DNA from: a virus | Direction: 5' to 3' (one strand) | IMG/VR virus record: IMGVR_UViG_3300031918_000132 | Location: 1 to 26,078 of that record | DNA: 26,078 bases | Part shown: positions 1 to 26,078 of the stretch, in pieces | Position numbering within the stretch: the first letter of the stretch is position 1 | How the letters are laid out: the number at the start of each line of letters is the position of its first letter | Notes under the pieces: generated by a model | Seen by the model: only the letters and a program-made list of their open reading frames with translations | Told to the model about the DNA's origin: nothing | Database searches by the model: none | Made by a program: the position numbers and the translations under genes

Positions 1-2174
1 CACGCGGCGGGCACGGCGATGATCGACTCGGTGGTCGACCACGCATCAGTGAGCGCGACCGTGGCCCCGGCGGTGCTCCCGTTCCCCTCGAGATGGAACA
101 CCATATCGGCAGCGGCATCAAGCGACCGAGCCCGGATACGCAGACGCAGGTAGCCCGCCACCCCTGGCAGCGTGTCGTCGTACAGGTTCAACCGCGGGCC
201 GGTGCTCTGGACCTTCCACGCCCACACCCGCTGCGTGGTGTTCGCGTCCCCTGCATAGGGGAACGAAGGCACGAGATGGCTGTCGTTGTTCCCGGTGGCG
301 GTGTCCTTCGGCGTCCACGACCAGCGACGAGCAGTGAGACGCTCCCCCAGCGCGTCGCCGTATCGCTGTCGATGCGACTGCGTGCCGCCGATGGCGCGCT
401 GCGGCCAGGTGAACACGAACGGATGGTCGGGGTCCTTGACGAGCATCGGGGACACGTTCACGAGGTTGAGGTTGGAGTCCGTGTACGTCCCCCCGAGGCC
501 CGCGGCCCCGATGGTCCGGTTGCCGATGACCTCGGCCCCGATGTCGCCATACGCGCCCGGCAGCGCGGCCGCGTTGACGATGGACATGGATGCCACACCC
601 ACGATGTGGACGAACGCCGGGCAGTCCTCGGACGCACCGACCGATGCGTTGACGTAGGTGGAGCAGGCATTCGCGGTGTTGATCGGGCCGTATCCGTGGA
701 TACGGGTCGCCGTGATCCCTGTGCCGGTCACGGAGAGGACCGTCGTGTCCGTGTCCAGGGCGTGGGCGTAGAGGATGGTCCCGTCCCCGATGGACCTGAC
801 GCTGACGAGGTCCGTGTGGGTCCCGTCCGTCAGCTCCACCAGCGACAGGTCGGGGAACACGATGCCCGACAGCGTTGTGCCGGAGTAGTAGAAGTAGTCC
901 GTCCCGGCCTCGCGCGTGAATGTGCCGGGGATCGCCCACCGACCCGAGCCCGTCGGTGCTCCGTCGTTCTGCTCGGTCCGGATATCGACCGCGGAGAGCG
1001 TGCAGGCTGTGACCCGGATCGGTGTGAACGTCCACCCCTCGATCTGGATGGTCTCCATCGTGTGCTGCACGCCGAACGTGCCGCTGCCGTTGAGGTCGAA
1101 CGGCAGGTGCGACCCCTGGGATCTGACGTTCCGGAAGACCGGCTTGTCGCAGCCCCACGTCTTGATCTGGGTGTCGCATCCAAAGAGCGAGACGTTCTGA
1201 AGAACGGCTTCAAAGCACTTGGTCAATGCGATCATGTGTCGACCGCTGCGCGTGATGACGCCCGCGGTCGACACCCTGTTCGCCGCGGTCGCTTCGATGG
1301 CGCAATCCTCGAAGCGGACCCCGAACACGTATGCCTGACCGGCACCATCCACCACCGTCGCACCGTCATCCAGGCCGAGGTCGAAGCCGTTGGCGTCCCC
1401 GAGGTCGAACAGGATGTTCCGGTGTTCGAACGGTCCGATCATGTAGGCGGGATCGGAGACATCCGACACCTGGACGAGATGCTTGGTCGTGTCCACCGGC
1501 CGGAACCTGATGGTGGTCGCGTAGTAGACATCGCTGCCCGCTGACTGGGCATGAGTACCACGAGCGGTCCGTTCACCCTCCCACGAATAGGAGTGTGAAA
1601 CTGTCAGGGAGTCAGTGATGAGGTAGGTTCCCGCGTCCCAGATGAGCCTCCGCGTCGTCCCCGCGGCGATCACGGCAGCCTGGACGCCAGCGGTGTTATC
1701 GGTGGTGCCATCGCGGACCGGACAGAAGTCGGCGGTGTGGATGCCGAGGGCGGTGAGTCTCTCCCCCAGGGACCTGTAGCCGCCACGCGCCAGCGCAAGC
1801 TCGGCGGAGCTCAGGGAGAAGACGGCGCCTGCGGCGTAGGTGGCAGCGAGGTTCCCGATCGCCGTGACACTGACGCCGGCGGAGACCGTGGCGACGATGC
1901 CCGATTCGCTGTTCGTGCCATCGGTGAGGAAGAACGACTCGCCGGGCGTGATGCCGGTCGTGCTGGCCAGCGGGATGACCTTCTGGCCCGAGGCGGCCGA
2001 GCCGTCGAGCGTCGTGGTGGCGCCGGAGCCAGTCACGGCGATCGTGGCATCCGCGGCGGCGCGCGCGTCGGCCTCGCGGCCCAGCGCGGCGTCGAGCTCG
2101 CCCAGTGGACGTTCGAGCTCGGTCGTGGTGAGGTCGAAGCCGAGGACGTGCGGGCTGTGATAGGTCTGGGTCAC
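1..2174 (-). CDS. Tailspike / receptor-binding protein with pectate-lyase-like beta-helix (3' end outside window)
   Basis: This open frame has no stop codon from the GTG at 2174 to the window edge, giving the first 724 residues of a longer protein. GTG is chosen because GGGGAGG lies six bases upstream, in the 15-bp gap after the distal tail gene. The N-terminus (MTQTYHSPHVLGFDLTTTEL) is followed by a beta-rich stretch, then near residues 155-161 the motif DGTTDNT followed by a short helix (VQAAVIAAG). That motif resembles the DG.TDDT entry of pectate-lyase-3 right-handed beta-helix domains used by phage tailspikes. The rest is Gly/Thr/Val-rich, as in beta-helices. Placement directly after tape measure and distal tail protein fits a baseplate or spike protein that binds or degrades a surface polysaccharide. 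Substrate and C-terminal domain cannot be seen. The fold assignment is inference from the motif and gene order. Confidence 0.75.
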   Translation of the reverse strand, partial: MTQTYHSPHVLGFDLTTTELERPLGELDAALGREADARAAADATIAVTGSGATTTLDGSAASGQKVIPLASTTGITPGESFFLTDGTNSESGIVATVSAGVSVTAIGNLAATYAAGAVFSLSSAELALARGGYRSLGERLTALGIHTADFCPVRDGTTDNTAGVQAAVIAAGTTRRLIWDAGTYLITDSLTVSHSYSWEGERTARGTHAQSAGSDVYYATTIRFRPVDTTKHLVQVSDVSDPAYMIGPFEHRNILFDLGDANGFDLGLDDGATVVDGAGQAYVFGVRFEDCAIEATAANRVSTAGVITRSGRHMIALTKCFEAVLQNVSLFGCDTQIKTWGCDKPVFRNVRSQGSHLPFDLNGSGTFGVQHTMETIQIEGWTFTPIRVTACTLSAVDIRTEQNDGAPTGSGRWAIPGTFTREAGTDYFYYSGTTLSGIVFPDLSLVELTDGTHTDLVSVRSIGDGTILYAHALDTDTTVLSVTGTGITATRIHGYGPINTANACSTYVNASVGASEDCPAFVHIVGVASMSIVNAAALPGAYGDIGAEVIGNRTIGAAGLGGTYTDSNLNLVNVSPMLVKDPDHPFVFTWPQRAIGGTQSHRQRYGDALGERLTARRWSWTPKDTATGNNDSHLVPSFPYAGDANTTQRVWAWKVQSTGPRLNLYDDTLPGVAGYLRLRIRARSLDAAADMVFHLEGNGSTAGATVALTDAWSTTESIIAVPAA

Positions 2175-2189
2175 TGGAGGCCTCCCCGG

Positions 2190-3056
2190 TCAGACATACG
2201 TGGGATGGAAGACGATCCGGACCTCGGCGGGGTGGCCGGTCACCGTCAGGGTCTCGTTGCCGCCGCGCAGGCGGAAGAACTCGCGGTTGCGGTTGGGAGT
2301 CAGCAGCGTCAGGGAGCCCCGCACGGATACGCCGGCGATCCTCGCGGTGTGGGCGCCGGCGTCGACGACCAGCGTCTGGCCGCCCGACAGCGCCGGGTAT
2401 CCGAAGCCGATGCCGTCGGCGTTGCGGACCGTGATGGCGCCGGTGCTCGGGCCATCGACATGCACGACCGCGTCGAGCGTCCCCGTGGTGCCGAGCGTCA
2501 CGTAGGCCTGGGAGAAGGGGTCGGAGGTCGGTGCCATCGTGATGGGCCCGGCCGACATGTCCGCCACGAGCCCGGTGTCGGCGCGCAGACCCATGTCGGC
2601 GCGCCACGCGGTGCCCCACGCGACACCCCGCCAGAACGGCTCGGCGTCGAGCTCGATCGAGATGCTCGGCATGATCCGGAGCGGTTCGCCCAGCAGGACC
2701 GACGCGGGCGTCGCCGCGATGGCCAGGACGGTGCCGTCCTCCAGCGTCGCCCTGAGCGTGCCGCGGCCCTCCTCGAAGGGATCCAGCGCCCGCTTCACGT
2801 CAGAGATGATCCGGACGTAGTCCCCGTTCTGATCGGGGATGATCCGCCCCTCGACGACCACCGGGCGGGCGTCGCCGATGGGCACGGCCTGGAGCCGTCC
2901 GGGACGGAACGGGACGATGTCCTGCGCGACCCGCAGGCGCGGCAGGTCGTCGAGGCCCGAGGTGATCACGCACCACAGGCCGGGGATGCTCATGAGGTCG
3001 AGCACGTCGCCCGAATGGCTCGTCCACACGAGAGCCTGGAGCATCCCCTCGGTCAT
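2190..3056 (-). CDS. Distal tail (Dit-like) protein
   Basis: This gene encodes 288 residues starting MTEGMLQALVWTSHSG. The ATG at 3056 overlaps the tape-measure stop as ATGA, which fixes the start; an upstream extension in the same frame is only a shadow of the tape-measure gene. The N-terminal third (LDDLPRLRVAQDIVPFRPGR, then two beta strands ending VEGRI) looks like the N-terminal beta-sandwich of siphovirus distal tail proteins. The C-terminal half is all-beta with regularly spaced short strands and resembles a galectin- or carbohydrate-module-like part. In siphoviruses the Dit hexamer forms the hub joining tail tube and tip and follows the tape-measure gene, as here. The call rests on order plus overall pattern; no single catalytic motif exists to confirm it. 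Confidence 0.72.
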   Translation of the reverse strand: MTEGMLQALVWTSHSGDVLDLMSIPGLWCVITSGLDDLPRLRVAQDIVPFRPGRLQAVPIGDARPVVVEGRIIPDQNGDYVRIISDVKRALDPFEEGRGTLRATLEDGTVLAIAATPASVLLGEPLRIMPSISIELDAEPFWRGVAWGTAWRADMGLRADTGLVADMSAGPITMAPTSDPFSQAYVTLGTTGTLDAVVHVDGPSTGAITVRNADGIGFGYPALSGGQTLVVDAGAHTARIAGVSVRGSLTLLTPNRNREFFRLRGGNETLTVTGHPAEVRIVFHPTYV

Positions 3057-5482
3057 GCTGGAGCACCCCCGTTGCCGAGCCGCCCGACGCGTCGCAGCGC
3101 ACGCCCGATGTCCTCGGGCGTCTCCGCGCGGATGAGCCCCTGGACGTTCACGTTGTACGTGGGGCCGTGGGTGACGCTCGACGATGAGGAGGACGCCATG
3201 CCTCCCCCGTAGGCCGACAACGCGCCCATGCTGGGCACCAGCGACACCGGCGCCGTGAGCCCGAGACCACCGAACATGTCCCCGAACGGGAGTCCAGCGG
3301 CCCCCTTCAGCATCCCGGTGCCGTAGGCCTCGATGGTGGCCTGGCCCCACTTGACGATGTCCCGCATCGGGTTCAGCGGATGGGTGGGTGGCGACGACGC
3401 GCGAAAGACCCCGCCCACGGCTCTGACCACGCCCGCGCCCGCTTCGATCGCGGCCTGCGTGGCCGCGGTCAGACCCTTCGCCCACGACATCCCCGCGCGG
3501 TTGCCCCAGGTCCACATGTCTGGGCCGAGGCCCTTGAACGGAGCCGCGACCTGCGTCGCCGTGGTCTCCGCGGCATCGACAGGGACGTGCTGGCTGGCCT
3601 TCTGGCCGCGGGCCAGGTTCTGGTTGATGCTCTTGCCGTAGTCCCAGGTCCTGTTGGTGAGCTTCTCCCACTCGGCGATGAGGACGGCGCGGACGCGCTC
3701 ACCCTCGGCGCGGACGTCGGGGTTGGTGGACCGCAGCGCCTTCGCCAGGGCCTTCCCGGTCAGGTCACCCTCGACCTGGGCCGTCCTCTTGGCGCGCTTC
3801 ATGGGGTGCTCGATGGCCCACATCAGGTCATCCATGGCGCCCTCGATGGTGGAGCGCGACCCCTGGATCTCCGATTTGAAGGACGGTGCGAGCAGGGCCA
3901 TCTCGTCAGCGGCCTTGCGCACGGCGATGCGGGTGGCGTTCGTCATCAGCGCGTCGAGCGCGTCGAAGTACGGCTGGAGCGAGACGGTCGCTTGGCCGAC
4001 CTCGGCGCCCGCGCCATACAGCTCCGCGCCGAGCGCCTGCCAGTCCACGACCGCAGCCTTGGCGGCGCTGGAGGCCTCCTTGGACTTCGCGATCAGCTCG
4101 GCCCACAGGCCCTCATCGAGGATGGAGCCCTTGACCGCCATCGGCTCGGGGGTCCAGCCGCCGGCCCTCGCGTTGCTCAGGTCGCGCAGGGCCTGGGCCA
4201 GGGCCAGCTCCTCGCGCATGGCGGCGAGGCCGGCTTTCTCGCCCTCGGTGTCCCGCGGCGTGAGCGCCACGCCGATGAATGCCAAAGGGCCGAGCCGGGC
4301 CAGCAACGCCGGCAGGGCGGCCGTGAGCCTGGACGCGAGCGCGCCCAGCATCCCGCCGCCCGCCTCGGCACCCGCGAATGTGATGCCAGCCGCAGTGCCC
4401 GCAGCCGCGATGGCCTTCGCCGCAAGTCCGACCGAGCCCGAGAACGCCTTGCCCAGAAGAGGCGCGAACAGGGTGCCCAGCGAGCCGACCGCGGTCAGCA
4501 GGGGGCCGTACGGGCCGAGCAGGTCCACGGTGCCCGAGATGAAGCCCGAGAACGCCAGCTTGATGCGGTCGACCATCGTGAGCGAGGCATCCGCGGCCTT
4601 GACGGTGGCGCCGGCCGCTTCCTCGGCGCTCACCTTGAAGTCATCCATGCCGCCGTTGGCGAGCGCGTTGGCGAGCTTCGCGCCCGCGCGGACGCCGAAC
4701 AGGTCGGCCGCCTTGGCTGCCCGCTTCAGCGGGTCCTCGGTGGCGGTGATGTCGTCGATGAGCTTCTTGAGCTCCTCGGGCGACTTGACCTTGGTGAGCG
4801 CCTTGGTCATGGCCGTCGACGCGGCCGAGGCGTCGACACCCGACGCGGCGAACAGGTTCAGCAGCCCGATGCCGTCGTCGTAGGTGAGGTTGGCCGCGCG
4901 CATGGCGGGGGCCAGGTCGGATAGCGCCGCCTGGTTCTCCTCGATCGAGCCGCCGTACTTCTGGTGCGACAGGACCAGCTTGTCCATGATGTCGCCGGAG
5001 GACGCGGCGGTCAGGCCCCAGGCGTCGAGGATGTCGTCGAAGGCGAGGACCGCGCCCGATGCGTCCTGCCCGGACGCCGTCGCGAACTTCAGGAACTGCT
5101 CCGTGGCCTTCTCGGCCTCGGTTCCCGTCAGGCCCAGATCGGTGTGGACCTTGGTCAGCGCCTGCCCGATCTCCTCGACCGACTGGACGTTGCCGCCCGC
5201 CATGTCGTTGATGGCCTTGCTCGCGCGGGCGGCCTCCTCCGCGGTCGCCCCCGTCTCTTGGCGGAAGCTGGCGGTCGCCGATTCGAGCGCCGCGAAGCGG
5301 CCGACCAGGGCGACGGTGAGGCCAGCCGCCACCGCTCCGCCGACGACCTTGACGCCCTTCTTGAAGCTGTCACCGAAGCTCTTGGCGCCGGCGTCGCCCG
5401 CCTTCGCACCACCCGCCTTGGCGTCAGCTTCAAGCTGCTCGCTCGCCCCACGAAACGCGAAGAAGATGTCGCCGATGTTCAT
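3053..5482 (-). CDS. Tail tape measure protein
   Basis: This is the longest complete gene in the window at 809 residues. It starts MNIGDIFFAFRGASEQLEAD, and its ATG overlaps the upstream stop as ATGA. The N-terminal half (about residues 60-290) has the alpha-helical pattern of the TP901-type tape measure family, with stretches such as ATASFRQETGATAEEAARAS and YGGSIEENQAALSDLAPAMR. Hydrophobic Ala/Gly/Leu-rich segments follow at roughly residues 315-405, and the C-terminus is Gly/Ser-rich (GGGMASSSSSS). Tape measures set tail length and are ejected with the DNA. At the usual rise of about 0.15 nm per residue, 809 residues would suggest a tail near 120 nm (inference). No peptidoglycan hydrolase motif is visible. 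The gene lies between the chaperones with the gp10-like protein and the distal tail gene. Confidence 0.93.
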   Translation of the reverse strand: MNIGDIFFAFRGASEQLEADAKAGGAKAGDAGAKSFGDSFKKGVKVVGGAVAAGLTVALVGRFAALESATASFRQETGATAEEAARASKAINDMAGGNVQSVEEIGQALTKVHTDLGLTGTEAEKATEQFLKFATASGQDASGAVLAFDDILDAWGLTAASSGDIMDKLVLSHQKYGGSIEENQAALSDLAPAMRAANLTYDDGIGLLNLFAASGVDASAASTAMTKALTKVKSPEELKKLIDDITATEDPLKRAAKAADLFGVRAGAKLANALANGGMDDFKVSAEEAAGATVKAADASLTMVDRIKLAFSGFISGTVDLLGPYGPLLTAVGSLGTLFAPLLGKAFSGSVGLAAKAIAAAGTAAGITFAGAEAGGGMLGALASRLTAALPALLARLGPLAFIGVALTPRDTEGEKAGLAAMREELALAQALRDLSNARAGGWTPEPMAVKGSILDEGLWAELIAKSKEASSAAKAAVVDWQALGAELYGAGAEVGQATVSLQPYFDALDALMTNATRIAVRKAADEMALLAPSFKSEIQGSRSTIEGAMDDLMWAIEHPMKRAKRTAQVEGDLTGKALAKALRSTNPDVRAEGERVRAVLIAEWEKLTNRTWDYGKSINQNLARGQKASQHVPVDAAETTATQVAAPFKGLGPDMWTWGNRAGMSWAKGLTAATQAAIEAGAGVVRAVGGVFRASSPPTHPLNPMRDIVKWGQATIEAYGTGMLKGAAGLPFGDMFGGLGLTAPVSLVPSMGALSAYGGGMASSSSSSVTHGPTYNVNVQGLIRAETPEDIGRALRRVGRLGNGGAPA

Positions 5483-5934
5483 GGCGCCTTCAGGCTGTAC
5501 TTCAGGAGCTTGCGCTGCTTCTTCTGGAGCGCCGCCGCGAAGGCCGAACGCAGGGCCGCCTCCACGGCGCCGTCGTCACCGACCACGCCCATCACGGCCG
5601 GGGTGAGGAACGGGCGCGGCGGTTGGTTCACGGTCCCCAGCTCTTGGAACCGACCAGGGAATCCGAAACCGACGGCCACGGAGACGCCTCTGCCCCGGAC
5701 CAGGAATGCCCGCGGCTTCTTGGCAGCCGGGTCTCCCCCGATGCGCTTTCCATCCACGTAGGACATGAATGCCCCGCCCTCGATCAGGCCCTCTCCGAAT
5801 GGCGCGGCATCGGGCACGTGGACCGTTCGCAGCACCTTGAACGCCAGCGACTCCAGCCCGCGGGCCATCGCCATGTCGATCTCGGCGACCGCCTCCCGGT
5901 TGATCTCGACCCTGGCCCGCCCCTTGACCGCCAT
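5479..5934 (-). CDS. HK97-gp10-like tail-completion family protein
   Basis: This gene encodes 151 residues starting MAVKGRARVEINREAVAEID. It ends with a 4-bp overlap onto the tape-measure start and lies one base after the chaperone fusion stop. It shows the signature of the HK97 gp10 family: an N-terminal amphipathic helix, a middle beta region, then FQELGTVNQPPRPFLTPA near residues 96-113 and a final basic helix. In HK97-like phages this family is a head-tail joining or tail-completion protein and is normally encoded between the stopper and the tail terminator. Here that slot (8371/8371) is empty, and the gene instead sits between the chaperones and the tape measure. The displacement is unusual but the family pattern is clear. 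A minor tail protein role is the alternative. Confidence 0.65.
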   Translation of the reverse strand: MAVKGRARVEINREAVAEIDMAMARGLESLAFKVLRTVHVPDAAPFGEGLIEGGAFMSYVDGKRIGGDPAAKKPRAFLVRGRGVSVAVGFGFPGRFQELGTVNQPPRPFLTPAVMGVVGDDGAVEAALRSAFAAALQKKQRKLLKYSLKAP

Positions 5935-5935
5935 G

Positions 5936-6723
5936 TCAGTGCGGTCCGCTCATGGGACCGTCGGGGGAGGGGCCGGCCACGTAGGCGCCCAGCTTCGCGA
6001 GGTCCGAGGCCATCTGGCTGGGATCGGAGCGAGCGCGCGCAGGCATGTGCTTGCGTCGGTCGCGCGCTCGCTTCTCCCCGTAGCCCTTCTCACGGGCCGT
6101 CATGTAGCCGTGGTAGACGCCCAGCTCGGTCACGAGGACGCCTTCCTCCGACTCGCGCCGGAGCCGTCGCTGCGCATGCGTCCAGAGGATGAGGAACTGC
6201 TCGTCGGAGAGACGGGCTTCAAGGGCGTCGGGGTCGAGTCCCCATCGGGCGAGGGCCCATTCGTAGGCCTCTCCCGGCTCGATGTCTCGCTGATCCGCTG
6301 CATCGCCAGCATGGCCGCCACGCGGAGCTGCGGCCCATATTCCTCGACCGCCGAACGGAGCAGGTCCAGAGCTTTTGGGTAGGTCGCGATCACCATCAGG
6401 CGGAAGGCCTCGTACGCCTCCGCATCGGTCGCCATGTCCTCGACCGCGTCGCGCCCGCCCAGGATGCCCGGGCGTGTCTCGCAGGCGGTGTCATACGCCA
6501 GCACGAGCGCCAGCACGGCGTCGATGGGCGCATTGGCGAGCGCGCCGATCGTCGTCGCCATGTCGGCCCCGTCGGGGATGTCGACCGCCTGCGCGATCGC
6601 CCCGATCCGAGACTTCCACTCCCGCGACTGGCGGATCTTGAGGGTGGGCACGACCAGCACGCGCCCACCCATGGTGAAGGTGAGGATGCCGGCCAGCCCG
6701 GCATCCTCGCTGCGGGGGTCCAC
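5936..6723 (-). CDS. Tail assembly chaperone, -1 frameshift fusion product (GT-like)
   Basis: This is the predicted fusion read by -1 slippage at 6373-6379. Residues 1-117 come from the zero frame, then 145 residues from the -1 frame, which is open from 6373 down to the TGA at 5936-5938, giving about 262 residues. The -1 frame clearly encodes protein: EPGEAYEWALARWGLDPDAL, then LSDEQFLILWTHAQRRLRRE, then TELGVYHGYMTAREKGYGEK and a C-terminus ending GPMSGPH. The zero frame over the same bases becomes Ser/Thr/Pro-rich. In siphoviruses the two products (gpG and gpGT of lambda) help the tape measure assemble before tube polymerisation, and the pair lies between tail tube and tape measure, as here. 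A separate ATG at 6133 could start a 65-residue product, but that would leave the well-conserved-looking upstream part of the -1 frame unexplained. Slippage location is inferred. Confidence 0.78.
6130..6723 (-). CDS. Tail assembly chaperone, zero-frame product (G-like)
   Basis: This frame encodes 197 residues starting MDPRSEDAGLAGILTFTMGG, six bases after the tail tube gene. Residues 1-140 look like a helical chaperone (REWKSRIGAIAQAVDIPDGA; VEEYGPQLRVAAMLAMQR). The last 55 or so residues become low-complexity (PTSSSSSSG, then Arg/Ser/Lys-rich), as expected when a frame continues past the point where the other frame carries the real domain. This is the major, unshifted product. In the known G/T system it is made in large excess over the fusion. 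Position between tube and tape measure supports the call. No enzymatic motif is present. Confidence 0.8.
   Translation of the reverse strand: MDPRSEDAGLAGILTFTMGGRVLVVPTLKIRQSREWKSRIGAIAQAVDIPDGADMATTIGALANAPIDAVLALVLAYDTACETRPGILGGRDAVEDMATDAEAYEAFRLMVIATYPKALDLLRSAVEEYGPQLRVAAMLAMQRISETSSRERPTNGPSPDGDSTPTPLKPVSPTSSSSSSGRMRSDGSGASRRKASS
6373..6379 (-). promoter_or_regulatory. Programmed -1 frameshift slippery heptamer C CCA AAA
   Basis: On the minus strand the heptamer CCCAAAA has exactly the X XXY YYZ phase in the chaperone frame: C, then codons CCA (Pro116) and AAA (Lys117). After slipping one base back the tRNAs re-pair on CCC and AAA, and the -1 frame is open for 145 further codons. Both CCA and AAA are unusual codons in this GC-rich genome, so the site stands out. 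A downstream stimulatory structure was not worked out. A slip further downstream, near codons 138-145, would give a smoother protein sequence, but no canonical heptamer was seen there. Confidence 0.72.
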
Positions 6724-6729
6724 GCCGGT

Positions 6730-7515
6730 CTAGTTGGCGGGGCCAAACAGTTTGAAGGGGCTCTGGGTCAGGTCCGAGCCGAGGTAGCGAGCCCCGATGG
6801 TCACCTTGATACCCGCCAGCGCGGAGTCGCCGATGGTGACCTCGGCCGACTCCGTGGTGCTGATGCCCCGCGGGATGCGCAGCTCCTGGTAGCCGCGGCC
6901 GTTCGACGCGACCAGCGCCCACTCGCGGTACTCGCTGTCCGCGATCCGGCCCATGTTGCGGGGCGCCTCGATCATGGTCCGGTAGTCGCCCGTGAGCTCG
7001 CCGACGGCCTGGCCCGAGGCGTGGTCCCAGAGCAGCGGGTCACGGAAGCCGAGGACCAGCGACGTGATGGACGTGATCGTGCGGTACTCGATGCCGCCGG
7101 CGCCTGCGATGGAGATCGGGTCGCCGACCGCCGCGTTCGTGACCGCGACGCAGGCGATGCTCGTCGACCCAGCCACGGCGGTGGCGGAGAGCGTGGTCGC
7201 CAACGGCGTGGCCGCGGCGGCGTGGGTCTCGGCGGTGATCGCGGCGCCGGGGAGGACGAGGCCCAGCTTGCTGCCCGTGATCTCCGGCATCGTGAACTCG
7301 ATCTCGGCGTTCACCTTGCGCAGCACGTCGAGGCCCATGACGGCGCCCGGGACGCCGCTGAGGTTGTCCGGCTGCCAACGCTCGGTCGTGACGCGCATCA
7401 CCGCGTCATCGAGGGTGGATCCGATGCTGGTCCAGGGGGTGAGGACCCCCACGGCGCGGTAGTACACGGCCGCTGGCCCGAGCACGTAGGTGGTTGGATC
7501 GATGACTGCGACCAC
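6730..7515 (-). CDS. Major tail tube protein
   Basis: This gene encodes 261 residues starting MVAVIDPTTYVLGPAAVYYR. The GTG at 7515 is preferred over an in-frame TTG at 7536 because GGGAG lies about 8 bases before it. Features typical of siphovirus tube proteins are an N-terminal arm, an 'initial value' segment (WTSIGSTLDDAVMRVTTE), and a C-terminal half of beta strands (LVASNGRGYQELRIPRGIST; VTIGARYLG). Residues about 85-165 carry an Ala/Thr-rich beta insertion (AVAGSTSIACVAVTNAAVGD) resembling the Ig-like or adhesion insertions seen in tube proteins. Position directly before the frameshifted chaperones strongly supports the role: hexameric rings forming the tail tube. The 94-bp gap upstream contains the palindrome GGACCCGGGTCC (7542-7553) but no clear promoter. 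Confidence 0.82.
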   Translation of the reverse strand: MVAVIDPTTYVLGPAAVYYRAVGVLTPWTSIGSTLDDAVMRVTTERWQPDNLSGVPGAVMGLDVLRKVNAEIEFTMPEITGSKLGLVLPGAAITAETHAAAATPLATTLSATAVAGSTSIACVAVTNAAVGDPISIAGAGGIEYRTITSITSLVLGFRDPLLWDHASGQAVGELTGDYRTMIEAPRNMGRIADSEYREWALVASNGRGYQELRIPRGISTTESAEVTIGDSALAGIKVTIGARYLGSDLTQSPFKLFGPAN

Positions 7516-7609
7516 TGTGTTGCTCCCTGCGAGCAAAGGGACCCGGGTCCGGCAACCGCTCGCGTCTCATGCCGGTCGGGGTTCATGCGGGGCGCCTGGC
7601 CCCTGTCAC

Positions 7610-7855
7610 TCACTCGTGGACGGGCGCCTTCCGCGGCTCCTTGGCCTTCGGCTCCGCGCTCGCGCGGACACCGGGCAGGGACAGGACATGGGGGAGATGC
7701 TGGGCGCCGACGACGTCGAAGGACTCGCCGGGCTCGATCACGTGCTTGCCGGGGGCGTCATCGCGGAACGCGACGGGATCGGGACCGCTGTTGACGAACG
7801 GGAGCGGCTGGCGCTCGAGGCGCCCCGCATCGACCTGTTCGGTCTCGTTCTTCAT
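7610..7855 (-). CDS. Small hypothetical protein between tail terminator and tail tube
   Basis: This gene encodes 81 residues starting MKNETEQVDAGRLERQPLPF. AAGGAG lies 9 bases before the ATG. It contains a predicted small beta module (GKHVIEPGESFDVVGAQHLP) and a Lys/Glu/Pro-rich tail. Short proteins at this position occur in many siphoviruses; whether it is a virion component cannot be told. It has 99 bp of non-overlapped sequence upstream and 94 bp downstream, a looser spacing than most genes here. The family was not recognised. Confidence 0.65.
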   Translation of the reverse strand: MKNETEQVDAGRLERQPLPFVNSGPDPVAFRDDAPGKHVIEPGESFDVVGAQHLPHVLSLPGVRASAEPKAKEPRKAPVHE

Positions 7856-7954
7856 TCCCTGTTCTCCTTCGCTGGCCTGATGGACGTGCCACCCGGTCTG
7901 CTCATCGCCGGTGCCTGGGCGCCGACGCGGAACTGATCCGAGTCTACACCCGGC

Positions 7955-8371
7955 CTATGCCGGCGCCGCCACCGGAGCCGTCGTGGCGAGCACCTCGACG
8001 ACGATCGTCTCGAAGGGCTGACCCGTCCCGGGGTCCTTCGTCGCGTCGCCGCCGCTCTCCTCATAGGTGTTGTAGACAAGGCCGGCGCTTGTCAGGCGCG
8101 GACCGGCTGCGTGGAGCGCGTCGGACACGGCGCCGGAGAGGACGGCGGCATCGGCGAACGTCGTGCCGTAGCAGTTGATCCCGATGAGCTGCGATTGGAA
8201 CGGCACCCTCCGATGCCGCATGCGACCCAGCCGGACCAGGACGACGAACCGCTGGAACGGTGTCGTGGCATCGCCGGGAGCAGGCTCTCCGCCGCGGATG
8301 CGGGTCGTGAGCGCAGCGACGGCGGGGTCCGCGCGCAGCTCCGTGATGAGCTTGCCGATGGGGTCGAACAT
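7955..8371 (-). CDS. Tail terminator / tail completion protein
   Basis: This gene encodes 138 residues starting MFDPIGKLITELRADPAVAA. The ATG at 8371 shares one base with the stop of the stopper gene (TGATG). The layout is an N-terminal helix, a beta strand at PFQRFVVLVRLG, a strand-helix unit (SQLIGINCYGTTFADAAVLS) and a last beta region (PFETIVVEVLATT). This matches the tail terminator family (lambda gpU / SPP1 gp17-like, DUF3168-like), in which a strand is followed by a long helix beginning after a W or Y-G-T-T motif. Such proteins cap the tail tube and attach it to the head. Gene order (adaptor, stopper, then this, then tube) agrees. The assignment is by pattern and order, not by a catalytic residue. 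Confidence 0.62.
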   Translation of the reverse strand: MFDPIGKLITELRADPAVAALTTRIRGGEPAPGDATTPFQRFVVLVRLGRMRHRRVPFQSQLIGINCYGTTFADAAVLSGAVSDALHAAGPRLTSAGLVYNTYEESGGDATKDPGTGQPFETIVVEVLATTAPVAAPA

Positions 8372-8769
8372 CAGGGGACGACGGCCTTCGGAGCGGCCGC
8401 GACGCCGGCACCCTCGATGAGGTTGGCCGCGATCTCCAGATGGTGGCCCAGGCCAGCCCCCGACGGAACCGCGACCACCTGGTAGGTGCCCTGCGGCAGG
8501 TCGACGCGCATCGGGCAGTCGTCGGGTTCGTGGACGATGGAGTCGGCCGTGGTCAGGTCCTGGGGGAACAGGTAGATCGTGTGGTCCGACACCGCGGCGC
8601 CGGCCTGCGAGACGAGGGCCATCTCACGTGCGGACCTCGGCTGGATGGCCGCAGGCACGTCGAGCGCGATGGTGACGGGGGTGACGATCGGCTGGCCGTA
8701 ATCGTCAAGGGCGCCTTCCGTCTGGCGGACGATCTGGACGCGATGGGTGAGCAGCGCGCCGAGGCTCAC
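8371..8769 (-). CDS. Head-tail stopper (head closure) protein
   Basis: This gene encodes 132 residues from a GTG at 8769 that overlaps the adaptor stop as GTGA; an in-frame upstream extension is adaptor shadow. The sequence begins MSLGALLTHRVQIVRQTEGA, followed by DDYGQPIV. This is the typical start of SPP1 gp16-like head closure proteins (LLTHRVTILRPT...DDYGNP). The rest is an all-beta barrel pattern (HTIYLFPQDLTTADSIVHEP; GTYQVVAVPSGAGLGHHLEI). Such proteins form a ring below the adaptor that closes the DNA channel before tail attachment. Adjacent adaptor and terminator genes support this. Confidence 0.75.
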   Translation of the reverse strand: MSLGALLTHRVQIVRQTEGALDDYGQPIVTPVTIALDVPAAIQPRSAREMALVSQAGAAVSDHTIYLFPQDLTTADSIVHEPDDCPMRVDLPQGTYQVVAVPSGAGLGHHLEIAANLIEGAGVAAAPKAVVP

Positions 8770-9302
8770 AGCACGACCATCCCCGGACCCTGGACCAGTC
8801 GGGACAGGATGTCCGCCCGCGATGCCGAGGCGGCGCTGTTGCCATACGACTCGCTCCATGCACCGATGGTGCGCGACGAGACACCGGGCGTGGCGGCGAG
8901 GTCCATGCGCACGAGGTCGAGCTGGACGCCTTCGCGCAGCGCGGTGTCGGAGACGGGCGTGTAGGTGACCTGCACCCTGCCCGACCAGGCACCCCGCGGG
9001 TTCGTTCCACCCGCCAGGCGGTGCAGGACGTAGCCCCCGACGGTGAAGCGATGGTCATCGGAAGCAAGGATGAGCGGCGAGCCGTCCGGGTCCTCTGTGA
9101 CGCTCGTGATCGAGACGATGGGCCGGGACAGGACAAGCCCAGGGTAGCCACCCTCGCACAGCTCCGTGACCGGACCGGACACGCCTGCCACCCGCTCGAT
9201 CTCGGCCTCTGCCTGGTCGAGGAGCAGTTGCAGATAGGCGTCCGCGTCCGTGCCCGCGGCATACGCCACGAACGCACGGAGTCGTGCGAGGGTGAGGATC
9301 AT
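8766..9302 (-). CDS. Head-tail adaptor (connector) protein
   Basis: This gene encodes 178 residues starting MILTLARLRAFVAYAAGTDA; the ATG overlaps the upstream stop as ATGA. An N-terminal helical pair (YLQLLLDQAEAEIERVAG) is followed by a beta segment with LSRPIVSITSVTEDPDG, then a strand and the phrase SGRVQVTYTPVSDTALREGV leading into a terminal helix. This is the HK97 gp6 / SPP1 gp15-like adaptor pattern: these proteins bind the portal as a 12- or 13-mer and connect it with the stopper. Order downstream of capsid genes and upstream of the stopper agrees. The C-terminal helix (SASRADILSRLV) likely contacts the portal, by family knowledge. Confidence 0.78.
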   Translation of the reverse strand: MILTLARLRAFVAYAAGTDADAYLQLLLDQAEAEIERVAGVSGPVTELCEGGYPGLVLSRPIVSITSVTEDPDGSPLILASDDHRFTVGGYVLHRLAGGTNPRGAWSGRVQVTYTPVSDTALREGVQLDLVRMDLAATPGVSSRTIGAWSESYGNSAASASRADILSRLVQGPGMVVL

Positions 9303-9523
9303 CGCTTGCGAGCCTTGGGCTCGGCTCCGGGTACCGGATCGGAATCGGGGGTCGGCTCCATCGGTGCTGCCTCCTTGCTCGTGAGCCCCAGCCGGGAGGC
9401 TGTGGTCTCGTCCACCTCATCGCCCGCGACGCCCAGGAGGAACGCCGCTTGTGGCGAGTCCTCCGAAACGATCGCGGAGCGGTCAGCGTCGACGTAGGTG
9501 CGTCCGATCAGGACGTGGTTCAT
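9299..9523 (-). CDS. Small hypothetical virion-region protein
   Basis: This gene encodes 74 residues starting MNHVLIGRTYVDADRSAIVS, overlapped by 4 bp at both ends (9299-9302 and 9520-9523). The middle carries VAGDEVDETTASRLGLTSKE, a pattern seen in short phage proteins between capsid and adaptor genes, followed by a Pro/Glu/Lys-rich tail. Coding is supported by its exact coupling to neighbours. The function was not recognised; it could be a minor head protein or an accessory to the fibre upstream. Confidence 0.65.
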   Translation of the reverse strand: MNHVLIGRTYVDADRSAIVSEDSPQAAFLLGVAGDEVDETTASRLGLTSKEAAPMEPTPDSDPVPGAEPKARKR

Positions 9524-10350
9524 GGCGTGACGATTCCTGCCGTACGGAGCTTGGCGAGCAGGTCGTTCAGCTTCGCCCGGTCAGCCGCCAGGTCGACCCT
9601 GATGGCGTTCACCGTGACCTTCATCTCGGCCACGGTGGCGATGAGGGCGTCCCGGTTGTTTGCCGTGTCATAGGCGCCCGCAGTGGCACCGGTGCCGCCC
9701 GCGGGTGTCGTCCCCGCCACGGCAGCCGAGGTGACGGCTCCGAGGTCCGCGACGGCCGCCGTCGGGACGGCCGAGGCGAGCGTGGTCAGCTCCGTGTTGA
9801 TGCCCGAGACGTCGGTCGATACCCATGTGGGTGCGACGGCCGTCCCGGTGTTCATGTACATGACGCCGTTGGTGCGGTCGTAGTAGACGCTGCCCGCGGC
9901 GGTCCCCCGTCCGGTGGCGTCGACCCCCGGTGTGGTGGTCGCGACCGCGACGGTGCCCGACGCGGATGCGGCACCGGTGGACTGGAGGAACTCGGAGCCC
10001 ACCATGAGCGCCACGTCCCGTTTGCCGTTCTGCGCGACGAACGTGACGGTGAGCGTTCCCACGCCGAGCGTCATCGTGCCGACCGCCGTGGTGACACCGC
10101 CGGACCCGATGTTCGGCAGCGCCTCCAGGGCCGCGTCGACGTTGTCACGCAGCGTGTTGTTCGTCGCGCTCCATGCGATCGCGGCCGTCCTCCACCCGTC
10201 ATACGTCAGGCGGAAGGTCGAGCCTGCTTCTGGAGCGCCACCGATCGTGATGGTCTGGATCTCATCGGTGCCGTTGACAGGAGCCCCTGCGCCACCCAGG
10301 CGTGGCGGGGAGCCCCCTTCGATGATCGTGCCGCCGGTGATGACGGACAT
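9520..10350 (-). CDS. Head fibre / capsid decoration protein
   Basis: This gene encodes 276 residues starting MSVITGGTIIEGGSPPRLGG, three bases after the capsid gene stop. Residues about 25-115 form a beta-sandwich-like module (VNGTDEIQTITIGGAPEAGS; DAALEALPNIGSGGVTTAV) of the type repeated in actinophage surface proteins. The middle (GSVYYDRTNGVMYMNTGTAV) resembles trimeric fibre shaft modules that register a solution or label. The last 50 residues are helical (NRDALIATVAEMKVTVNAIR, then DLLAKL), like the C-terminal helix of head fibre proteins. Location immediately downstream of the major capsid gene fits a capsid-decorating fibre. Whether it sits on the capsid or elsewhere is inference. 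Confidence 0.66.
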   Translation of the reverse strand: MSVITGGTIIEGGSPPRLGGAGAPVNGTDEIQTITIGGAPEAGSTFRLTYDGWRTAAIAWSATNNTLRDNVDAALEALPNIGSGGVTTAVGTMTLGVGTLTVTFVAQNGKRDVALMVGSEFLQSTGAASASGTVAVATTTPGVDATGRGTAAGSVYYDRTNGVMYMNTGTAVAPTWVSTDVSGINTELTTLASAVPTAAVADLGAVTSAAVAGTTPAGGTGATAGAYDTANNRDALIATVAEMKVTVNAIRVDLAADRAKLNDLLAKLRTAGIVTP

Positions 10351-10353
10351 GGC

Positions 10354-11619
10354 CTAGATCCCCGTGATGGTGCAGAACGCCGCCGGGCGGAAGACCACGA
10401 GCGCGAGACGCTCCTCCAGCAGGATCGTCCGCTGGTTATGCGTGAACTGCTCGTTGATCCAACCCACCGACAGGGCGATGTCAGACCGGCGGAAGATCTG
10501 CGCACCAGCGCGGAAGCTCCCGACGAGACCGGTGTTTTCCAGCATCTGGCTGGTCTGAAGCACGTTGATGCCCCAGATGCGCTCCGGCCCGGCGTCGGCC
10601 GGGCTGCCCCAGATGTAGATGCCGTCCACCGTGCGCAGGAGGCGCACGTCCTGCCAGTCGTTCGGGTGGAAGACGCCCGCGGTCGGCTCGAAGAACGAGT
10701 TGACCCGGATCTTCGTCATCGCCTTGTAGACCGCATCCGGCGTCGGATCGGCGCCCTTGGCCTGCGTCTGGACGTTGGCCGTGTTGAGGATGCCGCGGAG
10801 GTTCGGGGGTGCCCCGTCGCCGCGCAGGAGCTGGAGGTTCTCGCGCAGTTGGACGAAGGTCCGCAGCCGCGTGTCGATGTACGACTCGACCATCGGGACA
10901 TCCTCGAGGGCCTCATCGGTCACCGGGAGCCAGGTGGCGATCTTGCGCACGGCGCTCGTCTGCTCGGTCAGACCGAGGGCCGACTCACCCTTGGCGCCGC
11001 TCTCGGCGACCTCGGCAGCACCGCTTGTGGAGGTCGTCTCCAGCATGTACGGGACGGCGTTGCTCGACGTGCGGCCCTGGGGCATGAGCGAGGCGACCGA
11101 CACGACCTCGGAGCCCGGGATGATGGCGTCCGGCAGGCGCATCGCCTGAGGTGCCCAGCCCGTCGTGGTCACGCTGTCGAAGACGGCCTTGATGCCACGG
11201 GCGGCGACGCCCTTGCCGTACTGCGCCTCAAGGTCGATCTCGAAGACGTCGGACGACTTCATGCCGGGCTTCCAGGCCTTGAACGCATCCGACTCGACGA
11301 ACAGCTCGCCGAGCGTCTTGGAAGAAGCGGGGGCCTTGCCCTCGATGTCCGCCTGGTCGATGATCGGGCTGGTGATGCGCTTCGTCCGCGACATGCGCTT
11401 CAGCTCGGCATCGTTGCCGGACGCCATCGTCTCGACGTCCTGCGCCGTCTCGTATTCCTTGGCCTTCGCGGTGATGTCGTCGTTGCGCTTGCGCGCCTCG
11501 GCCACCTGCTCCGCGCTCAGGGCCGGGGTGCCGTCCTCGGCCTTGTGGTCGGTGAAGAACTTGGCCTGCGTCTCGCGCAGGTCTCGCAGCTCGGTTCCGA
11601 GCTGTGCGACGGTCGCCAT
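10354..11619 (-). CDS. Major capsid protein, HK97 fold
   Basis: This gene encodes 421 residues starting MATVAQLGTELRDLRETQAK. The ATG at 11619 has GGGAGG six bases upstream, so the 98-residue upstream extension in the same frame is not coding. Residues 1 to about 75 are a charged coiled-coil delta (scaffold) domain, normally removed by the prohead protease. The HK97 core follows: GWAPQAMRLPDAIIPGSEVV, an E-loop region, VTDEALEDVPMVESYID, the spine-helix area RLRTFVQLRENLQLLRGDGA, the hallmark PPNLRGIL, FHPNDWQDVRL, and IWGINVLQT. The C-terminus (ERLALVVFRPAAFCTITGI) is typical of the P-domain end. It is encoded directly after the protease. Exact cleavage site cannot be read from sequence alone. 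Confidence 0.93.
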   Translation of the reverse strand: MATVAQLGTELRDLRETQAKFFTDHKAEDGTPALSAEQVAEARKRNDDITAKAKEYETAQDVETMASGNDAELKRMSRTKRITSPIIDQADIEGKAPASSKTLGELFVESDAFKAWKPGMKSSDVFEIDLEAQYGKGVAARGIKAVFDSVTTTGWAPQAMRLPDAIIPGSEVVSVASLMPQGRTSSNAVPYMLETTSTSGAAEVAESGAKGESALGLTEQTSAVRKIATWLPVTDEALEDVPMVESYIDTRLRTFVQLRENLQLLRGDGAPPNLRGILNTANVQTQAKGADPTPDAVYKAMTKIRVNSFFEPTAGVFHPNDWQDVRLLRTVDGIYIWGSPADAGPERIWGINVLQTSQMLENTGLVGSFRAGAQIFRRSDIALSVGWINEQFTHNQRTILLEERLALVVFRPAAFCTITGI

Positions 11620-11653
11620 GGGTTGCCTCCCGCGAGTAGGGATGTCCCCGCGG

Positions 11654-11681
11654 ATCTGCCTCCACTCGCACTCGGGCAGAT
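11654..11681 (-). other. Inverted repeat in the major capsid leader
   Basis: Perfect 7-bp arms ATCTGCC (11654-11660) and GGCAGAT (11675-11681) lie in the 73-bp gap between protease stop and capsid start, one of the few real gaps in the structural operon. No T-run follows. It may act as a processing or stability hairpin for the highly expressed capsid message, or it may have no function. Confidence 0.4.
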
Positions 11682-11692
11682 GGGGTGTCGGT

Positions 11693-12721
11693 TCAGACGA
11701 TGACGCCGGCGATCCTGGCCTCGATGGCCGCGAACTCGGCGAGCACTGCGGTCGCGGACTTCGCCGCTTCCGGGTCGGTCTCTCGGAGGAGCCTGCGGAT
11801 CTCGTCGCTCGATGCGGCGAGGGCGTCCAGCTGCCCCAGGTAGGAGGTGAGCAGATCCCGGTTGGCTGCGGACAGGACCCGACCGACCTTGTCGCGGGAG
11901 ATGGCGCGCTCACCGGTTCGCTGCACGAAGGCCGAGAGGTCAGCTAGCACCCGCTGTCCGTGTTCGGTATAGGACCCGTGCTCCAGGCCCGACTTCGTGG
12001 CGGCCCCGTCATCGAGCGCTGTCACCAGCGCCGAGAGGGACTCAGGCACCTCCATGATAGACGCCAGGTGCAAGAGGACATCCGACGACTTGACCGCGTA
12101 GATGACGGCCGTCGGGTTGGCCGCCGTGGGGGTTGCCGACAGCTCGACCCACGGCCAGCGGTCGATGTGGCCGCTCTTGCCGACCTTGACCAGATGCGGC
12201 ATGGCGCCCGAGCTGAAGGCGAGTGCGTCCTGCTCGATGAGCTTGCCGACCGCGGCGCGATAGCGGTGGTTCTTGTCGAGCTGCGCCCGGACCCAGACAC
12301 CATCGTCGGTGACCTCCGCCTGGACCTGTCGACCGATGACGGACGTCTTGACCGCGTCGTCGGTGCCGTGGTGGTAGAGCACGGGCCGTTCGCTGAACCA
12401 GTCAAGGCACAGGTCCGTGTCCTTGGAGAACATCTCGCCGTCGAGGTCCCGGCCTCCCGTGAGCGGGCCACCGAACGGGATGGCCAGACCCTCGATCATG
12501 TCCGGGTCGTCCTTGACGAACTTGATGGCCTTGTCCGGGTGTCCCATGGCGCCTGCCTCCATGCAGCTCTTGGCGGCCATCTCCGCGGTGGCGAAGGCTC
12601 GGCCCTCGTCGCCGTGACGGTCGAACGTGTCGTTCCATGTCGTCCGCCAGATCCAAAGACAGTGCCCCTTGAAGCGGTCGCGCACATCGGACGGCGCGTC
12701 GGCGTTGGTGGCGTAGCTCAT
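11693..12721 (-). CDS. Prohead serine protease
   Basis: This gene encodes 342 residues starting MSYATNADAPSDVRDRFKGH; the ATG overlaps the portal stop as ATGA. The protease core spans about residues 68-210: VKDDPDMIEGLAIPFGGP, LDWFSERPVLYHHG with candidate catalytic His117/His118, then IGRQVQAEVTDDGVWVRAQL and LIEQDALAFSSGAMP with candidate catalytic Ser170/171. This matches the U35/HK97 gp4-type prohead protease family, which cleaves the capsid scaffold domain. Residues 10-60 (FKGHCLWIWRTTWNDTFDRH) resemble a ChaB-like N-terminal module, an uncommon but known fusion partner. The C-terminal 120 residues are helical and could serve as an assembly tail. Its place between portal and capsid genes is canonical. 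Confidence 0.87.
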   Translation of the reverse strand: MSYATNADAPSDVRDRFKGHCLWIWRTTWNDTFDRHGDEGRAFATAEMAAKSCMEAGAMGHPDKAIKFVKDDPDMIEGLAIPFGGPLTGGRDLDGEMFSKDTDLCLDWFSERPVLYHHGTDDAVKTSVIGRQVQAEVTDDGVWVRAQLDKNHRYRAAVGKLIEQDALAFSSGAMPHLVKVGKSGHIDRWPWVELSATPTAANPTAVIYAVKSSDVLLHLASIMEVPESLSALVTALDDGAATKSGLEHGSYTEHGQRVLADLSAFVQRTGERAISRDKVGRVLSAANRDLLTSYLGQLDALAASSDEIRRLLRETDPEAAKSATAVLAEFAAIEARIAGVIV

Positions 12722-14019
12722 ACGGGCACCTCACCCTGCTGGATCATGCCGGGGTCTGGCATCGTCGGCATCGGTCGAGCGTCGGCGACCGCGATGGTGC
12801 GCACGACGGGGTTGCCCGAGGCATCCATGCTGCCTTCGGCCGCGAAGTTGAGGGGTCGCAGGTACTCGTCGCCGCCGGGGTCGGTCCGAGGCTCCTGGTT
12901 CTCCAGGCGCAGGATCCGGTTCGGCGAGTAGATGCCCATGTCCCGGCCCAGCTTGTACGCCGCGAACCGGGTGGCGGTGTCTCCGCGCAGCATCGCGTCC
13001 CGGGTGTGCTCGGAGGTGACGCCGGTATCCCACAGGAGCTGGGTGTCATAGGACTGTTCCCAGTTGACCAGCCAGTCATCCATCGTGTAGAGGAAGAAGC
13101 CCAGCGTCTGCTGCTCGATACCGGTCCCCCAGGACGTGCTTCGGTCGGTCAGGCCGACCATGTGCGGCGGCACCCCGAACCAGGTGGCGAACTCGCCGAG
13201 CTCGTGGTCCTTCGTCTGGATGAACTGGGCGTCCTCGGGTGGGAAGCCGACATCCTGGAAGTCAGCCCCCTCCTCGAGCAGGATGGTCTTGCCGGCGTTG
13301 CCGGATCCGCGGAGCCGATCGAACTGGGCCGTGAGGCGTTCGATCGCGGGATTGGTCATCGTCTTTGGGTGCTTGACGACGACCGCCGGGCGCGCGCCGT
13401 TCCGGAAGAACGAGGACCCGTACTCCCGAGCGGCGCTGAAGGACCCCAGCGTCTCGCGCATCAGGGTCAGGGGAGGCTTGCCCACCAGCCCGTCGAAGCT
13501 CAGGCCCGGAACGTGGAAGACCTGGTCCTGCGTCATCCGGACGACCTCGCCGTCAGCGTTGCGGTAGTAGTAGACGCGAGCTCCGCCCTCCCATGCGACC
13601 TTCTGCATCCGGTCGGGGCGCATCGTCTCCAAGGCGACCAGCTCGCCGTATCCATTCCGGACCTGTTCGCTGTAGCCGTTGCCCCACGTCAGGAGGTGGA
13701 GCATCGTCGTCTTGCGCCACGTGTAGCTGGTCATGGACTCGTTGGGGCGCCGGTGCAGGATCGGGTACTCGGGTCGGTCGGTCGCGCGTTCCCGGCCCGC
13801 GTCATCCGGAAGGTCCCGGTAGAGCTGGAGCGGCAGCTTGGCGAGCGTGCCGCCCACGAGGTTGATGCAGCGCCAGATGACGCTGACCGTCATCGCGGAA
13901 TCGGTGGACACGTCGTGGCCGGTCGTCGCTCGGCCCAGGTAACCGGACGGTGGTGACGCCCAGCCCGGCATGATGTCGAAGCTTCCCGTCTTGAGTCCTC
14001 TGACCAGCGCGCCCATCAT
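12718..14019 (-). CDS. Portal protein
   Basis: This gene encodes 433 residues starting MMGALVRGLKTGSFDIMPGW. The ATG at 14019 overlaps the upstream stop, with GAGGG shortly before; the longer in-frame extension is a shadow. Recognisable HK97-type portal segments are VSVIWRCINLVGGTLAKLPL, LHRRPNESMTSYTWRKTTML, LLTWGNGYSEQVRNGYGELV, YYYRNADGEVV, QVFHVPGLSFDGLVGKPPLT, GVPPHMVGLTDRSTSWGTGI and GIYSPNRILRLENQEP. These define the wing, stem and clip of the dodecameric DNA channel at the capsid vertex. The length is normal. It lies between the small membrane protein and protease genes and should bind the terminase during packaging. Confidence 0.94.
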   Translation of the reverse strand: MMGALVRGLKTGSFDIMPGWASPPSGYLGRATTGHDVSTDSAMTVSVIWRCINLVGGTLAKLPLQLYRDLPDDAGRERATDRPEYPILHRRPNESMTSYTWRKTTMLHLLTWGNGYSEQVRNGYGELVALETMRPDRMQKVAWEGGARVYYYRNADGEVVRMTQDQVFHVPGLSFDGLVGKPPLTLMRETLGSFSAAREYGSSFFRNGARPAVVVKHPKTMTNPAIERLTAQFDRLRGSGNAGKTILLEEGADFQDVGFPPEDAQFIQTKDHELGEFATWFGVPPHMVGLTDRSTSWGTGIEQQTLGFFLYTMDDWLVNWEQSYDTQLLWDTGVTSEHTRDAMLRGDTATRFAAYKLGRDMGIYSPNRILRLENQEPRTDPGGDEYLRPLNFAAEGSMDASGNPVVRTIAVADARPMPTMPDPGMIQQGEVPV

Positions 14020-14216
14020 CCGACCCTCAGTGCATAGGCCATGAGCGAGACGCCGAGGATGACGAGCGCCATCGCGGGATGGATGAGCCAGGCCATCCCG
14101 AGCGAGAGAAGCATGACCCCCACGACCAGCATGACGTCGAGACGGTCCACGGGCCACGCCCGGGTGAGCCGCTCCGGGGGCTCCATCTCGGTCTCGGTCA
14201 TGCCGGCCATGCTCAC
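14016..14216 (-). CDS. Small membrane protein between terminase and portal
   Basis: This gene encodes 66 residues from a GTG at 14216 that overlaps the terminase stop as GTGA, and it ends overlapping the portal start, so it is firmly coupled. An N-terminal charged stretch (ETEMEPPERLTRAWPVDRLD) is followed by two hydrophobic segments (VMLVVGVMLLSLGMAWLI and ALVILGVSLMAYAL), predicting two membrane passes and a small hairpin topology. The function is unknown. Membrane proteins at this position occur in some actinophages; holin-like activity or superinfection exclusion are possibilities only. Confidence 0.72.
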   Translation of the reverse strand: MSMAGMTETEMEPPERLTRAWPVDRLDVMLVVGVMLLSLGMAWLIHPAMALVILGVSLMAYALRVG

Positions 14217-15703
14217 AGCTCGATGGCCCCGCGGTCGGCATAGACGGAGCTGTCGTCCTCGTGGCGTTGGGCACGGTCGAGGGCCAGGGCGAGCGCGATG
14301 GCCGCGTCGATCTTGCCCCGCGACTTCGACTTGGCGAGCGTGAAGCCTCGGTCGTTGGACCGAGCGACGGCGTTGAGGACCTGGGCGGCGAAGGACTGGT
14401 CGCCATCGTGGGTCACCTGGCGGTGGACGATGGCCTCGTACAGGCCGCCGACGGCCATGGTCATGCGGTCGACCGACTGGGGCAGCTCCATCATCGGCAA
14501 CCCCTCATCGAGGAGCATCTTTGCCGGCACGTCGAAGAAGCGCGGGTCGAAGCTGACGGCCTCGACCGAATACGCCGCATCGAGGTCCCGGATGTGCTGC
14601 ATGACGTCCGTCACGTCCACCGGCCGATCCGGGGTCGGCGTCCAGATGCGGCAGACCGCGTGATAGCGCCCGTCGGGACGCCGCTGGATGGCGACCACGG
14701 CGCTGGTGTCCCTCTTCAGCGCGATGTCCACACCGACCCACGTGGGCGCTCCCTCCACGAACCCATAGGGGTTTGTCAGGCCCTCCCACAGTGCAGCGCC
14801 GTCCGCGCCCAGCCAGGCGTCCACGCCATCGACCCACTGGCCCAGGCGGAAGGTCCGGAAGTGCCCCTCGGGCGTGATGCCGAGGTCCGTCTCCAGTGCC
14901 GACATGCGCAGGAACCCGGCCCGGATCGCAGGGTTCGCCTTGCGCCATGCCTGCCGGTCATCGAGCGCGCACCCCTCCGGCGCCGCGTGCTCGCGGAACA
15001 CGAACCCGGGCAGGTCGCCACCCTCCCTGACCAGCCGGCGCAGGAACCACAGGGCGTTGTCCCGGTCTGTCCCGGGAGTCCCGAGACCGACCGACAGGGA
15101 CCGCTCGCGCTTGCCCGACGCCAGCCGCAGGCTGTCCCACGAGTCCTGCGGCTGGAACCCGATCTCGTCCACGATGGCCAGGCTGGCGTCGAGCCCTTGG
15201 ATGCCCTCCGGCTGGTTCGACATCGGGAACATCTCGCCACCGTTGAACGGCGCGACGATGCGTGGCTGGGCGAACCCCGTGAAGATCAGCGACCGGCGCA
15301 GCAGCTCGGGCTCGGCCCTGACCATGGCCGCCGCGACGCCGTAGCACGAACGGACGGCCTGGGTGATCGTGGTTGCGATGATCGGCACCTGGGGCGAGCC
15401 CGTCGCGTCATCGTCGAACAGCGCCCACGTGGCGAGCGCACCGCCAAGCGAGGACTTCCCATTGCCCCGGGGTGTGGACAGCACGGCCGCGTCGATGCCG
15501 TCCGCGAGCGCCTCCTCGAGGAACTCCTTCTGGAAGCCGGCGAGCTTCATCGGCTGGCCGTGGCCCTTGCCCTTGGGCGCCCGGCAGTACGTCTCCATGA
15601 ACCGGATGGCGCGGCCGTGGCGGGTCCGGATGCGCCACGACCTCCAGGGGCCTGGCGTGGCGATGGCGACGCGCTTGGCCGCGTTCCCCTCGGGGTTGCG
15701 CAT
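14213..15703 (-). CDS. Terminase large subunit
   Basis: This gene encodes 496 residues starting MRNPEGNAAKRVAIATPGPW. The ATG at 15703 shares one base with the HNH gene stop (TGATG). The ATPase has Walker A at residues 76-84 (STPRGNGKS) and Walker B at about 174-180 (SLAIVDE). The nuclease domain has VGVDIALKRDTSAVV with Asp326, AVSFDPRFFD with Asp386, and GKIDAAIALALAL with Asp466 as likely metal ligands. This is a complete phage DNA packaging motor and headful or cos nuclease. It sits after an HNH gene, as in HK97-like phages where the HNH partner aids cleavage. No obvious small terminase gene is adjacent. Confidence 0.95.
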   Translation of the reverse strand: MRNPEGNAAKRVAIATPGPWRSWRIRTRHGRAIRFMETYCRAPKGKGHGQPMKLAGFQKEFLEEALADGIDAAVLSTPRGNGKSSLGGALATWALFDDDATGSPQVPIIATTITQAVRSCYGVAAAMVRAEPELLRRSLIFTGFAQPRIVAPFNGGEMFPMSNQPEGIQGLDASLAIVDEIGFQPQDSWDSLRLASGKRERSLSVGLGTPGTDRDNALWFLRRLVREGGDLPGFVFREHAAPEGCALDDRQAWRKANPAIRAGFLRMSALETDLGITPEGHFRTFRLGQWVDGVDAWLGADGAALWEGLTNPYGFVEGAPTWVGVDIALKRDTSAVVAIQRRPDGRYHAVCRIWTPTPDRPVDVTDVMQHIRDLDAAYSVEAVSFDPRFFDVPAKMLLDEGLPMMELPQSVDRMTMAVGGLYEAIVHRQVTHDGDQSFAAQVLNAVARSNDRGFTLAKSKSRGKIDAAIALALALDRAQRHEDDSSVYADRGAIEL

Positions 15704-16077
15704 CAGCGTGGCCGCTCTGTAGGGGCAAGAACTGCTGCCCGGGTCATCTGGCGTGCGTTTCCGCCGAAGTTTTGGACCCGCCCCGCCTTGGACCTCTCGT
15801 TGCAGGGTCTGCAGCTCACGATGTAGCCCTGTGTCGGGTCGCCATCGACCACGTGCGCAGCCACCCATGCAGAGCGCGGGGTGATCCACGTTCCACAGCC
15901 ATAGCCACAGGGCCGAGGCAACGTGGTGGCCAGACGCTCACGAGCTGACTGGTGGACCGGACCGTATCCCCGCTCGCTGGTCGTGCGACGGTGGAGCGCG
16001 CACCGACCACGTCCTCCGGGCACGGCTGGCGCAGGGCACCGGGGGGCAGCGCACGACAGAGGCACCCCTGCACTCAC
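15703..16077 (-). CDS. Terminase-associated HNH endonuclease
   Basis: This gene encodes 124 residues from a GTG at 16077 overlapping the upstream stop as GTGA. The N-terminus has Cys pairs (CAAPRCPAPAVPGGRGRCAL ending in a His), then CGYGCG. The HNH core is AAHVVDGDPTQGYIVSCRPC followed by NERSKAG: His from AHV, Asp from DGD and Asn from CNERS, with Cys residues for a structural zinc. Small HNH proteins encoded next to the large terminase are part of the packaging machinery in many HK97-like phages. Tight coupling to the terminase separates this one from the free-standing homing-type HNH genes further right. Confidence 0.85.
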   Translation of the reverse strand: MSAGVPLSCAAPRCPAPAVPGGRGRCALHRRTTSERGYGPVHQSARERLATTLPRPCGYGCGTWITPRSAWVAAHVVDGDPTQGYIVSCRPCNERSKAGRVQNFGGNARQMTRAAVLAPTERPR

Positions 16078-16286
16078 GTCTGCCCGTCCCCGCGGTGAAG
16101 CATCGCCCTGAGCTTGGGCAGGACGCGCCGTGCATGGATGGCGACGAGCAGCTCGTCGCGCGTCATCTCCGTCGCCTCGCCGTTGACCGTGACGACCAGG
16201 TGCGTGCCGTGGTCCATCACGTTCTCGAATCGCAGCACCTTGCCGTCCACCTCCATCTCGAAGGGCACGGGGTCGATCAGGGTCAT
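16074..16286 (-). CDS. Small hypothetical protein
   Basis: This gene encodes 70 residues starting MTLIDPVPFEMEVDGKVLRF, with a 4-bp overlap onto the HNH gene. It has beta strands in the N-terminal half (HLVVTVNGEATEMTRDELLV) and a basic helix at the end (RRVLPKLRAMLHRGD). The family was not recognised. It is too short to be a standard small terminase, although its place before HNH and terminase would suit a packaging accessory. Confidence 0.65.
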   Translation of the reverse strand: MTLIDPVPFEMEVDGKVLRFENVMDHGTHLVVTVNGEATEMTRDELLVAIHARRVLPKLRAMLHRGDGQT

Positions 16287-16290
16287 GCGC

Positions 16291-16575
16291 CTACAGCACC
16301 GTCTTGACGTCAGCCACGTCGGGGCTGGGGTCGGTCACGGTCACCGTGGTCCCGACAGGCAGCGTCGGGCTGGCGGTCGGGGTGCTGTGCTGGCGCGCCC
16401 ACCACGAGCCCAGCGCCGCGAGCACGAGCATGATCGCCAGTGCCGCGCCGTTGAGCGCGTCGATCTGCTGTTGCGTGATGTCCCCGAAGCCGAAGGCACG
16501 CAGGACGTTGGCAAGCGCGGCGATCAGGCCAGTGACCAGAGCAGGGGCAAGGCCGAGGAGGATGGGTTCGCTCAT
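16291..16575 (-). CDS. Putative holin
   Basis: This gene encodes 94 residues starting MSEPILLGLAPALVTGLIAA. The ATG at 16575 overlaps the stop of the neighbouring membrane gene as ATGA. Two hydrophobic helices (about residues 5-28 and 45-60) are separated by DITQQQIDALNGAALA, the short loop typical of actinophage two-pass holins. The tail is Thr/Pro-rich. Together with the cysteine peptidase gene upstream this forms a likely lysis cassette: holins open the inner membrane for the lysin. No experimental marker distinguishes a holin from another small membrane protein. Confidence 0.68.
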   Translation of the reverse strand: MSEPILLGLAPALVTGLIAALANVLRAFGFGDITQQQIDALNGAALAIMLVLAALGSWWARQHSTPTASPTLPVGTTVTVTDPSPDVADVKTVL

Positions 16576-16838
16576 GGTGCTGGACTCCAGTGGGGATGCG
16601 CTGTCCGCTTCGGGATGAACGTATGGGTGGAAGGACCGAGCACGCCGTGACCCACAGGAGCCAACCCGGTCATGAAGAACTCGCCCCAATCGACGGCGCC
16701 ATCTCCCGCGCTGTCCGTGGCGTCCATCGGGGCCATCTCGTCCTCGGCTTCGTCCGTGAGCTCCACCCGGGTCACGTGGTCGATGAGTACCAGCACGACG
16801 AGGACGGCGGCGATGGCGAAGGCTGCGATGCGGCTCAT
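16572..16838 (-). CDS. Single-pass membrane protein of the lysis cassette
   Basis: This gene encodes 88 residues starting MSRIAAFAIAAVLVVLVLID, overlapping the neighbours by 4 bp on both sides. One N-terminal transmembrane or signal-anchor segment (residues 4-20) is followed by an acidic stretch (VELTDEAEDEMAPMDATDSA) and a Gly/Pro/His-rich tail. There is no lipobox Cys. It may be a second holin-like protein, an antiholin or a spanin-like factor; location between lysin and holin genes is the main argument. Confidence 0.6.
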   Translation of the reverse strand: MSRIAAFAIAAVLVVLVLIDHVTRVELTDEAEDEMAPMDATDSAGDGAVDWGEFFMTGLAPVGHGVLGPSTHTFIPKRTAHPHWSPAP

Positions 16839-17530
16839 GGCTTCCTCGTGAAGGGTTCCAACCCCTGTCGAGCGCGGGCCAGCAGGTCGGATGCCTCAGC
16901 GATGGCATCGTCCCTGTCTGCCACCTGCGCCTCGAGCTCTGCGATGCGCGCCTCATCGGGGGGCGCCGTGACCGGGACGGGTCGAAGGACGCGCGTCAAC
17001 CAGATGCCATCGCGTCCCGACTGCGTGCTGTACTTCTGGGCCGCTCGCAGCACGGCCAGCAGCCCGACCGCCTGGTAGTCGAGACACAGCGGGTTCATGA
17101 CCGTGATGGGTCTGCCGCCGATGATGCCCACCATGTGGTTGACGTCCGGGCCGGCGACCCCGTTCATGCAATCGGCGCCCTTGGGCCAGGCGTCGTAGTC
17201 GACCGCGATGCCGAAGATGGCGCGACGCTCCTGCGACAGGATCGCCTTCGCCTGCTCGAAGCCGACCTTCAGGATGCGGGCATGGACGCCAAGATGGGCG
17301 AGCCCTTCGACCATGTCTGTCTCGAAGCCGCTGTGGCAGCCGGTGGTCGGGTTGGGACGACCGCTGCCGCCGCCCGCCTGGATGCGGAACGCCTCGGGCG
17401 TGATGGCAGCAAGACCAGCGGTGGCGGCACCGTGGAGCCATGCTCCCACGGCGGCCCAGCAGTTGGAGAACTGGCAGGTGCTGCCGGTGCGCTGCGTGAC
17501 GTGCTTCGGGACGTAGAACGCTGTGGTCAT
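16835..17530 (-). CDS. Papain-like cysteine peptidase, probable lysin
   Basis: This gene encodes 231 residues starting MTTAFYVPKHVTQRTGSTCQ. The catalytic pattern is clear: GSTCQFSNCWAAVGAWL with Cys24 in the papain-like N-C-W context, DVNHMVGIIGG with His132, and TVMNPL with Asn146 as third residue. This Cys-His-Asn/Asp order fits papain / C39 / CHAP-fold peptidases. The last 50 residues (EARIAELEAQVADRDDAIAE) form a coiled coil, perhaps for oligomerisation or wall binding. It lies directly before two membrane protein genes, so the best guess is an endolysin cutting peptidoglycan peptides. A capsid- or toxin-processing peptidase is possible, and no known cell-wall-binding domain is visible. 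The peptidase call is firm; the lysin role is inference. Confidence 0.7.
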   Translation of the reverse strand: MTTAFYVPKHVTQRTGSTCQFSNCWAAVGAWLHGAATAGLAAITPEAFRIQAGGGSGRPNPTTGCHSGFETDMVEGLAHLGVHARILKVGFEQAKAILSQERRAIFGIAVDYDAWPKGADCMNGVAGPDVNHMVGIIGGRPITVMNPLCLDYQAVGLLAVLRAAQKYSTQSGRDGIWLTRVLRPVPVTAPPDEARIAELEAQVADRDDAIAEASDLLARARQGLEPFTRKP

Positions 17531-18009
17531 GAGACCTCCTTACGCGTCGGCATCCACCATCGGTTGCGACCCTTGGAGATCGCGTCGCGGGCGTTGTCCT
17601 CGTAGGTGCCGAGGAACAAGTGGCCGTCGGGGTACTGCTCGTCAGGTTCCGTCTTCACGCAGGGCGGGTTGTCGCAGTGATGGCAGACGAGCATCCCGGT
17701 CGGGATGGTTCCGTTGGCCAGCTCCCAGGCGAAACGATGAGCCACCGTCTCTCCGAGGGCGAGCCCTCCGCTGAATGCTCCGTACCCGCGCCTGCGCCGT
17801 CCACCAATCCAGAGCCAGCAGCCGGATCCTTTCTGCACCCTCGCCCAGAAACGTTCGGCGACCGACCCCCTGACTTTCGTGAAGCCCCGCAGCGGCACGT
17901 CGGGTCGAACATCGCCATGCTTCAGATAGCGCACGTAGTGCCCCTGGCACCATCCCCGGGCGCTTGAAACGCGCTCGCAGCCATCGACCGCGCAGATAGA
18001 CTTCGCCAC
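17527..18009 (-). CDS. HNH homing-type endonuclease
   Basis: This gene encodes 160 residues from a GTG at 18009 with GGAAGGGAG 7-8 bases upstream; this start places the first Cys as in the related plus-strand HNH protein (MAKSICAVDGC versus MPKGIAGRAHC). Frame upstream to 18093 is open but lacks such a ribosome site. Domains: an N-terminal zinc-finger-like C-x4-C...C-x2-H (residues 6-24), then FWARVQKGSGCWLWIGG, AHRFAWELANG, the HNH core VCHHCDNPPCV (109-118) and HLFLGTYEDNARDAISKGR. This is the common HNH_3-type phage homing endonuclease. It ends with a 4-bp overlap onto the lysin gene. A hairpin at 18040-18068 lies in its leader. Confidence 0.88.
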   Translation of the reverse strand: MAKSICAVDGCERVSSARGWCQGHYVRYLKHGDVRPDVPLRGFTKVRGSVAERFWARVQKGSGCWLWIGGRRRRGYGAFSGGLALGETVAHRFAWELANGTIPTGMLVCHHCDNPPCVKTEPDEQYPDGHLFLGTYEDNARDAISKGRNRWWMPTRKEVS

Positions 18010-18039
18010 GTTAGCGCTCCCTTCCAGAGTGCTGACCAT

Positions 18040-18068
18040 GGCCGAGGTCGTTGACGCGACGCTCGGCC
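18040..18068. other. Strong hairpin in the leader of an HNH gene
   Basis: Arms GGCCGAG+GTCG (18040-18050) and CGAC+CTCGGCC (18057-18060 and 18062-18068) pair over 11 bp with one bulged G at 18061 and a 6-base loop. It lies in the 87-bp gap between the coiled-coil membrane gene stop and the HNH start. No T-run follows in either direction. It could be a U-less terminator or a translation-control hairpin. Confidence 0.5.
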
Positions 18069-18096
18069 GTTCTGTGCTCATTGTCTCATTCATGGC

Positions 18097-18798
18097 CTAT
18101 CTGTTCGCCTCGACGATGACCGCGCCGACCACGAGGACGAACAGGATCAGGCCCGTGATGCCGCCGAGCGCGGCCCAGATGGCGGCGTTGCTCTGCCGTC
18201 CCTCGCTGCGCTGCTCCAGGTTCCCGACCTTGACCGACTCCAGCACGGTGATACGCGACTTCGCCTCGTCCAGCGCCTTCTCCAATGCCGAGATGCGGGT
18301 GCTCGCGAGGGTCTGGTTCGTGTCGATGGTCTTGCTCGTGGCGACCTCCGACTTGTCGATCGCCTTCTGGTTCGCCTCGTCCTGGCGGGCTGCCGCCTCC
18401 TGCTGCGCCTTCAGGGCGGCGGCGACGGCCTCCTGCTGGGCCTTGAACGCGGCATCGAGGGCGACCTTGTTGAGGTCCGACTCGCGCTTGGCGAGCTTGT
18501 CCCGCTCCTCGAACGTCGCCGCCACCTGCGCGAACTTCTGGTCGTGCAGCGTCTCCAGGTGGGAGACCTCCTCGCGGATCCGGCCCGGGACCTCCTCCAG
18601 CGCGTGGAGCCGCAGGGCCGCGGCCTTCTCGTCCCCGTCCAGCCGTGCGATGAGCACGTCCACCTTGCCGTCGATGTAGGTGGTGACCGTCTCGACCGCC
18701 TGCTTGATGGCGGCCGTCGAGAGCAAAGTTGGATCCGGGATGGGCGTGCTGCCCCACATCGTGGGCTGGGCAGACGGCGGGTCGTGCACGACGGTCAT
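18097..18798 (-). CDS. Coiled-coil, C-terminally membrane-anchored protein
   Basis: This gene encodes 233 residues starting MTVVHDPPSAQPTMWGSTPI. ATG 18798 is chosen because the preceding diverged copy of the same N-terminus (19557-19628) begins at the matching codon. A Pro-rich N-terminus (to about residue 24) is followed by a long helical coiled coil (residues 30-200; segments such as HLETLHDQKFAQVAATFEER and KAQQEAAARQDEANQKAIDK) and one transmembrane helix near the C-terminus (AALGGITGLILFVLVVGAVI). The tail-anchored topology and the place just before the lysin and holin-like genes suggest an envelope or lysis role, for example spanin-like bridging, but this is inference. No good ribosome site is visible before the ATG; GGCGGCCGCC is a palindrome there. 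Confidence 0.78.
   Translation of the reverse strand: MTVVHDPPSAQPTMWGSTPIPDPTLLSTAAIKQAVETVTTYIDGKVDVLIARLDGDEKAAALRLHALEEVPGRIREEVSHLETLHDQKFAQVAATFEERDKLAKRESDLNKVALDAAFKAQQEAVAAALKAQQEAAARQDEANQKAIDKSEVATSKTIDTNQTLASTRISALEKALDEAKSRITVLESVKVGNLEQRSEGRQSNAAIWAALGGITGLILFVLVVGAVIVEANR
18731..18747 (+). repeat. 17-bp direct repeat, left copy
   Basis: GGATCCGGGATGGGCGT lies inside codons 18-23 of the coiled-coil membrane gene. It matches 19561-19577 at 16 of 17 positions in the same orientation, 830 bp apart, flanking the plus-strand HNH gene. Confidence 0.85.
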
Positions 18799-18812
18799 CA
18801 GGCGGCCGCCGG

Positions 18813-18818
18813 TACAAT
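18813..18818 (+). promoter_or_regulatory. Possible -10 element for the plus-strand HNH gene
   Basis: TACAAT on the plus strand, 67 bp before the HNH start, is one base from TATAAT and stands out in GC-rich sequence. No convincing -35 hexamer lies 16-18 bp upstream, so this is weak evidence. The two 13-bp repeats follow directly. Confidence 0.35.
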
Positions 18819-18821
18819 GGT

Positions 18822-18853
18822 CGAAACGTCCCGGCGACGCCGAAACGTCCCGG
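18822..18853 (+). repeat. Two 13-bp direct repeats (possible operator) before the HNH gene
   Basis: CGAAACGTCCCGG occurs at 18822-18834 and again, identical, at 18841-18853, spaced 19 bp centre to centre (close to two helical turns). The second copy extends into the palindrome GTCCCGGGAC (18847-18856). They lie between a possible -10 and the ribosome site of the divergently placed HNH gene, and could bind a repressor or the endonuclease itself. Confidence 0.6.
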
Positions 18854-18884
18854 GACATGGCCGAACCTTTGAAGGAGGCTCGAC

Positions 18885-19556
18885 ATGCCCAAGGGTATCG
18901 CGGGACGCGCTCACTGTTCCATCGAAGACTGCGACAAGCTGGTTCACGGCCACGGCCTGTGCACCATGCACACGCTTCGCATCCAGAGGCATGGCGACCT
19001 GTCGATGTCGCGCAGAGCCAAGGACGAACGGGACTTCTGGGCGCGCGTGGACAAGGATCCTGACGGCTGCTGGATCGCCGCCGGGCACGTCACCAGTGCG
19101 GGGTACGCGGCATTCGGCGCTCGTGGCGGCAGAGCCCATCGGTTCACGCTGGAGCAGGCTCTCGGGCGTCCTATCAAGGCCGGGATGCAGGCGCTTCATA
19201 CCTGCGACGTGAAGCTGTGCGTGCGTAACGATCCACCGGGCACTTACGTGCTCGACGGCGTGGCTCGGCCGTGCTATGGACACCTGTGGGAAGGCACCAA
19301 CCAGGAGAACACGGCTGACCGCGTTGCCAAAGAACGGTCGGCCTTCGGGGAGCGCAACGGCGACCATCTGTACCCGGAGCGACGGCCCCGCGGAGTGACG
19401 CAGTGGCGCGCCCGGTTCACCGAGGATGAGATCAGGGACATCCGACGTCGAGCCGAGGCCGGGGAACGGCACATCGACATCGCCGCTGATTACCGGGCAG
19501 GGACGTCGACGATCCATCACATCATCCACCGGGAGTCGTGGAGACACGTCGTCTGA
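18885..19556 (+). CDS. HNH homing-type endonuclease on the opposite strand
   Basis: This gene encodes 223 residues starting MPKGIAGRAHCSIEDCDKLV. AAGGAGG (18872-18878) lies six bases before the ATG. Domains: an N-terminal C-x4-C...C-x2-H finger (CSIEDC...CTMH), FWARVDKDPDGCWIAAGH, GRAHRFTLEQALG, an HNH core of the type LHTCDVKLCVRNDPPG then HLWEGTNQENTADRVAKER, and a C-terminal helix-turn-helix (FTEDEIRDIRRRAEAGERHI; ends TIHHIIHRESW) that likely reads DNA. It is the only gene opposing the rest of the window. It is flanked by two diverged copies of a 24-codon gene start, which points to mobile insertion. The HNH core has VKL where relatives have NPP or NRP, so activity is not certain. Confidence 0.87.
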   Translation: MPKGIAGRAHCSIEDCDKLVHGHGLCTMHTLRIQRHGDLSMSRRAKDERDFWARVDKDPDGCWIAAGHVTSAGYAAFGARGGRAHRFTLEQALGRPIKAGMQALHTCDVKLCVRNDPPGTYVLDGVARPCYGHLWEGTNQENTADRVAKERSAFGERNGDHLYPERRPRGVTQWRARFTEDEIRDIRRRAEAGERHIDIAADYRAGTSTIHHIIHRESWRHVV

Positions 19557-19628
19557 GGTCGGATCGGGGATGGGCGTCGACCCCCAGGCGCCCTGCTGCG
19601 TCTGCGGCTCGGCAGCGGCGGCGGTCAC
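19557..19628 (-). pseudogene. Remnant: first 24 codons of a second copy of the coiled-coil membrane gene
   Basis: Starting at a GTG (19628) the minus strand encodes VTAAAAEPQTQQGAWGSTPI then PDPT, which aligns without gaps to the first 24 codons of the intact gene at 18798. The last ten residues (WGSTPIPDPT) are identical and about 42 of 72 bases match. Homology stops exactly at the stop codon of the plus-strand HNH gene (19554-19556). The open frame beyond that is only antisense to the HNH gene. It is best read as a 5' fragment left by insertion or recombination. Confidence 0.72.
19561..19577 (+). repeat. 17-bp direct repeat, right copy
   Basis: GGATCGGGGATGGGCGT matches 18731-18747 at 16 of 17 positions. 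It begins four bases after the HNH stop codon and lies within the gene-start remnant. Confidence 0.85.
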
Positions 19629-19637
19629 GTCAGGGAT

Positions 19638-19682
19638 GCGACGCGAACGCCGGGGAGGAGGAGGCTCCCGGCGCTGCGTCGC
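19638..19682. terminator. Long two-part hairpin, possible U-less (bidirectional) terminator
   Basis: The outer arms GCGACGC (19638-19644) and GCGTCGC (19676-19682) and the inner arms starting CGCCGGG (19648-19654) and CCCGGCG (19667-19673) nest into one 45-base hairpin. The inner stem extends by AG/CT with a bulged G. It lies between the zinc-ribbon gene stop and the gene-start remnant, and 82 bases after the plus-strand HNH stop. No T-run follows on either strand, so termination is only a suggestion; a leader hairpin is the alternative. Confidence 0.5.
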
Positions 19683-19713
19683 GTGGCCGGTGAGAGACGA
19701 TCACGCTCAGAGG

Positions 19714-19950
19714 CTACGCCCGGGTCAGGCCAACGTGTAACCCTGCCGCCTTGCCGGTCCGGTTCCGGGCCCTCCGTTCGATGGCATATTCGGCGAAACA
19801 GGCACGGCACCAACTGTGGAGCTGACCGGGCTTCTTCAGCGAGAAGAACTCCTGGTCAGCCGGCCAGAACTGCCGGCAGCGTCCGCACCGTCGCTCGATC
19901 CCCAGCTCCGTCAGCCGGAGGTTCGGGCGCAGGGCGACGGCTGGAGTCAT
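19714..19950 (-). CDS. Small zinc-ribbon protein
   Basis: This gene encodes 78 residues starting MTPAVALRPNLRLTELGIER; its start overlaps the upstream stop as ATGA. It has CGRCRQFWPADQEFFSLKKP and then WCRACFAEYAIERRARNRT, a CxxC...CxxC zinc ribbon with a basic helix. Similar short proteins occur beside HNH and endonuclease VII-like genes in actinophages. DNA or RNA binding is likely; no catalytic residues are visible. Confidence 0.72.
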   Translation of the reverse strand: MTPAVALRPNLRLTELGIERRCGRCRQFWPADQEFFSLKKPGQLHSWCRACFAEYAIERRARNRTGKAAGLHVGLTRA

Positions 19951-20798
19951 GCTTGCGGGGTCGTGATCGCCAGGCGGGCGATGCGCTCGGTGAGCTTGGA
20001 GCGCAGCCGATCGGTGTCGATCTGCGACATGGCGTCGAGGATGTCGCCCAGCGCGCGGCGGTAGCCCTCGGCCCAGAAGTCGCGGTCGTCCGGGGTGACC
20101 TCGCCGGCGATGCCCAGCGCACGTTCGATGCGGTCCCGGATGGAGTCGCGGTCGCCCGGGTACGCCAGCAGCGCCTCGACGTAGCGGGCGCGCATGTCAT
20201 CGGTGCTCGGCGTGCCCAGGAACAGGCGCAGCTCGGACGGACTGATGACCGGCTCGTCGTCCTCCGTTGGCTTACGTTCCTGGGCCGTTTCGGCGCTTTG
20301 CTTTACATCGTCCAACGGCGCCGGGTCGGGCTCAGGAATAGCTGGAGGAATAGTTTCCGCATGATCCGCGCCCGATTCGACGGTGGTCGGCGGGACGGTC
20401 ATATCATGCGCGGCCACCTGTGGTGCATGGTCGCTACTTGTCAGATCTTCAAGTAGCGGTTCGCCTGGATCCGCGTCGAAGGACTCCGACACGGGCGCGG
20501 ACCCGTTCGCTGGCGGTGGCGTCGAAGCGACCAGGCGCAGGCCGCGAGGCATGTGCTTGGCGACCGTCGACTCGGACAGCCCGATCGTGGACGCGATGCG
20601 CCTCTGGTCCATGCCCTCGTCGGCGAGCAGCCGGATACGGTCGATGAGCGCTGCGTCCACCTTGGTGTGCCTCCCTCCGTTGAGCGATCCAGCGACGGCG
20701 CCCACGGACAGGCCGAGCGCGGCCGCGATGGTGGTGCAGCTCTGGCCCTCGGCGGCCATGCCTCGGATGTCCGCACGCTGCACGTCGGAGAGCGGCAT
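19947..20798 (-). CDS. Tandem helix-turn-helix DNA-binding protein (possible small terminase or regulator)
   Basis: This gene encodes 283 residues from ATG 20798 (the previous codon is GTG at 20801), sharing one base with the recombinase stop. Two consecutive helix-turn-helix units are visible: residues about 4-45 (SDVQRADIRGMAAEGQSCTT then IAAALGLSVGAVAGSLNG) and 48-88 (IDRIRLLADEGMDQRRIAST then IGLSESTVAKHM). A long acidic Pro-rich linker (about 90-190) follows, then a helical C-terminal domain (DRDSIRDRIERALGIAGEVT; WAEGYRRALGDILDAMSQID). The layout of DNA-binding head, linker and oligomerisation helices would fit a small terminase. No other small terminase candidate exists near the large subunit gene, but a transcription regulator is equally possible. 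It overlaps the zinc-ribbon gene by 4 bp. Confidence 0.72.
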   Translation of the reverse strand: MPLSDVQRADIRGMAAEGQSCTTIAAALGLSVGAVAGSLNGGRHTKVDAALIDRIRLLADEGMDQRRIASTIGLSESTVAKHMPRGLRLVASTPPPANGSAPVSESFDADPGEPLLEDLTSSDHAPQVAAHDMTVPPTTVESGADHAETIPPAIPEPDPAPLDDVKQSAETAQERKPTEDDEPVISPSELRLFLGTPSTDDMRARYVEALLAYPGDRDSIRDRIERALGIAGEVTPDDRDFWAEGYRRALGDILDAMSQIDTDRLRSKLTERIARLAITTPQA

Positions 20799-22327
20799 CA
20801 CGCGGTCCTGGCGGCGCGCAGGCGCAGTCGTGCAGCCTCGCCACCACGCACCGGGATCGAGATGTAACGTGAGGTCTTGTTTCCTTCCCGGCTCACCAGT
20901 TCAATCACGGATGGCAGCAGGGCCGGCAGGCCTCGCGCCACGGCGTGCGAAGTGGGGATGACGTCCACGAAGCGTTCCCCCTCGATGACGATCCGCTCGT
21001 AGACCGCGGCCAGCAGCGCACGGCGCCAGTCGTGCGAGGCCTCGGCCCAGGCGTCAGGCAGCTCGCGGATCCAGCGGACCACCTCGGCCGCGTCGATGCC
21101 CTCGGCCGGCGTCTCCACGACGGGCTCCGACCTGATCGCCTCGCGGCGTGCGAGGTAGTCGGCGTCCCCGATCCGACTCTCCGCGTGGGCGATGGCGAGG
21201 TCCCGGAGGCGACGTTCCACCCCGTGCCGCACGGACGGTAAGGCCGGGGACGGATGGGCGAGCATCCTTACCAGCGCGGCGACGTCGCTGTCCGGGATGC
21301 GCATGCCGGTCACCTGCGCGGCGATCGCGGCCTCGTAGGGTGCCGTGGGCCACGTCAGACGCTCGCCCCACGCATCGCACCGTCCATGGTGGATGACCAC
21401 GGGGTGCGGCGGGCTGCCCTGGGTGCCGTTCGAGCGGATGCGGAACCCGCAGGAGCAGTGGAGGAGGCCCGACAGCAGCGGGCGCGGGCGGTCGGCGGCG
21501 TGCTGCCCGGATGAGCGGGTGCGGCGCAGGCGCAGCTCCTGGACGCGATCCCAGAGGGCATCGCTGACGGGCGGCTCATCGCGCCAGGGCGCGGGCTTGC
21601 GCTCCTCCATGATCGAGCGCCGGTAGCGGCGCACCCAGCCGTTGTACACCGGGTTGCGCAGGATCTCGCGGACGGCGCCCGCCTCCATGCCGAGCTCCGC
21701 GCCGACGTCGGCGTAGCTGACCACGCCGGTCGCGTAGCGCTGGAACACCGCGACCGGGAGCCCGATGGCGTCGGGGTCGATGGCGAGCCGCCGATCCGAA
21801 CCGACGCGGTGGAACCCGATCGGTGCAGCGCCACCCTGGTCGCCGAGCGTGCGGAACTTCGCCGCGTAGCCCTCGGTGACGCGCTTGGCCAGGCGACGGC
21901 TGTACGACTCGGCCTCCTTGGTCAGCTCGACGTACTGCTCCCAACGGTCCTCGTCGGACGAGACGAGGGCCTCATCGCAGAACAGGATGACCGCGCCGGC
22001 GAGGTGCAGATCGTGGCGGGCGTTGATCGCGGTCCGCAGGTCCCGGGCGAACCGCGACGCGTAGCTCACCACCAGCACGTCCCACTCCGTGCCGGCGCCG
22101 GCGAGCATCTCGGCGAACTGGGCCGTCGTCGCGATGGTGCGGCCGCTGTGGGCCACCTGCCAGACCCGACCGGAGTCGGTCAGCCCATACCGCGCGATCG
22201 CCTCGTCCCCGATGGCGCGCTGTGCGTCAGGCCCGTATCGCTCCGTCTGGCGCTCCGTGCTCTCGCGCACCCATCGTGCCGCGCGCAGGCCGCGCAGTGC
22301 GTCGACGGAGCGCGGCAGTCGCTTCAC
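20798..22327 (-). CDS. Large serine recombinase (integrase type)
   Basis: This gene encodes 509 residues starting MKRLPRSVDALRGLRAARWV from a GTG at 22327 that overlaps the upstream stop as GTGA; the 200-residue in-frame extension above it is a shadow of the resolvase gene. Resolvase catalytic domain: ARWVRESTERQ with nucleophile Ser23, HSGRTI, and DVLVVSYASRFARDLRTAI carrying the active-site arginines. Recombinase domain: PIGFHRVGSDRRLAIDPDAI, FQRYATGVVSYADVGAELG and REILRNPVYNGWVRR. Zinc-ribbon part: LLSGLLHCSCGFRIRSNG and HGRCDAW, with one Cys position apparently replaced by His. A helical C-terminus follows. The family integrates phage DNA at attB by Ser-DNA linkage. It is unusual in being locked inside an operon with no adjacent gap for attP. 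Confidence 0.92.
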   Translation of the reverse strand: MKRLPRSVDALRGLRAARWVRESTERQTERYGPDAQRAIGDEAIARYGLTDSGRVWQVAHSGRTIATTAQFAEMLAGAGTEWDVLVVSYASRFARDLRTAINARHDLHLAGAVILFCDEALVSSDEDRWEQYVELTKEAESYSRRLAKRVTEGYAAKFRTLGDQGGAAPIGFHRVGSDRRLAIDPDAIGLPVAVFQRYATGVVSYADVGAELGMEAGAVREILRNPVYNGWVRRYRRSIMEERKPAPWRDEPPVSDALWDRVQELRLRRTRSSGQHAADRPRPLLSGLLHCSCGFRIRSNGTQGSPPHPVVIHHGRCDAWGERLTWPTAPYEAAIAAQVTGMRIPDSDVAALVRMLAHPSPALPSVRHGVERRLRDLAIAHAESRIGDADYLARREAIRSEPVVETPAEGIDAAEVVRWIRELPDAWAEASHDWRRALLAAVYERIVIEGERFVDVIPTSHAVARGLPALLPSVIELVSREGNKTSRYISIPVRGGEAARLRLRAARTA

Positions 22328-22506
22328 CGTTCGCGTGCCTTCCCGCCGTCCATGGCGGTCAGCGTAGCGCGGCGGGCGTAGCGGTTCTCGTGGGCGGACC
22401 GGATGAGACCGGCGAGCGCCAGGAGGAACGGGTCGACGATCGGCCGTTCCGCCTCGGACGGCACGATCACCAGGTGCGGTCGCTGCTGCTGGCGCTCGGC
22501 GGTCAC
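22324..22506 (-). CDS. Small hypothetical protein upstream of the recombinase
   Basis: This gene encodes 60 residues from a GTG at 22506, overlapped by 4 bp with both neighbours (GTGA at 22503-22506 and GTGA at 22324-22327). The sequence runs MTAERQQQRPHLVIVPSEAE, then a helix FLLALAGLIRSAHENRYARR. The family was not recognised. Being co-translated with the recombinase, it could be a recombination directionality factor, but no motif supports that. Confidence 0.6.
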   Translation of the reverse strand: MTAERQQQRPHLVIVPSEAERPIVDPFLLALAGLIRSAHENRYARRATLTAMDGGKARER

Positions 22507-23018
22507 GCGAGCACCCGGACGATGACGTGGACGCCAAGCGTGTCGCCGTAGGGCTTGGTGGGGTGGAGGTCGACCACCTGCGCGTCGTCGAGATAGACCA
22601 CCGACGACAGGCTGTCCTCGACCGCCCTGGCCAGCTTCCCCACGTCAGGCCGCTTGTCGCACCAGACGGGGGCGTTGGCGCGGAGCGGCCGCGATCGGTC
22701 GTTGGCGACGTGGTGAGAGGCCGGGCGGCGCATCGTGAAGACCAGCTCGAGCGCCACCGGGCCGGTGACCGGGGGGCGGTCGCCCATGGCGTCGGCGGCG
22801 GCCTTGGCGACGTTCGCGCGCCACTTCGCGAGCGGGTTGCCGTGGCTGCCCTTGCCCTTGGCGCCACTGACGACCTGCGCACGCTCGCGGTCCGTGCCCT
22901 TGCCGACGATGAACGCGCGCGGCGATCCCTGCGGCACCGCTTCGCCGCGGACCGTGAACTCGACGACCGGGGTGTCATCGGGCAGGGCCACGGCGAGCAG
23001 CTCGTCCAGCGCGATCAC
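22503..23018 (-). CDS. rusA-like: RusA-like Holliday junction resolvase
   Basis: This gene encodes 171 residues from a GTG at 23018 that overlaps the 30-residue gene stop as GTGA. The RusA pattern is clear: EFTVRGEAVPQGSPRAFI near the N-terminus, then CDKRPDVGKLARAVEDSL with Asp125 and Asp135, and SSVVYLDDAQVVDL with Asp144/Asp145 as metal ligands. RusA proteins cut four-way junctions as dimers and in phages help resolve replication or recombination intermediates before packaging. Residues 40-62 (GTDRERAQVVSGAKGKGSHG) are a loop longer than in the E. coli protein. Neighbouring recombinase and methyltransferase genes fit a DNA-metabolism module. Confidence 0.88.
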   Translation of the reverse strand: MIALDELLAVALPDDTPVVEFTVRGEAVPQGSPRAFIVGKGTDRERAQVVSGAKGKGSHGNPLAKWRANVAKAAADAMGDRPPVTGPVALELVFTMRRPASHHVANDRSRPLRANAPVWCDKRPDVGKLARAVEDSLSSVVYLDDAQVVDLHPTKPYGDTLGVHVIVRVLA

Positions 23019-23107
23019 GGCTCGCCGTCCGGTCCGATGAACACGAACCCGAGCACCAGCACCGCCAGCGGCAGCAGCGCCACCAGGATGCCCTCAATCG
23101 TCCACAT
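23015..23107 (-). CDS. 30-residue membrane microprotein
   Basis: This gene encodes 30 residues: MWTIEGILVALLPLAVLVLG, then FVFIGPDGEP. One hydrophobic transmembrane segment (residues 4-24) fills most of it. Coding is supported by overlap at both ends: TGATG with the HNH stop (23107) and GTGA with the resolvase start (23015-23018). The function is unknown; a regulator of a membrane process is possible. Confidence 0.65.
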   Translation of the reverse strand: MWTIEGILVALLPLAVLVLGFVFIGPDGEP

Positions 23108-23631
23108 CACGCAGCATCCCGAGAGCGCGAAGCCGCGTTCCTGCACTGCCTGCACTGTCGACCGTTCTTGCTGGTGTAGACATTCGTGCCCGTGAGCGGA
23201 TGGAGCCCCCTCCGGCAGCGATCGAGACGGACGGACCTCGGCAGCCGACCCTTGGACAGCGCGTCGTGCATGTTGTCAGCCGTGGTGCCCACAAAGATGT
23301 GCGCGGGGTTGACGCAGGGTGGGTTATCGCAGTGGTGGCATCCGAACATGCCCTCGGGGAACGGCTCTCCGTTCGCCAACTCCCATGCGACCTGATGTGC
23401 GGGCCGACTCCCACCCTGGAAAGAGAACTCGCCATACCCGCTGCTCTTTGTCCCAGCCGTCCACAACCAGCAGACCTCAGGACCACCCGAGCGGTCGACC
23501 TTGGCCCAGAAGCGCGAGGCTGGGTCTCCCCACCGATCAGCGTTGTAGCAAGCGTGGCAGGACCGCGACTCGCGCTTCTTGCGCGCTCCACAGCCGCAGA
23601 AGTCATAGCAGGAGGCGTGTCTCTCGTCCAT
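23107..23631 (-). CDS. HNH homing-type endonuclease with structured leader
   Basis: This gene encodes 174 residues from ATG 23631 (MDERHASCYDFCGCGARKKR). GGGAG lies 10 bases before it, although inside a predicted hairpin. The frame is open further up to a GTG at 23757 that would overlap the upstream stop as GTGA (216 residues), so the start is not certain. Domains: an N-terminal Cys cluster (CYDFCGCG...CHAC), FWAKVDRSGGPEVCWLWTAG, AHQVAWELANG, the HNH core CHHCDNPPCVNPAHIFVG (98-115), DNMHDALSKGR, and a C-terminal zinc module (CRRGLHP...CRQC). It is closely similar in motif to the HNH gene at 17527. The HNH core ends NPAH, the full active-site form, so this copy looks active. Confidence 0.87.
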   Translation of the reverse strand: MDERHASCYDFCGCGARKKRESRSCHACYNADRWGDPASRFWAKVDRSGGPEVCWLWTAGTKSSGYGEFSFQGGSRPAHQVAWELANGEPFPEGMFGCHHCDNPPCVNPAHIFVGTTADNMHDALSKGRLPRSVRLDRCRRGLHPLTGTNVYTSKNGRQCRQCRNAASRSRDAA

Positions 23632-23636
23632 TCGGT

Positions 23637-23724
23637 CTGTACTCCCGAACGCGACGCTCCCCGCCAGGAGTACAGCCTGACGGGGAGCGTTGAGCATTGT
23701 ATTCGTGATGGCACCGCTGTACTC
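23637..23724 (-). promoter_or_regulatory. HNH leader with mutually exclusive hairpins
   Basis: Three segments share the motif GAGTACAG or its complement: GGAGTACAG on minus at 23645-23637, its complement CTGTACTCC at 23675-23667, and GAGTACAG at 23724-23717. The middle segment can pair with either outer one (8-9 bp). A further perfect 10-bp stem, ACGCTCCCCG (23654-23663) with CGGGGAGCGT (23681-23690), encloses the middle segment and excludes both pairings. The downstream pairing covers the GGGAG ribosome site of the HNH gene. This looks like a switchable translation-control leader. Confidence 0.6.
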
Positions 23725-23733
23725 GGCCCCCTG

Positions 23734-23739
23734 ATTATA
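23734..23739 (-). promoter_or_regulatory. Candidate -10 box TATAAT
   Basis: An exact TATAAT on the minus strand in very GC-rich sequence, about 103 bases before the HNH start. A transcript starting near 23727 would begin with the structured leader. No matching -35 hexamer is found 16-18 bp upstream and there is no extended TG, so the promoter is plausible but unproven. Confidence 0.5.
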
Positions 23740-23753
23740 CCCCGGCTGCGTGC

Positions 23754-24209
23754 TCACGAGGCATCCTCGGAGGGGCGGGCGAGGGCCGACAGCCATCCCT
23801 TGACCATCACGCATATGCCCGCGTCGGCCATCGGGGTGTCGTGGTTGAGGCACCACTTGCCTTCGGTGCCTCCGCTCGTGGTCGGACAGGACGCCTCACC
23901 GATGGCCTCCTCCAGCGCGGCCCGAAGCTCGACGCACGTGGCGGCGAGCTCGACCGCTCGGGCCATGTAGTAGTCCCGGCTCTCGGTCAGCCGCGCGACC
24001 TCCTGCTGGGCGGCGTCGGCGGCGTCGGCACGGGCGGCGTCGATGATGGCGTCGAAGGAGTTGCAGGGGAAGAACTCGCACACACGCCAGTACGGAGCCG
24101 TATGGTGCTGACCTCGCAACGCGAGTGTGTGGGCGAACTCCAGCGCGTCGATCAGCCTGTGGTTCGGCTCCAGCGCGCGGGCGGGGGTGGGGTCCAAATC
24201 ACGCGACAT
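23754..24209 (-). CDS. Hypothetical protein with coiled coil
   Basis: This gene encodes 151 residues starting MSRDLDPTPARALEPNHRLI; GGGAGG lies about 8 bases before the ATG. An N-terminal helical part with CEFFPCNSF is followed by a coiled coil (AAQQEVARLTESRDYYMARA; VELRAALEEAIGEA) and a Cys-containing end (CPTTSGG...CLNHD...CVMV). Its start overlaps the HNH gene end by 11 bp. The family was not recognised; paired cysteines could bind zinc. Confidence 0.7.
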   Translation of the reverse strand: MSRDLDPTPARALEPNHRLIDALEFAHTLALRGQHHTAPYWRVCEFFPCNSFDAIIDAARADAADAAQQEVARLTESRDYYMARAVELAATCVELRAALEEAIGEASCPTTSGGTEGKWCLNHDTPMADAGICVMVKGWLSALARPSEDAS

Positions 24210-24618
24210 GGGGGTACCTCCCGCGACCTTGGATCCGAGACACCATCGACTGGCTCAGCCCGTATCGGTCTGCAATGACATGCTGCATATCGTTGCTGCC
24301 ACGGATAGACCGGATGTCGTCATCCGTGAGCGAGCTGCGTCGGGCACGCTCGCGCCGGACCATATCGGCCATGTTGTCGGCGTGGGTCCCGGTGTAGAGG
24401 TGGTCTGGGCGCACGCACGGGCGGTTGTCGCACTTGTGTAGGACGAAGCCCACAGACGGGAAATCTCCGTGAGCCAGCATCCACGAGTAGCGATGCGACG
24501 CGACGAGCTTGCCTTTCACCTTGAGCTTCCCGTACCCGCGCCTGTCAGTGCTTCCCGTCCAGACCCAGCACTCTCCGGACCTATCCACGTGACTCCAGAA
24601 ACGGTCGTCGGTGGTCAT
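24199..24618 (-). CDS. HNH homing-type endonuclease with C-terminal helix-turn-helix
   Basis: This gene encodes 139 residues starting MTTDDRFWSHVDRSGECWVW. GGAGG lies 8 bases before the ATG, which overlaps the 42-residue gene stop as ATGA. Core: ECWVWTGSTDRRGYGKLKV, SHRYSWMLAHGDFP, the HNH LHKCDNRPCVRPDHLYTG, and DNMADMVRRERARR. A helix-turn-helix follows (SLTDDDIRSIRGSNDMQHVI; ADRYGLSQSMVSRIQGRGRY), the usual DNA-reading module of such phage endonucleases. It lacks the N-terminal Cys finger of its relatives in this window. It is inserted between small coupled genes. Confidence 0.88.
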   Translation of the reverse strand: MTTDDRFWSHVDRSGECWVWTGSTDRRGYGKLKVKGKLVASHRYSWMLAHGDFPSVGFVLHKCDNRPCVRPDHLYTGTHADNMADMVRRERARRSSLTDDDIRSIRGSNDMQHVIADRYGLSQSMVSRIQGRGRYPHVA

Positions 24619-24743
24619 CGGGTGGCCTCCAGCATCGGCAGGATGGCGGCACGGTAGGCATCCCGGATGCGCTTCGGAACGGTGAAGCGTCGGACGATCA
24701 GGGCCGAGTCGCAGCGGAACGACAGGTCGCGGGCGCTGGTCAC
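24615..24743 (-). CDS. 42-residue hypothetical protein
   Basis: From a GTG at 24743 the frame encodes VTSARDLSFRCDSALIVRRF, then a basic helical end (PKRIRDAYRAAILPMLEATR). It overlaps its upstream neighbour as GTGA (24740-24743) and the HNH start as ATGA (24615-24618), the same spacing rule as the rest of the operon, which is the main coding evidence. The function is unknown. Confidence 0.6.
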   Translation of the reverse strand: MTSARDLSFRCDSALIVRRFTVPKRIRDAYRAAILPMLEATR

Positions 24744-24955
24744 GACTTGGGACCTACGTGGTCACGATGCCACACCTGTTCGGTCAGGTGGACGTAGGGT
24801 GCCTTGGAGCACGAGCACGGCTCCATCGTGTAGGCCAGCTTCACCACGGCTGTACGCATCACGTCCACGCCGCACGTCGGGCAGACGCCGCGTGAGCGGG
24901 CGTGGTGGTACTCCGGATCCGGGAGCATGTCCCGTCCTTCCGCCATCGGCTTCAT
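24740..24955 (-). CDS. Small Cys-rich, probably zinc-binding protein
   Basis: This gene encodes 71 residues from ATG 24955 (MKPMAEGRDMLPDPEYHHAR), overlapping the upstream stop as ATGA; the longer frame above it is a shadow. CPTCGVDVMRTAVVKLAYTM followed by EPCSCSKAPYVHL gives a CxxC...CxC zinc site. The C-terminus is WHRDHVGPKS. The family was not recognised; nucleic acid binding is possible. Confidence 0.66.
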   Translation of the reverse strand: MKPMAEGRDMLPDPEYHHARSRGVCPTCGVDVMRTAVVKLAYTMEPCSCSKAPYVHLTEQVWHRDHVGPKS

Positions 24956-25206
24956 GGCCGCACCGGGCTGCTGTTGGCGACGTGAAGCGATCGCGCATTG
25001 ATCGCCTTGATGGCCTTCTGCATGACCTTGGTCGTGTCGGTGCCATCGAAGTGCCGCAGCCAACCGCGGCCGTCGGCTAGGTCCCCGAAGCACGAGCCGT
25101 CCTCGAACATCCTGACGGTGAACGTCATGCCTTCGCGGCGCAACAGTTCCTCCAGGTCCATGAGCGCCGATCCGGCCTTGACCGCGTTCTCCAGCGCGCT
25201 GGTCAT
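24952..25206 (-). CDS. Small hypothetical protein
   Basis: This gene encodes 84 residues starting MTSALENAVKAGSALMDLEE, overlapped 4 bp at both ends. An N-terminal helix (ELLRREGM) is followed by beta strands with TFTVRMFEDGSCFGDLADGR and a helix (TKVMQKAIKAINARS), a compact alpha/beta domain. The function was not recognised. Confidence 0.66.
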   Translation of the reverse strand: MTSALENAVKAGSALMDLEELLRREGMTFTVRMFEDGSCFGDLADGRGWLRHFDGTDTTKVMQKAIKAINARSLHVANSSPVRP

Positions 25207-25475
25207 GCCGCACGCACCGGGATGCGCTCAGCGAAGGTCGCCTCACGCTCTCCCCATGTGATGGCGTCGTCTCGGAAGTAGCCCTCTCTCCAGCCGACCT
25301 CGGCGGCTTTCATCGCTGCCTCCTCCGTGTCGGAAGTCATCTCGGGCCAGTCGCCCGGTACGGTCACATCGGCGTAGAGGATCATCGTCACCCTCCAGTC
25401 GCTCATGACCGCACCGGCACATCGTGGGAGGCGCGGACGCGGGCCTGCTTGGCTGCCAACACGGCCGGTTGTCAC
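25203..25475 (-). CDS. Small hypothetical protein (start uncertain)
   Basis: Two starts are possible: GTG 25475 with an ideal AAGGAGG 8 bases upstream (90 residues), or ATG 25406 (67 residues, MSDWRVTMILYADVTVPGDW). Codon usage of the first 23 codons from the GTG is poor in G/C at third positions, while the +1 frame there looks more gene-like, so the ATG could be the true start. The certain part contains EEAAMKAAEVGWREGYFRDD and EREATFAERIPVRAA. The family was not recognised. Confidence 0.6.
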   Translation of the reverse strand: MTTGRVGSQAGPRPRLPRCAGAVMSDWRVTMILYADVTVPGDWPEMTSDTEEAAMKAAEVGWREGYFRDDAITWGEREATFAERIPVRAA

Positions 25476-25489
25476 GATGCAAGCCTCCT

Positions 25490-26078
25490 TCATGCGACGT
25501 CCCACAGGCCCGCGCGGTGGCAGTGGGGGCTGAACCAGACACGCTCACGGATGACGTTGGCTCTGGCACGCTGCGAGCCATCGCCCTGACCCGAATAGCC
25601 GCCCTTTGCCTTCCAGTGCAGGACCGACCAGCCGGGCAGGTCGTACTCCCCCTCATAGCCGCACAAGGCGATACGCAGGCGGGGGTCATCGCCGTTGTCC
25701 CGACACCACGCCTCGACGGTCCGAGTGACGTCGTGCTCGTCATGCGCATACAGGCCACCCTCGCGCTCCCCGAGGCCGTAGGGCGGGTCCAGGAACACGC
25801 CCGCGGACACGCCCGGACCTCTGCCTTTGCCGCTGCCGTGCATCACGGCCGGGGTCACGACGCGGGACCAATCACCGCACATGACGAGCGCGTCCCGCAA
25901 GCGCTCAGCGATGGGCTCGAACGCGGCCAGCAGGCGGTCCCTGCGCCATCCCATGCCCCGTCCGTCGTCGCCGGCGTGGAGGAGCTTGCGATGGATGCCC
26001 CGTCCGTCGTCGCCGGCGTGGAGGAGCTTGCGCTGGATGCCCCGTCCGTCGTCGCCGGCGTGGAGGAGCGTGCGATGG
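25490..26078 (-). CDS. D12-class adenine DNA methyltransferase, C-terminal part (5' end outside window)
   Basis: The frame is open from the window edge to the TGA at 25490-25492 (195 residues visible). After three 14-residue repeats comes MGWRRDRLLAAFEPIAERLR, then CGDWSRVVTPAVM, GVFLDPPYG (catalytic motif IV, DPPY) and a C-terminal part (LRIALCGYEGEYDLPGWSVL; HWKAKGGYSGQGDG; RERVWFSPHC). CGDWSRV followed by FLDPPY is typical of phage D12-type N6-adenine methyltransferases, which methylate phage DNA, for example to escape restriction. The SAM-binding motif I would lie upstream, outside the window. The ATG at 25954 is not taken as the start because the coding frame continues through the repeats. 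Confidence 0.8.
   Translation of the reverse strand, partial: HRTLLHAGDDGRGIQRKLLHAGDDGRGIHRKLLHAGDDGRGMGWRRDRLLAAFEPIAERLRDALVMCGDWSRVVTPAVMHGSGKGRGPGVSAGVFLDPPYGLGEREGGLYAHDEHDVTRTVEAWCRDNGDDPRLRIALCGYEGEYDLPGWSVLHWKAKGGYSGQGDGSQRARANVIRERVWFSPHCHRAGLWDVA
25953..26078 (-). repeat. Three 42-bp tandem repeats in frame within the methyltransferase
   Basis: Units 25953-25994, 25995-26036 and 26037-26078 differ only in two positions: CTTGCGATGG, CTTGCGCTGG and CGTGCGATGG at their right ends. Each encodes 14 residues of the type IHRKLLHAGDDGRG (variants IQRK and HRTL). Since 42 is a multiple of three, copy number can change without breaking the frame. The array may continue outside the window. 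Confidence 0.95.

Follow-up and report, generated by a model that had tools for sequence, protein, structure and literature searches.

The arrangement of genes described here has its closest known counterparts in fungi. In the WHO elements at FBA1 of the yeasts Torulaspora and Lachancea, a homing-type endonuclease gene has on one side a full-length target gene with a replaced end of different sequence, and on the other a displaced piece of the end it formerly had. The FBA1 end brought by the element restores the gene and makes it resistant, and the original end is moved aside; cutting has been proven for WHO, and the resistance to it comes from allele differences (PMC7282813). Hybrid genes formed by mobile ORFs in fungal mitochondrial DNA (Allomyces atp6; Glomus atp6, atp9, cox2, and nad3) are similar in having an endonuclease gene between diverged copies of a gene end, with mostly synonymous differences; the atp6 ends match at 63.5% in DNA and 91% in amino acids (PMC3630166). 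The enzymes are of the LAGLIDADG or GIY-YIG types, the ends concerned are C-terminal, and empty alleles are found in close relatives (PMC3630166).

For phages, the likeness is to free-standing endonuclease genes such as the seg and mob genes of T4 (SegG, MobE). In the sections of PMC2988022 drawn on here, co-conversion of flanking sequence is established for the T4 free-standing enzymes, which can also split host genes, and the cleavage site of a free-standing phage endonuclease is often hundreds of bases or more away from the gene that encodes it; those sections describe no stranded, duplicated 5' end of a host gene. Gene-end replacement around a homing-type endonuclease is already known, then; a phage setting and a 5' end are unusual, and no description of this layout in phages was found in a search of open-access text.

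The locus is in IMG/VR record IMGVR_UViG_3300031918_000132, a complete viral record of 26078 bases (GC 68.7%), which was analysed over its whole length and is referred to below as the window. It is a temperate-type phage with a soil-type genome, encoding terminase, portal, capsid and tail proteins and a serine integrase. There are four further HNH-type genes in the record (15703-16077, 17527-18093, 23107-23856, and 24199-24618), one of which overlaps the start of the terminase frame.

At the locus itself (Table 1), an HNH endonuclease gene is enclosed between the start of an intact gene for a coiled-coil protein, on the opposite strand, and a 24-codon stub with a second start of the same kind. 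This is the layout of WHO/FBA1 and of the fungal atp6 and cox2 hybrids, mirrored from the 3' end to the 5' end, and it supplies the analogy for an interpretation by homing. WHO proteins carry a zinc finger fused to an intein-like endonuclease, whereas the enzyme here is of the HNH type; WHO replaces 3' ends and forms clusters, whereas here a 5' end is involved, in a phage, and the window has only one displaced fragment. The sequence-only reading that drew attention to the locus had the positions and arrangement of the two starts and the opposing HNH gene right, as well as the point at which the homology of the fragment ends: the HNH gene stops at 19556, and the last codon of the stub is at 19557.

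Table 1. Features of the locus, listed in the direction of the coiled-coil gene (positions are those of the window).
Feature	Position	Strand	Remarks
HTH protein gene	20801-19947	minus	
Zinc-ribbon/endonuclease-VII-like small gene	19714..19950	minus	Upstream of stub; phrog_3273, E=1.5e-18
Spacer between zinc-ribbon gene and stub			85 bp; contains strong hairpin
GC-rich hairpin	19637..19683		No T run; ~9 nt upstream of stub GTG; fold -35.2 kcal/mol per 60 nt
Stub (24-codon remnant, second gene start; copy 2)	19557..19628	minus	GTG start; adjoins HNH stop codon; VTAAAAEPQTQQGAWGSTPIPDPT
WGSTPIPDPT, stub copy	19557..19586	minus	Ten codons, synonymously recoded
HNH endonuclease gene	18885..19556	plus	223 aa; between stub and intact coiled-coil gene
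Divergent spacer between HNH start and coiled-coil start	18799..18884		86 bp
First 24 codons of coiled-coil gene (copy 1)	18798-18727	minus	MTVVHDPPSAQPTMWGSTPIPDPT; continues into full gene
WGSTPIPDPT, functional copy at intact start	18727..18756	minus	Ten codons
Intact coiled-coil gene	18097..18798	minus	233 aa; predicted C-terminal membrane helix
Second HNH gene	18093-17527	minus	Directly behind coiled-coil gene
Putative lysin gene	17530-16835	minus	

The resemblance between the two starts is concentrated in the decapeptide WGSTPIPDPT, found in both copies on the same strand, 15 codons from the start codon and 830 bp apart. When the window is translated in all six frames, no other decapeptide recurs except CHHCDNPPCV of the HNH core and overlapping peptides from a 42-bp terminal tandem repeat. 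The two motif copies differ at 7 of 30 nucleotides and at none of ten amino acids; among random draws, seven nucleotide changes in 30 bp left all amino acids unaltered roughly once in 100,000 (4-7 in 600,000). This argues that both motifs were kept by selection after they diverged, in functional genes, and the codon pattern points to purifying selection acting on both until recently. The view in the sequence-only reading that this is not a fresh target-site duplication is supported, the copies being diverged starts of one family. Of the two observations that would have refuted that reading, neither was made: two family starts without the HNH gene occur in 0 of about 110 relatives, and the remnant does not begin a full gene of its own.

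Outside the motif there is little to go on. The ~58% identity reported earlier over 72 bp holds (42 of 72 nt), and the supposed 17-bp direct repeat turns out to match at 16 of 17 positions; the longest gap-free repeat between the copies is 29 nt at 79%. An identity of 42/72 is also reached by one of 210 unrelated gene-start pairs in the window, and the best local DNA alignment of the copies (score 30) falls inside the range of shuffled sequences (maximum 32), so DNA identity is uninformative by itself and was rejected as evidence for homology. The 14-codon leaders that precede the motif differ in both DNA and protein. They are identical at 19 of 42 nucleotides, a value that 38 of 210 start-aligned pairs in the window also reach, and the secure homology is therefore limited to the ten motif codons. 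Of the 24 homologous codons originally proposed, those of the motif stand and the leaders are at chance level; the longer figure depends on the equal distance to the start codon.

Relatives of the intact gene in IMG/VR are 35-39% identical to it over the full length and share its N-terminal signature, as in GSTPVPDPTILTTQQL (L053) and GSTPVPDPTELTTAAV (L057). Two pattern scans yielded about 110 distinct phage proteins in which a short, variable leader is followed at the N-terminus by (x)P(V/I)PDPTxLTT. The signature is mostly PVPDPTxLTT; a coiled coil follows, and many have a hydrophobic C-terminal helix. The intact gene in the window has all three (N-terminal signature, coiled coil, and C-terminal hydrophobic helix), and the stub has the signature only. 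Pfam gave no match for the window's coiled-coil protein and PHROG only a weak match to a tape-measure group; profile and motif scans of bacterial genomes found no family member, and no curated name for the family was found. It is widespread and unnamed (L053-L079, L105-L212), often near lysis or tail genes.

Since the signature stands at the N-terminus in the ~110 relatives, the stub is a true family gene start, the start of a second member of the coiled-coil family. Within it the signature ends after PDPT, and the invariant leucine expected two residues later is absent. Past that point the stub frame continues on the antisense strand of the HNH gene; the remnant is accordingly not the beginning of a full separate gene. 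A further candidate remnant, L078, was rejected because its motif is antisense to an unrelated gene.

The W and the I of WGSTPIPDPT are each found in only about one of the 110 relatives at those positions, with the count for I biased by the last pattern scan, which demanded V there. Because these rare residues are shared, the copies look more like close alleles from a single lineage than like paralogues of long standing, on the basis of two residues. In a comparison of 24 codons, too short a stretch to place either copy in a lineage and one that included no close relative, each copy is the best match of the other.

The HNH protein has direct sequence relatives in phrog_3593 (E=3e-18), phrog_1872 (E=7e-16), and phrog_826, as well as among HNH genes of Gordonia, Mycobacterium, and Arthrobacter phages at ~30% identity; a Pfam HNH_3 match (E=0.0045) is under the cut-off. 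Its layout is an N-terminal Cys/His finger-like stretch, an HNH core, and a putative C-terminal helix-turn-helix. In an alignment of 14 HNH proteins (the query and 13 relatives) residues H105, C107, D108, C112, H133, GT137-138, N142, and D145 are invariant. The AF2 model has a mean pLDDT of 73 and no significant PDB match overall; with Foldseek the C-terminal segment weakly matches the IstA helix-turn-helix (probability 0.97, E 0.85), and residues 178-222 match phrog_20467 (E=1.5e-4). In the divergent spacer the gene is preceded by a good ribosome-binding site (GAAGGAGG). Its GC3 is 0.78, compared to 0.95 for the coiled-coil gene, and the other HNH genes in the window are likewise lower.

The explanation that on balance appears probable is that a homing-type, mobile HNH gene entered the coiled-coil gene at the conserved 5' PDPT stretch, leaving a hybrid locus and a stranded 24-codon stub. 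In a mixed infection, the HNH enzyme would cleave an allele lacking the HNH gene, either within the conserved 5' motif or close to it, and repair would copy in the HNH gene together with the synonymously different 5' end of the donor and a new upstream spacer. Because the insert would bring its own start, the coiled-coil gene would stay intact; the old 5' end would be separated from the gene body and left as the stub. The recoded motif may also give the hybrid allele resistance to re-cutting. Homing into a conserved motif, with repair from a donor, would explain together the recoded second start, the HNH gene abutting the stub, and the intact gene start. The good ribosome-binding site, conserved core residues, and lower GC3 of the HNH gene also count in its favour. 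Against it is the finding that the resemblance of the two starts, once the motif is set aside, is at chance level. The motif need not itself be the cut site, since free-standing phage endonucleases often cut far off, according to the sections of PMC2988022 referred to above. The interpretation in the sequence-only reading is the best available and is partly supported: its diverged family starts stand, and the arrival of the HNH gene by co-conversion from a related phage is a proposal. A more specific version, in which the HNH gene travels with a recoded 5' end that restores the broken gene, confers resistance to re-cutting, and strands the old end, so as to be a phage counterpart of WHO, is offered tentatively, as a possibility short of probable.

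No HNH-free allele and no close relative covering the locus was found in searches with the coiled-coil gene, the terminase, the lysin, the HTH gene, or the DNA of the region; that the HNH gene was inserted, which of the copies is foreign, and that the enzyme cuts are therefore inferences. The TerL search did find near-identical contigs (L023-L025, 98.6-100% protein identity), all ending short of the locus. In more distant relatives the flanks of TerL are without the coiled-coil gene. Two Actinomycetota genomes have TerL relatives at 58% (L103, G045) and 52% (L104, G412), which may hint at the host phylum, but no coiled-coil gene.

Nor does the layout recur in the material searched. None of the ~110 relatives has an HNH gene directly before the coiled-coil start. 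Among 131 coiled-coil loci just four have an HNH gene within 6 kb, never abutting the start; the closest (L171) has one 638 bp upstream, and was rejected as a second case because a lysin-like gene intervenes and there is no stub. Viral contigs fetched for the HNH relatives (L004-L022) have no coiled-coil signature near the HNH gene, and a six-frame comparison of flanks, looking for other HNH genes with duplicated flanks, gave only low-complexity noise. By these sequence comparisons the two-start layout is unique among the relatives, and the homing explanation draws on this single locus.

The main alternative is that two paralogues once stood in tandem, and that the HNH gene, with a deletion, replaced the upstream one except for its first 24 codons; the intact start would then never have been replaced. 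No hybrid would then be needed to account for the stub, for the synonymous divergence, or for the HNH gene abutting it, and since no close relative covering the locus was found, a degraded tandem paralogue keeps some weight. Two observations speak against it. Two family starts were seen in none of the ~110 members in the flanks fetched; and the two motifs, with their shared W and I, resemble each other more than they do other members. We consider it unlikely, with a chance that should still be taken seriously.

A second alternative would place the boundary elsewhere, with the stub and the HNH gene (perhaps also the hairpin, as terminator) being foreign and joined upstream of a resident gene as a mosaic junction. 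The stub does lie between the HNH stop codon and a strong hairpin that could end the HNH transcript, and nuclease genes are often found at exchange boundaries between phages (PMC10448857). However, the HNH gene and the intact start have a short divergent spacer in common, and nothing in other phages ties stub, HNH gene, and hairpin together. Such a junction is distinctly doubtful, and is not separable from the homing explanation on present data.

Much less probable is that the stub is in use, with translation starting at GTG 19628, continuing through a 276-aa antisense frame, and re-initiating at TGATG (18800-18796) of the intact gene. Between 19628 and 18798 the frame is uninterrupted and ends in a stop that overlaps the ATG of the intact gene, and ATG 18798 has no Shine-Dalgarno sequence or other ribosome-binding site of its own. 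An open frame of this kind is to be expected, however, as throughout this GC-rich window the codon-aligned antisense frames of genes have just 0-3 stops each, and the 276-aa frame was rejected as a gene on that ground. There is also a strong hairpin where a ribosome-binding site before the GTG would be. These two points, near-open antisense frames throughout the window and the hairpin before the stub start, are why use of the stub is rated low. The intact gene could, moreover, start at an in-frame ATG at 18858 that has AAAGG upstream; its true start is uncertain, and 18858 is a possible alternative. Finally, 19557-19628 might never have been a gene start and match by chance. The chance-level DNA identity would suit this, as would L078, where GTTPVPDPTS has arisen antisense to a different gene. 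But the ten residues are identical and in register, lie on the same strand 830 bp apart, each time 15 codons after a start codon, and carry a family signature; coincidence is hardly credible.

If homing is the correct explanation, phage homing endonucleases could replace gene ends and strand the old ones, in addition to inserting or splitting genes, and gene-end replacement by homing would extend to bacterial viruses and to 5' ends. Hybrid genes, and the mosaic joints seen in phage genomes, would have a source here, and the process would leave a signature that can be searched for, namely two copies of a gene start, differing at synonymous positions, on either side of a nuclease gene. The locus would also be a testable case of target-gene protection through recoding.

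Some smaller features of the region may be noted. The hairpin upstream of the stub ranks fourth of 2602 folding windows in fold energy and may terminate transcription of either the HNH gene or the zinc-ribbon gene. In the divergent spacer, a 13-bp direct repeat, CGAAACGTCCCGG, has two perfect copies at 18822 and 18841, 19 bp apart (span 18822-18853), and occurs nowhere else in the window; the pair may be operator-like. The 42-bp tandem repeat is at the end of the contig (25953-26078, about three copies) and is open in several frames (APSVVAGVEEL / LLHAGDDGRG); it is perhaps a terminal or assembly-end feature.
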